NCBI RefSeq assembly: GCF_003722315.1
Contig: NZ_CP033580.1
Location: forward strand, 1,921,001 to 1,985,000
Length of the DNA: 64,000 nt
Origin: Thermoanaerobacter ethanolicus JW 200
Lineage (GTDB): Bacteria; Bacillota; Thermoanaerobacteria; Thermoanaerobacterales; Thermoanaerobacteraceae
Direction: 5' to 3'
Shown here: one piece after another, positions 1-64,000 of the stretch
Layout: each line of letters starts with the position of its first letter
How positions within the stretch are numbered: the first letter of the stretch is position 1
Position numbers and translations under genes: made by a program
Notes under the pieces: model-generated
Seen by the model: the letters and a program-made list of their open reading frames with translations, nothing else
Databases searched by the model: none
What the model was told of the DNA's origin: nothing

Positions 1-883
1 GTATTAATTGATTATCAAAGATTTTTGTGTCGTGTTTTAAAAATGCAAAGTCATTTTGTTGAAACGACTGATTTTGCTCAAAATCTCCGTCTTTCTTAAT
101 TGCAAAGAATTCGTTATTTGAATTTGATGGTAAATTTTTTGATTTTGTACTGTTATCCTTACTGACTGTACTCAAAAGACGCTGTGAATTTAATTGAGTC
201 AAATTCTCATCTTCTTCTTTAACTTGTGTCAAATTATTTTTTCCTTCTTTAGCATTAGAGGATTGTAAACGAGAAACGTACATATCTGATTCTTGTACTT
301 TCGCAATTTCCCCATCAGGATTTTTATTTTTATAGAGACTTAAAATTTCTTCAAAATTGCCGGTTTTAATAGCGTTAGCTATTGTATCTGATTGCAATTT
401 GATGCCGAAGTTTTTCTCTAAAAGTTGGCTAATTTTTTGAGAGATTTTGTCAATATCCAAATTTTTGCCTTGAAAAAAATTCTGCAGCAGTTGTCCCACT
501 TCTTTTTGAAAAACTCTAACCAATTCCTGAGAGCCAACTGACTGTTGTTCGCCCTCCCTCATTTGTCCTGTTACGTTTAAAGTATTTATTAAGTATTGCA
601 GCCAATTAAAAACATCTTTAATCAGCGTATCTTCTATATCAGCAAATTTTGCATCTTGACCTTCTTCGATGTTTTTATCTTTCTCGATTTTGGAGGACAG
701 AGTTTCACCATTTTCTTTAACAGCTAACTGCAATTGTTGATTTAACACTTTTGAAAATTTAGGAGGACTATCTCCTTTGGTAGCTAAGTTTTTTTGTGAA
801 TTTGTAGCTGCTTTGATTCCATCAGGTTTTACATTCACTACTGCAAATGGCAACAATTCAGTATCAAGTAGTATTCCACTCAA
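1..883 (-). CDS. fliK: FliK-like flagellar hook-length control protein, N-terminal part (3' end beyond window)
   Basis: An open frame of about 294 codons runs from a TTG at 881-883 to the window edge without a stop. The TTG is preceded by a strong ribosome binding site, AAAGGAGGTG at 891-900; no ATG fits. The translation begins MSGILLDTELLPF and is rich in Gln, Asn, Lys and Ser, as FliK N-terminal regions are. FliK is exported by the flagellar type III apparatus and switches it from hook to filament export, but its conserved C-terminal domain would lie outside the window. The call rests mainly on position: last in flgB-flgC-fliE-fliF-fliG-fliH-fliI-fliJ-(motE-like), where B. subtilis also has fliK. 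Sequence similarity in this half is normally low. Confidence 0.75.
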   Translation of the reverse strand, partial: MSGILLDTELLPFAVVNVKPDGIKAATNSQKNLATKGDSPPKFSKVLNQQLQLAVKENGETLSSKIEKDKNIEEGQDAKFADIEDTLIKDVFNWLQYLINTLNVTGQMREGEQQSVGSQELVRVFQKEVGQLLQNFFQGKNLDIDKISQKISQLLEKNFGIKLQSDTIANAIKTGNFEEILSLYKNKNPDGEIAKVQESDMYVSRLQSSNAKEGKNNLTQVKEEDENLTQLNSQRLLSTVSKDNSTKSKNLPSNSNNEFFAIKKDGDFEQNQSFQQNDFAFLKHDTKIFDNQLI

Positions 884-900
884 TCCCTCTCACCTCCTTT

Positions 901-1479
901 CTAAGGAATCATTGTAGCATTTTTTAAAAGAATATTAGTTATTTTAGCTGCTTTATCTGCTTTTAATGACTCTAATATTTTTGATGCACTGTCTTTATTC
1001 ATGTAACTTAATATTTTTATTACATCTTCATCTGACATGTTGTTAAGAATTTGAGCTGCATTTTGAGGGTCCATGTTTTGATAATAAGTAGCTATATCTT
1101 TTAAACTAGCTTGCTTATTTTCTAACTGTTGTTTTAAAGTACTACTTTCATTCTGTATTTTCTCTAATTCTGCTTTTAAAGCATTAATCTGGTCATCTTT
1201 TTCTTTTAACTTAGCCTCATAGTCAGCAATTTGTTGTTCCTTTGCTTTTAATTCATTAGTAAGTTTTGCTATTTCTGCATTTTTGTCCTGGACTGATGGC
1301 TGAGAAATCAAGCCTTTTAAAATCGGAACTTTTGATAACTGTTTTGTTAGATAGGTTTGACTTCCCCCTATATTAAAGTAAATTATCGCAGCCATGCCCC
1401 CTATAATCACCAGCAAAAGTATTAAAAATATTAGCCTCGTTTTTGGCCGCTTTTTCACTTGTGTTTCTTCATTTTGCAT
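901..1479 (-). CDS. ylxF: MotE/YlxF-like flagellar operon protein
   Basis: This 192-residue protein has a basic N-terminus, one membrane helix at about residues 15-35 (LIFLILLLVIIGGMAAIIYF), a long coiled coil at about 62-125, and a C-terminal helical part at about 128-190 resembling the MgtE N-terminal/FliG-like domain (YYQNMDPQNAAQILNNMSDE). It is the counterpart of B. subtilis YlxF, which also sits between fliJ and fliK, and resembles MotE-type chaperones. It probably sits in the membrane near the flagellar base with its coiled coil in the cytoplasm. The ATG follows AGGAGGAT, which overlaps the 3' end of fliJ, so the two are co-transcribed. The exact function is not established from sequence. 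Confidence 0.7.
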   Translation of the reverse strand: MQNEETQVKKRPKTRLIFLILLLVIIGGMAAIIYFNIGGSQTYLTKQLSKVPILKGLISQPSVQDKNAEIAKLTNELKAKEQQIADYEAKLKEKDDQINALKAELEKIQNESSTLKQQLENKQASLKDIATYYQNMDPQNAAQILNNMSDEDVIKILSYMNKDSASKILESLKADKAAKITNILLKNATMIP

Positions 1480-1491
1480 ATGGTTATCCTC

Positions 1492-1935
1492 CTAATAGGA
1501 TTTAGCTACTCTAAAACTTATCTGCTCATCTATCACCTTATTTTGCTCTAAGTTCAATAGATATTGATATTCAGTGAATTGCTTTTCTCTTAAATTCTCC
1601 AATGCCTTTTTTTCTTTAGAAATCTTTAAAAGATTTTCTCTTACTAAGTCAGCATCTTTTTCTAATTTTTTTATAAGATTTCTCTTGTCTTCAATCATCT
1701 GTTGTATTTTTCTTACATAAGCATCAGACTCGGCTATTTTAAGAGCTGTAGTCCCTTTACTTATTTCATCTTTTCTCTCTTCTAAAACCTCATTGAGATG
1801 CTTAGTCAGATTATGTAATTTTTCTTTTTGTAAATTTATTTCTGCCATAATTTTAGACAATCTCTCTTTTTCTATCTTCTCTGACTGTTCTTTTAAATTT
1901 AATACCGGCTGCAAATTAAATTCAAATTTTTTCAT
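1492..1935 (-). CDS. fliJ: Flagellar export chaperone FliJ
   Basis: This is a 147-residue, almost entirely alpha-helical and highly charged protein beginning MKKFEFNLQPVLNLKEQSEK, the usual FliJ opening. FliJ is the coiled-coil stalk that inserts in the FliI ATPase ring and couples it to the FlhA export gate. I chose the ATG at 1933-1935 because AAAGGTGA lies 5 bases upstream. An in-frame GTG at 1942-1944 overlaps that ribosome binding site and is unlikely to be used. The gene starts 5 bases after the fliI stop codon and is followed by the motE-like gene. Confidence 0.88.
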   Translation of the reverse strand: MKKFEFNLQPVLNLKEQSEKIEKERLSKIMAEINLQKEKLHNLTKHLNEVLEERKDEISKGTTALKIAESDAYVRKIQQMIEDKRNLIKKLEKDADLVRENLLKISKEKKALENLREKQFTEYQYLLNLEQNKVIDEQISFRVAKSY

Positions 1936-1940
1936 GTTTA

Positions 1941-3251
1941 TCACCTTTTAATAGATTCGTATAAAAGTTGTTTTGTAGTTTCAAAGTCATAAGATTCGTC
2001 TATTCTCTGCCTTAAGAAACTATTCATTTTTTCATTTAGCTCAATAGCTTCATCAATTTTAGGATTACTGCCAAAATTATATGCTCCTATATTTATTAAA
2101 TCCTCCGCTTCTGTGTAAGTCGCCAAAATATCTTTAAACCTCGCTATTAGTTCTTTATGTTCTTCTGTAATTATGTCATTTATCACCCTGCTAACACTTG
2201 CTAATACATCAATAGCAGGATAATGGTTTTTATTAGCCAGTTTCCTTGACAAAACTATGTGCCCATCGAGTATACCCCTTACTGCGTCAGCAATTGGCTC
2301 ATTCAAATCATCCCCATCTACTAGCACAGTGTAAAGAGCTGTAATAGAGCCTTTTTTAGAACATCCAGATCGCTCTAAAAGCTTAGGTAAAACTGAAAAG
2401 ACAGAAGGAGTATAACCTCGTGAAACAGGAGCTTCCCCTATAGAAAGCCCTACTTCTCTTTGAGCCATGGCAAAACGAGTTACTGAATCCATCATCAAAA
2501 GAACATCTAACCCCTGGTCTCTAAAATATTCAGCTATAGCAGTTGCAGTCATAGCGCCTTTTACTCTTATAAGAGCTGGAGTATCAGAAGTAGCTACTAC
2601 AACTACAGATTTTTTTAAACCTTCTTCCCCTAAATCTTTTTCTAAAAATTCATTTACCTCTCTTCCTCTTTCTCCTATAAGAGCTATTACATTTAAATCA
2701 GCTTTAGCATTTCTTGCCATCATACCTAATAACGTACTTTTTCCTACACCACTTCCTGCAAAAATACCAATTCTCTGCCCTTTGCCGCAAGTAAGTAGTC
2801 CATCTATCGCTTTTATACCAAGAGGAATGACTTCTCTAATTCGCTTCCTTTCTAAAGGATCAGGCGGCACATTATTAATAGGAATAGATTTTTCAAATTT
2901 TATCGGTCCTTTGCCATCTATAGGATTGCCCAAACCGTCTAATACCCTTCCAAGAAGTTCATTTCCTACGTTAATTCTAAGTGTTTGACCTGTAGCTATC
3001 ACTTTGCTGCCTGCTCCTATTCCCTCCATATTCCCTAAAGGCATGAGATACACTTTTTCTTCTTTAAAACCTACAACTTCTGCCAAAATTGTATTTCCGT
3101 TAATAGTCTTGATATTACATATTTCTCCTATGTTGGAAAGAGGCCCTGTACTTTCGATTGTTAATCCTATTACTTGAGAAACTTTTCCATAATATTGAAT
3201 TAGCCTTTTTTCTTGAAGAACTTTTTTATATTTATCTAACATATTACTCAT
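1941..3251 (-). CDS. fliI: Flagellum-specific ATPase FliI
   Basis: FliI powers and organises delivery of flagellar substrates to the export gate. The 436-residue protein has an N-terminal beta-barrel region, a P-loop AGSGVGKS at about residues 165-172, the Walker B strand VLLMMDSVTR near 250, and the F1-ATPase-beta-like core with GERGREVNEF and PSVFSVLPKLLERSG. The length is normal for FliI. The start ATG overlaps the last 8 bases of fliH. A second ATG, three codons later, is equally close to a weak ribosome binding site, so the exact start is uncertain. It lies between fliH and fliJ, its usual partners. Confidence 0.96.
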   Translation of the reverse strand: MSNMLDKYKKVLQEKRLIQYYGKVSQVIGLTIESTGPLSNIGEICNIKTINGNTILAEVVGFKEEKVYLMPLGNMEGIGAGSKVIATGQTLRINVGNELLGRVLDGLGNPIDGKGPIKFEKSIPINNVPPDPLERKRIREVIPLGIKAIDGLLTCGKGQRIGIFAGSGVGKSTLLGMMARNAKADLNVIALIGERGREVNEFLEKDLGEEGLKKSVVVVATSDTPALIRVKGAMTATAIAEYFRDQGLDVLLMMDSVTRFAMAQREVGLSIGEAPVSRGYTPSVFSVLPKLLERSGCSKKGSITALYTVLVDGDDLNEPIADAVRGILDGHIVLSRKLANKNHYPAIDVLASVSRVINDIITEEHKELIARFKDILATYTEAEDLINIGAYNFGSNPKIDEAIELNEKMNSFLRQRIDESYDFETTKQLLYESIKR

Positions 3252-4014
3252 TTAGCACACCCACAAATAAGTTTTTTAAAGCTTTAAGTTGTGTACTAAC
3301 ACCAGAGTTTATCACTCCAGAATTTGTTTCAATTACACAATCTCCTTTTTTTAATGATAAATCTTTTAAGATATTTACATCATCTAAAAACTCTATGTCT
3401 TTAAGAATTTTGTCTTTGTTTTTAATACAGTGTTCATAATCCTCTTCACTAACCCTTACCGTGACTTTGTCAAAAGCATTGTAGTTTTCCATTCCTTTTT
3501 TGATGAGGTTCAATATTATGTCTTTGTCCTCTTCCACATATTTACCTACAATTTTTTCTACCGCATGCAAAATTACATTTACAATATCATTTTCTGCTTC
3601 TTTATACATTCGTTGTTTTTCTTTAATAATCTCTTCTTTAATAGTCTTTGCTTCTTCTATTATAGCTTTAGCCTCTTCTTCTCCTTTTTTGTATCCTTCT
3701 TGATATCCTGCAGTATATCCAGCTTGATAGCCCTTTTCTTTATACTCTTCTTCAATCTTCTTAGCTTTTTTCTCTACTTCTATTAAGATTTTTTCTACAT
3801 CTTCCTTAGTCTTCCTAAGTATCTCTTGCTGAACTTGTCTCGCCCTTTCTATTATTTTCTTTGCTAAATCCGCACTTTCTTTTTTTATATCCTCTCTTTG
3901 TTCTCTCAATTCAATTACTTTCTCCACTTTTTCTTTGTAATTGCCATTTTCCACAATTCTTAAAACCACGGGAGAGGAAAGATTTATTTCCCGTTGCTTA
4001 TATATCCTATACAA
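3244..4014 (-). CDS. fliH: Flagellar assembly protein FliH
   Basis: FliH binds and regulates FliI and tethers it to the C-ring. The 256-residue protein has a long charged coiled coil (about 30-165) containing glycine-spaced repeats, GYQAGYTAGYQEGYKKG, typical of FliH GxxxG segments, followed by a V-ATPase subunit E-like C-terminal domain ending near LKNLFVGVLNE. The start is a TTG at 4012-4014 that overlaps the fliG end by 8 bases, preceded by GGAGGGG inside fliG. Flanking fliG and fliI confirm the assignment, which by sequence alone would be less certain because the family is divergent. Confidence 0.88.
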   Translation of the reverse strand: MYRIYKQREINLSSPVVLRIVENGNYKEKVEKVIELREQREDIKKESADLAKKIIERARQVQQEILRKTKEDVEKILIEVEKKAKKIEEEYKEKGYQAGYTAGYQEGYKKGEEEAKAIIEEAKTIKEEIIKEKQRMYKEAENDIVNVILHAVEKIVGKYVEEDKDIILNLIKKGMENYNAFDKVTVRVSEEDYEHCIKNKDKILKDIEFLDDVNILKDLSLKKGDCVIETNSGVINSGVSTQLKALKNLFVGVLNE

Positions 4015-5014
4015 TAATTTCGTCCCCTCCTCCTCGTGATATTACAATCTCTCCTGCATCTTCTAATTTTCTTATGATATTTACAATTCTTTGCTGTGCT
4101 TCTTCTACATCTTTTAATCTTACAGGTCCCATATATTGTATGTCTTCTTTTATCATATCAGCAAGTCTCTTAGACATATTACTATAAATAACTCTTTGAA
4201 CTTCCTCACTGGAACCTTTAAGTGCAAGAGCAATATCGTGATTGTCTACTTCTCTCAATACTCTCTGTATAGATCTGGAATCCAATGTAACAATATCTTC
4301 AAATACAAACATCCTCTTCTTAATTTCTTCTACTAACTCAACATTTATAGTCTCAAGAGTATCCAAGATATTTTTCTCTGTACTCCTATCTACAGAATTT
4401 AGTATATCTACAATTGTCTGAATACCGCCTGAAGAAGTATAATCTTGTGTAACCAAAGAAGATAGTTTTCTTTCTAAAATCCTCTCAACTTCTTTTACTA
4501 CTTCAGGAGAAGTGCTCTCCATTGTCGCTATTCTCATAGCCACTTCTGCCTGTAAGTTTTCAGGTAGTGATGATAAAATTGCTCCTGCTTGTTGAGGTTT
4601 TAAATAGGACAAAATCATCGCAATAGTCTGAGGATGTTCGTTTTGTATAAAATTTAAAACTTGAGATGGATCCGCTCTTCTTATAAAATCAAAAGGCCTT
4701 ACTTTTAAAGAAGAAGTCAATTTATTGATAACTTCAAAAGCTTCTTGAGCACCTAAAGCTTTTTCTAAAACTGCTTTTGCATATTCTATTCCACCTTCTA
4801 TTATGTACTCTTGCGCTACGCACATGTTATAAAATTCATCTATAACTTTTTGCTTCTCTTCAGGAGTAAGATTTCGTATACTAGCTATTTCCAAAGTTAA
4901 TTGTTCAATTTCATCTTCCCTTAAATGCTTATATATTTGAGCTGAAAGGTCAGGGCCTAATGCAATCAAAAGCATTGCGCTTTTTTCCCTACCTGTAAGT
5001 GCACCTCTCGCCAC
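4007..5014 (-). CDS. fliG: Flagellar motor switch protein FliG
   Basis: FliG forms the upper part of the C-ring and transmits torque from the stator to the FliF ring. The 335-residue protein contains the N-terminal FliF-binding helices, the middle-domain EHPQ motif (IQNEHPQTIAMILSYLKP, about 128-145) and the C-terminal torque domain with MFVFEDIVTLDSRSIQRVLR, all in the usual order and length. Translation starts at a GTG (5012-5014) preceded by AGGTGGTGGT. It lies 11 bases after fliF, its direct partner. Confidence 0.97.
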   Translation of the reverse strand: MARGALTGREKSAMLLIALGPDLSAQIYKHLREDEIEQLTLEIASIRNLTPEEKQKVIDEFYNMCVAQEYIIEGGIEYAKAVLEKALGAQEAFEVINKLTSSLKVRPFDFIRRADPSQVLNFIQNEHPQTIAMILSYLKPQQAGAILSSLPENLQAEVAMRIATMESTSPEVVKEVERILERKLSSLVTQDYTSSGGIQTIVDILNSVDRSTEKNILDTLETINVELVEEIKKRMFVFEDIVTLDSRSIQRVLREVDNHDIALALKGSSEEVQRVIYSNMSKRLADMIKEDIQYMGPVRLKDVEEAQQRIVNIIRKLEDAGEIVISRGGGDEIIV

Positions 5015-5025
5015 AATACCACCAC

Positions 5026-6546
5026 CTACTCTTCATTAAGCCATGTCCTAATTACCTGCACAACAAGTTCTGGCTTTTCTTTTATAAGTCTTTCTATCTG
5101 TTTTTTCTTTTCGTCCTTCTCAGAGAAATCTATTTCTTCGATAGGTTCTATAGGTTCTACAGTAGCTAAGACCTCCTGTTCAGCTGTAGTTAAAGAGGTT
5201 TCTTTTTTCTTCCTTCTCATCATAATAAGGAATAGTCCGCCTCCTAACACTAAAGCTGCTAATATAGCCCATACATACACTGGTACTCCCTTTGAAACTT
5301 TTGCCTGCTGCTGCATTGTCTTTAACAGGTCTTGGTTAAATTGTATTCCTTGAACCGATACTTTTACAAGAGAATCCCCTCCTGCAGCTTTTGTAACCAA
5401 GTCAGCAATTTGCTGTTTCATAGAATTATTAAGATTTTGATTTACAACAACCGCAACAGAAATACTTTCAATTTTCCCTTGAGCTTGAACAAGACTTGTC
5501 TTAATTTGATTTATTTCATAATTTATAGTAGTTTCTGTTCTACTGTAATCAGAAGTACCATTACCAGTCGTTGAAGCTACAGGAGGATTATTTGACGCAG
5601 TACCTGGTGAGCTTCCACCTTGTGTACCTGTGGCTTTTTCTTTAAGCTCTTGTATACTCCTTACAATTCCTTTATTGTCATTCCCTTGAACAGGCAAATA
5701 CTCTATAGTATCCTGCGTCTTTTTATCAAAATTTAAAGTAACATTTGCTCTTACAACTACATTACCTGGTCCAAACATTTGTTCTAACAATGTTTGAAGG
5801 CTGTTTTGTAAGTCTTCTTGAACTTTTTTTTGAAGAGCAAATTGAGTATTAGCATTTTCAGCAGTAGTATCACTTTCTGCAGTTAGAATTTTACCATTAT
5901 TATCAATTACAGTAACATTTTCAGGTTTTAAACCTTCTACGCTCTTAGATACAAAATCTATGATTCCCTTGACTTGCGAAGAGGATAAAGTCACACCTGG
6001 CTTTAAAGTTAGCATCACAGCCGCTGTAGCTTGATTAGTAGTATTTGAAAGTACAAAGGCATTTTGATCAGGTACTACGATATTGACAATAGCATCTTGC
6101 ACTCCATCTATAGTTTTTAGAGAATTTTGTATTTCATTTTGTAGAAAATACAAATACTTTTGTCTTCTCTCTTGGTCTGTTGTAGCAAGGGAGTTATTCA
6201 TAGCGTCTTGAAAGCTAAATCCCCCTTGTGGGATTCCTTCTGTAGCAAGTTTCATCCTCACCTCATCTTTGTATTGTGCAGGAACTAAAATTGTCGTCCC
6301 ATCGTTCGATATTTTATATGGAATCTTGAATTCGGTTTTTAATTTTTCAACTACCGCTCCTGCATCTTTTATACTTAGATCTGAATATAAAACTACATAA
6401 TTAGGCCTATTAACTATGTAAACTAATAAAGAAATGCCTATAAAAAGTAAAATAGCAATAATTCCTAACTGTATCTTTTGTTTCTTATCAAACTTATTCC
6501 AAAAGTTTGTCAGTTGTTCTCTAAAATTGGCAATGAAGTCTGGCAT
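5026..6546 (-). CDS. fliF: Flagellar MS-ring protein FliF
   Basis: FliF builds the MS ring, the membrane-embedded base of the flagellum that houses the export apparatus. The 506-residue protein has a first membrane helix at about residues 26-45 (LGIIAILLFIGISLLVYIV), a YscJ/FliF ring-building domain (VVLYSDLSIKDAGAVVEKL and following), a second domain with a low-complexity Gly/Ser/Thr/Asn stretch near 310-335, and a second helix at about 425-446 just before an acidic FliG-binding tail. It begins with ATG at 6544-6546 and lies between fliE and fliG. Confidence 0.97.
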   Translation of the reverse strand: MPDFIANFREQLTNFWNKFDKKQKIQLGIIAILLFIGISLLVYIVNRPNYVVLYSDLSIKDAGAVVEKLKTEFKIPYKISNDGTTILVPAQYKDEVRMKLATEGIPQGGFSFQDAMNNSLATTDQERRQKYLYFLQNEIQNSLKTIDGVQDAIVNIVVPDQNAFVLSNTTNQATAAVMLTLKPGVTLSSSQVKGIIDFVSKSVEGLKPENVTVIDNNGKILTAESDTTAENANTQFALQKKVQEDLQNSLQTLLEQMFGPGNVVVRANVTLNFDKKTQDTIEYLPVQGNDNKGIVRSIQELKEKATGTQGGSSPGTASNNPPVASTTGNGTSDYSRTETTINYEINQIKTSLVQAQGKIESISVAVVVNQNLNNSMKQQIADLVTKAAGGDSLVKVSVQGIQFNQDLLKTMQQQAKVSKGVPVYVWAILAALVLGGGLFLIMMRRKKKETSLTTAEQEVLATVEPIEPIEEIDFSEKDEKKKQIERLIKEKPELVVQVIRTWLNEE

Positions 6547-6573
6547 TAATTCACCTCATTTCAATTAAAGACA

Positions 6574-6870
6574 TTACAATGGCATTCTCATTATTTCCTG
6601 ATAGGCCTCCAGCACTTTATTTTTTATTTGAATTGTAAGCTGCAGTGCAATGTCAGCCTTCGCAGCATCTATCATCACTTGATTTATATCGTCAATTTCA
6701 CCAGTTACAAGTTTTTGGTCATTTTTCATTGCCGTTAACTGTAAATCATTTACCTTGTTAAAGGCTTCTTTTAAAAAGTCGCTAAAAGTATCTATTTTAC
6801 TGCCATTCTGTGTTGCTTCTAAAGTGCTATCCAAAGTTACTGGATTAACCGGTGTTATTTGATTAACCAT
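6574..6870 (-). CDS. fliE: Flagellar hook-basal body protein FliE
   Basis: FliE links the MS ring to the proximal rod and is the first rod protein exported. The 98-residue protein shows the family's conserved C-terminal half, FSDFLKEAFNKVNDLQLTA, then ALQLTIQIKNKVLEAYQEIMRMPL at the end. The N-terminal 30 residues are variable and rich in Thr/Pro/Val, as usual. It is placed between flgC and fliF with a 6-base gap from flgC, so it is translated from the same operon mRNA. Confidence 0.96.
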   Translation of the reverse strand: MVNQITPVNPVTLDSTLEATQNGSKIDTFSDFLKEAFNKVNDLQLTAMKNDQKLVTGEIDDINQVMIDAAKADIALQLTIQIKNKVLEAYQEIMRMPL

Positions 6871-6876
6871 TTATGT

Positions 6877-7320
6877 CTACCCCCTACCGATTTCTAAAGA
6901 CTTTTGAAACATAGCTTTTGAAGCATTAAAGGCTGTTACATTGGCTTCATAAGCACGAGTAGCAGAAATCATATCTACCATTTCAGAAACAATGTTTACA
7001 TTTGGGTACTCTACATATCCATTTTGGTCAGCATCAGGATGTCCAGGGTCATAAACTTCTCTAAGAGGAGTTTGGTCATCCTCAGCTATTTGTACAACTT
7101 CTACTCCTTTGCCACTGTATTTACCTTTAACTTTATCTAGAATGCTTTCGAAACTGTCAGGTTGTATTTCTTTTAAAACCACTAATTTTCTCCTATAAGG
7201 CCCTCCTTGAACTGTTCTTGTAGTATTTACATTAGCTATATTTTGGGCAATTATGTCCATTCTAAGTCTTTCCGCCGTCAAACCCGAAGCACTTATATCC
7301 ATAGAACTAAATAAGTTCAT
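6877..7320 (-). CDS. flgC: Flagellar basal-body rod protein FlgC
   Basis: FlgC is a proximal rod component exported through the flagellar type III system. The 147-residue protein has the N-terminal rod/hook signature ([30 protein letters not shown]) and the matching C-terminal helix that ends with [25 protein letters not shown]. The length is normal. It starts with ATG six bases after flgB and precedes fliE. Confidence 0.97.
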
Positions 7321-7326
7321 TGTAAA

Positions 7327-7734
7327 TTACCTCCCATCTTTTACAGCAGTCATGATAGAATTAAGCTCTCCACTTACCCTTTGCACAAGGGCATAGTAAT
7401 ACAACTGATTCTTAGCTAAATTTGCCATTTCGGCATCTATGTCTACATTATTTCCATCTAACCTCATGGAAGTGTCATTTACTTGAATAATTTCCGGTTG
7501 TATGGAATCAATAGCAGGTGGGCCAATAGGAATGTGCTTAGGGTTTGTAACATAACCTCTTAACTTTGTACCATTTATAGCATCTTTTAAAATATCCTCA
7601 AATTTGACTTCAGACCTTTTGAAATTAGGAGTATCCACATTAGCGATGTTATTGGCAATCACATTGTTTCTTACAGTGGCTGCGTACAATCCCTTTTGTA
7701 ATAAATCTATATTTTCAATTCCTAAATCCAGCAT
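7327..7734 (-). CDS. flgB: Flagellar basal-body rod protein FlgB
   Basis: FlgB is the rod subunit next to FliE and is the first gene of the flagellar operon here. The 135-residue protein has the rod N-terminal motif (GLYAATVRNNVIANNIANVDTPNFKRSEV, about 15-43) and a C-terminal helix ending in VSGELNSIMTAVKDGR. The ATG at 7732-7734 is preceded by AAGAGGAGGCG. A candidate extended -10 promoter lies about 150 bases upstream, so the flagellar operon has its own start after the codY terminator. Confidence 0.97.
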   Translation of the reverse strand: MLDLGIENIDLLQKGLYAATVRNNVIANNIANVDTPNFKRSEVKFEDILKDAINGTKLRGYVTNPKHIPIGPPAIDSIQPEIIQVNDTSMRLDGNNVDIDAEMANLAKNQLYYYALVQRVSGELNSIMTAVKDGR

Positions 7735-7879
7735 TTTCTCGCCTCCTCTTATTCGACCACACTATACTTAATTCGACAAACAAACCAAAAATCCTGCTAA
7801 AATAAGCCAAAAAATAAATATTTAACTTTGTTCTAACACTGCCTTTTTTGTAAAATAATATCAATTTTTATCGAATAAT

Positions 7880-7888
7880 ATTATATCA
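7880..7888 (-). promoter_or_regulatory. Candidate extended -10 promoter of the flagellar operon
   Basis: On the minus strand the sequence reads TGA directly followed by TATAAT, a perfect extended -10 for the vegetative sigma factor. The -35 region 17 bases upstream (TGGTGT) is weak. The predicted transcript has a leader of about 140 bases before flgB. I did not find a good sigma-D (flagellar sigma) box here. Confidence 0.5.
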
Positions 7889-7912
7889 TGCCGTAATAGT
7901 TTACACCATAAG

Positions 7913-7936
7913 AAAAAAGTCCTATTTTTATAGACT
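7913..7936 (-). terminator. Rho-independent terminator after hslV-hslU-codY
   Basis: On the minus strand a stem AGTCTAT / ATA-G-GACT (one bulged G, four-base A loop) is followed directly by TTTTTTCTT. It lies about 95 bases beyond the codY stop and upstream of the flgB promoter, so it separates the two operons. Confidence 0.65.
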
Positions 7937-7951
7937 CTTTTACATAAAATT

Positions 7952-8004
7952 AAGTCTCCTGCTTTCATGCTAAAGTACAACCCCATGCATAAAAGCGGAG
8001 ACTT
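7952..8004 (-). repeat. Long imperfect hairpin in the codY 3' untranslated region
   Basis: Arms 7952-7970 and 7987-8004 pair over 17 base pairs: AAGTCTCC/GGAGACTT, then GCTTT/AAAGC after one bulged T, then ATGC/GCAT after one C-A mismatch, with a 16-base loop. It has no strong U-tract on either strand, so it is not a classic terminator; a canonical one follows at 7913-7936. It may stabilise the codY mRNA 3' end or be an RNA element in its own right. Confidence 0.7.
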
Positions 8005-8028
8005 ATATTTTTCAATAAGGGTTTAAAT

Positions 8029-8781
8029 TTATCTTTTCATTTTCTCTAACTCTTCTAATAATTTATCGTTTAGTACCCTTATATGGGTACCTTTCATTCC
8101 TAAAGACCTTGACTCAATTATGCCAGCACTTTCAAACTTTCTAAGGGCATTTACAATTACAGACCTTGTAATACCTACTTTATCTGCTATTTTACTTGCA
8201 ACTAATAATCCTTCTTTTCCATTTAGCTCTTCAAAAATATTTTTTATAGCTTCTAATTCGGAGTAAGAAAGTGTTCCTAGTGCCATTTGAACAACTGCTC
8301 TTTTTCTCGCTTCATCCTCTATTTCTTCATTTTTTGACCTTAAAATTTCAAGGCCAACTACTGTAGCACCGTATTCTGCTAATATCAAGTCATCGTCAGT
8401 AAATTCTTTTACCCCTCTTGATAAGGCTAAAGTTCCTAACCTGTCTCCACCGCCATTGACAGGTACTATAGTCAAAATTAAATCTGATAAAACTTTATCC
8501 TCTTTAAAAAGATTACCTTTATCATTAGCCAGCGTCTCCGTCACTCGCAAAAGTTTGTCATTATATTCTTCAGGTATTATTTTACTTTGAGCAAAAATGT
8601 CATTTCCATAATCTTTTAATATACTATAACCCAATACTTTACCCTTTCTACTCAAAATATATACGTTGGCCTCAATGACATCTTTTAAAATATTGGCCAT
8701 TTCATTAAAATCAACTGGTTGAATTCCTGTTTTTTGCAAAATTCGATTTACTTTTCTAGTTTTTTCTAATAGTGTGCTCAT
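8029..8781 (-). CDS. codY: GTP-sensing transcriptional repressor CodY
   Basis: CodY is the global regulator that binds GTP and branched-chain amino acids and represses starvation genes in Firmicutes. The 250-residue protein starts [19 protein letters not shown], has a GAF-like sensing domain over roughly the first 150 residues, and a C-terminal winged helix-turn-helix with [20 protein letters not shown] near residues 200-220. The length is that of the family. It follows hslV-hslU in the order known from B. subtilis (clpQ-clpY-codY) and is followed by a terminator and then the flagellar operon. Confidence 0.98.
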
Positions 8782-8815
8782 ATTTCTAATCCTCCTATGT
8801 TTTTATTTTTTATTA

Positions 8816-10195
8816 TCATAAAATGTATTTACTAACTTCGTATTTATTTAGACTATCTTTTAATTGCTCTTTTACATACTCTTCAGTTATCACTATTTGC
8901 TGCCCCCCCAATTCTGGCGCATTAAAAGATAATTCTTCAAACAACTTCTCCATGACAGTGTGCAATCTTCTTGCGCCAATGTCCTCCGATTGTTGATTTA
9001 TAAGATATGCTACTTCTGCAATAGCCTCAATTGCTTCATCAGTGTATTTAACTTCTATTCCTTCTGTTCTTAAAAGCTCTTGATACTGTTTTGTAAGAGC
9101 ATTTTTAGGCTCCTTTAATATTCTTATAAAGTCCTCTTTTGTGAGAGGTTTTAAATTAACTCTTACAGGAAATCTTCCTTGTAGCTCAGGGATTAAATCA
9201 GACACTTTTGCAACGTTAAAAGCACCAGCTGCTATAAACAATATATGGTCTGTCTTAACAGGACCGTATTTTGTCATTACTGTACAACCTTCAATTATAG
9301 GAAGAATATCCCTTTGAACTCCTTCCCTTGATACATCTGGTCCTGCTGTATAACCGCTGCTGGCAATTTTGTCAATTTCATCTATGAAAATTATTCCATC
9401 GTTTTCTGCTCTTTTAATAGCCTCTTCAATTACTTCATCCATATCTATAAGGTTTTGAGCTTCTTCAGACTCTAGAATTCTTTTTGCTTCATACACAGGA
9501 ACTTTTTTAATTTTTTTCTTTTTAGGTAAAATGTCAGCAAATATATCTTGCAAATTTATGTTCATTTCTTCGGACCCTAAATTAGTATACATCTCAAGCA
9601 TTGGTGTAGATGTATCTGTTACTTCTATTTCCACTACATAATTATCTAGCTCGCCATTTCTTAACTTTTGCCTTATTTCTTCTCTTTTGTATTGCATACT
9701 TTCTTCTTCTGTCTCTTCACTTTTCTCGGCAGAAGGATAATTAAACAATACTTCAAAAGGATTTTTAGTTTGTTTTTTTCTTTTTCCAATTATGTAATCA
9801 ATTAGCCTATCTTCTGCAATTTTCTTCGCTTTTTCAGTAACTTTTTTTAATTTTTCCTCTTTTACCATTCTTACAGCAGCCTCTACAAGGTCTCTCACCA
9901 TGGAATCTACATCTCGTCCTACGTATCCTACCTCAGTAAACTTAGTAGCCTCCACTTTTACAAAAGGAGCTTCTACTAATTTCGCAATTCTTCGAGCAAT
10001 TTCTGTCTTTCCTACTCCAGTAGGGCCTACCATAATTATATTTTTGGGGGTCACTTCTTCTTTAAAATCGTCAGGTAAAAGATTTCTCCTATATCTATTT
10101 CTTAAAGCCACTGCTACTGACTTTTTAGCTTCCTTTTGTCCTACAATATACTTATCTAATTCCTCTACAATCTCCTTGGGAGTATAATTCTTCAC
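8816..10195 (-). CDS. hslU: HslU (ClpY) ATPase subunit of the HslUV protease
   Basis: HslU is the AAA+ unfoldase that feeds proteins to HslV in the cytoplasm. The 459-residue protein has the Walker A motif GPTGVGKT at about 57-64, a family-specific I-domain (about 110-240), the Walker B motif [10 protein letters not shown] near 270, and the C-terminal sensor-2 region with [11 protein letters not shown]. It ends in a short hydrophobic tail, YEVSKYIL, of the kind that docks into HslV. Translation starts at GTG 10193-10195 after GGGGGTG. It follows hslV with a 12-base gap. Confidence 0.97.
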
Positions 10196-10207
10196 TTAGA
10201 GCACCCC

Positions 10208-10738
10208 CTATAAAGTCTCAACTGTTATGTTGTTATTAGTGTAAACACAAATCTTTGAAGCTATCTCTAAAGCTTTTTTTGCTATATCTTCTGTATCTAA
10301 ATCAGTATTATACCGTAGCGCCAAGGCTGCAGCCATAGCATAATTTCCTCCAGATCCTATCCCAATCACATCCTCATCTGGCTCAATAACTTCACCAGTG
10401 CCAGAAATAAGTAAAGTATCCTTTTTATCTACCGCAATCAAAAGAGCTTCTAACTTTCTTAAAATCTTGTCTTTTCTCCATTCCTGTGCCAATTCTACTG
10501 CTGCTCTTTTTAAATTACCTCCATACTGCTCAAGTTTTTCTTCAAATTTTTGCGAAAGAGTCAAAGCATCAGCTACCGAACCAGCAAATCCTACTATTAC
10601 TTCTCCATTATACAATCTTCTAATTTTTTTCGCTCCATGTTTTAAAATTGTATTTTCTCCAAAGGTAATCTGTCCATCACCAGCCACTGATACTTTATCG
10701 CCTTTTCTCACAGCAATTATGGTAGTACCCTTAAACAT
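10208..10738 (-). CDS. hslV: HslV (ClpQ) peptidase subunit of the HslUV protease
   Basis: HslV is the proteasome-beta-like peptidase of the two-component HslUV protease. The 176-residue protein starts [22 protein letters not shown]. By family analogy a short propeptide MFKG is removed to expose Thr5 as the N-terminal nucleophile, giving a Thr enzyme rather than the Ser form known in B. subtilis. [14 protein letters not shown] near the C-terminus is typical. It is the first gene of hslV-hslU-codY and has a promoter just upstream. The Bacillus neighbours xerC and trmFO are missing between it and topA. Confidence 0.96.
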
Positions 10739-10762
10739 GTTTACACCCCTTTAGATAGTTTA

Positions 10763-10791
10763 ATATTAACACATTTTTCACAATGCTTCAA
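10763..10791 (-). promoter_or_regulatory. Promoter of hslV-hslU-codY
   Basis: On the minus strand TTGAAG (10786-10791) and TAATAT (10763-10768) are separated by 17 bases, with TG two bases before the -10. It lies 25 bases upstream of the hslV start codon, after the topA gene's position on the other side, and fits a sigma-A promoter for the protease-codY unit. Confidence 0.55.
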
Positions 10792-10817
10792 GAATTAATT
10801 CAAAATTTTTGTTAAAT

Positions 10818-12899
10818 TCATTTAACTTCTTTTTGATAATCACATCCTGGATTAGAACATTTTAGTATATGTACATTTTTTGTATTTTTTTCTATTAACA
10901 TGCTACCACAAACAGGACATTTTTCCTCAACAGGTTTGTCCCACAATATAAAATCGCAATCAGGTGCATTTTCGCAAGCGTAATAAGTTCGGCCTTTTTT
11001 GCTCTTTTTCTTTACAATTTCTCCACCACATTTAGGGCATTTAACACCAACCTTTTCGTATAAAGGTTTTGTATTTTTGCATTCAGGAAAACCAGAACAA
11101 GCAAGAAATTTTCCATACCTGCCTTTCTTTACAACCATATTTCTTCCACAAAGTTCACATTTAATGTCTGTTACTTCTACTTCTTCCTTTACCTCTATCT
11201 CTTCCATTTGTTCTTCTGCAATCTTCAAAGTTTTGTAAAAGTCTTTATAAAACTCTTCCACTACTTCATACCATTTCACTTGACCTTCTTCAATCTTATC
11301 TAGCTGCTCTTCCATCTCAGCAGTAAATTTTACATCTACAATTTTTGAAAAGAACTCCTTTAATGCGTCTGTTACAATAAAACCTAATTCTGTAGGTTTT
11401 AAATTCTTTTTATCTTTTACCACATATCCTCTTTCTAACAAAGTAGAGATAGTAGGAGCATAAGTGCTGGGACGACCTATTCCTTTTTCCTCCAATTCTT
11501 TAATCAAAGAAGCTTCTGTATATCGAGGCGGAGGCTGGGTAAAATGTTGCATTGGCTTTAATTCCTCTAAAAACAATTTGGTCCCTTTTTGAAGTACAGG
11601 TACAGTTTTTTCTTCCTCTTCTTGCATATCTGTTCCTTCTACATACACTGTCATAAAACCTAAAAATTTAATGCTAGACCCTGAGGCTTTAAAAACATAT
11701 CCATTATTTACTATGTCCATAGAAACAGTATCGTAAATTGCAGGTGCCATTTGACTTGCTATGAATCTACTCCAAACTAGTTTGTACAATTTATATTGGT
11801 CTGGTGTTAGGGAATCTTTTATACTTTCCGGATCCCTATAAATAGAAGTAGGTCTTATAGCCTCGTGAGCATCCTGCACATTGGCTCTTTTAGAAGCATA
11901 ATTTGCTTCAGGATTGGCATACTCTTTTCCAAACTTTTCAACTATATATTTATATACCTCTGCCTTAGCTTCATTTGCGACCCTTGTAGAATCAGTCCTT
12001 ATATAAGTAATAAGACCTACACTGCCTTCTCCTTTGATTTCTACCCCCTCATATAATTGTTGTGCAATTAACATAGTTTTTTTTGCAGTAAATCCCAATT
12101 TTCTCGAAGCTTCTTGTTGTAAAGTACTAGTGATAAAAGGTGGAGAAGGATTTCTCTTTTTGACACCTGTTTTTACTTTATCTATAATGTATTCTTCAGA
12201 CAATGCTGCTAATATTTTGTCTACATCTTCTTTTGTCTTTAACTCAACTTTATCCTCTTTGGTACCGTAGAATTTTGCTTCAAACTTGCCAGAGTTTTTC
12301 TTATCAGAGAGAATCACGGTAATACTCCAATATTCTTCTGGCACAAAGGCTTCTATTTCTCTTTCTCTGTCGCAGATAAGCCTAGCTGCTACTGATTGAA
12401 CTCTGCCTGCACTTAATCCCCTCTTTATTTTTTTCCAAAGAAGGGGACTTATTTTATATCCTACTAATCTATCAAGAATTCTCCTGGCTTGTTGCGCATC
12501 TACCAAATTTAAATCTATAGAGCGAGGGCTTTTAAGAGCAGTTTGCACTGCATTTTTTGTGATCTCGTGAAATTCTATGCGACAAGGCTCCTCAATATTC
12601 AAATTTAACAATTGGGCAATATGCCAGGAAATTGCTTCTCCTTCTCTGTCAGGGTCAGTGGCCAAAAAAATTTTATCTGCATCCTTTGCTTCTTTTTTTA
12701 AATTCTCTATAATAGCCCCTTTTCCCCGAATAGTTATGTACCTAGGAGCAAAATTGTTTTCAATATCGATACCTAATTGACTTTTAGGCAAATCCCTAAC
12801 ATGTCCCATGGAGGCTGCTACTTTAAAATTTTTGCCTAAAAATTTAGATATAGTCTTAGCTTTAGCTGGAGATTCCACAATAACTAGAGATTTTGCCAT
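10818..12899 (-). CDS. topA: DNA topoisomerase I
   Basis: TopA relaxes negatively supercoiled DNA by cutting one strand. The 693-residue protein starts MAKSLVIVESPAKAKTISKF with the Toprim domain, including the acidic LATDPDREGE motif, and has the catalytic tyrosine in LITYIRTDSTR at about Tyr299. Three C-terminal four-cysteine zinc ribbons follow (CELC...C, CPKC...C, CPVC...C), as in clostridial TopA. I set the start at ATG 12897-12899 because GGAGGTG lies 5-7 bases upstream; an in-frame upstream ATG would add 18 unrelated residues and has no ribosome binding site. It follows dprA, as in Bacillus. Confidence 0.97.
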   Translation of the reverse strand: MAKSLVIVESPAKAKTISKFLGKNFKVAASMGHVRDLPKSQLGIDIENNFAPRYITIRGKGAIIENLKKEAKDADKIFLATDPDREGEAISWHIAQLLNLNIEEPCRIEFHEITKNAVQTALKSPRSIDLNLVDAQQARRILDRLVGYKISPLLWKKIKRGLSAGRVQSVAARLICDREREIEAFVPEEYWSITVILSDKKNSGKFEAKFYGTKEDKVELKTKEDVDKILAALSEEYIIDKVKTGVKKRNPSPPFITSTLQQEASRKLGFTAKKTMLIAQQLYEGVEIKGEGSVGLITYIRTDSTRVANEAKAEVYKYIVEKFGKEYANPEANYASKRANVQDAHEAIRPTSIYRDPESIKDSLTPDQYKLYKLVWSRFIASQMAPAIYDTVSMDIVNNGYVFKASGSSIKFLGFMTVYVEGTDMQEEEEKTVPVLQKGTKLFLEELKPMQHFTQPPPRYTEASLIKELEEKGIGRPSTYAPTISTLLERGYVVKDKKNLKPTELGFIVTDALKEFFSKIVDVKFTAEMEEQLDKIEEGQVKWYEVVEEFYKDFYKTLKIAEEQMEEIEVKEEVEVTDIKCELCGRNMVVKKGRYGKFLACSGFPECKNTKPLYEKVGVKCPKCGGEIVKKKSKKGRTYYACENAPDCDFILWDKPVEEKCPVCGSMLIEKNTKNVHILKCSNPGCDYQKEVK

Positions 12900-12949
12900 T
12901 TCGACACCTCCAAAACAATTTATAATTATATCAAAGTTTTTGACAATTA

Positions 12950-14038
12950 TCAAAATATTTTTTTCTCATATTTATTGCCAGGAAGTTTTTCAATCATACC
13001 TTTTAACATTAAAGAAGATAAAATTGCATTAACTTTTGAGATTTTTATTTTCACATAGCCTGCTATTTCTTCTATATCTCTTGGAGCTTCACAAATAAAA
13101 TCGTACACTTCTTTCTCTTCCTCCGTCAGAGAAGACATAAGATTTTCCTCAATCTTTTGTTGTACATCCTCTCTTAAATTAAATTCTTCTAAAATATCCT
13201 CAACACCAATTACAATTTTCGCACCTTGTTTTATGAGCTCATTTGTTCCTCTGCTATAAGCACTCGTTATATTCCCAGGTACTGCAAAAACCTCTCTTCC
13301 TTGTTCTAAGGCAAATTGAGCCGTCAATAAAGATCCACTTTTTATTCCTGCTTCTATCACAACTACCCCAAGAGATAACCCGCTTATGATTCTATTCCTC
13401 AGAGGAAAATTTTGTGGCAGCGGAGGAGCATCAAGAGGAAACTCTGAAACCAGCAATCCCTCCTCACTAATTTGCTCCATCAGCTTTTTATTTTCTCTTG
13501 GATAAACTATGTTTATGCCATTTCCCAAAACAGCAATAGTTTTTCCTCTTTCCTTCAACGCTCCTATATGAGAAAAACTATCAATTCCTCTTGCCATACC
13601 ACTTACAACTGTTATACCTCTTTCTGACAGCTCATATGCCAATTTTTGTGCCACTTGTTTTCCATAAAAAGTAGCATTTCTTGAGCCCACCATGGCAATG
13701 CACAAATTATCTTTTAAATTTATATTCCCCTTCAAATATAAAACAGGAGGTGGATCATAAATATTTTTTAATTCTTTCGGATATTCCTCCTCTTCTAATG
13801 TATATACACTTATTTTTAAATTTTGCAATCTTTCTATATAATCAAAAGGGTTCAACTTCTGAGCTTCTATTATATTTTGTACTAATTTTCTATTTCCTAT
13901 TGCTTTAAAAATATCAATTTCTTTTGCTTTATAGACACCTTCCGCAGTTTTGAAAAATTCCATCAATTGAACAAAACTTTTATACCCTATTCCTTTGACA
14001 GTACTTAACCATATTTTAAAAATCTTTTCCCTTTCCAT
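12950..14038 (-). CDS. dprA: DNA processing protein DprA
   Basis: DprA binds incoming single-stranded DNA and loads RecA during natural transformation. The 362-residue protein has an N-terminal helical region (about 1-70), a Rossmann-like core with MVGSRNATFYGKQVA, VVSGMARGIDSFSHIGAL and GNGINIVYPRENK, and a C-terminal winged-helix domain (about 300-360). The length is normal. It begins the dprA-topA unit and is divergent from rnhB. With comM nearby, the window carries two competence-associated genes, although these are also common in non-competent species. Confidence 0.95.
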   Translation of the reverse strand: MEREKIFKIWLSTVKGIGYKSFVQLMEFFKTAEGVYKAKEIDIFKAIGNRKLVQNIIEAQKLNPFDYIERLQNLKISVYTLEEEEYPKELKNIYDPPPVLYLKGNINLKDNLCIAMVGSRNATFYGKQVAQKLAYELSERGITVVSGMARGIDSFSHIGALKERGKTIAVLGNGINIVYPRENKKLMEQISEEGLLVSEFPLDAPPLPQNFPLRNRIISGLSLGVVVIEAGIKSGSLLTAQFALEQGREVFAVPGNITSAYSRGTNELIKQGAKIVIGVEDILEEFNLREDVQQKIEENLMSSLTEEEKEVYDFICEAPRDIEEIAGYVKIKISKVNAILSSLMLKGMIEKLPGNKYEKKIF

Positions 14039-14077
14039 AATTGCTCCCCTTTAACATCGTTTTCCCTAATTATCTTT

Positions 14078-14104
14078 ATTATAATACATAACCTGTGATA
14101 AAAT
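14078..14104. promoter_or_regulatory. Divergent promoter region between dprA and rnhB
   Basis: The 89-base gap contains a perfect TATAAT reading toward dprA (complement of 14078-14083) and, for rnhB, an extended -10 TGA-TAAAAT at 14096-14104. The -35 boxes of both are weak. This is the only place in this region where transcription can begin in both directions. Confidence 0.4.
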
Positions 14105-14127
14105 AAAGAAAAAAGAAAGGTGATACA

Positions 14128-14856
14128 ATGTCAAACTTATATAACCTACGCCAACTCAAAAACTATTTATACCAAAATCCCTTTTGTGACTTTCAATCTC
14201 TCAGCTTAAATGAAGCGGCTAAAAAGTGGCTTGAAAAAGAAACAGAAAGAATAAATAATCTAAAATACTATGAAAATCAATTATATCAATTAAATTTAAA
14301 TTTCATTGCTGGAGTAGACGAAGCAGGAAGAGGACCCTTAGTAGGGCCAATTGTTGCTGCTTGTGTGATATTGCCAAAAGAAGTTTTTATCCCGGAAATA
14401 AACGATTCCAAAAAATTATCTGAAGAAAAAAGAGAAGTATTGTCAGAGGTAATAAAAAAAGTAGCTATCTCGTATGCCATTGGAATAGTTGATTGCGAAG
14501 AAATTGATAAAATAAATATATTAAATGCTACCTACAAAGCCATGCAGATTGCTATTTCAAAAATACAACAAAAAATTGATTACCTTTTAGTAGATGCTAT
14601 TACCATTCCTCAAATAGAGATAAATCAAAAAGCGATAGTAAAAGGAGATTCAAAAAGTATTTCTATAGCTGCTGCCTCTATACTGGCAAAGGTTGAAAGA
14701 GATAAAATAATGAAAGAATACCACAAAATCTATCCTCAGTATAATTTTGAAAAAAACAAAGGTTATGGTACAAAAGAACATATTGAAGCTTTAAAAAAAT
14801 ACGGTCCCTGTCCTATCCACAGAAAGACTTTTATTGAAAAAATTCTGAAAGGATGA
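14128..14856 (+). CDS. rnhB: Ribonuclease HII
   Basis: RNase HII removes ribonucleotides and RNA from RNA-DNA hybrids. The 242-residue protein carries an N-terminal extension of about 55 residues, as in B. subtilis RnhB, then the catalytic signature GVDEAGRGPLVGP (Asp64, Glu65), ESKK-like NDSKKLSEEKRE, and SISIAAASILAKVERDK, with GYGTKEHIEAL near the end. The ATG at 14128 follows AAAGGTGATACA. It is on the plus strand and is followed closely by yraN. Confidence 0.97.
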   Translation: MSNLYNLRQLKNYLYQNPFCDFQSLSLNEAAKKWLEKETERINNLKYYENQLYQLNLNFIAGVDEAGRGPLVGPIVAACVILPKEVFIPEINDSKKLSEEKREVLSEVIKKVAISYAIGIVDCEEIDKINILNATYKAMQIAISKIQQKIDYLLVDAITIPQIEINQKAIVKGDSKSISIAAASILAKVERDKIMKEYHKIYPQYNFEKNKGYGTKEHIEALKKYGPCPIHRKTFIEKILKG

Positions 14857-14862
14857 AAAACA

Positions 14863-16221
<1,359 letters not shown>

Positions 16222-16252
16222 TCAATTGAGTATTTTATGTCGTTTAGAAAAA

Positions 16253-16281
16253 ATTATAAGAGAAAATTTCAAAATTTGCAA
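16253..16281 (-). promoter_or_regulatory. Promoter of trpS
   Basis: On the minus strand TTGCAA (16276-16281) and a perfect TATAAT (16253-16258) are separated by exactly 17 bases. The transcript leader is only about 40 bases, so trpS is probably expressed constitutively rather than through a T-box. Confidence 0.7.
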
Positions 16282-16287
16282 TGAAAT

Positions 16288-17154
16288 TTAAAATAATTCC
16301 CTCATAAATCCTTTTCCATGAACTTCGGCTACATCTAATATAGAGATAAAAGCATTTTCATCTATTTGGTGTACAATAAGTTTAAGCTGTGGAAGCTGTG
16401 TTAAAGACACAATGGAATATAAAACCTTTTTGTTCTCTTTGGTATAAGCACCCTCTCCATGAAGCAAAGTAACCCCTCTTTTTAATGTAGTCATTATTTC
16501 TTTGCTCACTTCTTCTACTTTATCAGTAACCACCAGCACCATTTTTTGTCTATTAAAACCTTTTATAGTTTTATCCACCATGTAGGAAGTAATGTACATT
16601 GAGACAAGAGTGTAAAGAGCACTGGTCAAACCAAAAAATATAGCTCCAATGGCTACGATAAAAAAGTTAACAATAAAAGAAATATGCCCAATTTCAAAAT
16701 TATCATATTTCTTTTTTACAATTACAGAAATTATATCTAAACCGCCAGTTGACCCGTGATTACTAAAAACTATTCCCATACCTAAACCATTTAACACTCC
16801 GCCGTATAAACTTAAAAGTAATGGATCATTTATATGTAATATATTTTTTATTGAATAAGTAAGCACCAAAAACAAAGAAAGTGATACAGTACCTATAATA
16901 GTAAAAATTGTAAACCTTAAATTTACTTTTTTATAGCTCAAAATTAAAAGTGGGATGTTTAGCAAAAATATAGTGTATCCTGCAGGAAACTTGGTTAAAT
17001 ACTGTATAATAAGTGCAATACCAGAGACTCCTCCACTTAAAAGTTTAGCATGAACAATAAACATGTTAATACCAATAGCAGACATTAAAGTCCCTATAAG
17101 AATAAAGAAAATATTTTTTATACTTTCCCTATTAAAAAAACTTGTTATCTCCAA
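16288..17154 (-). CDS. YitT-family membrane protein (DUF161/DUF2179)
   Basis: The 288-residue protein has about five or six membrane helices in its first 200 residues, with LSGGVSGIALIIQY and NHGSTGGLDIISVIVKKKY, hallmark segments of the YitT/DUF161 family. A soluble C-terminal DUF2179 domain (about 205-285) contains RGVTLLHGEGAYTKENK. The function is unknown; transport or a membrane-linked sensing role has been suggested for relatives. I prefer the TTG at 17152-17154 because AAGGTG sits 6 bases upstream; the in-frame GTG three codons earlier overlaps this site. It stands alone between comM and trpS. Confidence 0.85.
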   Translation of the reverse strand: MEITSFFNRESIKNIFFILIGTLMSAIGINMFIVHAKLLSGGVSGIALIIQYLTKFPAGYTIFLLNIPLLILSYKKVNLRFTIFTIIGTVSLSLFLVLTYSIKNILHINDPLLLSLYGGVLNGLGMGIVFSNHGSTGGLDIISVIVKKKYDNFEIGHISFIVNFFIVAIGAIFFGLTSALYTLVSMYITSYMVDKTIKGFNRQKMVLVVTDKVEEVSKEIMTTLKRGVTLLHGEGAYTKENKKVLYSIVSLTQLPQLKLIVHQIDENAFISILDVAEVHGKGFMRELF

Positions 17155-17217
17155 AGCTAACACCTTCTTATCACATTTGAGAATTAATTACTTTACATAA
17201 AATTTTTATTGTAATTT

Positions 17218-18750
17218 TTATTTATACCAATATTTGCTATCAACAATTCTATACTGTAATGCTTCTGCTACATGCTCAAACTTAATATTTTCTGCACCTT
17301 CCAAATCAGCAATTGTACGAGCAACTTTTAAAATTTTATTATATCCTCTTGCACTTAAATAAAACTTCTCGAAAGCCTCATTTAAAAATTTTTTAGTATC
17401 TTCATCAAGTTTGCAATATTTTTTTAACATATTTCCTTTTAATTGAGAATTAAAGTATATACCAGTACCTTTATACCTTTTAAGTTGCATTTCTCGTGCT
17501 TTTATAACTCGTTCGCGAACTTCCTTGGAACTTTCCGATGGCGTTTCTTCTTCGAAATATTTATCTTTTTTAAGAGGTTTTACCTCCACATGTAAATCAA
17601 TTCTATCTAACAAAGGTCCTGAAATTTTATTTTGGTATCTTCTTATTTCATTTACACTACAATGGCATTCGTGAGTATCATCGCCATAATAGCCACAAGG
17701 ACAAGGATTCATAGCTAAAATTAAAATAAATTTACTTGGATAACTAAAGCTACCATTTACACGAGTAATTGTAACCACTTCATCTTCTAACGGCTGCCTT
17801 AAAACTTCTATTGCATCTTTTTTAAATTCAGGAATCTCATCTAAAAATAACACTCCATAGTGGGCAAGGGATACTTCCCCAGGCTTAGGATATTTTCCTC
17901 CCCCAACTAAAGCAACTGTAGAGATAGTATGATGAGGAGCTCTAAAAGGTCGAGTAGTGATAAGAGGTGTACCTTTTGGAAGCAATCCTGCTATACTGTA
18001 TATCTTGGTAACTTCTAAAGCCTCTTCAAAACTTAACTGAGGAAGAATAGTAGGAAAACGCCTTGCCAACATAGTTTTACCCGCTCCAGGAGGGCCAATC
18101 ATTAGCACATTGTGGCCTCCGGCAGCGGCAATCTCAAGTACCCTTTTTGCATTTTCTTGTCCTTTTACTTCAGCAAAATCTACGTCGTATTCTACATTAT
18201 CAAAAAAACTATTAATATCTAAAGTAAAAGATTCTATTTCCCTATCTCCATTTAAAAATTCAACCACTTCTTTTAAATTTTTCATAGGATATACTTTTAT
18301 CCCCTCAACAACTGCCGCTTCATAAGCATTTTCATAAGGAACAACAATAGAGGATATACCTTTTTCCTTTGCCCCGATTACCATTGGCAGTATACCATTT
18401 ACGCCTCTTAGACTTCCGTCCAAAGAAAGTTCACCTACAAAGGCTATATCTTCCTTTTCCTCTTTTATCTCCTCTGTGCATTTTAAAATTCCTATTGCCA
18501 AAGGCAAATCAAAAGCAGTACCTTCTTTTTTAGTATCCGCTGGTGCTAAATTTACAGTAATTTTTTTGAGGGGAAATTCAAAGCCACTGTTTTTGATAGC
18601 AGACCTTACTCTGTCTCTTGCTTCCTTAACTTCTGTATCGCCCAAGCCCACAATATCAAAAGAAGGAATTCCTGTAGATAAATCTACCTCCACCTCTACC
18701 ACATAGGCATTTATCCCTAAGACTGCCATACTTTTTACTTTAGAAAGCAT
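17218..18750 (-). CDS. comM: ComM/YifB-type Mg-chelatase-like AAA+ ATPase
   Basis: This 510-residue protein has an N-terminal Lon-protease-like fold domain (starting MLSKVKSMAVLGINAYVVEV), an AAA+ core with Walker A GPPGAGKTML and Walker B LFLDEIPEF, and a C-terminal Mg-chelatase domain with a cysteine-bearing loop (NPCPCGYYGD). ComM in other bacteria is a helicase aiding branch migration during transformation. The start is ATG 18748-18750, preceded by AAGGGGGA; the longer reading into rbgA lacks a ribosome binding site. It follows rbgA by only 11 bases. Confidence 0.93.
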   Translation of the reverse strand: MLSKVKSMAVLGINAYVVEVEVDLSTGIPSFDIVGLGDTEVKEARDRVRSAIKNSGFEFPLKKITVNLAPADTKKEGTAFDLPLAIGILKCTEEIKEEKEDIAFVGELSLDGSLRGVNGILPMVIGAKEKGISSIVVPYENAYEAAVVEGIKVYPMKNLKEVVEFLNGDREIESFTLDINSFFDNVEYDVDFAEVKGQENAKRVLEIAAAGGHNVLMIGPPGAGKTMLARRFPTILPQLSFEEALEVTKIYSIAGLLPKGTPLITTRPFRAPHHTISTVALVGGGKYPKPGEVSLAHYGVLFLDEIPEFKKDAIEVLRQPLEDEVVTITRVNGSFSYPSKFILILAMNPCPCGYYGDDTHECHCSVNEIRRYQNKISGPLLDRIDLHVEVKPLKKDKYFEEETPSESSKEVRERVIKAREMQLKRYKGTGIYFNSQLKGNMLKKYCKLDEDTKKFLNEAFEKFYLSARGYNKILKVARTIADLEGAENIKFEHVAEALQYRIVDSKYWYK

Positions 18751-18761
18751 AAAAATCCCCC

Positions 18762-19595
18762 TTATGGTCTTTCCAGAGAAATCTTCCCCAGTTTTCCCTT
18801 GCGAAAATCCTCCAGCAAAATATGAGAAGTTTTTAATGTATCTACTTCTCCACCTGCAATTAAACAACCTCTTTTTCTACCTATTTCTTTTAAAAGTTCA
18901 AAATCTTCATCTACTATTTTATCAATTTTATAGCGGGACATCAAATAATTGGGATAATACTTTTTTAAGATTGCTACTAAGTTTAATGCTATTTCTTCTA
19001 TGTCCAATATTTCATCTTTTATAGCTCCAGTAATTGCTAACATAATTCCTACTTTTTTATCGTCAAATTTTGGCCAGAGTATGCCAGGAGTGTCCAAAAG
19101 GTCGAAATAAGGAGTTTTTATCCAATGCAAAGCCCTTGTAACCCCCGGCTTATCGCCAGTCTTTGCCCTTTTACTGCCAATTAATTTATTAATAAAAGTA
19201 GATTTACCGACATTTGGAACACCTACAATCATTCCTCTCAGCCTTGGAATCATTCCTTTTTGCTTTTTTTTATCCAAAATATCTTGACAAACTCTCTGAG
19301 TTGCTTCATTTATCTCTTTAAGGCCAAATCCTGTAATTGAATTAACTTTTACCGCTTCTATTCCCTTTTCTTTAAAATATTCTATCCATAAATCCGTAAT
19401 TACATCATCAGCCAAATCAGCTTTATTGAGAAGAATGATCCTTTTTTTATTTTTTACAATATCATCAATATCTGGGTTTCTACTGCTTTTAGGTATTCTC
19501 GCATCTACTATTTCGTATACTACATCTACTAACTTAAGGTTAGAAACTATCTCCTTTTTAGATTTTGCCATATGTCCAGGATACCACTGTATCAT
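18762..19595 (-). CDS. rbgA: Ribosome biogenesis GTPase A
   Basis: RbgA helps late assembly of the 50S subunit in Firmicutes. The 277-residue protein is a circularly permuted GTPase: NKADL (G4) comes before GVPNVGKSTFINKL (G1) and LLDTPGILWPKF (G3). It begins MIQWYPGHMAKSKKEIV, the exact family opening. I set the start at ATG 19593-19595, eight bases after GGAGG; an in-frame GTG overlaps that site. It lies after rplS, whose product L19 acts in the same subunit, separated by a terminator-like hairpin. Confidence 0.97.
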   Translation of the reverse strand: MIQWYPGHMAKSKKEIVSNLKLVDVVYEIVDARIPKSSRNPDIDDIVKNKKRIILLNKADLADDVITDLWIEYFKEKGIEAVKVNSITGFGLKEINEATQRVCQDILDKKKQKGMIPRLRGMIVGVPNVGKSTFINKLIGSKRAKTGDKPGVTRALHWIKTPYFDLLDTPGILWPKFDDKKVGIMLAITGAIKDEILDIEEIALNLVAILKKYYPNYLMSRYKIDKIVDEDFELLKEIGRKRGCLIAGGEVDTLKTSHILLEDFRKGKLGKISLERP

Positions 19596-19617
19596 GTCTA
19601 ATTCCTCCACATATTTA

Positions 19618-19641
19618 AAAAAGGGGTTTTAACCCCTTTTT
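19618..19641 (-). terminator. Hairpin between rplS and rbgA
   Basis: A perfect 11-base-pair stem (AAAAAGGGGTT / AACCCCTTTTT) with a 2-base loop begins at the rplS stop codon and ends in a T-run on the minus strand. It can terminate part of the transcripts so that rbgA and comM are expressed below the ribosomal genes. The symmetric A/T flanks would let it work in either direction. Confidence 0.75.
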
Positions 19642-19984
19642 ACATTAATTCCTTTATCTTTGTAGCAGCTTTTCCTACTCTCTTTCTCAAATAATACAAT
19701 TTTGCTCTTCTGACTTTACCTCTCCTTATAACCTCTATCTTTTCAATTCTTGGAGAGTGAAGTGGAAAAGTCCTTTCAACTCCAACGCCATAAGATACAC
19801 GTCTTACAGTGAAAGTCTCTCTTAAACCTGATCCACTCTTTTTAATTACTATCCCTTCAAAAGGCTGAATTCTTTCCCTATCTCCTTCAATAACCTTATA
19901 ATGTACCCTTATAGTATCTCCTACATTAAAAGGAGTTAAGTCTTTTCTCATCTGCTGACTTTCAACTGCTTTTATTAAGTCCAT
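19640..19984 (-). CDS. rplS: 50S ribosomal protein L19
   Basis: L19 sits at the interface of the 30S and 50S subunits. The 114-residue protein contains [33 protein letters not shown] and [20 protein letters not shown], all standard. I set the start at ATG 19982-19984 after GGAAGGGAGG; an upstream in-frame start would run into trmD. It follows trmD in the conserved rpsP-khpA-rimM-trmD-rplS order. Confidence 0.98.
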
Positions 19985-20006
19985 TATTTTTCCCTCCTTC
20001 CACCTT

Positions 20007-20735
20007 CTAAATGTCAAATCCTTTTTCTCTTAAAAACTTTTTATCTTCTTCAGTCAAAACAGCCTTTTTAAGCAAATCAGGCCGTTTTAAAAGAGTTATC
20101 TCTAAAGACTTTTGCCTTCGCCATTTAGCTATTTCGGCATGATTACCACTTAGTAAAATTTCTGGCACCTTCATACCTCTAAAAACTTCTGGCCTTGTAT
20201 ACTGTGGATATTCCAATAAATTATTAGCAAAGGATTCTTCTATAGCGCTTTGAGGGTGTGAAAGTACTCCTTCAATAAGTCTTGTTACAGCGTCAATGAT
20301 AGCCATGGCGGCTATCTCTCCGCCTGTCAATATAAAATCTCCTAAAGAAATTTCTTCATCAATAACAGAATAGACTCTTTCATCTATTCCTTCATAGTGT
20401 CCACACAAAAGGGCTATTCTTTCTAATTTAGACATCTTAACCGCCATTTCCTGATTAAAAATTTTACCTTTAGGACCAAGGTAATATACAGGGATATTTC
20501 CTTGACTTTTTACAAATTCAATTGCATCAAAGAGAGGCTGAGGCATCATCACCATTCCTGGCCCGCCTCCATAAGGATAATCATCTACTCTTTTGTGTTT
20601 ATCCTTTGAAAAATCTCTTATATTTATCAAATTAACTTTTATTTTTCCTTTTTCAATAGCCCTTTTCAATATACTATAGGATAAAACACTATCAAACATT
20701 TCAGGAAATAGGGTTAAAACGTCAAAAATCATCAT
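20007..20735 (-). CDS. trmD: tRNA (guanine-N1)-methyltransferase TrmD
   Basis: TrmD makes m1G37 in tRNAs with S-adenosylmethionine, preventing frameshifts. The 242-residue SPOUT enzyme has [13 protein letters not shown] at the start, [25 protein letters not shown] and [15 protein letters not shown], which form the knotted cofactor site. The start codon overlaps the rimM stop as ATGA; a second ATG directly follows and both lie behind GGAGGGG. Translational coupling with rimM is likely. Confidence 0.98.
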
Positions 20736-21235
20736 AGCCCCTCCAGAAGGTGGACCACCATTACTTTATTGTCAACATCAACTTTTTTGACCACTTCTTT
20801 TATAGCAGGAATTAGTATTTCCCTCTCCTCAGTTTTTATTACATACACATCATTTGCACCTGTCTTAAGTACCTCTACCAATGTACCCAGAAAACTTCCT
20901 TCTTCTGTATACACCTTCATCCCGACTAAATCTTTGATGAAATATTCATTTTCTTCTAACTCCAAAGCATTTTGAGAGTCAACTTTTAAAAAGGCCCCTT
21001 TTAATTTTTCTGCATCGCCTCTAGTATCAATTCCTTTTAATTTTACACAAACTCCTTTAGATATAATCTTGACATATTCAATGTCATATTTGTGGGGCCT
21101 TTGTTGGTCATCAAAAATCCATACATACTCAAGGTCATAAAACCTTTCGGGAACATTGGTAAGAGGATATACTTTAACTTCGCCCTTAATGCCATGGGCA
21201 GAAGTAACTTTTCCTACATTATAATAATCAGCCAT
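20732..21235 (-). CDS. rimM: Ribosome maturation factor RimM
   Basis: RimM binds S19 and helps mature the 30S head. The 167-residue protein has the N-terminal RimM barrel ([20 protein letters not shown]) and the C-terminal PRC-like barrel ([20 protein letters not shown]...NDVYVIKT). The length is normal. The ATG follows AGGTGGTGGT and the stop overlaps trmD by four bases. Confidence 0.97.
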
Positions 21236-21243
21236 ACCACCAC

Positions 21244-21471
21244 CTAGATTATCTCAACAATCACACGTTTCTTTTCTTTTAAGGCAGCAGCTTTAACCAA
21301 TGTGCGAATTGCTTGAGCAATCCTTCCCTGTTTCCCAATTACCTTTCCCATATCTTCGGGAGCAACTTTAAGCTCTATGATAACAGATTGCTGTCCTTCT
21401 ATTTCATTGACTTCTACAGCATCAGGATTGTCAACTAACGCTTTGGCTATAGTTTTAACCAATTCTCCCAT
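21244..21471 (-). CDS. khpA: KH-domain RNA-binding protein KhpA
   Basis: This 75-residue single KH-domain protein has the GxxG loop in MGKVIGKQGRIAQAIRTLV and is the counterpart of B. subtilis YlqC/KhpA. KhpA forms a complex with KhpB that binds many RNAs and affects cell division and shape in Gram-positives. It sits between rpsP and rimM as in most Firmicutes; B. subtilis has the extra gene ylqD here, which is absent. Confidence 0.95.
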   Translation of the reverse strand: MGELVKTIAKALVDNPDAVEVNEIEGQQSVIIELKVAPEDMGKVIGKQGRIAQAIRTLVKAAALKEKKRVIVEII

Positions 21472-21496
21472 TATTACACCTCCTCACAAGAGAGGA

Positions 21497-21757
21497 TTAT
21501 TGAGATGCACTATTGCCAATTATACCTTCTTTTTTAAACAGTGACTTTACAGTATCTGAAGGTTGGGCACCAACACTAAGCCACTTTTTAGCCTTTTCAA
21601 CATCTATTTTTATTTCAGCAGGCTGGGCTATAGGATTGTAATATCCTATCTCATCAATAAACCTTCCATCTCTTGGTGACCTTGAATCTGCTACTACTAT
21701 CCTGTAAAAAGGTCTTTTCTTAGCCCCAAACCTTTTTAATCTTATTCTGACTGCCAC
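21497..21757 (-). CDS. rpsP: 30S ribosomal protein S16
   Basis: S16 is an early-binding protein of the 30S body. The 86-residue sequence starts [26 protein letters not shown]-like and includes the conserved [12 protein letters not shown] stretch (given here in short parts). The start codon is GTG (21755-21757), 5-6 bases after GGAGGTGA. It lies 37 bases downstream of ffh and starts the rpsP-khpA-rimM-trmD-rplS cluster. Confidence 0.98.
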
Positions 21758-21794
21758 TTTCTCACCTCCTTCAAAAGTTGCCCACCTTCCGATA

Positions 21795-23135
21795 TCATCT
21801 AAAGAAAGGCAGCCTCATTTTACCTTTCTTTAGGTCTTTGTCAATATCAGCAAATTTCTTCATCATCTTTTTAGTTTCTTCAAACTGTTTTAAGAGGCTA
21901 TTTACCTGTTGGATGGTGGTACCGCTGCCTTTGGCTATTCTTTTCTTTCTACTGCCATTTATAATAGAAGGGTTTTGCCTTTCTTCTTTAGTCATAGATT
22001 GAATAATGGCTTCTATCCTCTTTAAGTCTTTTTCAGAAATGTCTACATTTTTAAGCATGTTTTTGTTCATTCCAGGGATCATACTGAGAAGTTGGTCTAA
22101 AGGCCCCATATTTTTAAGACTCTGCAATTGTTCCAAGAAATCTTCCAATGTAAACTGTTTTGTTAAAAGCTTTTGACCTAACTCTTGTGCCTTTTTCTCA
22201 TCAATTGCTGCTTGGGCCTTTTCAATTAAAGTCAAAACATCTCCCATTCCCAAAATACGAGAGGCCATTCTATCAGGATAAAAAGGCTCTAAATCTGTCA
22301 ACTTTTCGCCTGTACCCACATATTTTATGGGTTTTTGTGTAACAGCCTTAATAGAAAGAGCTGCTCCACCCCTCGTATCTCCATCCAATTTTGTCAATAT
22401 AACTCCTGTTATATCTAGCCTTTCATTAAAGGAAGACGCTACATTCACTGCGTCTTGACCTGTCATCGCATCTACTACTAACAAAATTTCATCTGGTTGT
22501 ACTGCTTTTTTTATATTTACAAGTTCCTCCATTAATTCTTCATCTATGTGAAGCCTACCCGCAGTATCTATGATAATTACGTCAGAGTTATGAGACCTTG
22601 CATAATCAATAGAAGCTTTTGCAATATCAACAGGATTTACTTTGTCCCCCATTGTAAAAACTGGTACATTTACATTAGCTCCCACAACCTGTAACTGCTT
22701 TATGGCAGCCGGTCTGACGACGTCACAGGCTACTAGTAGGGGATTTTTTCCCTGCTTCTTTAACAAGTTTGCCAATTTCCCACAAGCAGTGGTCTTTCCA
22801 GAACCTTGAAGTCCAACCATCATTATAACTGCAGGAACTTTATTCCCTATATTTAACCGGCTTTGAGTAGACCCCATAAGGGCTATAAGCTCATCATTGA
22901 CTATCTTTATCACCTGTTGCCCCGGGGTCAGGCTTTCCATCACTTCTTGCCCTAAAGCTTTTTCTGTAACAGAGTTTATAAAGTCTTTTACTACCTTAAA
23001 GTTGACATCCGCTTCTAAGAGGGCAACTTTTACTTCCCTCATAGCTTCTTTTATATCTTTTTCTGTGAGTTTTCCTTTTCCTCTTAACTTTTTAAAGATT
23101 TCCTGCAGCCTTTCAGATAGGCTTTCAAAAGCCAT
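21795..23135 (-). CDS. ffh: Signal recognition particle protein Ffh (SRP54)
   Basis: Ffh binds signal sequences and the SRP RNA to target membrane proteins to FtsY and SecYEG. The 446-residue protein has an N domain, the G domain with G1 at about 108-116 (GLQGSGKTT), [13 protein letters not shown] and [14 protein letters not shown], then a methionine-rich M domain ([33 protein letters not shown]). It follows ylxM by 13 bases, as in Bacillus. Its receptor ftsY is just upstream on the same strand. Confidence 0.98.
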
Positions 23136-23148
23136 TAAAATTTACCTC

Positions 23149-23502
23149 CTACGGATTTAGCTCCTCTATTTCACGAGCTATCTCCTCAATAATTTTTAAA
23201 ATTTCTGGGTCTCTTTCTCTTTGCCGTATTATTTTAATGCCCTTTTCTATCTTATCCAGTTTATTCATTATTTCTTGATGTCTTTTTACCAATCCTAATT
23301 TTTCCTCAAAAAACTCTAACGAGCTTTCTGCTCTTTTTAAGGTATCATAAACCCCTTGCCGCGAGATATCCAAAAGTTCGGAAATTTCTCCAAGAGAATA
23401 ATCATTTAAATAGTACATCTCAAAAATTTCTCTTTGCTTATCTGTAAGCAAAGCACCATAAAAATCATACAAAAGAGTCATAAATAAAAAATCATCATCC
23501 AC
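23149..23502 (-). CDS. ylxM: YlxM-type helix-turn-helix SRP-associated protein
   Basis: YlxM is a small DNA/RNA-binding-like protein encoded with ffh in Firmicutes; in streptococci it contacts SRP and modulates its GTPase activity. The 117-residue sequence has a sigma-70 region 4-like helix-turn-helix (LTDKQREIFEMYYLNDYS and LGEISELLDISRQGVYDTLK). It starts with GTG at 23500-23502 behind GGGTGGGA. It is the first gene after a strong promoter and leads the ylxM-ffh-rpsP-khpA-rimM-trmD-rplS unit. Confidence 0.92.
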   Translation of the reverse strand: MDDDFLFMTLLYDFYGALLTDKQREIFEMYYLNDYSLGEISELLDISRQGVYDTLKRAESSLEFFEEKLGLVKRHQEIMNKLDKIEKGIKIIRQRERDPEILKIIEEIAREIEELNP

Positions 23503-23515
23503 AAAAATCCCACCC

Positions 23516-23529
23516 GTTAAGGTCCTAAC
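23516..23529. promoter_or_regulatory. Palindromic element in the ylxM leader
   Basis: GTTAAGG-T-CCTAAC is a near-perfect inverted repeat (one unpaired A), located about 6-19 bases downstream of the predicted transcription start for ylxM-ffh and just before its ribosome binding site. It could be an operator or a small leader hairpin. No regulator is known to me for this sequence. Confidence 0.35.
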
Positions 23530-23541
23530 CTTTACATTAAG

Positions 23542-23570
23542 ATTTTATATGAAGGGCTGCTTTTTGTCAA
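23542..23570 (-). promoter_or_regulatory. Strong sigma-A promoter of ylxM-ffh-rpsP operon
   Basis: On the minus strand a perfect TTGACA (23565-23570) is 17 bases from TAAAAT (23542-23547). It lies in the 99-base gap between ftsY and ylxM, about 40 bases upstream of the ylxM start, so the SRP/ribosomal unit has its own strong start besides any readthrough from smc-ftsY. Confidence 0.85.
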
Positions 23571-23601
23571 GCTGTGTTTTTTCATTTTTTTACGATTTAA
23601 T

Positions 23602-24558
23602 TTACTGAAAAATAGCAGAAACGAAAGATTTTGCATCAAAAGCTTGCAAATCCTCTATTCCTTCCCCAATTCCTATATATCTTATAGGTACATTTAATTC
23701 TGATTTTATAGCTACCACAATTCCACCTTTTGCCGTTCCATCTAATTTGGTAAGTACAATACCGGTTATATCAGAAACTTCTTTAAATATTTTCGCCTGT
23801 TGAAGAGCATTTTGACCAGTTGTAGCATCTAAAACTAAAAAGGTTTCTACTCTCGCTTCAGGATATTCCCTATCTATAACTTTGCGTATTTTCCTCAATT
23901 CCTCCATCAGATTCTTTTTATTATGCAGTCTACCTGCAGTATCACAAATAAGTATATCTATTTCCCTTGCTTTTGAGGCTTGAATGCCATCAAAAATAAC
24001 AGAAGCTGGATCTGAGCCTTCTTGGTGTTTGATAATTGGACAGTTAACTCTCTCTGCCCATATTTCTAACTGGTCAATAGCTGCAGCTCTAAAAGTATCA
24101 CCTGCTGCTAGCATAACTTTTTTGCCTTCTTTTTTGTACAAATAAGCTAATTTTCCAATTGTAGTAGTCTTTCCTACTCCATTTACCCCAACGTTCAATA
24201 TCACCATAGGAGAAGTCAAGGTAAAAGGTTCTACATCCTTTTGCAAAATTTCATAAACTTCTTCAGCTAAAAGTTCTTTTATTTGAGACGCATCATAAAT
24301 CTTTCTTTCTTTTGCCTTTTGACGTATTCCTTCTATAATCTTAGAAGTAGTACTAATACCTATATCAGCTAAAATTAAAATCTCTTCTAATTCTTCCAAA
24401 AGTTCTTCGTCAATTTTTCTACCTATTGTAACAATACTATCTATTTTAGAAGTCAAATTTTCTCTTGTTTTTAAAAGTCCTTCTTTAATCTTTTGAAAAA
24501 AACCTTTTTTTTCAGCAGTTTCGGATTCTTTTTTAGATTTGTCAAAAAAATTAAGCAT
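23602..24558 (-). CDS. ftsY: SRP receptor FtsY
   Basis: FtsY docks the SRP-ribosome complex at the membrane. The 318-residue protein has a short charged N-terminus (no long A domain, typical of Firmicutes), an N domain, and a G domain with G1 GVNGVGKTT at about 124-132, DTAGRLHNKKNLMEEL and TKLDGTAKGG. The ATG overlaps the last 8 bases of smc, so the two are translationally linked. Confidence 0.98.
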   Translation of the reverse strand: MLNFFDKSKKESETAEKKGFFQKIKEGLLKTRENLTSKIDSIVTIGRKIDEELLEELEEILILADIGISTTSKIIEGIRQKAKERKIYDASQIKELLAEEVYEILQKDVEPFTLTSPMVILNVGVNGVGKTTTIGKLAYLYKKEGKKVMLAAGDTFRAAAIDQLEIWAERVNCPIIKHQEGSDPASVIFDGIQASKAREIDILICDTAGRLHNKKNLMEELRKIRKVIDREYPEARVETFLVLDATTGQNALQQAKIFKEVSDITGIVLTKLDGTAKGGIVVAIKSELNVPIRYIGIGEGIEDLQAFDAKSFVSAIFQ

Positions 24559-27500
24559 GTTTTACCAAGCCTCCTATTTTGTCGTCAGTATTTAGTTTAA
24601 GGGATAACAATTTGGAAACTCCTTTTTCTTGCATTGTTACACCGTATATCGCATCTGCCACCATCATTGTCCCTTTTCTGTGGCTTACAACTATAAACTG
24701 AGTATCTCTTGACAATTCTTTCAGAAACTCAGCAAATCTCTCCACATTTGCATCATCTAATGCTGCATCTATCTCATCCAATATACAAAAAGGAGTAGGT
24801 TTTATAATTAGCATTGCAAATAAAAGGGAAATAGCAACTAATGCCTTTTCTCCTCCTGAAAGAAGAGAAAGGGTTTGCAATTTCTTTCCTGGGGGCTGTG
24901 CTTTAATTTCTATACCTGTTTCTAAAAGATTGTCTTCATCAGTAAGTATTAACTCTGCATTACCCCCTCCAAAAAGTCGCCTAAACGTCTCCTTAAATTG
25001 AATCTGTAGGATTTCAAAACCATCTTTAAATTTTGTTTTGATAATTTTATTTGCTTCTTCGATTACAGAAATTAAAGATTCCTTTGCCTTTATAATATCT
25101 TCCATCTGAGATTTTAAAAAATCATACCTTTCCTTTACCTCTTTATATTCTTCAATAGCATCTATATTCACATTACCTAATCCTTTTATAGCCTTTGCCA
25201 AATGATCTGCTCTTTGTCTTAATTTTGAAATCTCGCCTTCTTCAGCTTCTTCAAAAGCTCTGTCTAAGGTCAATTCATATTCTTCCCAAAGCCTATTTTT
25301 GATATTGTCAATCTCTATCTGGAATCTTTGCATTTCCATTTCTACCTTATGAAATTCTTCATTAATATTAGTAAATTCTTGTTGTAAAATCGAAAATTTT
25401 TCTTTACGCTTTTGTAAATCTTCTTCTTCTTGGAAAATATTATCTTCTAAAGAAGAAATATCTTTTTGAATTTTTTCTACTTCTTGTTGTAATTTATATA
25501 TTTCTCCTTGCAACTTTTCCCTATCTAAACTCAAATTGACCTTTAAGCTTTCTATTTCTTTAATATTCTTTTCCTTCTCTACTATATTGTTTTTTTCTCT
25601 ATCAAATTCTTGTCGTTTATCTTTTAAGTTATGAAGTTCATTCTGGAGCTTTTGTTCGATTTTAGCGATTTCAATCTTCAAAGCAGTGATTTCTTTGTCT
25701 AAAATTGCTAAATTTTCCTCTCCTTTATTGTTTTTTTCTTTAAAACCATTGATCAAAGCATCCAATCGTTCTTTTTCTTTTTCTAAGCTTTCTAACTCTT
25801 TTAAAAACCGGTCAATTTCTTGTTGATAATTTCTAACATTTTCCTTTAATTCATCAATTTCTAAAGTATAATTTTCTAGTTGATTTAATAAATTTCCTAT
25901 TTCTTTTTCTAATGAAATCCTCCTTTGCTCATTAGAAGTTATATTGTAGCTAATATCAGAAATTTCTTTGTTGAATAATTCTATTTGCTCCTCTTCATGA
26001 ATTTTATCATTTATTTTTTGCCCAATTTCTTCCACCAATATTTCTTGTTGATTTTTTAAACTATCAATTTCTTTTTTCAGTTTAGTTATCTCTTCTTTTC
26101 TCTTAAAGATGCTTTGAAGTTTAGGTTTTAAACTGCCACCGGTTATTGCACCCCCTGGATTTATAACTTCTCCTTCTAATGTTACAATTTTATAAGCTTG
26201 ATTATATTTTTTAGATAACCTCACTGCATTTTCAATGGTATCTACTATAATAACACGACCTAACAAAAAATTAAAAATTTCTTCTAAATTATCGTTATAC
26301 TTTATTAGCTTAGAAGCAACTCCAATTACGCCTTTCTCAGTCAAAATATTGCTTTCCTGTTGAGAAAGACCCCTCCCACGGATTAAATCAAGAGGCAAAA
26401 AAGTAGCTCTTCCTAAATCTTTTTGTTTTAACCTTTCAATAATTTCCGCTACTCCCTCAGAAGATTTTATAACTATATTCTGTATACTTGAGCCCAATGC
26501 TACCTCAATTGCTGTGCTATAAGTATTTTCAACCTCTAAAAGTTCCCCCACTACTCCTATTATATTTTCCTTAAAAGAAGGAATATTTTCAGAGAGTTTT
26601 AACAAGTTCCGCACAGTTCCACTATAGCCTTCGTAATTTTTATCCATCTCCTCTAAAATAGAAAGTCGTGACCTTTTTCTTTCAATTTCTTCTTTAATAA
26701 CTTTTAAAGTATCTTCTCTCAAAATCAGCTCACTATCAATTTTTTGTAAAGCTTGCTGTTTAGTAACCCTTTGCTGATTCTTTTTATCCAGTTCTTTTTG
26801 TAAAATTTGTAATTCTTCAACAATTTTATTTTTTTCTTTATCCAAAATTTCTATTCGATTTTGAATTTCCTCTATATGCTTTTTTAAATTTTGCTGCCTA
26901 CTTATTGCCTCTTCCTTTAGAGAATTGTTCAAAGACAATTTTCCTTTCACATCTGCTATGCTATTTAAAATTTCAATTATATCTTCCTTAGCTTTTTCAA
27001 CTTCTTCTATCTCATTCTTTTGTTTCTTTTGCAAACTTACATATTCTTCTTGAAATTGTCTTAACTTTTCTTCCAATTCTTCCTTGTTTGCATGTAAAAG
27101 GGCTACATTAGACTCTATCCTTTTAAGTTCTTCCTTTAAAACTCTTTCCCGTTTTGCAGCTTTTTCTAACTCCTCTCTGTAAAGCTCTGTGGTTTCTTCC
27201 AAATTTCTAAGCTTCTCTATTATTAATTCCCTTTTTCCTGAGACTATCTCTATCTCTCTTAACTTATTGTGATATTCCTCTTTTTTACTGCCCAATTGCT
27301 GTTTTAAGTCATGAATTTCTTTTTCTTTATATAACAAATTCTCCTCTTGATTGATTTTATGTATTTTTTTTACATCTAATTGATTTTTTAAGTTCTCATA
27401 TTTTCCTTTTAAAGCATCGTACTGATTCATAGACCTCTTTGCTAATTGAATATATAAACTTATATCTGCTTTCCTTTTTTCCTTGTGGAGTTTTAAAAAC

Positions 27501-28141
27501 TCTTCTGCCTTGCTTTTTTGCGTTTCCAAAGTAGTAAGCTGCTTCTCTAATTCTACAACTATATCGTTTAAACGAAGTAGATTATCATTAGCTGCTGTGA
27601 GTTTCCTTTCTGCTTCTTCTTTTTTATATCTGTACTTTGAAATACCTATTGCTTCCTCAAAAATTTGTCTTCTATCTTCTGGTCTTGCAGATAGGATCTC
27701 GTCTATTCTCCCTTGTCCTATTATTGAATAGCCTTCTTTTCCTACTCCTGTATCTAAAAAAAGCTCGTATATGTCCTTAAGACGGCAAGGAGTTTTATTT
27801 ATAAAAAACTCACTTTCGCCAGATCTAAAAATTTTTCTGGTAATAACTACCTCTGTATAATCAAAAGGAAGATAACCATCGGAATTATCAAGGGTGAGAT
27901 TTATTTCACAAAAACCTAAAGGTTTTCTATTCTCGCTACCTGCAAAAATTACATCCTCTAACTTAGAACCTCTTAAACTTTTGATACTTTGTTCTCCCAG
28001 AACTAATCTAATAGCGTCAGAAATATTACTTTTGCCACTTCCATTTGGACCTACAATTGCTGTTACACCTTTTTCAAAATTAAGAGTTACTTTGTCTGCA
28101 AAAGACTTAAAGCCTTGAAGTTCAAGTTTCTTAAGGTACAT
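24551..28141 (-). CDS. smc: Chromosome segregation protein SMC
   Basis: SMC is the core of the bacterial condensin that organises and segregates the chromosome with ScpA/ScpB. The 1196-residue protein has the Walker A head motif GPNGSGKSN at about 31-39, two long coiled coils flanking a hinge (about 510-680, with NPGGAITGGSLKP), and the C-terminal head with signature LLSGGEKALVAISLLFA and Walker B CILDEIDAALDD. The length is full. It sits between rnc and ftsY as in B. subtilis, with spoVS, a small gene and a radical SAM gene inserted before it. Confidence 0.98.
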   Translation of the reverse strand: MYLKKLELQGFKSFADKVTLNFEKGVTAIVGPNGSGKSNISDAIRLVLGEQSIKSLRGSKLEDVIFAGSENRKPLGFCEINLTLDNSDGYLPFDYTEVVITRKIFRSGESEFFINKTPCRLKDIYELFLDTGVGKEGYSIIGQGRIDEILSARPEDRRQIFEEAIGISKYRYKKEEAERKLTAANDNLLRLNDIVVELEKQLTTLETQKSKAEEFLKLHKEKRKADISLYIQLAKRSMNQYDALKGKYENLKNQLDVKKIHKINQEENLLYKEKEIHDLKQQLGSKKEEYHNKLREIEIVSGKRELIIEKLRNLEETTELYREELEKAAKRERVLKEELKRIESNVALLHANKEELEEKLRQFQEEYVSLQKKQKNEIEEVEKAKEDIIEILNSIADVKGKLSLNNSLKEEAISRQQNLKKHIEEIQNRIEILDKEKNKIVEELQILQKELDKKNQQRVTKQQALQKIDSELILREDTLKVIKEEIERKRSRLSILEEMDKNYEGYSGTVRNLLKLSENIPSFKENIIGVVGELLEVENTYSTAIEVALGSSIQNIVIKSSEGVAEIIERLKQKDLGRATFLPLDLIRGRGLSQQESNILTEKGVIGVASKLIKYNDNLEEIFNFLLGRVIIVDTIENAVRLSKKYNQAYKIVTLEGEVINPGGAITGGSLKPKLQSIFKRKEEITKLKKEIDSLKNQQEILVEEIGQKINDKIHEEEQIELFNKEISDISYNITSNEQRRISLEKEIGNLLNQLENYTLEIDELKENVRNYQQEIDRFLKELESLEKEKERLDALINGFKEKNNKGEENLAILDKEITALKIEIAKIEQKLQNELHNLKDKRQEFDREKNNIVEKEKNIKEIESLKVNLSLDREKLQGEIYKLQQEVEKIQKDISSLEDNIFQEEEDLQKRKEKFSILQQEFTNINEEFHKVEMEMQRFQIEIDNIKNRLWEEYELTLDRAFEEAEEGEISKLRQRADHLAKAIKGLGNVNIDAIEEYKEVKERYDFLKSQMEDIIKAKESLISVIEEANKIIKTKFKDGFEILQIQFKETFRRLFGGGNAELILTDEDNLLETGIEIKAQPPGKKLQTLSLLSGGEKALVAISLLFAMLIIKPTPFCILDEIDAALDDANVERFAEFLKELSRDTQFIVVSHRKGTMMVADAIYGVTMQEKGVSKLLSLKLNTDDKIGGLVKHA

Positions 28142-28183
28142 ACCACCACTCCTTATGCACCTTCCATTTTACCACATCTACAT

Positions 28184-28417
28184 TTAAATTTCATCTTCAT
28201 TTTTTCGTATTTCTTCTACAATCTCCTCTATTTCTTCCTTATAAGAAGAAGGTGCTAATATTTCTCCCCATCCTGTTACCATTTGAAACAATCCATCATA
28301 AGCCGTATCATGATAACTTCTTATAAAATGTGGTATCCCCTTTTCTTTTAAAATGCCTTCTAACAGTTTAGCTTCTATTTCATTTTCTAACACTAAAATT
28401 TTAACGAAGCCTTCCAT
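28184..28417 (-). CDS. Small DUF2007-like protein
   Basis: This 77-residue protein starts MEGFVKILVLENEIEAKLLE and continues with GILKEKGIPHFIRSY, the pattern of small 'putative signal-transducing' DUF2007-type domains (a beta-alpha fold with EAxLLEGILKExGI). Its function is unknown. I chose ATG 28415-28417 because AGAGGTG lies 6 bases upstream; the in-frame GTG overlaps that site. It lies between spoVS, behind the spoVS terminator, and smc. Confidence 0.65.
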   Translation of the reverse strand: MEGFVKILVLENEIEAKLLEGILKEKGIPHFIRSYHDTAYDGLFQMVTGWGEILAPSSYKEEIEEIVEEIRKNEDEI

Positions 28418-28441
28418 CAAAATCACCTCTATATAAAAATA

Positions 28442-28464
28442 AAACCTGCTAAAAAAGCAGGTTT
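28442..28464 (-). terminator. Terminator after spoVS
   Basis: A perfect 9-base-pair stem (AAACCTGCT / AGCAGGTTT) with a 5-base loop is followed on the minus strand by TTATTTTTAT. It lies immediately after the spoVS stop codon and ends the monocistronic spoVS transcript. Confidence 0.85.
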
Positions 28465-28467
28465 AGA

Positions 28468-28728
28468 TTATCTTGGTTCTACAATAAATTTTATCGCTGT
28501 CCTCATTTCGCCGTCTATCTCAATCTCTGAAAAGGCAGGAATCGCAATTAAGTCTATGCCATTTGGCGCCACAAACCCCCTTGCTATTGCAATAGCCTTA
28601 ACCGCTTGATTTACTGCACCTGCCCCAACCGCCTGAATTTCTGCTGAAGATTTTTCTCTTAAAACGGCTGCTAATGCACCTGCTACAGACTTAGGTTTAG
28701 ATTTAGCTGATACTTTTAGAACCTCCAC
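28468..28728 (-). CDS. spoVS: Stage V sporulation protein S
   Basis: SpoVS is a small, highly conserved Alba-like protein needed for normal septation and coat formation in sporulation. The protein is 86 residues, the same length as in B. subtilis, starting (M)EVLKVSAKSKPKSVAGAL and containing EIQAVGAGAVNQAVKAIAIA and RGFVAPNGIDLIAIPAF. The start is GTG at 28726-28728, ten bases after GAAGGAGG; an upstream in-frame ATG (28750-28752) would place the ribosome binding site inside the gene. It is preceded by a sigma-H-type promoter and followed by a terminator. Confidence 0.95.
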   Translation of the reverse strand: MEVLKVSAKSKPKSVAGALAAVLREKSSAEIQAVGAGAVNQAVKAIAIARGFVAPNGIDLIAIPAFSEIEIDGEMRTAIKFIVEPR

Positions 28729-28788
28729 TGTAAAATAACCTCCTTCATACATTATTGTGAAAATGAATACATTTGATATATATTATAT

Positions 28789-28815
28789 ATTCGATAAAAA
28801 ACCAATATTTCCTTC
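28789..28815 (-). promoter_or_regulatory. Sigma-H-type promoter of spoVS
   Basis: The minus strand reads GAAGGAAAT, 11 bases, ATCGAAT. This fits the sigma-H consensus RnAGGAwWW-N11/12-RnnGAAT at every fixed position. B. subtilis spoVS is also driven by sigma-H, so early-sporulation control appears conserved. The leader is about 55 bases. Confidence 0.75.
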
Positions 28816-28832
28816 TTTTTTATAAAATTTTT

Positions 28833-29897
28833 TTAAAAATTATTTTTTATAAAATCGGTTATAGAAATACGCATGATCTTTTTATCACTACAAACAACTA
28901 TTTTGTCATTAGTCAGACTGTTTAATATTTTAAATTCCGTCTTTACGTTGTATTTTTTTTCTAAAAACAACTTGTTGAATTTTTTTTGCCCTATAATTGT
29001 GGAAATCCGCTTTTCATTAGAAAAAATCGTAACCTTTGTGTTCCTTATATTTTTATCCTCAAATACCCTTATGAAAATGTCAAGAATAACACTTGACTCA
29101 ACTAATTGTCCCATCGCAGGATGAAAAGGACCTGCTACTACATCTTTATTGTAATTAATATTTTCTGTCGTTTGAAGTCCAATCCGAATGACATCAATAT
29201 TATTCTTAATAAAAATTATATACATTTTCTTTGAAATTTCAACAGCCTCTTGCAAGGTTAGAGGAAAGAATCTTCCTTCTTTATACATTCTTTCAAGATA
29301 AGTATTTTTAATCACCAAAGTAGGATAAATCCTCACAAAATCAGGTTTCAACTCCACAATCTTATAAGCGGTATTTAAAGATTTCTCTAAGTTATCTCCA
29401 GGTAGTCCTATCATTATTTGCAATCCTAATTTAAAGTCATATTGCCGAATTAGATTCACAGCTTTTACGACATCCTCACTTGTATGACCTCTTCTACTTT
29501 TTAAAAGCACTTCTTCATCCATTGACTGTACTCCAAGTTCTATTATTGAAACTTTGTATCTCTTAAGATTTTGTAAAATCTCGGTGTCTATATAATCAGG
29601 ACGAGTAGACAAACGAATAGCATCTATTTTGCCATTGTCCAAATATTCTTTCGCAATTCCCAAGTAGAGATTTTGCATATCCTGTGGTATTCCCGTAAAA
29701 CTGCCACCAAAAAAAGATACCTCTATTTCTGCATCCCTTGGAAGAGTTTTTAAATGGGTTTCTATAGTTTGTCTTACATATTCTTCTGTTATCTCCTGCT
29801 GTTGGCCTGTTATTGAATTTTGATTGCAAAAAACACACTTAAAAGGACAACCTAAATGGGGTATAAAAAGTGGTATTATATACATCTTTTTTTTCAT
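28833..29897 (-). CDS. Elp3-like radical SAM protein
   Basis: This 354-residue protein begins with the radical SAM cluster CPFKCVFC (Cys17, Cys21, Cys24) and has FFGGSFTGIP, IRLSTRPDYID and ELGVQSMDEEVL, the pattern of the Elp3/coproporphyrinogen-oxidase-like radical SAM family found in Firmicutes between rnc and smc. No acetyltransferase domain follows, so it is not full Elp3. The substrate is unknown; an RNA or tRNA target is possible given its neighbour rnc. Its ATG overlaps the rnc stop as ATGA. The last 50 residues are unusually Lys/Ile/Asn-rich. Confidence 0.85.
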   Translation of the reverse strand: MKKKMYIIPLFIPHLGCPFKCVFCNQNSITGQQQEITEEYVRQTIETHLKTLPRDAEIEVSFFGGSFTGIPQDMQNLYLGIAKEYLDNGKIDAIRLSTRPDYIDTEILQNLKRYKVSIIELGVQSMDEEVLLKSRRGHTSEDVVKAVNLIRQYDFKLGLQIMIGLPGDNLEKSLNTAYKIVELKPDFVRIYPTLVIKNTYLERMYKEGRFFPLTLQEAVEISKKMYIIFIKNNIDVIRIGLQTTENINYNKDVVAGPFHPAMGQLVESSVILDIFIRVFEDKNIRNTKVTIFSNEKRISTIIGQKKFNKLFLEKKYNVKTEFKILNSLTNDKIVVCSDKKIMRISITDFIKNNF

Positions 29898-30598
29898 TTT
29901 AATATCCCCAATTTAATCAATGCTTCCATAGCCGCAGCTTGCTCAGCTTCTTTTTTACTTTTACCATAACCCTTTCCTAATATTACATCACCAATCCGCA
30001 CTTGAGTTACAAAAGTTTTATTATGGTCAGGACCCATTTCCTCTATTAGCTCATAGATAATTTTCCCTATTTCCATGCTTTGAACAACTTCTTGCAGTTT
30101 TGTTTTATAGTCGCGATAAATAAGCCCTTCCAAAACTTCTTCAATGATATTTTTGAACAATTCTAAAATTACATTGCGAACGACTTCTAATCCTCCATCC
30201 AGATATACAGCAGCCAGTATCGCTTCCATAGCATCTGCAAGAATAGAATCTCTTTCTCTTCCTCCAGTCAGTTCTTCTCCTTTGCCAATGCGCAAAAAGT
30301 TGCCTAATTCTATTTCTCTTGCACATCTGGCAAGAGATGGCTCACAAACTATTTCAGCTCTATATTTAGAAAGAGAACCTTCTTCTAAATCTTTTCTATT
30401 CTTGTACAAATACTCGCTTATTACAAGGCTTAGGACAGAATCTCCTAAAAACTCCAATCTTTCATTGCTAATCTTGCTATTTTTACCTTCGTGAGCCCAT
30501 GAACTGTGAGTTAAAGCCTCTATAAGCAAATTTTTATCTTTAAAACTATAGTTTATTCTCTTTTCTAATTCAGACAAATTTTCTCTTTTCACTTCCAT
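29894..30598 (-). CDS. rnc: Ribonuclease III
   Basis: RNase III cleaves double-stranded RNA, including rRNA and SRP RNA precursors. The 234-residue protein has the catalytic signature NERLEFLGDSVLSLVISEYL, EGSLSKYRAEIV, a second acidic site (DSILADAMEAILAAVYLDGG) and a C-terminal dsRNA-binding domain ending GKSKKEAEQAAAMEALIKLG. The start is ATG 30596-30598, very close to AGAGG; the GTG two codons later has better spacing and may be the true start. It closes the fatty acid operon after fabF, as in many Firmicutes. Confidence 0.96.
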   Translation of the reverse strand: MEVKRENLSELEKRINYSFKDKNLLIEALTHSSWAHEGKNSKISNERLEFLGDSVLSLVISEYLYKNRKDLEEGSLSKYRAEIVCEPSLARCAREIELGNFLRIGKGEELTGGRERDSILADAMEAILAAVYLDGGLEVVRNVILELFKNIIEEVLEGLIYRDYKTKLQEVVQSMEIGKIIYELIEEMGPDHNKTFVTQVRIGDVILGKGYGKSKKEAEQAAAMEALIKLGILK

Positions 30599-30605
30599 AC
30601 CTCTT

Positions 30606-31835
30606 TTAAAATTTTTTAAAAAGTAATGTCCCATTATGTCCTCCAAAGCCTAAGGAATTAGAAATCGCATAATTTACTTCTTTTTCTATAGCCTCGTTAG
30701 GCACATAATTCAAATCGCACTCTGGATCAGGAGTTTCGTAATTAATAGTAGGAGGTATAATGCCATTTTTTATAGTCAAAACAGTAGCAACAGCTTCAAC
30801 AGCCCCTGCTGCTCCTAACAAATGGCCTAGCATAGACTTGATAGAGCTTACATAGAGTTTATACGCATGGTCTTTAAAGACTTTCTTTATAGCCATTGTT
30901 TCAAATTTGTCGTTATATTCAGTGGAAGTTCCATGAGCATTGATATAATCTATCATGTCAAAACTTACTTTTCCGTCCTTTAAAGCTGCTTCCATTGCAC
31001 GAGCAGCTCCTTCTCCTTCTGGCGCAGGAGCAGTTATGTGGTAAGCATCATCTGTAGCACCATAACCTATTATCTCTGCATAAATTTTAGCTCCTCTTTT
31101 TTGCGCATGTTCTAAAGATTCTAAAATTAAGCTTGCAGACCCTTCTCCCATTACAAAACCATCTCTATTCAAATCAAAAGGACGGGAGGCTTTTTTAGGG
31201 TCCTCATTTGTGGACATAGCTTTCATTGCACAAAAGCCTGCAAAAGACATGGGAGTTATAGCTGCTTCAGTACCACCTGTGACTATAAGGTCTGCATCTC
31301 CCCGCTGAATGGCTTTAAAAGCTTCTCCTATAGCATTAGTACTAGAAGCACAGGCATTTACTATAGTCTCGTTTATCCCTTTTAGCCCAAAAGTTATTGC
31401 AATTTGACCTGCTGCCATATTTGCTATCATCATAGGTATGAAGAAGGGACTTACTTTTCCGGGACCTTTTTCATACATAATTTTCATCTGATTTTCAAAA
31501 GTTTCAATTCCTCCTATGCCTGTACCGTAAATAACACCAAACCTGTTTAAATCAACTTTAGAAAGGTCAATTTGTGAATCCTCTAACGCCAACTTCGCGC
31601 TGGCAACAGCAAACTGGATGAACCTATCCATTCTTCTTGCTTCTTTTTTATCTATGTATAAAGTGGGTTCAAAATCTTTTACTTCTGCTGCTACCTTAGT
31701 AGGAAACTCCGACACGTCAAATTTGGTAACAGTGTCTATTCCAGACTCACCATTTATTAAAGAATTCCAAAATTTTTCTACAGTATTACCTAAAGGTGTA
31801 ATGACTCCTACTCCTGTTACAACTACTCTGTTCAT
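30606..31835 (-). CDS. fabF: Beta-ketoacyl-ACP synthase II
   Basis: FabF elongates acyl-ACP with malonyl-ACP. The 409-residue protein has the catalytic triad Cys162 ([13 protein letters not shown]), His301 ([11 protein letters not shown]) and His338 ([12 protein letters not shown]) in the family context, and ends [17 protein letters not shown]. The length is normal. It follows acpP across a stable hairpin and is followed after 7 bases by rnc. Confidence 0.98.
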
Positions 31836-31879
31836 GAGTTAAAACCTCCAAAATAGAGTAAAATTTTATATTGCATAAA

Positions 31880-31896
31880 GTCCCGCAACGCGGGAC
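31880..31896 (-). terminator. Stable hairpin between acpP and fabF
   Basis: A perfect GC-rich 7-base-pair stem (GTCCCGC / GCGGGAC) with a 3-base loop lies 5 bases beyond the acpP stop codon. On the minus strand it is followed by TTTATG, a weak U-tract. It probably acts as a partial terminator or 3' stabiliser so that acpP mRNA exceeds fabF mRNA. Confidence 0.6.
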
Positions 31897-31901
31897 CTCA
31901 A

Positions 31902-32129
31902 TTATTCAAGATTGCTTAAGTATTCTACTACATCACCTACTGTTTTAATCTTTTCAGCATCTTCATCAGGAATTTCAATATCAAACTCTTCTTCCAGAGC
32001 CATTATGAGCTCTACTATGTCCAAAGAGTCTGCTCCTAAATCATCTATAAAAGATGACTCCATCGTTATTTCCTCTGGATCAATGCCGAGTTGTTCGGCT
32101 ATTATGTCCCTTACTTTTTCAAAAATCAT
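31902..32129 (-). CDS. acpP: Acyl carrier protein
   Basis: ACP carries growing acyl chains on phosphopantetheine. The 75-residue acidic helical protein has the attachment site [19 protein letters not shown] with Ser35. I set the start at ATG 32127-32129, 7 bases after GGAGGTGA; the longer reading covers the ribosome binding site. It lies between fabG and fabF. Confidence 0.98.
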
Positions 32130-32171
32130 ACCTTCTTCACCTCCTCTCAAAAATTATACATTATGATAATA

Positions 32172-32915
32172 TTACATAACCATTCCTCCGTCAACATTTA
32201 TTACTTGCCCGGTAATGTAATCTGAAGCGGGACTCGCCAAAAAAGCAACTAATTCAGCTACATCCTCCGGTTTTCCAGCTCTTTTCAAAGGAATGCTCTT
32301 TAACATATTTTCTTTTATTTCATCTTTTAACACACTTGTCATATCCGTTTCAATGAAGCCGGGAGCTACAGCATTTACTGTTATTCCCCGATTTGCTAAC
32401 TCTTTTGCAACAGATTTAGTAAGTCCTATCACTCCTGCTTTAGAAGCAGCATAGTTAGCTTGACCTGCATTTCCCATTATTCCCACAACTGATGTAATAT
32501 TTATTATTTTCCCTTTTCTCTTTTTTATCATATACTTTGATGCAAATTTTATTACATTAAATGTACCTTTTAAATTTACATCTATTACTTGGTCCCACTC
32601 GCTTTCATCCATCTTCAAAATTAAATTGTCCTTTGTAATTCCCGCATTATTTACTACAACATCTATACTACCAAATTCTTCTACAATTTTATCTATCGCT
32701 TTTTCAACCTCATCGTATTTAGAGACGTCACATTTGACAGCCATTGCCTCTACTCCATACTCTTTTGCTTCTTTTACAACCTCTTCAGCACTTTTATCAC
32801 TTTTCGAATAGTTGACGACAATATTAAATCCATCCTTTGCCAAGCGTAAAGCAATAGCACGTCCTATTCCTCTTGACCCACCTGTTATAAAAGCAGTTTT
32901 TCTTTCAGTTTCCAT
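32172..32915 (-). CDS. fabG: 3-oxoacyl-ACP reductase
   Basis: FabG reduces beta-ketoacyl-ACP with NADPH. The 247-residue short-chain dehydrogenase has [16 protein letters not shown] for the cofactor, NNAGIT, and the catalytic residues Ser142, Tyr155 and Lys159 ([14 protein letters not shown]), ending with [12 protein letters not shown]. It is 2 bases from fabD. Confidence 0.98.
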
Positions 32916-32917
32916 AC

Positions 32918-33847
32918 TTATACCCCCAAAGCAGAGAGAGTCTTTAAAAGGGACTCCTCATCTTCAAAATTATAAGCATTTTTGGTTTTGTCAATCTTTT
33001 TAACAAAACCTGTAAGAGTCTTTCCTGGTCCTATCTCAACAAAAGTATCTACACCATCTTCAATCATTCTTTTTACAGATTGTTCCCATAGCACAGGATG
33101 ACTCACCTGTTTTATGAGCAGGTCCTTCACTTGGTCTTTAGACGCATAATCAGCTGTTACATTTGATACTACTGGAATTTTTAAATCTTTTATTTCTATT
33201 TTTTCTAAGTCCCTCTCTAGGAGTTCTCCTGCTTTTTTTAACATGCTGCAGTGGAAAGGTGCGCTGACTGCTAATACTACTGCTCTTTTTGCACCTTTTT
33301 CTTTGGCTAGCTCGACAGCTTTTTCCACAGCTTTTACTTCTCCAGATATGACTAATTGTCCAGGACAGTTGTAATTAGCAGGTTCTACTTTTCCAACTTG
33401 TGATACAGTACGGCAAATCTCTTCTACTACTTCATTTTCAAGTCCCAGTATTGCTGCCATAGTACCCACTCCTTGGGGTACTACTTCCTGCATATACTTT
33501 CCTCTGTTTTTCACTAAACGAACCGCATCTTCAAAATCTAAAGCTTCAGCCAATACTAAAGAGGAATACTCTCCTAAGCTCAATCCTGCAGTAACCTCAG
33601 CATTTATTCCTCTCTTTTGCAAAACCTTTGTTAAAGCAACAGAAACCGTTAAAATGGCCGGCTGGGTATTTTCTGTTTTCATAAGTTCTTCTTCTGGTCC
33701 CTCAAAACAAAGTTCAGATATGCTAAACCCTAAAGCTTCATCTGCTCTTTCAAAAATTTCTCTTGCCTCTTGGTATTTTTGGTATATTTCTTTGCCCATT
33801 CCAGCATATTGGGCACCTTGCCCGGGGTAAATAAAAGCTACTTTCAT
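32918..33847 (-). CDS. fabD: Malonyl-CoA:ACP transacylase
   Basis: FabD loads malonate onto ACP for chain extension. The 309-residue protein has the [11 protein letters not shown] motif, nucleophile Ser90 in [10 protein letters not shown], His199 in SAPFHCSML, and [14 protein letters not shown] near the end. It starts with ATG at 33845-33847, 4 bases after fabK. Confidence 0.98.
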
Positions 33848-33851
33848 TTTT

Positions 33852-34793
33852 TCACCTCATTTTATTCAAATTGTCAATTACTTCCTCCGCTTGTTTCATT
33901 ATGTCCTCTATTATCTCTTTTACAGGTTTAATATCATTTATAAGTCCTGCAATTTGACCTGCCATCACAGAACCATATTCTACATCACCGTCTACTACCG
34001 CTGCTCTTAATTTTCCTTCCCCTAATTTTTCTAATTGTTCCTTAGGAGCACCCATTTGCTCTAACTTTTCAAATTCTCTTGTCAGTTTGTTTTTTAATGA
34101 CCTGACTGGATGACCTGTGCTTCTTCCTGTAACAACGGCATCTCTGTCTTTTGCCTTTAAAATATATTCTTTGTAACGAGGATGAGCAGTACATTCAGTA
34201 GAGCATACAAACCGAGTTCCCATTTGAATACCTGAAGCTCCTAAGCAAAATGCAGCTGCAAAACCACGTCCATCAGCAATTCCTCCTGCAGCGATGACTG
34301 GAATTTTAACAGCATCTACTACTTGAGGTACTAATGCCAAAGTCGTTAGTTCTCCAATATGACCTCCCGATTCTGTTCCTTCAGCAATAACAGCATCCAC
34401 ACCAATGTCCTCCATTCTTTTTGCTAATGCTACTGAAGGCACAACAGGAATAACTTTAATACCCCGTTCTTTAAGTCTTTGTATGTACTTACCTGGATTC
34501 CCTGCTCCAGTGGTTATGACATCTACTTTTTCTTCTAAAATAACCTCCATAACTTCATCAACAAAAGGAGACAAAAGCATTACATTGACGCCAAAAGGTT
34601 TATCAGTAAGTTCTCTTGCCTTCCGTATCTGTTCCCTTACAAAACTAGCTGGTGCATTACCTGCTCCTATTATTCCTAAACCTCCTGCATTTGACACGGC
34701 AGCAGCTAGTTCTGCAGTTGCGACCCATGCCATTCCACCCTGAAATATTGGATATTTTATATTGAGCATTTCTACTATTTTAGTTTTAAACAT
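33852..34793 (-). CDS. fabK: Enoyl-ACP reductase II (FMN-dependent)
   Basis: FabK performs the last reduction of each elongation cycle using FMN and NAD(P)H, replacing FabI, and is resistant to triclosan in other species. The 313-residue TIM-barrel protein has [39 protein letters not shown] and [14 protein letters not shown], typical of the 2-nitropropane-dioxygenase-like fold. I set the start at ATG 34791-34793; the GTG three codons upstream overlaps AAGGGGTG. It is the only enoyl-ACP reductase seen in the window. Confidence 0.95.
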
Positions 34794-34805
34794 ATTTTTC
34801 ACCCC

Positions 34806-35801
34806 TTACTTGCTCCATCTTATAACACTTGATGCCCAAGTCAAACCTGCACCAAAAGCGACAGTTAGTATGACATCGCCTTTTTTTATCAGTCCTTTTC
34901 TATAGGCTTCATCTAAGGCTATAGCAACAGAGGCAGCAGAGGTATTACCGTATTTATCAAGATTTATATAAACTTTATCATTGCTAAGTTTTAACCTCTT
35001 CCTCGCCGCTTCAATTATTCTTGTGTTTGCTTGGTGAGGTATAAGCATATCTATGTCTTCTGGTTTTAAACCACATCTGTTTAAAGCCTCAATAGTAGCA
35101 CTATCCATTACTTTTACTGCAAACTTAAATACTTCTTGCCCTTCCATAAAAATAGTATGTAAATTCTTTTTTACAGTCTCTTCGCTGGCCGGCATTCTAG
35201 AACCACCTGCTGGCATGTACAAGTGTTTCCCGCCAGTGCCATCAGCTCCTAAATAAGAACTCAATATTCCATATCCGCTTTCAACTCTTCCCACAACTAC
35301 TGCCCCTGCTCCATCTCCAAAGAGAACACAAGTGTTTCTATCCTTCCAGTTTATTATTTTAGACAAAGTTTCTGCTCCAATAACCAATATTTTGTTATAC
35401 ATACCAGTCTCTACAAATTGCTGAGCGATAGCAAGTCCATATATAAAGCCTGAACATCCGACGGAGATATCAAAAGCAGCAGCGTTGGCTGCACCTAAAT
35501 TAGCTTGAACTATGCAAGCAGTAGATGGGAAATTCATATCAGGTGTAACAGTTGCGACAATGATCATGTCAATTTCTGAAGGGTCAACTTTAGCATCTTC
35601 CAAAGCCTTCTTTGCGGCTTCAGTAGCCAAGTCAGAAGTAGCTTGTGAAGGATCTGCAATGCGCCTTTCTTTAATTCCTGTCCTTGTAGTAATCCATTCA
35701 TCAGAAGTATCCACCATTTTTTCTAAATCAAAATTAGTAAGAACTTTTTCGGGAACATAACTTCCTGTACCTAAAATTCCTGCAGCAATCTTTTCACACA
35801 C
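34806..35801 (-). CDS. fabH: Beta-ketoacyl-ACP synthase III
   Basis: FabH starts fatty acid synthesis by condensing acyl-CoA (often branched-chain in this group) with malonyl-ACP. The 331-residue protein has the catalytic Cys116 ([13 protein letters not shown]), His256 ([10 protein letters not shown]) and Asn286 (KYGNTSAAS). The start is GTG 35799-35801, overlapping the plsX stop by 8 bases, with GGGAG nine bases upstream. Confidence 0.97.
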
Positions 35802-36792
35802 TTAACTCATCTCCCATTGACTCAATTTCTTCTTTTATGTGATTTAAGACATCATTATCTACAAAATTTTTAGCTTGTTTTATCGCATTAAAAATAGCTT
35901 TTGCTTTTGAGTTGCCATGGGCTTTTATGACTGGCTTTTTAATTCCTAAAAGAGGGGCTCCTCCGTATTCAGTGTAATCCATTTTTTTAGTTATTCTTTT
36001 TAATCCACCCATTATCAAAAGAGCACCCAGTTTAGTAAAAATATTTCGGGTCAACTCTTCCTTTAAAAGTTGAGAAATCACAGAAGCAATTCCTTCCATA
36101 GACTTTAGTATCGCATTTCCCACAAATCCATCGCAGACTACAACTTCACAGACACCGTAAGGGATATCTCTTCCTTCCACATTCCCAATAAAATTTAGTT
36201 TTGATTTTTTAAGTTCTTCAAAAGCCTTTTTTACTACTTCATTTCCTTTTTCCTCTTCTGCTCCTATATTAAAAAGCCCTACTCTTGGTCTTTCTATCTC
36301 AAACATTTTTTGAGCATAGACATGTCCCATGACAGCAAATTGCACCAAATTTTGAGCATCACAATTAGTATTAGAACCTGCATCTAATAACACGGTAGCC
36401 CCATTTAAAGTAGGAAGTATTGGAGCCAAAGCTGGTCTGTCAATTCCCTTAATGCGCCCTAAAGTAAGCAATGCTCCTGCCATGAGAGCTCCTGTATTGC
36501 CAGCTGACAAAAAAGCATCCACTTCTTCCTTTTTAAGAAGTTCTAAACCTACTATCATTGAAGAATCTTTTTTCTTTCTAACAGCCGTAACAGGTGCTTC
36601 ATCATTTTCAATAACTTCTGAAGCATAAACAAGCTTAAGCCTTTTCTCCTTTCCTTGGAGGCCGCGTAAAACTTCTTCTTTCCCAATAAGGACAATTTCT
36701 ATATCTTGAAAATGCTTTAGTGCCTCTAAGCTGCCTTTAATTATCTCCTCTGGAGCATGGTCACCACCCATAGCATCAATTGCTAACCTCAA
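35794..36792 (-). CDS. plsX: Phosphate acyltransferase PlsX
   Basis: PlsX converts acyl-ACP to acyl-phosphate for glycerolipid synthesis by PlsY. The 332-residue protein starts (M)[16 protein letters not shown] and has [12 protein letters not shown] and [16 protein letters not shown] propose TTG 36790-36792 as start: GGAG lies 8 bases upstream and this gives the standard length and N-terminus, whereas the GTG three codons earlier lies inside the ribosome binding site. It overlaps the 3' end of fapR by 17 bases. Confidence 0.95.
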
Positions 36793-37378
36793 CGGTGTCA
36801 CTCCTTTTTTTTAGAAAATCCTCATCAATGGCCACTAAAATGAACTTTCCTCTGAATACTTCCTTATCCTTAACTTTTATCTTAACCCAAACAAAATATT
36901 TGTTTCCTCTTTGACGTATCACTTCGGCTTTCGCGACAAGTCTATCTCCTACTTTAACAGGAAACTTGTACTTTATGTTTGCAACTCCAATTAAAGCAGC
37001 AGAGGCATCAATAACAGACATAGCTAAAGACTCAGCCTGAGAATAAATGTATTGCCCTTTCACAATTTTTGTCTTGACAAAAACCATATCCTCTGTAGGC
37101 TCAAAAATCGAAATACCCCTTTTACCTAATTCTAAGTCTATTAATTCTCCAACTACTTCAGTGCCTGTAATAGTTCTCACTTTTTGATAATTTTCTTCTG
37201 CAACACTTTTTATACGCTCTCTAACTTCAGGGATTCCCAATTCCATCCTGTCAAGTCTTATAGTTTGTACACTTACTCCAAACATTTCTGCTAACTCGTC
37301 ATCAGTGTAAAAGGGGTTAGTATTTATTTTTTCTTTTAAAAGTCTTTGCCTTTCTACTTTACTCATTCGCACAGCCAT
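36776..37378 (-). CDS. fapR: Transcriptional repressor of lipid synthesis FapR
   Basis: FapR represses fatty acid and phospholipid genes and is released by malonyl-CoA or malonyl-ACP. The 200-residue protein has an N-terminal helix-turn-helix ([20 protein letters not shown], about 26-45) and a C-terminal hot-dog thioesterase-like domain that binds malonyl-CoA. It heads the operon fapR-plsX-fabH-fabK-fabD-fabG-acpP-fabF-rnc, so it should autoregulate. The ATG follows GGAG. I did not find a convincing FapR operator by eye at its promoter. Confidence 0.96.
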
Positions 37379-37421
37379 ATTACCAGCTCCAGATATTAGT
37401 TGTTTTTATGACCTACCCAAA

Positions 37422-37450
37422 ATTATAAATTATTTTTTTTGTAAAATCAA
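37422..37450 (-). promoter_or_regulatory. Promoter of the fapR-fab operon
   Basis: On the minus strand TTGATT (37445-37450) and a perfect TATAAT (37422-37427) are 17 bases apart. The -35 box abuts the rpmF terminator hairpin. The predicted leader to fapR is about 35-40 bases, the region where a FapR operator would be expected. Confidence 0.75.
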
Positions 37451-37497
37451 CTAAAAAAAGTAGTAATAGGTCTTTTCCTATTACTACTTTTTTTAGT
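37450..37497 (-). terminator. Terminator after yceD-rpmF
   Basis: A perfect 21-base-pair inverted repeat, ending in AAAAAAAGTAGTAATAGG / CCTATTACTACTTTTTTT, with a 6-base loop follows the rpmF stop codon. The T-run on the minus strand makes it a strong Rho-independent terminator separating rpmF from the fapR operon. Confidence 0.9.
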
Positions 37498-37509
37498 CTT
37501 ATTTTAGTC

Positions 37510-37692
37510 TTACTCTTCTACTTTTATTACCTCTCTATCTTTGTAATAGCCGCAGTTTGGACATACTCTATGAGGTAGTTTAGGCTCATGACATCTTGGA
37601 CACAAAACGTAAGCCGGTGCAGCTATTTTATAACTATTATTCCTTCTAGTATCTCTTCTCGCCTTTGATGTCCTCCTCTTTGGAACTGGCAT
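37510..37692 (-). CDS. rpmF: 50S ribosomal protein L32 (zinc form)
   Basis: L32 is a small 50S protein near the peptidyl transferase region. The 60-residue sequence starts MPVPKRRTSKARRDTRR and carries a zinc ribbon CPRC...CPNC, the zinc-binding (C+) form. It follows yceD by 17 bases, and the pair is widely conserved. Confidence 0.98.
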   Translation of the reverse strand: MPVPKRRTSKARRDTRRNNSYKIAAPAYVLCPRCHEPKLPHRVCPNCGYYKDREVIKVEE

Positions 37693-37709
37693 CTTAACAC
37701 CTCCTACAT

Positions 37710-38195
37710 CTATTGCAGTAGTTTAGAAAGGACGGTAAGCCGCGGATCAATATCTTCCCGCTTGCAGCTACAGGTTTGGTGGTTTAAATTAGTACCGCAA
37801 ACAGGACACAAGCCTTTGCAATCTTCTTTGCACAAAAATTTCATTGGCAACGACAATATCACAAAATGAACTACAAAAGTAGTTAAATCAAAATTTTCAT
37901 AAAAGCTATCATCTACTTCTTCGTCTACTGACTCCTCTACATATTCCCGTAATTTAAGGTCTAAATTATAAATAAACTCATCCAAACATCTGTCGCAGAC
38001 GGCATTTATACTACCTGTAATATCAAGTTCTGCCAAAAGCCCTTCTTTTTGCACGGTAATAGTACCTTTTACATGTAGAGGAGTTACAATTTTGTATTCT
38101 TCCCCTTTAAATTCAATGCTCTCTATGTCCTCTACATAGTCTATATTTATGCTGCGGCCAAGCTGTCCTTTGATTTTTAATAGATCGATTTTCAT
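37710..38195 (-). CDS. yceD: YceD-family (DUF177) protein
   Basis: YceD/DUF177 proteins are encoded directly before rpmF in most bacteria and have been linked to 23S rRNA accumulation in E. coli and plants. The 161-residue protein has the conserved ITGSINAVCDRCLDEF core with CxxC, and a C-terminal cysteine cluster (CKEDCKGLCPVCGTNL, then CSC), which suggests metal binding. It starts with ATG behind a perfect consensus promoter. Confidence 0.9.
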   Translation of the reverse strand: MKIDLLKIKGQLGRSINIDYVEDIESIEFKGEEYKIVTPLHVKGTITVQKEGLLAELDITGSINAVCDRCLDEFIYNLDLKLREYVEESVDEEVDDSFYENFDLTTFVVHFVILSLPMKFLCKEDCKGLCPVCGTNLNHQTCSCKREDIDPRLTVLSKLLQ

Positions 38196-38231
38196 TTTTC
38201 TTCACACACCTTAAAATAATTGACATCACCT

Positions 38232-38260
38232 ATTATACTAACCCCACAACCCGTTGTCAA
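38232..38260 (-). promoter_or_regulatory. Consensus sigma-A promoter of yceD-rpmF
   Basis: On the minus strand TTGACA (38255-38260) and TATAAT (38232-38237) are both perfect and 17 bases apart. A small inverted repeat, ACAAC-CC-GTTGT (38246-38257), overlaps the -35 side of the spacer. The promoter begins only a few bases beyond the ackA stop codon. Confidence 0.9.
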
Positions 38261-38266
38261 GATTAT

Positions 38267-39472
38267 CTACTTTAAACCCCTTACCAATTTTTCAGTATCT
38301 TTAGCTATCATATATTCTTCATTTGTAGGAATAACCATAACTTTAACTTTTGAATCTTCTGTAGATATAATTTCCTCTTTTCCTCTCACATTATTTTTCT
38401 CTTTGTCCAGTTTAAAGCCTAAAAACTCTAGATCCTCTAAAATAAACTCTCTCATTTCTGGTCCATTCTCTCCAACTCCAGCAGTAAATACAATTACATC
38501 AACACCACCCATAGCAGCTACATAAGAACCTATTGTCTTTTTCACCCTATAAGCGAAAACTTTTAATGCCAACATAGCCCTTTTATGCCCTTCTTTAAAA
38601 GCTGCATTTTCTATATCTCTAAAGTCATTACTTATTCCTGAAATTCCGTATACACCTGATTTCTTATTGAGTATATCTATAACCTGTTCTGCAGTCAATC
38701 CTTCTTTTTCCATTAAGAAAGTTATAATTGAAGGATCAACATTTCCGGACCTTGTACCCATAGCCAGCCCTTCTAATGGTGTAAATCCCATACTTGTATC
38801 TATCGACTTACCGCCTTTAACCGCAGCAATACTAGAACCATTTCCTAAATGGCAAGTAATGATTCTCAACTCTTCAATAGGCCTATTTAATATTTCAGCA
38901 GCTCTTAAAGATACATATCTATGAGAAGTCCCATGGAATCCATATCTTCTTATTCTGTATTTTTCGTAGTATTCATAAGGAATGGGATAAATATACGCAT
39001 AATCTGGCATTGTTTGATGAAAAGCCGTATCAAAAACTGCTGCCATCGGCACTCCTGGCATTATCTGCTGACAAGCTTTTATCCCCTCAATATTAGCAGG
39101 ATTGTGCAAAGGCGCAAGGTCAATACATGCTTCTAATTTTTTGATTACCTCATCGTCAATCAATACGGAATCAGTAAAAAACTCTCCCCCGTGCACAACT
39201 CTATGTCCTACTGCATCTATTTCTTTCATATCTTTTAATATTCCGATTTCTTTATCTACTAAAGCCTCTAAAACAATTTGTATAGCTTCTTTATGATTTT
39301 TCATATCTTTTTGTATTTTTATTTTATCTTTGCCCTCTACTTGATGAGTTAAAAGAGAATCATTGATACCTATTCTTTCCGCCAATCCTTTCGCTAGCAC
39401 TTTCCCATTATCCATATCTAACAATTGATACTTTAATGACGAACTTCCACAGTTCATGACTAAAATCTTCAT
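38267..39472 (-). CDS. ackA: Acetate kinase
   Basis: AckA makes ATP from acetyl phosphate, releasing acetate, a main fermentation product in anaerobes. The 401-residue protein begins [20 protein letters not shown] and has [21 protein letters not shown] and [12 protein letters not shown], the acetokinase signatures. I chose ATG 39470-39472 with GAGGAGG 8 bases upstream; the longer frame has an unrelated 16-residue lead. It follows pta by 19 bases. Confidence 0.98.
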
Positions 39473-39491
39473 ACTAGCTGCCTCCTCAAAG

Positions 39492-40490
39492 TTATTTTTG
39501 CACCCCTTGAGCTTGTACACAAGTTATTGCTATAACATTAACAATATCTTCTACACTACAACCTCTTGACAAGTCATTGATAGGTTTTGCAAGACCTTGA
39601 GAAATTGGTCCGATAGCATTAGCTTTAGCAAGTCTTTGCACTAGCTTATATCCAATGTTTCCCGCTTGCAAATCTGGGAAAATAAGCACATTTGCATTTC
39701 CTGCTACAGGACTTCCTGGAGCCTTTAACTCTCCTACTTCTTTGACAATCGCTGCATCTAATTGAAGCTCACCATCAATTAGCAAATCAGGCGCCAATTC
39801 TTTTGCGATTTTAGTCGCATTTTTCACCTTATCTACTAATTCATGGTTTGCACTTCCTTTGGTAGAAAATGATAGCATAGCGATTCTAGGCTCAATTCCA
39901 GCAAGGACTTTTGCAGTATGAGCAGAAGCAATAGCAATTGCTGCTAATTCCTCTTCATTAGGATTAGGATTTATTGCACAATCAGCAAAAATAAATACTC
40001 CATCGCTTCCATAAGTACAATTAGGTACTTCCATTATAAAGGCGCTGGATACTACTTTGACACCTGCAGCAGTTTTTACAATTTGAAAAGCCGGTCTGAA
40101 AACATCAGCAGTAGCGTGAATCGCCCCAGATACCATACCATCAACATCGTCTAATTTGACCATCATGCACCCATAGTACATAGGGTCTTTCATAATTTGA
40201 TATGCCTGTTCTTCTGTAACTCCTTTGTTTTTTCTCAAATTATAATATTCTTCAGCATATTTTTGTAAAAGAGGCGACTTTTCAGGGTCTATAATTTCTG
40301 CTTTCGAGATATCCAATCCTTTTGCTTTTTCTTTTATCTCTTCTTCCTTCCCTAATAAAACCACATCAGCGATACCTTCTTTAATAACTCTTTCGGCAGC
40401 TTTTAAAGTCCGCGCTTCACTTCCCTCAGGAAGCACAATCCTTTTTTTATTAGCTTTAGCCTTTTGTATGATACTATCCATTACTGCCAT
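39492..40490 (-). CDS. pta: Phosphate acetyltransferase
   Basis: Pta converts acetyl-CoA and phosphate to acetyl phosphate, the substrate of AckA. The 332-residue protein is the short, single-domain form, with [38 protein letters not shown] and [18 protein letters not shown] in the family positions. The ATG at 40488-40490 follows GGGAG. Pta and AckA together provide substrate-level ATP. Confidence 0.97.
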
Positions 40491-40548
40491 TTAAAATCTC
40501 CCTTCCTTTTTTAATTTTATCACTATAATATTGTATACACGATCTCCC

Positions 40549-40578
40549 TTTTACATTTTATCATATTTTATGTAAAAT
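40549..40578 (+). promoter_or_regulatory. Promoter of tmcAL inside a symmetric intergenic element
   Basis: TTTACA (40550-40555) and TAAAAT (40573-40578) are 17 bases apart, reading toward tmcAL. The same bases form an inverted repeat TTTTACAT / ATGTAAAA around a 13-base centre, so a mirror -35 (TTTACA) faces pta. The symmetry means one protein could bind and control both directions. Confidence 0.65.
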
Positions 40579-40622
40579 AATAAGTATATCTTAAAAATTT
40601 TTTTGAAAGGGTAAGAAGTTAT

Positions 40623-41828
40623 ATGGGAATTTTAGGAATTATTGTCGAATATAATCCTTTTCACAATGGCCACCTTTATCATCTGCAAATTTCAAAAAAA
40701 TTAACTAATTGCGATTATACTATAGCAGTAATGAGTGGAAATTTTGTACAAAGAGGAGAGCCAGCTATTGTAGACAAATGGAAACGAACTCAAATGGCAT
40801 TAAAAGCCGGTATAGATTTGGTAATCGAGTTACCAGTAGTATACGCTACCTCTACAGCTGAAAATTTCGCTTATGGAGCGGTGAAACTATTAGATTCTTT
40901 AAAAATAGTAGATTGTATTTCCTTTGGGAGTGAAAAAGGCGATTTAAGCGAACTCACAAAAATTGCTGAAATACTTTTAGAAGAGCCAATTTATTATAGA
41001 AAAGCATTAAAAGAATATTTAAAAAGCGGCATAACCTTTGCAAAAGCACGGGAATTAGCATTACAAAAAGTTATAAATAATAATGAAATAGAAAAGATTT
41101 TACAAACATCCAATAACATATTGGCAATAGAATACCTTAAATCTTTAAAGAAAATAGGTAGTTCTATTGCACCTTTTACTATAAAGCGAAGAGGCTCTTT
41201 GTATACTTCGTTAGAACTAAAAGGAGAATTTGCCAGTGCCTCTTCTATAAGAAAGCATATTTTTGAAAAGGGACTAGAAGGTTTAGAAAAATATATACCG
41301 GACTTTACAAAAGAAATTTTGCAAAGTTCTTTTGAAAAAAAACAAGGTCCCATATCTTTAGAGGAATTTTCTAATATTTTAATTTATCTGTTGAGAAATC
41401 ACATTCCTCTCAATCACATATTTGATGTCTCTGAAGGCTTAGAAAATAAAATTTACAAAGCTTCTTATAAAACTAATAATGTTGAAGAACTTATAAAACT
41501 TATAAAATCAAAGCGATACACAGAAAGCAGAATAAGACATATACTCATTCATCGATTACTTAATATAGATAAACAAATTTTTAAAGAATTTGATGGCCCT
41601 AATTATATAAGGGTTTTGGGTTTTAATGAAAAGGGCAAAGAAATGCTAAGAGAAATAAAGAAAAAATCTCCCCTTCCTATAATCACAAAAGTATCACAAT
41701 ATAAAATCAAACTATCTAATACTAAAATGTTTGAAAAAGATTTATTTGCTACTGATGTCTATACTTTGGCTTATAAAAACTCCTCTATCGCCGGTTTAGA
41801 CTTTATACATCCTTTAATAAAACTTTAA
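40623..41828 (+). CDS. tmcAL: tRNA(Met) cytidine acetate ligase (YlbM)
   Basis: TmcAL acetylates C34 of elongator tRNA-Met using acetate and ATP, through an acetyl-adenylate. The 401-residue protein has an N-terminal nucleotidyltransferase fold with the HxGH motif (GIIVEYNPFHNGHLYHL) and SGNFVQRGEPAIVDKW. The gene is placed divergently from pta-ackA, which produces acetate; this adjacency makes metabolic sense but may be coincidence. The ATG at 40623 follows AAAGGG at a slightly long distance. Confidence 0.93.
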   Translation: MGILGIIVEYNPFHNGHLYHLQISKKLTNCDYTIAVMSGNFVQRGEPAIVDKWKRTQMALKAGIDLVIELPVVYATSTAENFAYGAVKLLDSLKIVDCISFGSEKGDLSELTKIAEILLEEPIYYRKALKEYLKSGITFAKARELALQKVINNNEIEKILQTSNNILAIEYLKSLKKIGSSIAPFTIKRRGSLYTSLELKGEFASASSIRKHIFEKGLEGLEKYIPDFTKEILQSSFEKKQGPISLEEFSNILIYLLRNHIPLNHIFDVSEGLENKIYKASYKTNNVEELIKLIKSKRYTESRIRHILIHRLLNIDKQIFKEFDGPNYIRVLGFNEKGKEMLREIKKKSPLPIITKVSQYKIKLSNTKMFEKDLFATDVYTLAYKNSSIAGLDFIHPLIKL

Positions 41829-41902
41829 ATTCCCCACCATTCATTTTTAAAGGACTTTCTAAATAATATAGTAATGATACCAAAACAAGGTGGGGATAAA
41901 TC

Positions 41903-43084
41903 TTGAAAAACACTTTTTTAAATATTTTTATTTCTTTTTTAATTTTAATGGTACTATCTTTAATATTTTTCCCTAAAGAAGCATTAGAAGCCGCCAGAGG
42001 CGGTATAAACCTTTGGCTTTTTACTATTACTCCTTCTCTACTTCCTTTTTTCATAGGTTCAGAGCTTCTTTTACAATTAGGAGTAGTGCATTTTTTAGGC
42101 ACTTTTTTAGAACCTATAATGAGACCTTTATTTAACGTGCCAGGAAGTGGCTCTTTTGCAATGGCAATAGGATACACTTCCGGTTATCCCGTGGGGGCTC
42201 AAGTGATATCAAGACTTTGGGAAGAAAATTTATGCACAACAGAAGAAGCAGAAAGACTCATGTCCTTTTGCAATAATTCAGGCCCCCTTTTTATGTTAGG
42301 GGCCGTAGCAATTGGCATGTTCGGTAGTCCAAAAGCCGGATACATAATCATGGCTTCTAATTACTTAGCAGCTATAACCACTGGACTTCTCTTTCGTCTC
42401 TACAAGAAAAATTCTTATAAAAAGCCCACTTCAACAAAAAACCTTTTAAATGCTGCCATCAAAAAAATGTATTATACAAGAGAGCAGAACAAAAAAAGCT
42501 TAAGTACTATCCTGTCAGAAGCTGTCTTTAAATCAACAAATACTATTATCATGATAGGAGGTTATGTTATACTTTTTTCAGTGGTAATAGAATTTTTAAA
42601 ACTGTATAAAATTTTGGATTTTCTTTCTTACTTCATATCTCCTATATTCATATTATTAGGTTTTGACAAAAGTCTAATACCTGCTTTCTTAAGTGGCCTC
42701 TTAGAAATAACAGTAGGTTCAAACTTAATAAGCCAAGTTTCTGCATCTTTAGAACAAAAAGTAGTATTAGTAAGCGCTATAATAGCATGGGGCGGAATAT
42801 CGATACATGGACAAGTGTTAGGAGTAATAGCAAAAACAAAAATAAAATATCTTCCTTATTTCATTGCAAAAACAATCCAATTTTTTCTTGCCGCTTTATA
42901 CTCCTATTGGTTACTCTCTGTAATAAGAATTCAAGAAGAAAATGCAATTTCCCACGTTTTCAACCTATATACTTACAAAAATTCCTGGGACCTATTTCAA
43001 TTTTCTTTAGTAATTTTTATAATTGTCACTTTGACTATCCTACTTTTTGCAATAGCTATAAAACAATATCTACAACAACATTAA
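41903..43084 (+). CDS. ylbJ: Sporulation integral membrane protein YlbJ
   Basis: YlbJ is a polytopic membrane protein made in the mother cell of sporulating Bacillus and needed for resistant spores. The 393-residue protein has about eight to ten membrane helices and two related segments, each with a nucleoside-transporter-gate-like pattern (GYTSGYPVGAQVISRL; SGLLEITVGSNLISQV). It starts with TTG at 41903-41905 after AAGGTGGGGA. The stop codon touches the stop codon of the next, convergent gene with no base between them. Confidence 0.92.
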   Translation: MKNTFLNIFISFLILMVLSLIFFPKEALEAARGGINLWLFTITPSLLPFFIGSELLLQLGVVHFLGTFLEPIMRPLFNVPGSGSFAMAIGYTSGYPVGAQVISRLWEENLCTTEEAERLMSFCNNSGPLFMLGAVAIGMFGSPKAGYIIMASNYLAAITTGLLFRLYKKNSYKKPTSTKNLLNAAIKKMYYTREQNKKSLSTILSEAVFKSTNTIIMIGGYVILFSVVIEFLKLYKILDFLSYFISPIFILLGFDKSLIPAFLSGLLEITVGSNLISQVSASLEQKVVLVSAIIAWGGISIHGQVLGVIAKTKIKYLPYFIAKTIQFFLAALYSYWLLSVIRIQEENAISHVFNLYTYKNSWDLFQFSLVIFIIVTLTILLFAIAIKQYLQQH

Positions 43085-43549
43085 CTATTTGTTGCCTTTT
43101 AATTCTTCTCTATTTCTCTTAATAGTTTCTAATATTTCAGACACCTGTGACTCAATTTTAGCGAGCAATTCATCAGCATATTCTCTACTTCCTAACCTTA
43201 TTTCCTTTGCATTAGCTTGGGCAGTAGAGATTATTTCTGCTGCCGTCTTTTCCGCCTTTTTAACTATCTCACTTTCACTCACCATTTCCTTAATCTTTTG
43301 TTCGGCTTCTTTTATTATCATTTCTGCTTCCTGTTGTGCCTCTAAAAGAATTCTTTGCCTTTCTTGTTTGATCCATTCCGCCCTTTTAAATTCATCTGGC
43401 AATTTTATTCGGATTTGTCTTATTAAGTCCAAAACTTCTTCTTTGTTTATCAAAACTTTGTTAGAAAGAGGAATAGAAGAACTGTTTTCTATAATGTCTT
43501 CTAATTCTTCTAAAAGATTAAGAACTTCTAAACCATCAAAATTTGACAA
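43085..43549 (-). CDS. Uncharacterised coiled-coil protein next to coaD
   Basis: I do not recognise a named family. The 154-residue protein has no membrane helix; residues about 60-154 form a long charged coiled coil (EFKRAEWIKQERQRILLEA; AEMIIKEAEQKIKEMV) resembling ATP synthase b/E-subunit or DivIVA-type helices by composition only. The N-terminal MSNFDGLEVLNLLEELEDII is acidic and may be a binding segment. The start is TTG 43547-43549 with AAGGGGG upstream. It lies 18 bases downstream of coaD in the rsmD-coaD unit, so it is co-transcribed. Confidence 0.7.
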   Translation of the reverse strand: MSNFDGLEVLNLLEELEDIIENSSSIPLSNKVLINKEEVLDLIRQIRIKLPDEFKRAEWIKQERQRILLEAQQEAEMIIKEAEQKIKEMVSESEIVKKAEKTAAEIISTAQANAKEIRLGSREYADELLAKIESQVSEILETIKRNREELKGNK

Positions 43550-43567
43550 AAATAAAACCCCCTTTAA

Positions 43568-44047
43568 TTATCTTGAAAATTTTTCTATTAATTTTTGAGC
43601 CACAATATCAGGCACAAACTCAGAAAGACAACCGCCAAATTGTGCAATTTCTTTTACTACACTGGAACTTAAATATCCATACTTTGCATTAGTCATTAAA
43701 AAAATAGTTTCAACAGAAGGGTTTAATTTTTTATTGATTAGCGCCATTTGGAACTCATATTCAAAATCAGATACCATTCTTAAGCCTTTTATTATAGCAT
43801 TAGCATTGACTTTTTTAGCATAATCTACCAATAAACCATCAAAATAATCAATCTCTACATTAGGAATATCATAAGTTACCGCTTTTAAAAGCTCTACCCT
43901 TTCTTCCACTGTAAATAAAGGCTTTTTCGACGGATTTAAAAGCACAGCTACAATAAGCTTATCAAACAGATTTGCTCCTCTTTTTATAATATCAATGTGT
44001 CCATAGGTAACTGGATCAAAACTCCCTGGATAAATTGCAGTTTTCAT
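43568..44047 (-). CDS. coaD: Phosphopantetheine adenylyltransferase
   Basis: CoaD makes dephospho-CoA from 4'-phosphopantetheine and ATP. The 159-residue protein starts [20 protein letters not shown] with the nucleotidyltransferase TYGH motif, then [20 protein letters not shown] and [17 protein letters not shown]. The length is normal. Its ATG overlaps the rsmD stop (ATGA), the common rsmD-coaD coupling. CoaBC of the same pathway is at the right edge of the window. Confidence 0.98.
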
Positions 44048-44604
44048 ATTTCCTCCTTATAAAATGATAATATCGTCTCCCCATATTTATTTTCTCTTAT
44101 CTTTACTAAATTTCCATACCTTTCTCTTATTTTATCATTTTTATGGTGTTCTGCTATGATAATGCCGTCTTCCTTTAAAACTTTAGCCTCTCCAAGCTTT
44201 ATAAGAGTTTTTTCGGCAAGGTTTTGATAATAAGGGGGATCTAAAAATATTATATCAAACTTTGTGTTATTTTTGTCTAATATTTCAATAACTTTCAACA
44301 CATCTCGGTGAAGTATTTTAGCAAAAGGTATTAAATTTAATTCAGCTACATTCTCCCTTATGCATTTTATGCTTTTTAAGCTTTTATCTACAAAATAGCA
44401 AAACTGGGCCCCTCTGCTTAATGCTTCGATGCCTATATTACCTGTACCCGCAAATAAATCCAAAAAAATACTTCCTTCTATTTTGTTCATCAATATATTA
44501 AACAGCGATTCTTTAACTCTATCAGCAGTTGGCCGCACTTCATCGCCTTCTAAAGATTTTACCTTTCTTCCCTTTAACTTACCTGCTATCACTCTCAAAG
44601 ACAT
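44044..44604 (-). CDS. rsmD: 16S rRNA (guanine(966)-N2)-methyltransferase RsmD
   Basis: RsmD (YlbH in Bacillus) methylates G966 of 16S rRNA with S-adenosylmethionine. The 186-residue protein has [37 protein letters not shown] for the cofactor and the catalytic LDPPYYQN. I chose ATG 44602-44604; a GTG three codons earlier is less likely. It has its own promoter at 44624-44653 and is divergent from the CsfG-like RNA. Confidence 0.95.
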
Positions 44605-44623
44605 TACCCCCACTTCAACAATT

Positions 44624-44653
44624 ATTTTAGCATATTTTTTAAAAATATCGCAA
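44624..44653 (-). promoter_or_regulatory. Promoter of rsmD-coaD
   Basis: On the minus strand TTGCGA (44648-44653) and TAAAAT (44624-44629), with TG three bases before the -10, are 18 bases apart. It lies back-to-back with the forespore-type promoter of the CsfG-like RNA; the two -35 regions are about 7 bases apart. Confidence 0.6.
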
Positions 44654-44659
44654 AAAATA

Positions 44660-44691
44660 TGTATAAAATTTTTTCAAAATGGCAAATAATA
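44660..44691 (+). promoter_or_regulatory. Forespore-type (sigma-F/sigma-G) promoter of CsfG-like RNA
   Basis: GTATA (44661-44665) is 16 bases from GCAAATAATA (44682-44691). The B. subtilis sigma-F consensus as I recall it is GHATR-N15/16-GGHNANAHTR; only the second G of the -10 differs. The overlapping sigma-G pattern also fits approximately. The predicted start is at about 44697. Confidence 0.6.
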
Positions 44692-44696
44692 TTTAT

Positions 44697-44810
44697 GGGA
44701 ACAGAAATTTCCCCAAAATTCTTCCTTCAATTTCTCCTCTCCCAGTCCAGGTAGGCAACTACCTGGATTAAAATTTTAAAAGGGCAATCGCAAGGACTGC
44801 CCTTTTTTAT
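44697..44810 (+). ncRNA. csfG: Probable CsfG sporulation small RNA
   Basis: The transcript of about 110 bases would begin GGGAACAG. In order it has a 5' hairpin GGGAA/TTCCC (44697-44713), a pyrimidine-rich single-stranded stretch with TTCTCCTCTCCC (about 44731-44743) that could pair with Shine-Dalgarno sequences, a perfect 9-base-pair hairpin TCCAGGTAG-GCAA-CTACCTGGA (44746-44767), and a terminator AAAAGGGCA / TGCCCTTTT (44778-44806) followed by TTATTAT. CsfG is known in endospore formers as a forespore RNA encoded between ylbG and ylbH; ylbH is rsmD, which lies directly beside this locus. A 30-codon frame inside it lacks a ribosome binding site. I rely on structure, promoter and position, not on an alignment. 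Confidence 0.7.
44778..44806. terminator. Bidirectional terminator of csfG-like RNA and SASP gene 1
   Basis: The 9-base-pair stem AAAAGGGCA / TGCCCTTTT has an 11-base loop. The T-run is strongest on the plus strand (CCCTTTTTTATT), ending the small RNA, while on the minus strand CCCTTTTAAAATTTT can end the SASP transcript. Confidence 0.75.
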
Positions 44811-44821
44811 TATAAATTATT

Positions 44822-45049
44822 TTATTTCCAAGTTCCTTTGCTGGCCATCTGGCTTTCTGCCATTTGTATCATTTTTCTTACCATATGGCCACCTACAGCA
44901 CCGCAATCTCTTGATGTGAGATTGCCCCAGTAGCCATCAGCTGGAGGAGTTATTCCTAATTCATTAGCTATCTCATACTTCCATTGGCTCATAACCTGTT
45001 TTGCTTCTCTTACCACAAGAGGATTCTTAGTTTCTGATCCTACAGCCAT
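44822..45049 (-). CDS. Alpha/beta-type small acid-soluble spore protein (copy 1)
   Basis: SASPs coat and protect DNA in the dormant spore and are degraded by GPR protease at germination. The 75-residue protein starts MAVGSETKNPLVV and has the family core KYEIANELGI, the GPR cleavage area around YEIA, and GNLTSRDCGAVGGHMVRKMI. The single cysteine next to GAVGG is a notable substitution in the usual GxxGG motif context. I set the start at ATG 45047-45049 after GGAGGTGA. It differs from copy 2 at only three residues. Confidence 0.96.
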   Translation of the reverse strand: MAVGSETKNPLVVREAKQVMSQWKYEIANELGITPPADGYWGNLTSRDCGAVGGHMVRKMIQMAESQMASKGTWK

Positions 45050-45080
45050 TTTAATCACCTCCTAAATCATGTTCCATTAT

Positions 45081-45109
45081 TAATTTAACCCGCTATTTAG
45101 GTTATATAC
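45081..45109 (-). promoter_or_regulatory. Forespore-type promoter of SASP gene 1
   Basis: On the minus strand GTATA (45105-45109) is followed 14 bases later by GGTTAAATTA (45081-45090), matching sigma-F-like GGHNANAHTR at all positions and, as TAAATTA, a sigma-G-like -10. The same box at the same spacing precedes copy 2. Confidence 0.5.
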
Positions 45110-45143
45110 CTGTAAACAATTGCTATATATACCTTTTGATATT

Positions 45144-45174
45144 AAAAAGGATATCCCAAAGGGATATCCTTTTT
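45144..45174 (-). terminator. Terminator after SASP gene 2
   Basis: A perfect 14-base-pair stem AAAAAGGATATCCC / GGGATATCCTTTTT with a 3-base loop follows the stop codon of copy 2 by about 18 bases and lies upstream of the copy 1 promoter, so both SASP genes are monocistronic. Confidence 0.9.
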
Positions 45175-45192
45175 TTATATTAATAATATGAT

Positions 45193-45420
45193 TTATTTCC
45201 AAGTTCCTTTGCTAGCCATTTGGCTTTCTGCCATTTGTATCATCTTCCTTACCATGTGGCCACCTACAGCACCGCAATCGCGAGATGTGAGGTTGCCCCA
45301 GTAGCCATCAGCTGGAGGAGTTATTCCTAATTCTCTTGCTATTTCATATTTCCATTGGCTCATAACCTGTTTTGCCTCTTTTACCACAAGAGGATTTTTG
45401 GTTTCTGATCCTGCTGCCAT
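45193..45420 (-). CDS. Alpha/beta-type small acid-soluble spore protein (copy 2)
   Basis: This 75-residue SASP starts MAAGSETKNPLVVKEAKQVM and is identical to copy 1 except at positions 3, 14 and 29. It is a tandem duplicate; the two together raise SASP output in the forespore. I chose ATG 45418-45420 after GGAGGTGATTGAA; the longer frame upstream contains the promoter and ribosome binding site. It is flanked by its own promoter and terminator. Confidence 0.96.
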   Translation of the reverse strand: MAAGSETKNPLVVKEAKQVMSQWKYEIARELGITPPADGYWGNLTSRDCGAVGGHMVRKMIQMAESQMASKGTWK

Positions 45421-45450
45421 TTCAATCACCTCCATTTGTGTTTGTATTAT

Positions 45451-45479
45451 TAATTTAACCAAATTGCTTTTTTATAAAC
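45451..45479 (-). promoter_or_regulatory. Forespore-type promoter of SASP gene 2
   Basis: On the minus strand GTTTA (45475-45479) is 14 bases from GGTTAAATTA (45451-45460), the same -10 box and spacing as for copy 1. The stretch GGTTAAATTAATAAT is shared by both copies although the rest of the leaders differ, which supports function. Confidence 0.5.
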
Positions 45480-45499
45480 TATAAATTTGTTTTCAAAAA

Positions 45500-45530
45500 T
45501 GTATAAAAGTGATTGAAATGGCAAATAATA
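45500..45530 (+). promoter_or_regulatory. Second GTATA / GCAAATAATA box facing the degV 3' end
   Basis: GTATA (45501-45505) and GCAAATAATA (45521-45530) are 15 bases apart on the plus strand. Both boxes are identical to those of the CsfG-like promoter. It points into the 3' end of degV on the antisense side. No hairpin with U-tract is evident shortly downstream, so the product, if any, is unclear. Confidence 0.35.
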
Positions 45531-45535
45531 AAAAT

Positions 45536-46378
45536 TTATTTTTCCTCAAAAAACACTCCTGCCGCATCAGGCCCTGCATGGGTACCTATTCCGCAGCCAG
45601 CTCTTGACCTTAAAAACTTAGTTATTCCTAACTCACTTCTTAAAGCGGCTTCTATTTCATTTAAAAATTCTTCTTTATCTGTATGAATTAATCCCACTTC
45701 TCTATCTGTAAAATCTACTCCTGTATTTTTCATATAATCAATCATCCAGCGAATAACCTTTTTTTGACCTCTAACCTTATCTACTATTTTTAATTCCCCG
45801 TCATCATTCATTAAAATAGGCTTTATATTTAAAATATTTCCTATAAAAGCCTGTGATTTAGGTAGACGTCCTCCTCTGTACAGATAGTCTAAAGAATCAA
45901 AAGCCATTATATACCTAATTTTAGGAATTAAATCATACACCTTTTCAACAATTTCCTCCTTAGAAGCCCCTGCAACTGCCATTTTAGCAGCTTGAAGAAC
46001 TAACATACCATTTCCTAATGTAAAATGTCTTGAATCAATAACTTCAATCCGTTTTGGGTCTACCATATCCTTGGCAATCACAGCAGATTGATAAGTGCCG
46101 CTAAATTTAGAAGTCAAAATGATGGCAATGATGTAGTCATAGCTCTTTAATAAATCCTTAAAAACCTCCATGAATTCTACTGGTGAAACTTGAGTAGTTG
46201 TAGGCATTTTCCCTTCTCTTAAAAGCCTATAAAATTCTTCTTTTGTTATATCTACACCATCTTTATAACTTACACCATCAATATTGATAGTCAGAGGAAC
46301 TACAAATATTCCATAAGTTTTTACTAAATCCTCAGGTATGTCAGACAAGCTATCTGTGACAATCGCTATCTTTTCCAT
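45536..46378 (-). CDS. degV: DegV-family fatty-acid-binding protein (FakB type)
   Basis: DegV/FakB proteins bind a fatty acid for phosphorylation by FakA. The 280-residue protein begins IAIVTDSLSDIPEDLVKTYG, with TTQVSPVEFMEVF, SRHFTLGNGMLVLQA, GGRLPKSQAFIGNILNIKPIL and a C-terminal GIGTHAGPDAAGVFF, the conserved lipid-binding features. It lies 17 bases after recG in asp23-fakA-recG-degV, so a kinase and its carrier are in one operon. The natural fatty acid cannot be told from sequence. Confidence 0.93.
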   Translation of the reverse strand: MEKIAIVTDSLSDIPEDLVKTYGIFVVPLTINIDGVSYKDGVDITKEEFYRLLREGKMPTTTQVSPVEFMEVFKDLLKSYDYIIAIILTSKFSGTYQSAVIAKDMVDPKRIEVIDSRHFTLGNGMLVLQAAKMAVAGASKEEIVEKVYDLIPKIRYIMAFDSLDYLYRGGRLPKSQAFIGNILNIKPILMNDDGELKIVDKVRGQKKVIRWMIDYMKNTGVDFTDREVGLIHTDKEEFLNEIEAALRSELGITKFLRSRAGCGIGTHAGPDAAGVFFEEK

Positions 46379-46395
46379 ACTACTATTCTCCTTCT

Positions 46396-48441
46396 CTAAT
46401 TTAATATTATTCCTTCTAATTTTTGATAAAATTGATTAAGTAAAATACTTTTTAGCTTTGGATGGTTTTCAAGTTTAGGATCTTTTTCCAGTAACTCTTC
46501 TACATCTTTTTGCACTGTCTTTAAAATATCTATGTCTTCAAAAATGTTAGCAATTTTAAATTCAGGAAGACCATGCTGTCTTAATCCTAAAAATTCACCT
46601 GGTCCTCTTATTTCTAAATCTTTTTCTGCAATTTTAAATCCATCAGAAGTTTGAGCTAAAACTCCCAGTCTTTTTTTAGCTATGTCAGAATTAGAATAAC
46701 TAATCAAAATACAATAAGACTGAAATTCTGACCTGCCAACTCTACCTCTAAGTTGATGAAGCTGTGCAAGTCCAAACCTTTCTGCATTTTCTACAATCAT
46801 CACTGTTGCATTAGGTACATTTACTCCCACCTCTATTACTGTAGTAGAAACTAAAATATCGATTTTGCCATTTACAAACTCTTCCATAACCTTCTCTTTA
46901 TCGCTGTCAGTCATTTTACCGTGTAAAAGTCCTACTTTAGCTTCCTTAAAAGCATCTTCATAAATTTCTCTATATACTATTTCGGCAGACATCGCATTTA
47001 TTTTATCCGATTCTTCAATTAGTGGACAAACTACATAAACTTGCCTTCCCTTTTTTACTTCCTTCATTGCAAACTCGTAGGCTTTTTTTCTCACAGAAGA
47101 AGAAATAACGTAGGTTTTAACTTTTTTTCTTCCAGGAGGTAATTGGTCAATTATTGATATATCTAAATCTCCATAAAGAATGAGAGCTAATGTACGAGGA
47201 ATTGGTGTAGCTGTCATAACCAAAACATCGGGATTTTCACCTTTTTGTGTCAAAAGCGCCCTTTGTCTCACACCAAATCGGTGTTGCTCATCAGTTATAC
47301 AAAGTCCTAAATTGTTAAAAATAACATTATCCTCTATTAGTGCATGTGTCCCTACTACAATATCATAATCTCCATTTTTAATTTTTTCTAGTACTTCTTT
47401 TTTATTAGAAGGTGAAATGCTGCCAGATAAAAGCCCAATTTTTATATCAGTATTTCTAAAAAGCTCTTTTAATGTATGATAATGCTGTTTTGCCAATATC
47501 TCCGTTGGAGCCATCATTGCCACTTGATAGCCATTCTTGACAGCAATGTACATGCTGCAAGCTGCAACAACTGTTTTACCAGAGCCCACATCTCCCTGCA
47601 CTAAGCGATTCATCACTTTGTGAGAATTCATATCTGCAATTATTTCTTTTAAAACTTTTATCTGCGCCGAAGTCAATTTAAAGGGTAATCCCATGAGAAA
47701 AGGCTTTAACTCTACTCTTTCAAATTTTATCCCCTTTTTCCCTTTAACAGACCTTTTCATTAAAAATAAGGCCATTTGCAGCAAAAAAAGTTCTTGATAT
47801 TTAAATCTGTATTTTGCTTGTTCTAAATATGCCTCATTTTGGGGGAAATTTATATTAATTAGTGCGTTCTTTATATCCATTAATCCTTTTTCAGATAAAA
47901 ATTCTTCATCAAAAAACTCTTCCACTTCCTGTACATAATCATGAAGCGCATTAAACATTATCTTCCTGATAGCATTTTGCGTCAACCCTTCTGTAAGCCC
48001 ATAAATAGGAACTATCCTTCCAGTGTTTAATTTAAAATCTTCACTTTTTTCTAAAACAGGATTTTCTACTATTAACTGCCCATATTTAAATTGCAATTTG
48101 CCGTTTATTATATATTCTTCACCAATTTTAAAATTATTCTTTATATAGGGTTGATTATACCAAACTAATTCTACTGCACCTGTTCCATCTTTTACAGGCA
48201 CTTTAGTTATGATAACTTTTGAAGTCTTTATTTCTCGGGGACTACCTGCAATATAACCTCTAAAAGTTTGTTTTTCCCCAACTTTTAGGTCCTCAATCTT
48301 TAAAATATCGCTTCTATTCTCATAATCTTTGGGAAAATAGAATAATAAGTCCTCTACTGTGTTTATTCCCAATTTTTTAAGAAGTTTTGCCCTTTTAGGT
48401 CCAACTCCTTTTACGTACTGAATATCCAGATTTAAAGGCAT
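46396..48441 (-). CDS. recG: ATP-dependent DNA helicase RecG
   Basis: RecG remodels stalled replication forks and Holliday junctions. The 681-residue protein has the N-terminal wedge/OB domain (about 1-190), helicase motifs with Walker A QGDVGSGKTVVA, DEQHRFGVRQR (motif II, DEQH), TATPIPRTLA and the C-terminal QLRGRVGRSEFQSYC motif VI. The length is normal. It is between fakA and degV; in B. subtilis recG is just before fapR, so the block has been rearranged. Confidence 0.98.
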   Translation of the reverse strand: MPLNLDIQYVKGVGPKRAKLLKKLGINTVEDLLFYFPKDYENRSDILKIEDLKVGEKQTFRGYIAGSPREIKTSKVIITKVPVKDGTGAVELVWYNQPYIKNNFKIGEEYIINGKLQFKYGQLIVENPVLEKSEDFKLNTGRIVPIYGLTEGLTQNAIRKIMFNALHDYVQEVEEFFDEEFLSEKGLMDIKNALININFPQNEAYLEQAKYRFKYQELFLLQMALFLMKRSVKGKKGIKFERVELKPFLMGLPFKLTSAQIKVLKEIIADMNSHKVMNRLVQGDVGSGKTVVAACSMYIAVKNGYQVAMMAPTEILAKQHYHTLKELFRNTDIKIGLLSGSISPSNKKEVLEKIKNGDYDIVVGTHALIEDNVIFNNLGLCITDEQHRFGVRQRALLTQKGENPDVLVMTATPIPRTLALILYGDLDISIIDQLPPGRKKVKTYVISSSVRKKAYEFAMKEVKKGRQVYVVCPLIEESDKINAMSAEIVYREIYEDAFKEAKVGLLHGKMTDSDKEKVMEEFVNGKIDILVSTTVIEVGVNVPNATVMIVENAERFGLAQLHQLRGRVGRSEFQSYCILISYSNSDIAKKRLGVLAQTSDGFKIAEKDLEIRGPGEFLGLRQHGLPEFKIANIFEDIDILKTVQKDVEELLEKDPKLENHPKLKSILLNQFYQKLEGIILN

Positions 48442-48453
48442 TTCATTTCACCT

Positions 48454-50034
48454 TTACTCTATTGATATAACATAATAGTAAAGCGGCTGACCTCCAAAAT
48501 AAATTTCCACATCTGCCTCTACGGAAAGAGAATTTTTCAATTCCTCCGCTTTTTCTTTTGTAACTTCTTCCCCATAATATATGCTAACTAATGAAGAATC
48601 CTCATCTAAAGCTTTATAAATCAATTCTTGTGCTACTTTATTATAATCTTTTCCTACTGATTCCAGACTGTCATTTATAAAACCTAACACATCTCCTTTT
48701 TTGATTTCAAAACCGTTTATTTGCGTGTCTCTTATTGAATAAGTCACTTCAATTGTCTTTATATTACTTAATATTTCTTTTATTCTAGTTACATTTTCCT
48801 CTAAACTTTTTTCAGTATCAATATTTACAATGGCAGTTATAGCTTCATTAAAATTATTTGTTGGGATTATTTCTACTTTCTTATTTGATAAGGCTTTTGC
48901 TTGTTCGCAAGCCATTATTATATTTTTATTATTAGGAAAAACTAAAATATTTTCCGCATTTATCTTTTTTATACCCTCTAAAATGTCATTTGTACTGGGA
49001 TTCATCGTTTGTCCACCATTTATAATAACATCACAACCCAGTTCTGAAAAAAGATTTTTAATTCCTTCTCCGTTAACTACAACCAAAACCCCATATTTTT
49101 TTTCAGGCTTTCGCTCTTCACTTACCAAACTTTCATGTTGTATTTTCATATTGTCAATTTTTACTTTTATAAGTTCACCTATTTTAAGTCCTTCTTCTAA
49201 TACTAATCCAGGATTGTTGGTATGCACATGGACTTTTAAAATGTCATCATCTGAAACTAACACCAAACTATCTCCAAATTTGCCAAATTTCTCTTTTAAA
49301 ATAGCTTCTGCATAAGTCTTTTTTGTTTTGACTAATATTTCTGTACAATATAAAAATCTTAAATCCTCCACAACTTGCTTATTTGTTACTATCCCTTCTA
49401 AAACTTCTATCGGCTCAATTTTGTTTCCTTTAAACCCTTCAAACATCCCTTTTAATACATACACAAATCCCATTCCACCAGAATCAACTACTCCAGCCTC
49501 TTTTAAAACTGGTAAGAGATTGGGGGTGTTTTCTAAGGACTTTTCTGCAGCTTCAATAATCTTCGGGAAGAATTCTTCAAAATTTTCAACTTGTTTACAT
49601 ATTTTTTCAGCCTCTTCTGCAGTTTCCCTACATACTGTGAGAATAGTACCTTCTACAGGTCTCATAACTGCTTTATAAGCTACCTCTACACCAGCTTTCA
49701 AGCCTTCTGCAAAATCGCAAGGAGTTATCTTTTTTGTATCTCTAAGTCGTTTAGAAAAGCCTCTAAAAATCTGGGACAAAATAACTCCAGAATTACCTTT
49801 TGCCCCCATCAAGGTGCCTTTAGAAATAGCATCTAAAACGTCTTTTATCGTATCTTGTGATTTTTCTAACTCTTTGGCAGCGTATTGCATTGTATACGCC
49901 ATATTAGAGCCAGTATCACCATCTGGAACAGGAAAAACATTAAGTTTATCAACTTCTACTTTATTGTTAAAAAGATAATTAGAGCTTGCAGTCATCATGT
50001 TCTTTAAAGTTTTTCCATCTAAGTACTTCAACAT
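48454..50034 (-). CDS. fakA: Fatty acid kinase FakA (YloV/DAK2 family)
   Basis: FakA phosphorylates fatty acids presented by FakB/DegV to feed acyl phosphate to PlsY/PlsX. The 526-residue protein has an N-terminal DhaL-type kinase domain (NVFPVPDGDTGSNMAYTM, with Asp ligands for Mg-ATP), a middle region (GVVDSGGMGFVYVLKGM) and a C-terminal EDD/DegV-like half. I set the start at ATG 50032-50034 with GAGGAGG five bases upstream; the longer frame lies in the asp23 gap. It is downstream of asp23 as in B. subtilis (yloU-yloV). Confidence 0.93.
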   Translation of the reverse strand: MLKYLDGKTLKNMMTASSNYLFNNKVEVDKLNVFPVPDGDTGSNMAYTMQYAAKELEKSQDTIKDVLDAISKGTLMGAKGNSGVILSQIFRGFSKRLRDTKKITPCDFAEGLKAGVEVAYKAVMRPVEGTILTVCRETAEEAEKICKQVENFEEFFPKIIEAAEKSLENTPNLLPVLKEAGVVDSGGMGFVYVLKGMFEGFKGNKIEPIEVLEGIVTNKQVVEDLRFLYCTEILVKTKKTYAEAILKEKFGKFGDSLVLVSDDDILKVHVHTNNPGLVLEEGLKIGELIKVKIDNMKIQHESLVSEERKPEKKYGVLVVVNGEGIKNLFSELGCDVIINGGQTMNPSTNDILEGIKKINAENILVFPNNKNIIMACEQAKALSNKKVEIIPTNNFNEAITAIVNIDTEKSLEENVTRIKEILSNIKTIEVTYSIRDTQINGFEIKKGDVLGFINDSLESVGKDYNKVAQELIYKALDEDSSLVSIYYGEEVTKEKAEELKNSLSVEADVEIYFGGQPLYYYVISIE

Positions 50035-50044
50035 AACTTCCTCC

Positions 50045-50395
50045 TCAATTATCAACTTTAATTCCCTGAACATTTATTATTACATTTTCCACTTTTACTC
50101 CTACAAATTTCTCGACAGCATATTTCACTTTTTCAATAGCATTCGCTGAAACAGTTTTTATATTTACACCGTATAGGACAACTATATAAACTTCCAGTGT
50201 TACACCATCTTCTGTAGCTAAAACTTTGACTCCTCTCCCTGAATTTTCTGTTTTAAATATTTCTATTAATCCATTTGCTCCTCTCCTCCCCAAGCCTACT
50301 ATCCCATAACACTCCGCTACTGCTCTACTGGTTATAGCAGCAATTGCATCATTTGAGATATTTATTACTCCATATTTGTTTTTTATTTGAATCAT
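50045..50395 (-). CDS. yloU: Asp23/YloU-family alkaline shock protein
   Basis: This 116-residue protein has the Asp23 family core, NKYGVINISNDAIAAITSRA and LEVYIVVLYGVNIKTVSANA, ending VENVIINVQGIKVDN. Asp23-like proteins are membrane-associated through AmaP in staphylococci and linked with cell-envelope stress, but no AmaP is visible here. It is the first gene of asp23-fakA-recG-degV and has a good promoter. Confidence 0.92.
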   Translation of the reverse strand: MIQIKNKYGVINISNDAIAAITSRAVAECYGIVGLGRRGANGLIEIFKTENSGRGVKVLATEDGVTLEVYIVVLYGVNIKTVSANAIEKVKYAVEKFVGVKVENVIINVQGIKVDN

Positions 50396-50425
50396 TAATA
50401 TCCCTCCAAATCAATCTTAATTTAT

Positions 50426-50454
50426 ATTTTACCTGAATATTTCAATAACATCAA
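50426..50454 (-). promoter_or_regulatory. Promoter of asp23-fakA-recG-degV
   Basis: On the minus strand TTGATG (50449-50454) and TAAAAT (50426-50431) are 17 bases apart, about 30 bases before the asp23 start codon. It is the likely start of the four-gene unit. Confidence 0.65.
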
Positions 50455-50545
50455 CTAGCCTGCGATGTCACCGGAGAAGCTTAAGCAAAATGTCTGCTAT
50501 ATTACTCACCTATTAAAATTTTACACCTGCTTTATTGTAAAGGTA

Positions 50546-50574
50546 TTTACATTTACAAAAGATGATGATAAAAT
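50546..50574 (+). promoter_or_regulatory. Promoter of rpmB
   Basis: TTTACA (50546-50551) and TAAAAT (50569-50574) are 17 bases apart, giving a leader of about 75 bases before rpmB. The rest of the 260-base gap between asp23 and rpmB holds the asp23 promoter and a slightly GC-richer stretch (50459-50510) that I cannot explain. Confidence 0.65.
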
Positions 50575-50655
50575 AATATCGTTGTGTTAATTTCTCTATT
50601 GTGTAGGTAATTATTTTTTGATAAAATATTATTGTCTTTCAAAGGAGGTGCAACT

Positions 50656-50844
50656 ATGCTTAAGTGCGATATTTGTGGAAAAGGGCCTTTAGCAGGCTAT
50701 CAATATAGCCACTCCCACAGAAAATCTATAAGAAAGTGGAAACCTAACATAAAAAAAGTAAGAGCTATAGTAGATGGTACTCCTGTTAGACTCCATGTAT
50801 GTACAAAATGCTTAAAAGCAGGAAAAGTACAAAGAGCATTATAA
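50656..50844 (+). CDS. rpmB: 50S ribosomal protein L28 (zinc form)
   Basis: L28 is a 50S protein near the E site. The 62-residue sequence starts MLKCDICGKGPLAGYQYSHS and ends LHVCTKCLKAGKVQRAL; CxxC pairs form the zinc-binding (C+) type. I chose ATG 50656-50658, 5-7 bases after AAAGGAGGTG. It is monocistronic with its own promoter and terminator, convergent with the next gene. Confidence 0.97.
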   Translation: MLKCDICGKGPLAGYQYSHSHRKSIRKWKPNIKKVRAIVDGTPVRLHVCTKCLKAGKVQRAL

Positions 50845-50851
50845 AGAAAGA

Positions 50852-50874
50852 CGTGCATTTTTGCACGCTTTTTT
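50852..50874 (+). terminator. Terminator after rpmB
   Basis: CGTGCA / TGCACG (6 base pairs, 4-base loop) is followed by CTTTTTTATTTTA, 7 bases beyond the rpmB stop. Reading on the minus strand it could also end the thiN operon. Confidence 0.9.
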
Positions 50875-50885
50875 ATTTTATTTTT

Positions 50886-51068
50886 TCACTTAAAATATAT
50901 GTTTACATAATAACCGGCTATTACAAGAAAAATTCCTAGAAAAATCATCCACAACCAGGCAGGAATATACATAACAAATATCAATACACCCAAAGCCATC
51001 AATATATATCCCAGCGAATAATTCAATTGCCTATTTAATCGCTTCAGCTTATAAAAAAATTTATCCAT
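50886..51068 (-). CDS. Small two-helix membrane protein
   Basis: I do not recognise this 60-residue protein. It has a basic N-terminus (MDKFFYKLKRLNRQLNYSLG) and two membrane helices at about residues 20-37 and 40-57 separated by one turn, with no charged residue between them. The ATG at 51066-51068 follows AAGGGGTG at 5 bases, a good sign it is real. It is last in the coaBC-to-thiN operon and faces the rpmB terminator. Confidence 0.7.
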   Translation of the reverse strand: MDKFFYKLKRLNRQLNYSLGYILMALGVLIFVMYIPAWLWMIFLGIFLVIAGYYVNIYFK

Positions 51069-51127
51069 AAAAACACCCCTTCCCTCTTTAGTTACTATAT
51101 ACTATTCATTGGAAGGGGATTTTGAAA

Positions 51128-51763
51128 CTATTCTCTTGGCTTTATCACTAATAAAAGTCCTTCTTCTATTTCTATAGTGGCTTTATCCTCTGTAAAAACA
51201 TTGCTTATACCGTAAGGCATCTCTAAATCCATACTTTGACCTGAAAGACCATAAAACAAGCCTTTAGTGTATATTCCCTTTACTTCCTTTGAATAAGGCA
51301 GTAAAGATAAAAGTTCTCCTTTTTTACCTTCAACCTCTATAAATTTATTTATCAAATATATTTCATTCTTTTCATTTACAATTTTACCCTTAATATTGCG
51401 ATTTAGTAGATAGAGTAAAAGTGAAAGACTTGCATAAGAATGGTCAAATCTTTCTCCAATCACCCCTATAAAAGTAACGTCTGTTGCCCCCAATTCTATA
51501 GCTTTTAACATTGCCAGTTGCGTATCTGTCTCATCCTTCATAGGAGGAAACTTTTCTATTCTTACCCCTTCATTCTCATAAAACTCTAAAATTTCTTCTT
51601 TTATTGAATCAAAATCTCCTATTATAAGGTCTGGTTTTATCTTCATTTGGTAAGCATGATTCGCTCCACCATCTGCACATATTACCATATCTACATCCTT
51701 TAATAGCTTTTCATAAAAATTATAATCTTTTATATCTCCATTAGAAATAATTAAAACTTTCAT
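51128..51763 (-). CDS. thiN: Thiamine pyrophosphokinase
   Basis: ThiN/YloS transfers pyrophosphate from ATP to thiamine to make the TPP cofactor. The 211-residue protein has the family motifs ICADGGANHAYQMKIKPDLI, IGDFDSIK, FPPMKDETDTQLAMLKAIE and GVIGERFDHSYASLSLL. Its ATG overlaps the rpe stop by four bases (ATGA). As in B. subtilis it follows rpe. Confidence 0.95.
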   Translation of the reverse strand: MKVLIISNGDIKDYNFYEKLLKDVDMVICADGGANHAYQMKIKPDLIIGDFDSIKEEILEFYENEGVRIEKFPPMKDETDTQLAMLKAIELGATDVTFIGVIGERFDHSYASLSLLLYLLNRNIKGKIVNEKNEIYLINKFIEVEGKKGELLSLLPYSKEVKGIYTKGLFYGLSGQSMDLEMPYGISNVFTEDKATIEIEEGLLLVIKPRE

Positions 51764-52410
51764 TTTTCTATTGCCTCTCTAAATTCTTTTATAGTTTGGG
51801 CAGGATTTGAAGAATCAAAAATTGCAGAACCAGCTACAATTATATCAGCTCCTGCCTCAACCACTTCCTTTACATTATAAAGGTTAATTCCACCGTCTAC
51901 CTCAATTTCAAAGTTTAAGCCTAAATCTTCTCTCATTTTCTTTAATTCTTCAATCTTTTTAAGCATTGAATCTATAAACTTTTGTCCTCCAAATCCAGGA
52001 TTTACTGTCATAATCAAAATCATGTCAACATCCTGTAATATATATTTTAAAGTTTCTAAAGGTGTGGCTGGATTTAAAGAAACCCCAGCTTTTTTGCCGT
52101 AGCCTTTTATTTTTTGTATTGTCCTATGTAAGTGTATACAAGCCTCTTGGTGGACAGTTATAATATCCGCTCCTGAATTTGCAAACTCCTCTATGTACAA
52201 ATCCGGATTTTCAATCATCAAATGGACATCAAAAGGAAGAGAAAAAAATTTTCTAAGAGACTTTACAACTACTGGTCCAATGGTGATATTTGGAACAAAA
52301 TGGCCATCCATTACATCAATATGTAAAAGGTCAGCATCTTTTTCTATTTTTTTTACATCTTCTAATAAATTCGCAAAATTTGCAGATAATATTGAAGGAG
52401 CTATTTTCAA
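51760..52410 (-). CDS. rpe: Ribulose-phosphate 3-epimerase
   Basis: Rpe interconverts ribulose-5-phosphate and xylulose-5-phosphate in the pentose phosphate pathway. The 216-residue TIM barrel has IAPSILSANFANLLEDVKKI, LHIDVMDGHFVPNITIGP, VNPGFGGQKFIDSMLKKI and EVDGGINLYN, with the metal-binding His and Asp residues in place. The start is TTG at 52408-52410 behind GGAGGTA. Confidence 0.97.
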   Translation of the reverse strand: MKIAPSILSANFANLLEDVKKIEKDADLLHIDVMDGHFVPNITIGPVVVKSLRKFFSLPFDVHLMIENPDLYIEEFANSGADIITVHQEACIHLHRTIQKIKGYGKKAGVSLNPATPLETLKYILQDVDMILIMTVNPGFGGQKFIDSMLKKIEELKKMREDLGLNFEIEVDGGINLYNVKEVVEAGADIIVAGSAIFDSSNPAQTIKEFREAIEK

Positions 52411-52413
52411 TTT

Positions 52414-53295
52414 TTAGTACCTCCTCTTCTCTTTTTCCTTTAATTCTTTTAGCAGAGAAAGATAACTCAAATATCTGTTTTTATCTATTAATCCCTCTTC
52501 CACAGCCTTTATAACATTACAATCTGGCTCATTTACATGAAGACAAGAAGAAAACTTGCATCCCTTTTGAAGCTCTAAAAATTCTTTAAAATAATACCGT
52601 AAGTCTTCCTTAGCAATATCCAACGTCAAAGCAGTAAAACCTGGCGTATCTAAAACATACCCTCCAAAATCAAGAGATAAAAGTTCTACACTTCTTGTAG
52701 TGTGTCTGCCTCTTAAAAGCTTTTCACTGACTTCCCCTGTCTTTAATTTTATATTTGACTGAATAGAATTAATCAAAGAGGATTTCCCAACTCCAGAAGG
52801 GCCTGCAAAAAATGAAACCTTGTCCTTTAAATAAGATTTTAATTCCTCAATTCCTTCTTTTGTAACTGTAGAAGTAGCCACTGCTTTATATCCTATTTTC
52901 TGATAAATAGTCACCAAATCAAAAGTCTTTCTATCCTCTTTTAAATCCACCTTATTGATACAAATTACAGGTTCAATATCATTGCTCTCTGCTAAAACAA
53001 TCATTTTATCTAGCAAAACTCGATTAAGCTCTGGCCTGACAATAGCAAATACTATTATCGCTTGGTCTACATTAGCTACTGGAGGCCTTGTAAGTTCATT
53101 TTTTCGTGGTAAAATGTTTAGAATATACCCCTCACTATCGTTTATCATTTGAATTTCTACAATGTCACCTACTAAGGGAGTAATATTATCTTTTCTAAAC
53201 TTTCCACGAGCACGGCATTCTACAATGCCGTGCTCTGTAGCTACGTAATAAAATCCAGCTATCCCTCGTACAATTCTTCCTTCAATCCTTGTCAA
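52414..53295 (-). CDS. rsgA: Small-subunit biogenesis GTPase RsgA
   Basis: RsgA (YloQ) is a late 30S assembly factor and GTPase. The 293-residue protein has an N-terminal OB domain, a circularly permuted G domain (INKVDL before FFAGPSGVGKSSLINSI) and a C-terminal zinc-binding domain (CKFSSCLHVNEPDC). The start is TTG at 53293-53295, immediately after the prkC stop. Its neighbour is the kinase PrkC; B. subtilis PrkC phosphorylates YloQ. Confidence 0.97.
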   Translation of the reverse strand: MTRIEGRIVRGIAGFYYVATEHGIVECRARGKFRKDNITPLVGDIVEIQMINDSEGYILNILPRKNELTRPPVANVDQAIIVFAIVRPELNRVLLDKMIVLAESNDIEPVICINKVDLKEDRKTFDLVTIYQKIGYKAVATSTVTKEGIEELKSYLKDKVSFFAGPSGVGKSSLINSIQSNIKLKTGEVSEKLLRGRHTTRSVELLSLDFGGYVLDTPGFTALTLDIAKEDLRYYFKEFLELQKGCKFSSCLHVNEPDCNVIKAVEEGLIDKNRYLSYLSLLKELKEKEKRRY

Positions 53296-55176
53296 TTAAA
53301 ATCTCGCCTCCACTGTACTATATACCTGTCCATCTATATCCACCTCAAGCGTAGCTTTACCTTTATATGCCGTAACAGGCACTGTAAGTGGACTGTCTTG
53401 ATAAGTGTGCTCGGCAGAATATACTAGATTCTTTTGTCCGTTTTGTATTACATACACATCCACTTTCATAGTACCCGGTTTGTCAGGCAATTTAATAATA
53501 ACATTTTTAGTTTGTTGTTGTAAAGAATCTTGAGGCATCTTGCTAACAATTAAATCTATCGGACTTCCCTTTTGAACCTCACTATTTGGAGGAACACTTT
53601 GCTCTAACACAATGTTTTCTGGTACATCAGTTGTCTCTTTATAAATGACTTTACCTAATTTTAAACCAGCATTTTCTAAGGCAGTTGTCGCTTCCTCCAA
53701 TGTCATATTAACTACGTTAGGCATTATTGCAGGCTGTGGACCTTTGCTAACATACAGATCAATCACTGTGTTATATTCTACCTGTACTCCCTGTCTTGGA
53801 TTTTGGTCAAAAACATACTCTTTAGGAAACTGGTCATTATATTGTTCTATAATATTTGCTTTGAGGCCCATATTCTCAAGAATATTTTTAGCCTCTAAAT
53901 AATCTTTATTTATCACATTAGGCACCACAACAACTTGCTTACCTTTACTAATCACCACGTAGACCGTACTTCCAGCTTTTACTACGCTCCCTTGTGGAGG
54001 GTCTTGAGATAAAATAGTATTTTCAGGTTTATCGCTATACCGCTCTTCACTTATCTCCATTTTTAAATTATGGTCTGACAAAATTTTACTTGCCTGATTT
54101 AATGACGAACCCACCACATTTGGAACTACCACATCGCTTACTTTGAAAAAGTTATTGAGGACATACATCGTACCATAAGCTAAAGAAGCCAGTAGCAAGA
54201 GAATTAATAAAACAGTTGCTATTCTTTTTATGACATTTCTCCTTTTCTTTTCTTTTTCCTTCCTTTGTGCCGCTCTCTTTAACTCCTCTACATCTTTAGA
54301 AGGAATCACTCGTGTTTTTGTGATTTCTTCTTCTTCTTTGAAATTTAGTTCTTTAGGGTTTCGCAAAAAAGTGTCTAAGTCCTTAAGAAAATCTGCTGCA
54401 GTTTGATACCTTAAATTTACATCCTTTTGAGTAGCTTTTAAAACTATTTGATCTAATTCTTTCGGCACTTTGTCATTTAGCTTTGAAGGGGGGATTATAT
54501 CTTCTTGAATGTGTTTTAAAGCAACAGAAATAGGACTATCGCCCTCAAAAGGCACTTTTCCCGTTAACATTTCATAAAGGACGATTCCTAAAGAGTAAAT
54601 ATCCGTCCTTTCATCTACTATTCCACCCCTTGCCTGTTCAGGCGAAAAATAATAAGCAGTCCCTACTACATCTCCAGTGTAAGTTATAGTAGAACCATTA
54701 GCAGCTCGTGCAATTCCAAAATCAGTAACTTTCACCACATCGTCATCAGTAACAAGAATATTTTGAGGTTTTATATCTCTGTGAATAATGCGATTCCTAT
54801 GGGCATGGTCCAATGCCTTGCAAACTTGTCGTGCTATTTCTATCGCTCTACCTACCTCTAATGGCCCACCATTTTCACTTATAAGCTTTTTTAAAGTACG
54901 TCCCTTTACATATTCCATCACAATGTAGTAAATATCCCCTTCTTGCCCAACATCGTATATACTCACTATATTAGGGTGAGAAAGACTTGCTGCTGCCTGA
55001 GATTCTCTTCTAAATTTTTTTACAAAATCCTCATCTGCTGCAAATTCAGGCCTCAAAATCTTGATTGCCACTATTCTGTTAAGGAGATGACACTTTGCTT
55101 TGTAAACTTTAGCCATTCCGCCTTCGCCAATTTTCTCTAATATTTCATAGCGGTTACCTAATATACGTCCAATCAT
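53296..55176 (-). CDS. prkC: PASTA-domain Ser/Thr protein kinase PrkC
   Basis: PrkC senses peptidoglycan fragments and helps trigger spore germination and growth signalling. The 626-residue protein has a cytoplasmic Hanks-type kinase (1-270) with glycine-rich [11 protein letters not shown], Lys39, Glu58, HRDIKPQN (Asp134) and DFG (152-154), a single membrane helix near 315-337, three PASTA repeats (about 345-545: [25 protein letters not shown]) and a C-terminal beta domain. It overlaps prpC by four bases (ATGA). Confidence 0.97.
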
Positions 55177-55916
55177 GATGTCACCTCCTTAACAGCAATA
55201 AGAGTTATGTTATCATATCCACCGTTAGCCTTTGCAAGATTTACCAAATTAACACAAGAGGTATTTATATCTTCATTCTTAGTAAATTCATCTAAAATTT
55301 GTTGGTCTGTCACCAAATTAGTAAGCCCATCTGTGCATAAAAGCAAAATATCTTCTGGCATAACAGTGTCATGAAATATATCTACTTTTACATCCTCATC
55401 AACTCCCAAAGCCCTGGTTATTATATTTTTTTGAGGATGAACTCGGGCTTCTTCATGAGTTATTTTACCCATTTTTACAAGTTCTTCTACAAATGAATGG
55501 TCTTCTGTAATTTGTTTTATGTGGTTATCTCTTATTAAATAAGCCCTACTGTCTCCAATATGTCCTACAAAAAAACGGTTTTTTGCAAAAAATAACAAAG
55601 TAAGAGTAGTACCCATCCCAGTTAATTCACATTCTGAACAGGCTTGAGAATAAACAACTTTATTAGCATATTTAATTGATTTCTCTATAAAACTTTCTAT
55701 AGAGAAAATTTCTTTATCATGTAGTTTAAAATAATTCTTTTTAAAATAATCAACAATGGCTTCAACTGCAGACTTACTTGCAACTTCACCCCCATTATGG
55801 CCTCCCATTCCATCTGCTACAATAAACAGTGGCAAATCTTTTTCCTCTGAGGCATAATAATAATCTTCATTTTTTTCTCTCACATTGCCAATATCAGTTA
55901 GGGCAGCTACAATCAT
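55173..55916 (-). CDS. prpC: PP2C-type protein phosphatase PrpC (Stp)
   Basis: PrpC removes phosphate from Ser/Thr residues and opposes PrkC. The 247-residue protein has [39 protein letters not shown], and [12 protein letters not shown], with the metal-binding Asp residues in place. It precedes prkC with a four-base overlap and lies 7 bases after rlmN. Confidence 0.97.
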
Positions 55917-55923
55917 AAAAACC

Positions 55924-56952
55924 CTACCTTTCCTTTAAATACTTTCTCCTCAGCTGTCCACAGGCAGCTTCAATATCGCTTCCCAATTCCCTTCTCACCG
56001 TACAAGATATCCCTGCATCTTCAATAATTTTTTTAAACATCATAACTTTTTCATTGTTTGCCTTTTTAAAGCCTATTTCTTTTACATAATTAATAGGTAT
56101 CAAATTGACATGGCACAACATCCCTTTTAATAAATCAACCAATTGATACGCATGTTCTTTTTTATCATTTACTCCTTCAATTAAAGAATACTCAAAAGTT
56201 ATCCTGCGCCTTGTTTTTTCTACATAATACTTACAAGCTTTCATCAATTCCTCTAATGGATAAGCCTTATTTATTGGCATTAGTTGAGTTCTCAATTCAT
56301 CATTAGGAGCATGTAATGAAATAGATAAATTAACCTGTAGTTTTTCATCTGCAAATTGATAAATTTTAGGAACTATTCCACAAGTAGATATGGTTATATG
56401 CCTGCTGCCTATTCCTAAACCGTGGGGGTTATTCACTATTTTTATAAATTTCATCACTTCATCATAATTGTCAAAAGGTTCCCCACTTCCCATCAAAACA
56501 ATATTAGAAATCTTGCCATAGTCGCCGTCTATAGCAATAACTTGGTCTACCATCTCTGAAGCTTTCAAATCTCTAACTTTACCTCCAATAGCAGAAGCAC
56601 AAAAGCTACATCTCATATTGCACCCTACTTGAGTAGAAATACAGGCAGTATTTCCAAACCTGTATTTTATAGCAACTCCTTCAATAATATTGTTGTCTTC
56701 CAGCAAAAAAAGGTATTTCACCGTATCATCTACTTCAGAAACCCTTCTCGCTTCAATTTTCAGTTGTGAAATATAAGCAATTTCTTTTAATTTTGAGCGC
56801 AAATTCTTAGAGATATCTGTCATTTCGTCAAAATCTGTAATTTTTTTGTCGTAAATCCACTTGTAAATCTGCTTAGCTCTATATCTACTCTCTCCAATAT
56901 TTACAAAAAATTCTTCCATTTCTTCCAAGGTCATATCCTTTAAATTGTACAA
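55924..56952 (-). CDS. rlmN: Dual-specificity RNA methyltransferase RlmN
   Basis: RlmN is a radical SAM enzyme that makes m2A2503 in 23S rRNA and m2A37 in some tRNAs. The 342-residue protein has the CxxxCxxC cluster (Cys111, Cys115, Cys118 in GCNMRCSFCAS), LMGSGEPFDNYDEV and the C-terminal Cys near residue 331 (ACGQLRRKY). It starts with TTG at 56950-56952, nine bases after GGAGG. It lies between rsmB and prpC. Confidence 0.97.
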   Translation of the reverse strand: MYNLKDMTLEEMEEFFVNIGESRYRAKQIYKWIYDKKITDFDEMTDISKNLRSKLKEIAYISQLKIEARRVSEVDDTVKYLFLLEDNNIIEGVAIKYRFGNTACISTQVGCNMRCSFCASAIGGKVRDLKASEMVDQVIAIDGDYGKISNIVLMGSGEPFDNYDEVMKFIKIVNNPHGLGIGSRHITISTCGIVPKIYQFADEKLQVNLSISLHAPNDELRTQLMPINKAYPLEELMKACKYYVEKTRRRITFEYSLIEGVNDKKEHAYQLVDLLKGMLCHVNLIPINYVKEIGFKKANNEKVMMFKKIIEDAGISCTVRRELGSDIEAACGQLRRKYLKER

Positions 56953-56967
56953 CTTAAAATACCTCCA

Positions 56968-58302
56968 CTATTTTATTCTTTTCAACTTACTTATAAAAAA
57001 GCCATCAATTTCATGTTCTAAAGGTGTAGTTTGTACATATCCTAAAGAATCAGTTTCAATGCTTAATCCACTTGGCATCTCAGCTTTTATATCAACCAAT
57101 TTAAAATCAGGGTGTTCTTTTAAAAATTTCATTATTACATTTTGATTTTCTTCCTTTCCTATAGTGCAGGTACTATACACCAAAAATCCACCTTTTTTTA
57201 CATATTTTGAACTGGAGTCTAATATTTTATATTGAGCTTCAATTAATTCTGAAATTTCTTTTCTCGTATAATTCTTTAACTTAATATCGGGTTTTTTTCT
57301 GATTATACCGATACCTGTACAAGGAACATCTGCTAAGACTTTATCAGCCTTTTCCAAATACTTTTCATTGACAAAAGTAGAGTCAAAGACTTCAGTTTTT
57401 ACGTTTGTAATTCCTAATCTTTTACAGTTTTCTTTTATCAACTCTAATCTATGAGGATGCAAATCAAAAGCGATAACTTCACCACTATTTTTCATCAATT
57501 GTGCTATATGAGTCGTTTTACCACCAGGAGCAGCACACACATCTAATACTGTGTCTCCTTCTTTAGGATTTAAAGTTTTAGAAACCAACATAGAAGCCTC
57601 ATCCTGAATGTAAATAAGCCCTTCTTTGTACAATTGATGCCTTTCAGGGTTTTTAATATCTATATACAGTGCTTCTTCTAGATAATAACCTTTTTTATAA
57701 ACAATACCGTCAGAATCTAATAGCCTTTTCAAATCTTCAATATCAATCTTTAGAGTATTAACCCTGTAGCAAATTTCAGGCCTTTCATTTAAACTTTTTA
57801 AAAGCGCCTCTGCCTTCTCTTCATCATAATTATTTAGCAATCTTTCCACAATCCAATCAGGATAAGAATATGTTACCTTCAAATATTGCTTTAAATCCCT
57901 CTCTTTATCAGGGAAAATTACTTTTTCTTTTTCTCTCTCATAGTTTCTTAAAACTGCATTTATAAAATTTGCTCTCTTTATCCCTAATACTTTTTTAGCT
58001 ATATTAACTGTCTCATTTATAGCTGCATAAGAAGGAACTTTGTCCATGTACAAAAGCTGGTATAATCCCATTTCAAGAAAAATCATGGTTTTTAAATCCG
58101 GAGCCTTCTTTACAAAAAAAGAAAGTATAAAATCTAATGTGTACTTTCTTTCAATAACACCAAATACCAACTCTTTAGTAAAACCTCTATCTATTTCTTT
58201 TAATTCTTGACTTCTTAAATGCTTATTAAAGGAAATATTCGCATAAGCTTCTTTTGACAACACTTCTTGAAGTATTTTATACGCTATTTCTCTTGGTTTC
58301 AT
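56968..58302 (-). CDS. rsmB: 16S rRNA (cytosine(967)-C5)-methyltransferase RsmB
   Basis: RsmB (Sun) methylates C967 of 16S rRNA. The 444-residue protein has an N-terminal NusB-like RNA-binding domain (about 1-135), a cofactor motif DVCAAPGGKTTHIAQLM and the catalytic cysteines in DVPCTGIGIIRKKPD and YSTCTIGKEEN. The length is normal. It follows yugP by 18 bases in the fmt operon, the usual place (fmt-sun). Confidence 0.97.
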   Translation of the reverse strand: MKPREIAYKILQEVLSKEAYANISFNKHLRSQELKEIDRGFTKELVFGVIERKYTLDFILSFFVKKAPDLKTMIFLEMGLYQLLYMDKVPSYAAINETVNIAKKVLGIKRANFINAVLRNYEREKEKVIFPDKERDLKQYLKVTYSYPDWIVERLLNNYDEEKAEALLKSLNERPEICYRVNTLKIDIEDLKRLLDSDGIVYKKGYYLEEALYIDIKNPERHQLYKEGLIYIQDEASMLVSKTLNPKEGDTVLDVCAAPGGKTTHIAQLMKNSGEVIAFDLHPHRLELIKENCKRLGITNVKTEVFDSTFVNEKYLEKADKVLADVPCTGIGIIRKKPDIKLKNYTRKEISELIEAQYKILDSSSKYVKKGGFLVYSTCTIGKEENQNVIMKFLKEHPDFKLVDIKAEMPSGLSIETDSLGYVQTTPLEHEIDGFFISKLKRIK

Positions 58303-58320
58303 TTATTGTATTTTTCTCCT

Positions 58321-59004
58321 TTACTCTCTGCTATTTCTTATAATAATCAATCTTAAAAGCTGCATAATAGAAACTAATGCTGCAGCTACATAAGTCAAAG
58401 CAGCAGCTTGTAAAACCTTCCGAGCGGGTTCAATATATTCTCTTGTAAAAAGCGCATTTGATTGAAGAAGCGCTATTGCTCTATTGCTTGCATCAAATTC
58501 TACAGGCAAAGTAATAACCTGAAAAAGCACTGCTGCACTAAAAAGAAGTATACCTATATTTATCAAATGTAATCCAGGAGCACCCATGAAAAATCCCAAA
58601 ATTACTAAAGGCCAAGCTAAATTAGCCCCTAAATTAGCTACAGGAACAAGACTGTTTCTTACAGTCAAAGGCACATAGCCTTTTGCGTGTTGTATCGCAT
58701 GCCCTGCTTCATGGGCAGCTACTCCTATTGCAGCTATAGATTCACTCCCATAAACAGATTCAGAAAGTCTTAAAACTTTTGCTCTTGGATCATAATGGTC
58801 AGTCAAATTGCCCGGTATCCTTTCAATTCTAACATCATAAAGCCCCATACTATCCAATATCTTTCTCGCTACTTCCTCTGCGGTATATCCATATCTATTT
58901 CTGACGCGAGCATACTTGCTAAAAGTGCTCTGCACCTTAGCTTGTGCATACATAGCAAATATTAAAGCAGGTATTAAAAGTATTATTGTAGTATCCCAAA
59001 ACAT
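58321..59004 (-). CDS. yugP: YugP-type zinc metallopeptidase-like membrane protein
   Basis: The 227-residue protein has an N-terminal membrane helix, a cytosolic zincin motif AHEAGHAIQHAKGY (HEAGH at about 98-102) and three further hydrophobic segments. This is the Zn-dependent peptidase_M 'YugP/DUF2'-type family; its substrate is unknown. I set the start at ATG 59002-59004 because GGAGG lies 9 bases upstream; the in-frame GTG overlaps the ribosome binding site. It follows the DUF116 gene with an overlap of its site into that gene's stop. Confidence 0.85.
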   Translation of the reverse strand: MFWDTTIILLIPALIFAMYAQAKVQSTFSKYARVRNRYGYTAEEVARKILDSMGLYDVRIERIPGNLTDHYDPRAKVLRLSESVYGSESIAAIGVAAHEAGHAIQHAKGYVPLTVRNSLVPVANLGANLAWPLVILGFFMGAPGLHLINIGILLFSAAVLFQVITLPVEFDASNRAIALLQSNALFTREYIEPARKVLQAAALTYVAAALVSIMQLLRLIIIRNSRE

Positions 59005-59009
59005 ATTAT

Positions 59010-59762
59010 TCACCCTCCATTTAACAATTTTTTTATAGTCTCTTCAATTTTTTGCACATCTACCCGAGTGTTAAAGCAAGGACCATTAGGTCTCTCATTT
59101 ATTATACCATAAACAGGGATTTGCTTCACGTCTTGCATGCCACTTGTCAAATCTCTTTCACAAGCAATTGCTATTATTACCTTTGGCTTTGTGTCCTTTA
59201 CTACTTTTCTTGCAAGAGTACCTCCTGTAGCAACTGCCACATTTACACCATATTTTTCTTTAAAGTTTACCAAATCATTGATTTGGCACTTTCCACATCG
59301 TCTACAATTATCTATATCATAAGTCACTTTAAATTTACATCCGCTGTATTGTATGCAATGAGGTGCCAATATCAATATGTCTTGTGGAGCATATCTCTTT
59401 ATATTTTTATTAAACAAAAAATTCTTTATTTCAATGTAAGACTGCTCTACCTTTTCAATCTTTAAATCCAAAACTCTTGCTACAAACACCACTAGGGGAT
59501 AAAAAAGGTCTAAAAAATTTGCTATGAAAGAGCTTAAAAATTTGTTAGATTTTTTACTGACCACCACATAAAAAGTTGCTCCAATAACAGCTACAATTAA
59601 AGCCATCAAAAAGAGAACAAAAATCATTAACGTCATAAGTAGATATTTATAAAGTTCAATTCTACCTCTATTTATTACGTATAAAATTCCCAAAACAATT
59701 AAAGTCAAAACCAAAAAGGTAACTGCCAATATCCCCAAAAAAACTCTTTTTTTCCCCTTCAA
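59010..59762 (-). CDS. DUF116 membrane protein with cysteine cluster
   Basis: The 250-residue protein has two membrane helices (about 6-29 and 38-66), then a soluble domain with APHCIQYSGCKFKVTYDID and DNCRRCGKCQINDLVNF, giving a row of cysteines (C...C...CxxCGxC) typical of iron-sulfur or zinc binding in the DUF116 family. The function is unknown. It starts with TTG at 59760-59762 with GGAG 8 bases upstream and is found between fmt and yugP in many clostridia; no counterpart lies in the B. subtilis operon. Confidence 0.8.
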   Translation of the reverse strand: MKGKKRVFLGILAVTFLVLTLIVLGILYVINRGRIELYKYLLMTLMIFVLFLMALIVAVIGATFYVVVSKKSNKFLSSFIANFLDLFYPLVVFVARVLDLKIEKVEQSYIEIKNFLFNKNIKRYAPQDILILAPHCIQYSGCKFKVTYDIDNCRRCGKCQINDLVNFKEKYGVNVAVATGGTLARKVVKDTKPKVIIAIACERDLTSGMQDVKQIPVYGIINERPNGPCFNTRVDVQKIEETIKKLLNGG

Positions 59763-59782
59763 AAGTAATTCTCCTTTTTAAA

Positions 59783-60715
59783 TTATCTAAAGATTGTCCC
59801 TTCAGGTATATTGTGACCTATTAAATATTCCCTAATACCCATTTTTTTAGAACCTTCTTGTTGAATTTCTACTATCTTTAGGGCATCTTTACCGCATTTC
59901 ACGATTAAGTCCCCTTTTGACTTTAAAACTGTTCCATTTTCTTCATTCCCATTGTATTCAACTATCTCGCCTTTCCAAATTTTTAGCATTTTATCTCCAT
60001 AAAAAGTATAACAACCAGGCCAAGGCTTCATTCCCCTTATCAAATTTCGTATTTCTTCTGCCGTTTTATTCCAATCTATATGTCCCATTTCTTTAGTAAG
60101 TATTGGTGAATAAGAAGCCTCCTCTTCCCGCTGTTTCACAGGAATCAAAGTACCTTGTTCTAACGCCTTTAAGGTTTCTATCAAAACCTCTGCTCCTAAT
60201 CGAGAAAGCTTATCATGAAGTGTTTCCGCATCATCTTTATCTAAAATAGGAATAGATTTTTTGATAAGCATATCTCCTGTATCCAATCCCTTATCCATAA
60301 GCATTGTAGTAATACCCGTTTCTTTTTCACCATTGATTATAGCCCAATTAATCGGAGCAGCTCCTCTGTATTTTGGCAAAAGAGAAGCATGGACATTTAT
60401 GCAGCCGTATTTGGGCAGTGTCAAAACCTCTTCAGGCAAAATCTTTCCATAAGCTGCAACAACTATGACATCGGGATTTATCTCTTTTAATCTGTTTAAA
60501 AACTCTGGATTGTTTTTTATTTTCTCCGGCTGTAAAATTTCTACTCCTTTTTGCAATGCCACTTCTTTGACAGGAGAAAAGCTAAGTTTCATTCCTCTTC
60601 CTTTCTGTTTATCTGGCTGCGTAACCACTGCAGCTACATCATACCCTTCTTCAAAAAGTTTTTGCAAAGAGGGGACGGCAAAGTCAGGCGTCCCCATAAA
60701 GACAATTTTCAACAA
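59783..60715 (-). CDS. fmt: Methionyl-tRNA formyltransferase
   Basis: Fmt formylates initiator Met-tRNA using 10-formyltetrahydrofolate. The 310-residue protein begins IVFMGTPDFAVPSLQKLFEE, has NVHASLLPKYRGAAPINWAI with the catalytic Asn-His and GITTMLMDKGLDTGDML with the Asp, then a C-terminal tRNA-binding domain. The start is TTG 60713-60715 (a second TTG follows), six bases after GGAGG. It begins directly at the def stop. Confidence 0.97.
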   Translation of the reverse strand: MLKIVFMGTPDFAVPSLQKLFEEGYDVAAVVTQPDKQKGRGMKLSFSPVKEVALQKGVEILQPEKIKNNPEFLNRLKEINPDVIVVAAYGKILPEEVLTLPKYGCINVHASLLPKYRGAAPINWAIINGEKETGITTMLMDKGLDTGDMLIKKSIPILDKDDAETLHDKLSRLGAEVLIETLKALEQGTLIPVKQREEEASYSPILTKEMGHIDWNKTAEEIRNLIRGMKPWPGCYTFYGDKMLKIWKGEIVEYNGNEENGTVLKSKGDLIVKCGKDALKIVEIQQEGSKKMGIREYLIGHNIPEGTIFR

Positions 60716-61195
60716 TCATACCTCCTTGACATTTTCTTTTTCTTCTTCATCTAAAAATCTTATAGCCTTATCTATAAACAGAACCCCGTTTAAATGGTCT
60801 ATTTCATGGCATAAAGCTCTTGCCAGTAAATCCTCTCCTTCAATTTCCCTCTCTTTACCTTCTCTATCCAAATATTTTACTTTTACTTTTTTAGGCCTTT
60901 TAACTTCTCCTACTACTCCAGGAATACTTAAACAGCCTTCGGCCCCTACCTGTTCTCCTTCTTCATACACAATCTCAGGGTTTATAAGCTCTAAAAGTCC
61001 TTCCCCCACATCTATGACAACTAACCTTCTCAAAACTCCTATTTGATTAGCAGCTAATCCAACTCCATCATTGAGATACATAGTTTGTGCCATATCCTCT
61101 AATATAGTGAGAATATGAGGATTTATCTCTGTAACAGGTTTTGCTTTTTTCCTTAAGACCTCATCTCCATTTTTTCTAATATACCTTATTGCCAA
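60716..61195 (-). CDS. def: Peptide deformylase
   Basis: Def removes the formyl group from new proteins. The 159-residue metalloenzyme has GVGLAANQ (44-51), EGCLS (86-90, Cys88) and HEIDH (130-134), so all metal and catalytic residues are present. The start is TTG 61193-61195 behind AAGGAGG. It is next to fmt, the reaction it reverses on the protein. Confidence 0.97.
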
Positions 61196-61214
61196 AATAA
61201 ATACCTCCTTAAAT

Positions 61215-63413
61215 TTACATGATATTCAAAGGGTCAATGTCTACAGCTATCCTTATATCTTTAGAATATTTCATCTTTTGAATTTCTTCTGCTATCTCTG
61301 TCAAGATATTTCTATCTTCACTTTTTAAAATGACCTGCCATCTATATCGGTTGTTTATTTTACTTATAGGAGCTGGAGCAGGTCCTAGTATTTTATTATA
61401 ACTCTTATTTTGAAGTTTGTTAATAAGCTTTTGACAAGTTAAATAAGTGTTTGCAGCAGTGTTTTTAACTTCTTCTTCCTCTTCTCCTGATATCACTATA
61501 TTCATTAGATGTGAAAAGGGAGGATATCTAAAAATTTCTCTGTATTTTATCTCTTCGTTGTAAAACTTCACATAATTTTGCTGTTTTGCGGTAACTATAC
61601 TGTAGTGGTCATCTTCATAGGTCTGTATTACTACTCTTCCAGGCTTTTCACCTCTTCCTGCCCTTCCAGCTACCTGAGTAAGCAGCTGAAAAGTCCTCTC
61701 ACTGGACCTAAAATCAGGAAGATTTAAAGTTATATCCGCAAGTATTACTCCCACCAACGTAACATTTGGAATGTCAAAGCCTTTAGATATCATTTGCGTA
61801 CCGATTAGAATGTCTGCCTTACCATTTCTAAAGTCATAAAAAATTTTCTCATGAGACCCTTTTTTTCTTGTGGTATCTACATCCATCCTCAAAACTCTTG
61901 CATTAGGAAAAAACTTTTTTATGTCGTTTTCTACCCTTTCGGTCCCTATGCCTAAATACCTAATCCTTTTACTTCCACATTTAGGGCATGTTTCTTTCAT
62001 AGTCTCCTCATAACCACAATAATGGCAAACCAATTTTTTATCTTCAAAATGATAAGTTAAAGAAATATCACAATTAGGACATTTAGGCACATAACCGCAA
62101 TCTCTGCAGGAAACAAATGAAGAGTATCCTCTTCTGTTTAAAAAAAGAATAGTTTGCTCTTTCCTTTTAAGATTTTCTTTTATATAGGAAAATAATTTAC
62201 GACTGAATATTGAAGTATTTCCGCTTGCCAATTCCTCACTCATATTGACAACTTCTATCTGCGGCATAGAAACATTAATCCTTTTTGTAAGTCTTATAAG
62301 TTTATATTCTCCTTTATTCGCTTTATAATATGTCTCTAAAGAAGGAGTAGCACTGGCCATAACCAGAACTGCTTTTTCTATTTCACACCGCTTTTCTGCC
62401 ACTTCTTTAGCATTATATTTAGGTCTTAAGTCTGATTGTTTGTAGGTAGTCTCATGTTCCTCGTCAATTATAATAAGGCCAATATTATTAAAAGGGGCAA
62501 AAACTGCATTTCTCACACCAACTACTACGTCCACTAAACCATTTTTTACTTTTCGCCATTCATCAAAGCGTTCTCCCGGTGAAAGGCCACTGTGAATTAC
62601 AGCCACTCTATTGCCAAATCGACTCACAAACCTTTCAATAGTCTGAGGCGTCAATGAGATTTCTGGTACTAAAACTATAGCGCTTTTGCCTATTTTTATA
62701 GCTTCATCTATTAATTGAAGATAAACTTCAGTTTTGCCACTTCCTGTTACACCAAAAAGCAAATATTTATCAAAAGTGCCTGTCAAGATAGAACTTTTAA
62801 CCTCTTCTACAGCTCTTTGTTGTTCTTCTGTCAATAATAGAGGCTTGGTTCTTTCAATATCTTTTACACTAAATCTCAATACTTCTTCCTCATAAATTTC
62901 TATATACCCTTTCTTTTGTAAACTTCTTATAACTCCATAGTCTATATTGAGCACCTTGACAAGCTCAGAAAGCCTAATAGGACTTCTATTTTTTAAATAT
63001 TGTAATATTTCGTATTGCTTAGGGGCTCTTTTAGAAAGTTGAAAAGGTATCTCATCAATATTTATTTTCACAACCTTTACTTTCTTTTCCCCTTGCTTTA
63101 TCCCTACAGGCATTATAGTCTGGAGAGCTTCAGAAAAATAACATTTATAATATTCCTTCATCCACTTAGCCAGTTCAATCATTTTTTCATCAAATATGCT
63201 ATAGCTGTCTAAAATCCTATGGATATCCTTTATTTTATCCACTGAATAAGACGCCTTGTCAGTAATACTTATTACATAACCCTCTATAAATCTATTATTA
63301 AAAGGAACAGATACCCTCATCCCAATTTTTACATTCATTCCTTCAGGAATACGATAAGTATATACCCTGTCAGTATTAGAAGATTTAATATCTACAACGA
63401 CCTCGGCAAACAT
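61215..63413 (-). CDS. priA: Primosomal protein PriA
   Basis: PriA restarts collapsed replication forks. The 732-residue helicase has an N-terminal 3'-DNA-binding domain, Walker [16 protein letters not shown] motif II ([12 protein letters not shown]), four CxxC zinc pairs ([29 protein letters not shown]) and the motif VI region [13 protein letters not shown]. The ATG at 63411-63413 follows GGAGG. It lies between coaBC and def as in B. subtilis. Confidence 0.97.
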
Positions 63414-63449
63414 GGCAACCTCCGCCTATTAAATATTTACCAAATAAAA

Positions 63450-63465
63450 AAAGCCGAAAGGCCTT
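63450..63465 (-). terminator. Weak terminator-like hairpin after coaBC
   Basis: On the minus strand AAGGCC-TTTC-GGCTTTTTTT forms a 6-base-pair stem (with one G-T pair) and a T-run that touches the coaBC stop codon. It may partly end transcription before priA. Confidence 0.6.
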
Positions 63466-64000
63466 ACAACAATTTAGCTATTTCATCTAATATCACATGA
63501 GAAGCTTCTATCTTTGTCATCAAAGGATACTCCTTTACGTTTAAATCTCTGTCTATGACTTTTATTATATTAGTGTCTACTTCAAAACCTGCTCCTTCTT
63601 GAGATACATCATTTGCAACTATTAAATCCATATTTTTCTCCTTTAACTTTCTTTTTGCATATTCTACTAAATTAGTAGTTTCAGCAGCAAAGCCTATCAA
63701 AATCTTGTTTCCTTTTTTCTGTCCTACTTCATACATTATGTCTGGATTTTTAACCAACTCAATAGTTAATTTCTCATCATCTTTTTTTATCTTTTCTTTT
63801 TTCATCTCTTTAGGTCTGTAGTCAGAAACAGCTGCAGCCCCTATGACAATGTCTACTTCATTAAGGTGCATCATGACAGCATTGTACATATCTACCGCTG
63901 TTTCTACAGGAATAAAAGTCACGTCTTTAGGTACCTCTATATAAGTAGGACCAGAAACTAAAATCACTTGTGCCCCTCTTTCTACTAAAGCTTTTGCAAT
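63464..64000 (-). CDS. coaBC: CoaBC bifunctional protein, C-terminal CoaB part (5' end beyond window)
   Basis: The frame is open from the window edge (IAKALVERGAQVILVSGPT) to a stop at 63464-63466. It gives about 178 residues of the phosphopantothenoylcysteine synthetase (CoaB) domain, with IGAAAVSDYRPK, KNPDIMYEVG, IGFAAETTN and LIVANDVSQEGAGFEVDTN. CoaBC makes phosphopantetheine for CoA. An ATG-like start inside this frame (GTG 63965-63967) is not a true start. CoaD of the same pathway is at about 43.6-44.0 kb. Confidence 0.95.
   Translation of the reverse strand: MAKALVERGAQVILVSGPTYIEVPKDVTFIPVETAVDMYNAVMMHLNEVDIVIGAAAVSDYRPKEMKKEKIKKDDEKLTIELVKNPDIMYEVGQKKGNKILIGFAAETTNLVEYAKRKLKEKNMDLIVANDVSQEGAGFEVDTNIIKVIDRDLNVKEYPLMTKIEASHVILDEIAKLL

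Follow-up and report, generated by a model that had tools for sequence, protein, structure and literature searches.

The feature at 44661-44813 of the window (i.e. the whole 64,000-nucleotide stretch of DNA that was analysed) is almost certainly the csfG gene of this thermophilic anaerobe. CsfG is a small RNA widely conserved among spore-forming bacteria and made inside the developing spore, and while the family itself is already known, the copy described here is a true member of it with a plausible structural variant. We base this identity, which an earlier note on the same DNA had put forward, on the match to an independently built plus-strand model, on the position of the element divergent from rsmD, on a promoter lying on the right strand and on the co-occurrence of the element with sigma-G across genomes.

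Direct reading of the sequence places the csfG unit on the plus strand, in the gap between rsmD and a SASP gene, and all the parts that the earlier note had named for such a unit were recovered there (Table 1), among them the perfect 9-bp hairpin and the strong U-tract terminator. Transcription is predicted to start near 44697, and GGGAACAGAAAUUUCCCC lies between the promoter and the core. As the ends of the transcript were deduced from the positions of promoter and terminator, its length of roughly 110-120 nt and its intrinsic terminator (both traits of csfG members) are predictions from sequence alone; a further such trait, a promoter sequence of the sigma-F/sigma-G type, is present on the small RNA strand. 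The plus-strand fold of csfG (-39.4 kcal/mol) is far stronger than those of shuffled sequences (-21.7 +/- 3.2 kcal/mol, z -5.55), which, together with the recurrence of core and promoter in the order, argues that the structure is not a product of chance. On the plus strand the hairpin of the terminator contains an A-C mismatch, where the minus strand has a G-U pair, and for this reason it probably also ends the convergent SASP transcript, so that the terminator would be shared by the two genes. The SASP gene keeps this position beside csfG in all loci of the order, and in most of the loci examined csfG and rsmD are direct divergent neighbours (here with the edge of rsmD at 44613 and the promoter from 44661).

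Table 1. Features of the csfG locus (positions in the window)
Feature	Position	Strand	Basis or remark
Forespore-type promoter, GTATA (44661-44665) N16 GCAAATAATA (44682-44691)	44661-44691	+	sequence reading; conservation
csfG small RNA gene (transcript predicted to be about 115 nt long)	44697-44811	+	R1 model; RF00516 (antisense)
Order-specific 5' mini-hairpin GGGAA...UUCCC, overlapping the UUUCCCC motif	44697-44713	+	without covariation within the order
CU-rich conserved core UUUCCCCAAAAUUCUUCCUUCAAUUUCUCCUCUCCC, with three C-rich stretches	44708-44743	+	
C-rich stretch UUUCCCC of the core	44708-44714	+	
C-rich stretch CUUCCUUC of the core	44721-44728	+	
C-rich stretch UUUCUCCUCUCCC of the core	44731-44743	+	
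Perfect 9-bp hairpin UCCAGGUAG-GCAA-CUACCUGGA, GCAA loop	44746-44767	+	
Intrinsic terminator, probably bidirectional (hairpin 44778-44806, U-tract to about 44811)	44778-44811	+	
rsmD (ylbH), divergent neighbour	44044-44613	-	PF03602, E 1.3e-57
Alpha/beta-type SASP gene, convergent with csfG (ATG probably at 45049)	44822-45058	-	PF00269, E 6.7e-28

A covariance search with the Rfam model had been named in the earlier note as a check on this identity, and its outcome depends on strand and threshold. The family RF00516 ('ylbH leader') is the CsfG element modelled on the opposite strand; a scan of the window at the gathering threshold reported nothing, while at an E-value threshold the model aligned end to end with the minus strand (44813-44693, 41.4 bits, E 3.2e-7). 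The match is therefore there, but below the gathering cut-off of 50 bits, and a routine Rfam scan stays silent on this csfG copy. We discarded the null result at the gathering threshold as evidence against CsfG, since it is misleading owing to the strand and the cut-off. On the CsfG strand, a sequence model (R1) trained on 22 loci, all from outside this bacterial order, gave a single match in the window (44677-44769, plus strand, 39.6 bits, E 1.2e-11) and one clear match in the whole genome (E 5.6e-10; next best 0.013). Standard Rfam annotation thus assigns CsfG to the wrong strand and overlooks divergent copies, from which we would expect many Clostridia genomes to have the RNA either unannotated or annotated wrongly.

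Taken at its name, the Rfam family would make the element a cis-acting leader of ylbH/rsmD on the minus strand, as could be suggested by the strand on which RF00516 scores here and by the fact that in most loci the element immediately precedes rsmD. The conserved promoter, however, is found on the other strand: of 156 distinct loci, 135 have an upstream GTATA on the strand of csfG (shuffles 29 +/- 5) and 13 have one on the opposite strand, which identifies the plus strand as that of csfG and bears out the forespore-type promoter claimed earlier, and a promoter-like string occurs in 88 of these loci (2.4 expected). Within the order, the GTATA...GGNAAATAATA-type promoter and the 23-nt core CTTCCTTCAATTTCTCCTCTCCC occur in 24/24 genomes, the promoter having been found in the 17 order loci scanned and being visible in all 24. 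Furthermore, the element has the same orientation as rsmD in three loci (L037, L129 and L177) and two others (L120 and L163) have no rsmD match within the 8-kb locus, so that in none of these can it be an rsmD leader. Northern blots in B. subtilis detected transcription only from the strand opposite ylbH, and the transcript was equated with CsfG (PMC3574147, 2013). Of 135 loci from outside the order, 100 have a 3' hairpin that is more stable when folded from the plus strand; the longer csfG region had no such plus-strand advantage. We regard a leader of rsmD as largely refuted and scarcely credible. Elsewhere in the window (45501-45530, plus strand) we observed a second promoter, GTATA-N15-GCAAATAATA, nearly identical to that of csfG, which lies between a second SASP gene and degV and points antisense into degV; it is kept in the ten loci of the genus that were scanned and was not found in the sister genera.

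The RF00516 search recovered csfG in 24/24 genomes of the order and, at E<=0.001, in 145 of the 398 genomes of a phylum sample, in which a 24-nt csfG core pattern (up to two mismatches allowed) was present in 167 genomes; the reversed control of this pattern had 0 matches in every genome listed. All of these core-bearing genomes are among the 340 with sigma-G (scored as present if the best TIGR02850 E-value was <1e-60), as compared to 0 of the 58 without it (Fisher p 6e-16, in a test that counts genomes, which are not independent events). In at least five families whose members otherwise have both sigma-G and the core (f14, f21, f24, f52 and f83), the absence of the one coincides with that of the other. 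The many sigma-G genomes without the exact core indicate that CsfG is either not universal or has diverged in them. Across spore-formers the csfG core is nearly invariant. Some of this invariance is built in, as an exact match to the core was the criterion by which many of the loci were picked; neither the flanking UUUCCCCAUAAG nor the promoter played a part in that choice.

Several loci of this collection are unusual in their copy number or provenance. One genome (G123) has two different csfG copies, of which one lies by rsmD (L219, 4017, plus strand) and the other by a SASP gene (L220, 1735, minus strand), as if an rsmD-csfG-SASP cluster had been split with duplication. In Paenibacillus alkalitolerans (L117) the core pattern matches at 3413-3436 and 6260-6283 (both minus strand), one of the matches being a partial second core that lies 2.8 kb away from the intact csfG, near an apparent copy of the recG 3' end. 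Bins with the labels Acetobacteraceae and Desulfovibrio also contain csfG-rsmD loci (L133 and L134), which probably stem from misbinned Firmicutes contigs. We did not retain as extra copies the second core matches in genome G067 (which look like overlapping contig ends), nor, as a plasmid-borne copy, the near-perfect blastn match H43, as it belongs to an 807-kb B. velezensis record that is probably chromosomal sequence. H44, looked up among the weaker blastn matches to Bacillus plasmids, was rejected because it lies inside a coding gene.

Copies of the csfG core were also observed in three viral contigs (L181, about 5939-5962, minus strand; L182, 1466-1489, plus strand; L183, 4-27, plus strand). 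In L181 and L182 the core lies about 100 bp after a phage-type tyrosine integrase gene and is flanked by a stem, both arms of which differ together between the contigs; L183 begins inside the csfG core and continues with phage genes. Genes for tRNA and tmRNA serve as prophage attachment sites, and the sequence of these contigs suggests that csfG may be used in this way, or else that a phage may carry a CsfG-like RNA. A search of the Bacillus-like family f74 (80 genomes, E<=1e-60) found no integrated prophage of this type. The phage matches obtained by blastn were not accepted as csfG copies, most of them falling in capsid genes of Enterococcus phages.

The core of the order reads CUUCCUUCAAUUUCUCCUCUCCC, and elsewhere it mostly reads CUUCCUCCGGUUUCUCCUCUCCC. 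Ensemble folding predicts that outside the order UUUCCCC forms a loop while CUUCC is held in a stem, and that in the order UUUCCCC is partly paired and CUUCCUUC is left open; in these models the 5' hairpin of the order appears to bury UUUCCCC and to expose CUUCCUUC, the reverse of what is predicted elsewhere. The 5' hairpin that the earlier note had claimed can be read (GGGAA/UUCCC), but single-sequence minimum free energy folding pairs GGGA with a partner other than that of the mini-hairpin, and since the hairpin shows no variation within the order, covariation can neither support nor test it. Throughout the family UCUCCUCUCCC is predicted to be mostly unpaired, the hairpins around it differing between clades; in L028 and L029 the equivalent of the post-core hairpin runs straight into a U-tract of its own. 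One might speculate that CsfG has been rewired in the order, with UUUCCCC hidden, CUUCCUUC exposed and UUUCUCCUCUCCC held constant, such that a conserved partner in the forespore would dock at the constant part and the switchable stretches would determine which mRNAs are targeted in each clade; we think it unlikely that this proposal holds. A thermophile CsfG with a different predicted 5' structure offers a natural variant that helps to separate the fixed from the flexible parts of the RNA.

According to the literature up to 2022 no CsfG target was known (PMC4409812, PMC8216469 and PMC9147052), and our literature search returned neither a CsfG target nor any report of an obvious sporulation defect; a paper of 2025 mentions in passing, citing one of 2011, that CsfG regulates sporulation mRNAs, and leaves the target unnamed (PMC12456014). 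Judging from sequence and conservation, we propose that sigma-F and/or sigma-G would transcribe csfG in the forespore, on the plus strand and from the promoter GTATA-N16-GCAAATAATA, and that the product would be a non-coding RNA some 115 nt long, ending at the terminator shared with the SASP gene. The RNA would then most likely act in trans: its unpaired C-rich stretches, chiefly UUUCUCCUCUCCC and in this copy CUUCCUUC as well, would base-pair via short seeds with several forespore mRNAs at their purine-rich translation-start regions, reducing the translation or the stability of these mRNAs in the manner of RoxS and FsrA. Hfq would probably help this pairing: CsfG co-immunoprecipitates with Hfq in B. 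subtilis (PMC3574147), and the present genome has an Hfq gene (E 1.4e-30). We hold the account as a whole (csfG gene, forespore transcription and trans pairing with several mRNAs) to be rather likely, and put the pairing mechanism at about even chances.

The pairing itself was assessed on 470 predicted start regions from a 464-kb genome sample (simple ORF calls, not exhaustive). The core can pair with Shine-Dalgarno sequences, as had been claimed, but on average it does so no better than shuffled cores (mean -15.4 versus -15.2 +/- 0.7 kcal/mol), so that composition alone explains most of the affinity; the top 20 start regions pair slightly more strongly (-28.3 versus -26.2 +/- 1.0 kcal/mol, z about -2). 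In view of this mean we rejected generic anti-Shine-Dalgarno silencing as the cause of core conservation. A 13-nt complement (G-U pairs allowed) was absent from genome G013 save for the antisense of csfG itself, and across seven genomes the pattern was not clearly enriched over its reversed control, which makes it unlikely that one long duplex, formed with a universal partner, explains the near-invariance of the core.

These results bear on whether CsfG might mainly bind a conserved forespore protein through its CU-rich core, as a decoy or scaffold, with mRNA pairing being secondary. The near-invariance of the core despite unexceptional pairing with mRNA starts, the missing universal long complement and the predicted single-strandedness of UCUCCUCUCCC amid clade-variable hairpins would all suit such a partner. 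On the other hand, part of that invariance stems from the choice of loci, the known partner Hfq has no obvious need for so fixed a sequence, and C-rich small RNAs of Firmicutes are known to act by pairing (PMC4409812). We regard the conserved protein partner as a serious rival, if on balance an improbable one.

The earlier note had suggested that the fit beside two SASP genes might help to define the target, and this was not upheld. The two SASP start regions pair with the core at the median of the 470 genes, on which ground we dismissed the SASP mRNAs as targets, and most Bacilli csfG loci have no SASP match nearby. CsfG could still act locally on the SASP gene, by convergent transcription and complementary 3' ends, given that in the order and in several other Clostridia-type loci the SASP gene converges on csfG and probably shares its terminator; but with the core equally conserved in the Bacilli loci without a nearby SASP match, and with the median pairing of the start regions, we find such a local role very improbable. 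Short-seed pairing with several mRNAs stays our best guess.

For comparison, the CsfG of Bacillus subtilis (reportedly described by Marchais et al. in 2011) likewise lies beside rsmD (ylbH) and divergent from it, with a forespore-type promoter and a terminator, and shares the three C-rich stretches and a near-identical UUUCUCCUCUCCC core. It differs in that the YCRR of the core is UCAA here and CCGG there, in that a SASP gene adjoins csfG here, and in its 5' hairpin, which here is a GGGAA/UUCCC mini-stem over UUUCCCC, whereas in B. subtilis a longer stem buries CUUCCUCC. The RF00516 ylbH leader is the same sequence element (41.4 bits here), taken on the antisense strand as a cis leader. RoxS (RsaE) and FsrA are unlike CsfG in their regulators (ResDE and Fur) and in their loci, and neither the RoxS/RsaE nor the FsrA Rfam model is among the 22 matches (E<=10) of a permissive scan of the region. 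Like them, however, CsfG possesses several single-stranded C-rich stretches able to pair with purine-rich mRNA starts; RoxS and FsrA act by mRNA pairing, and a similar mode has been proposed for CsfG (PMC4409812 and PMC8216469).
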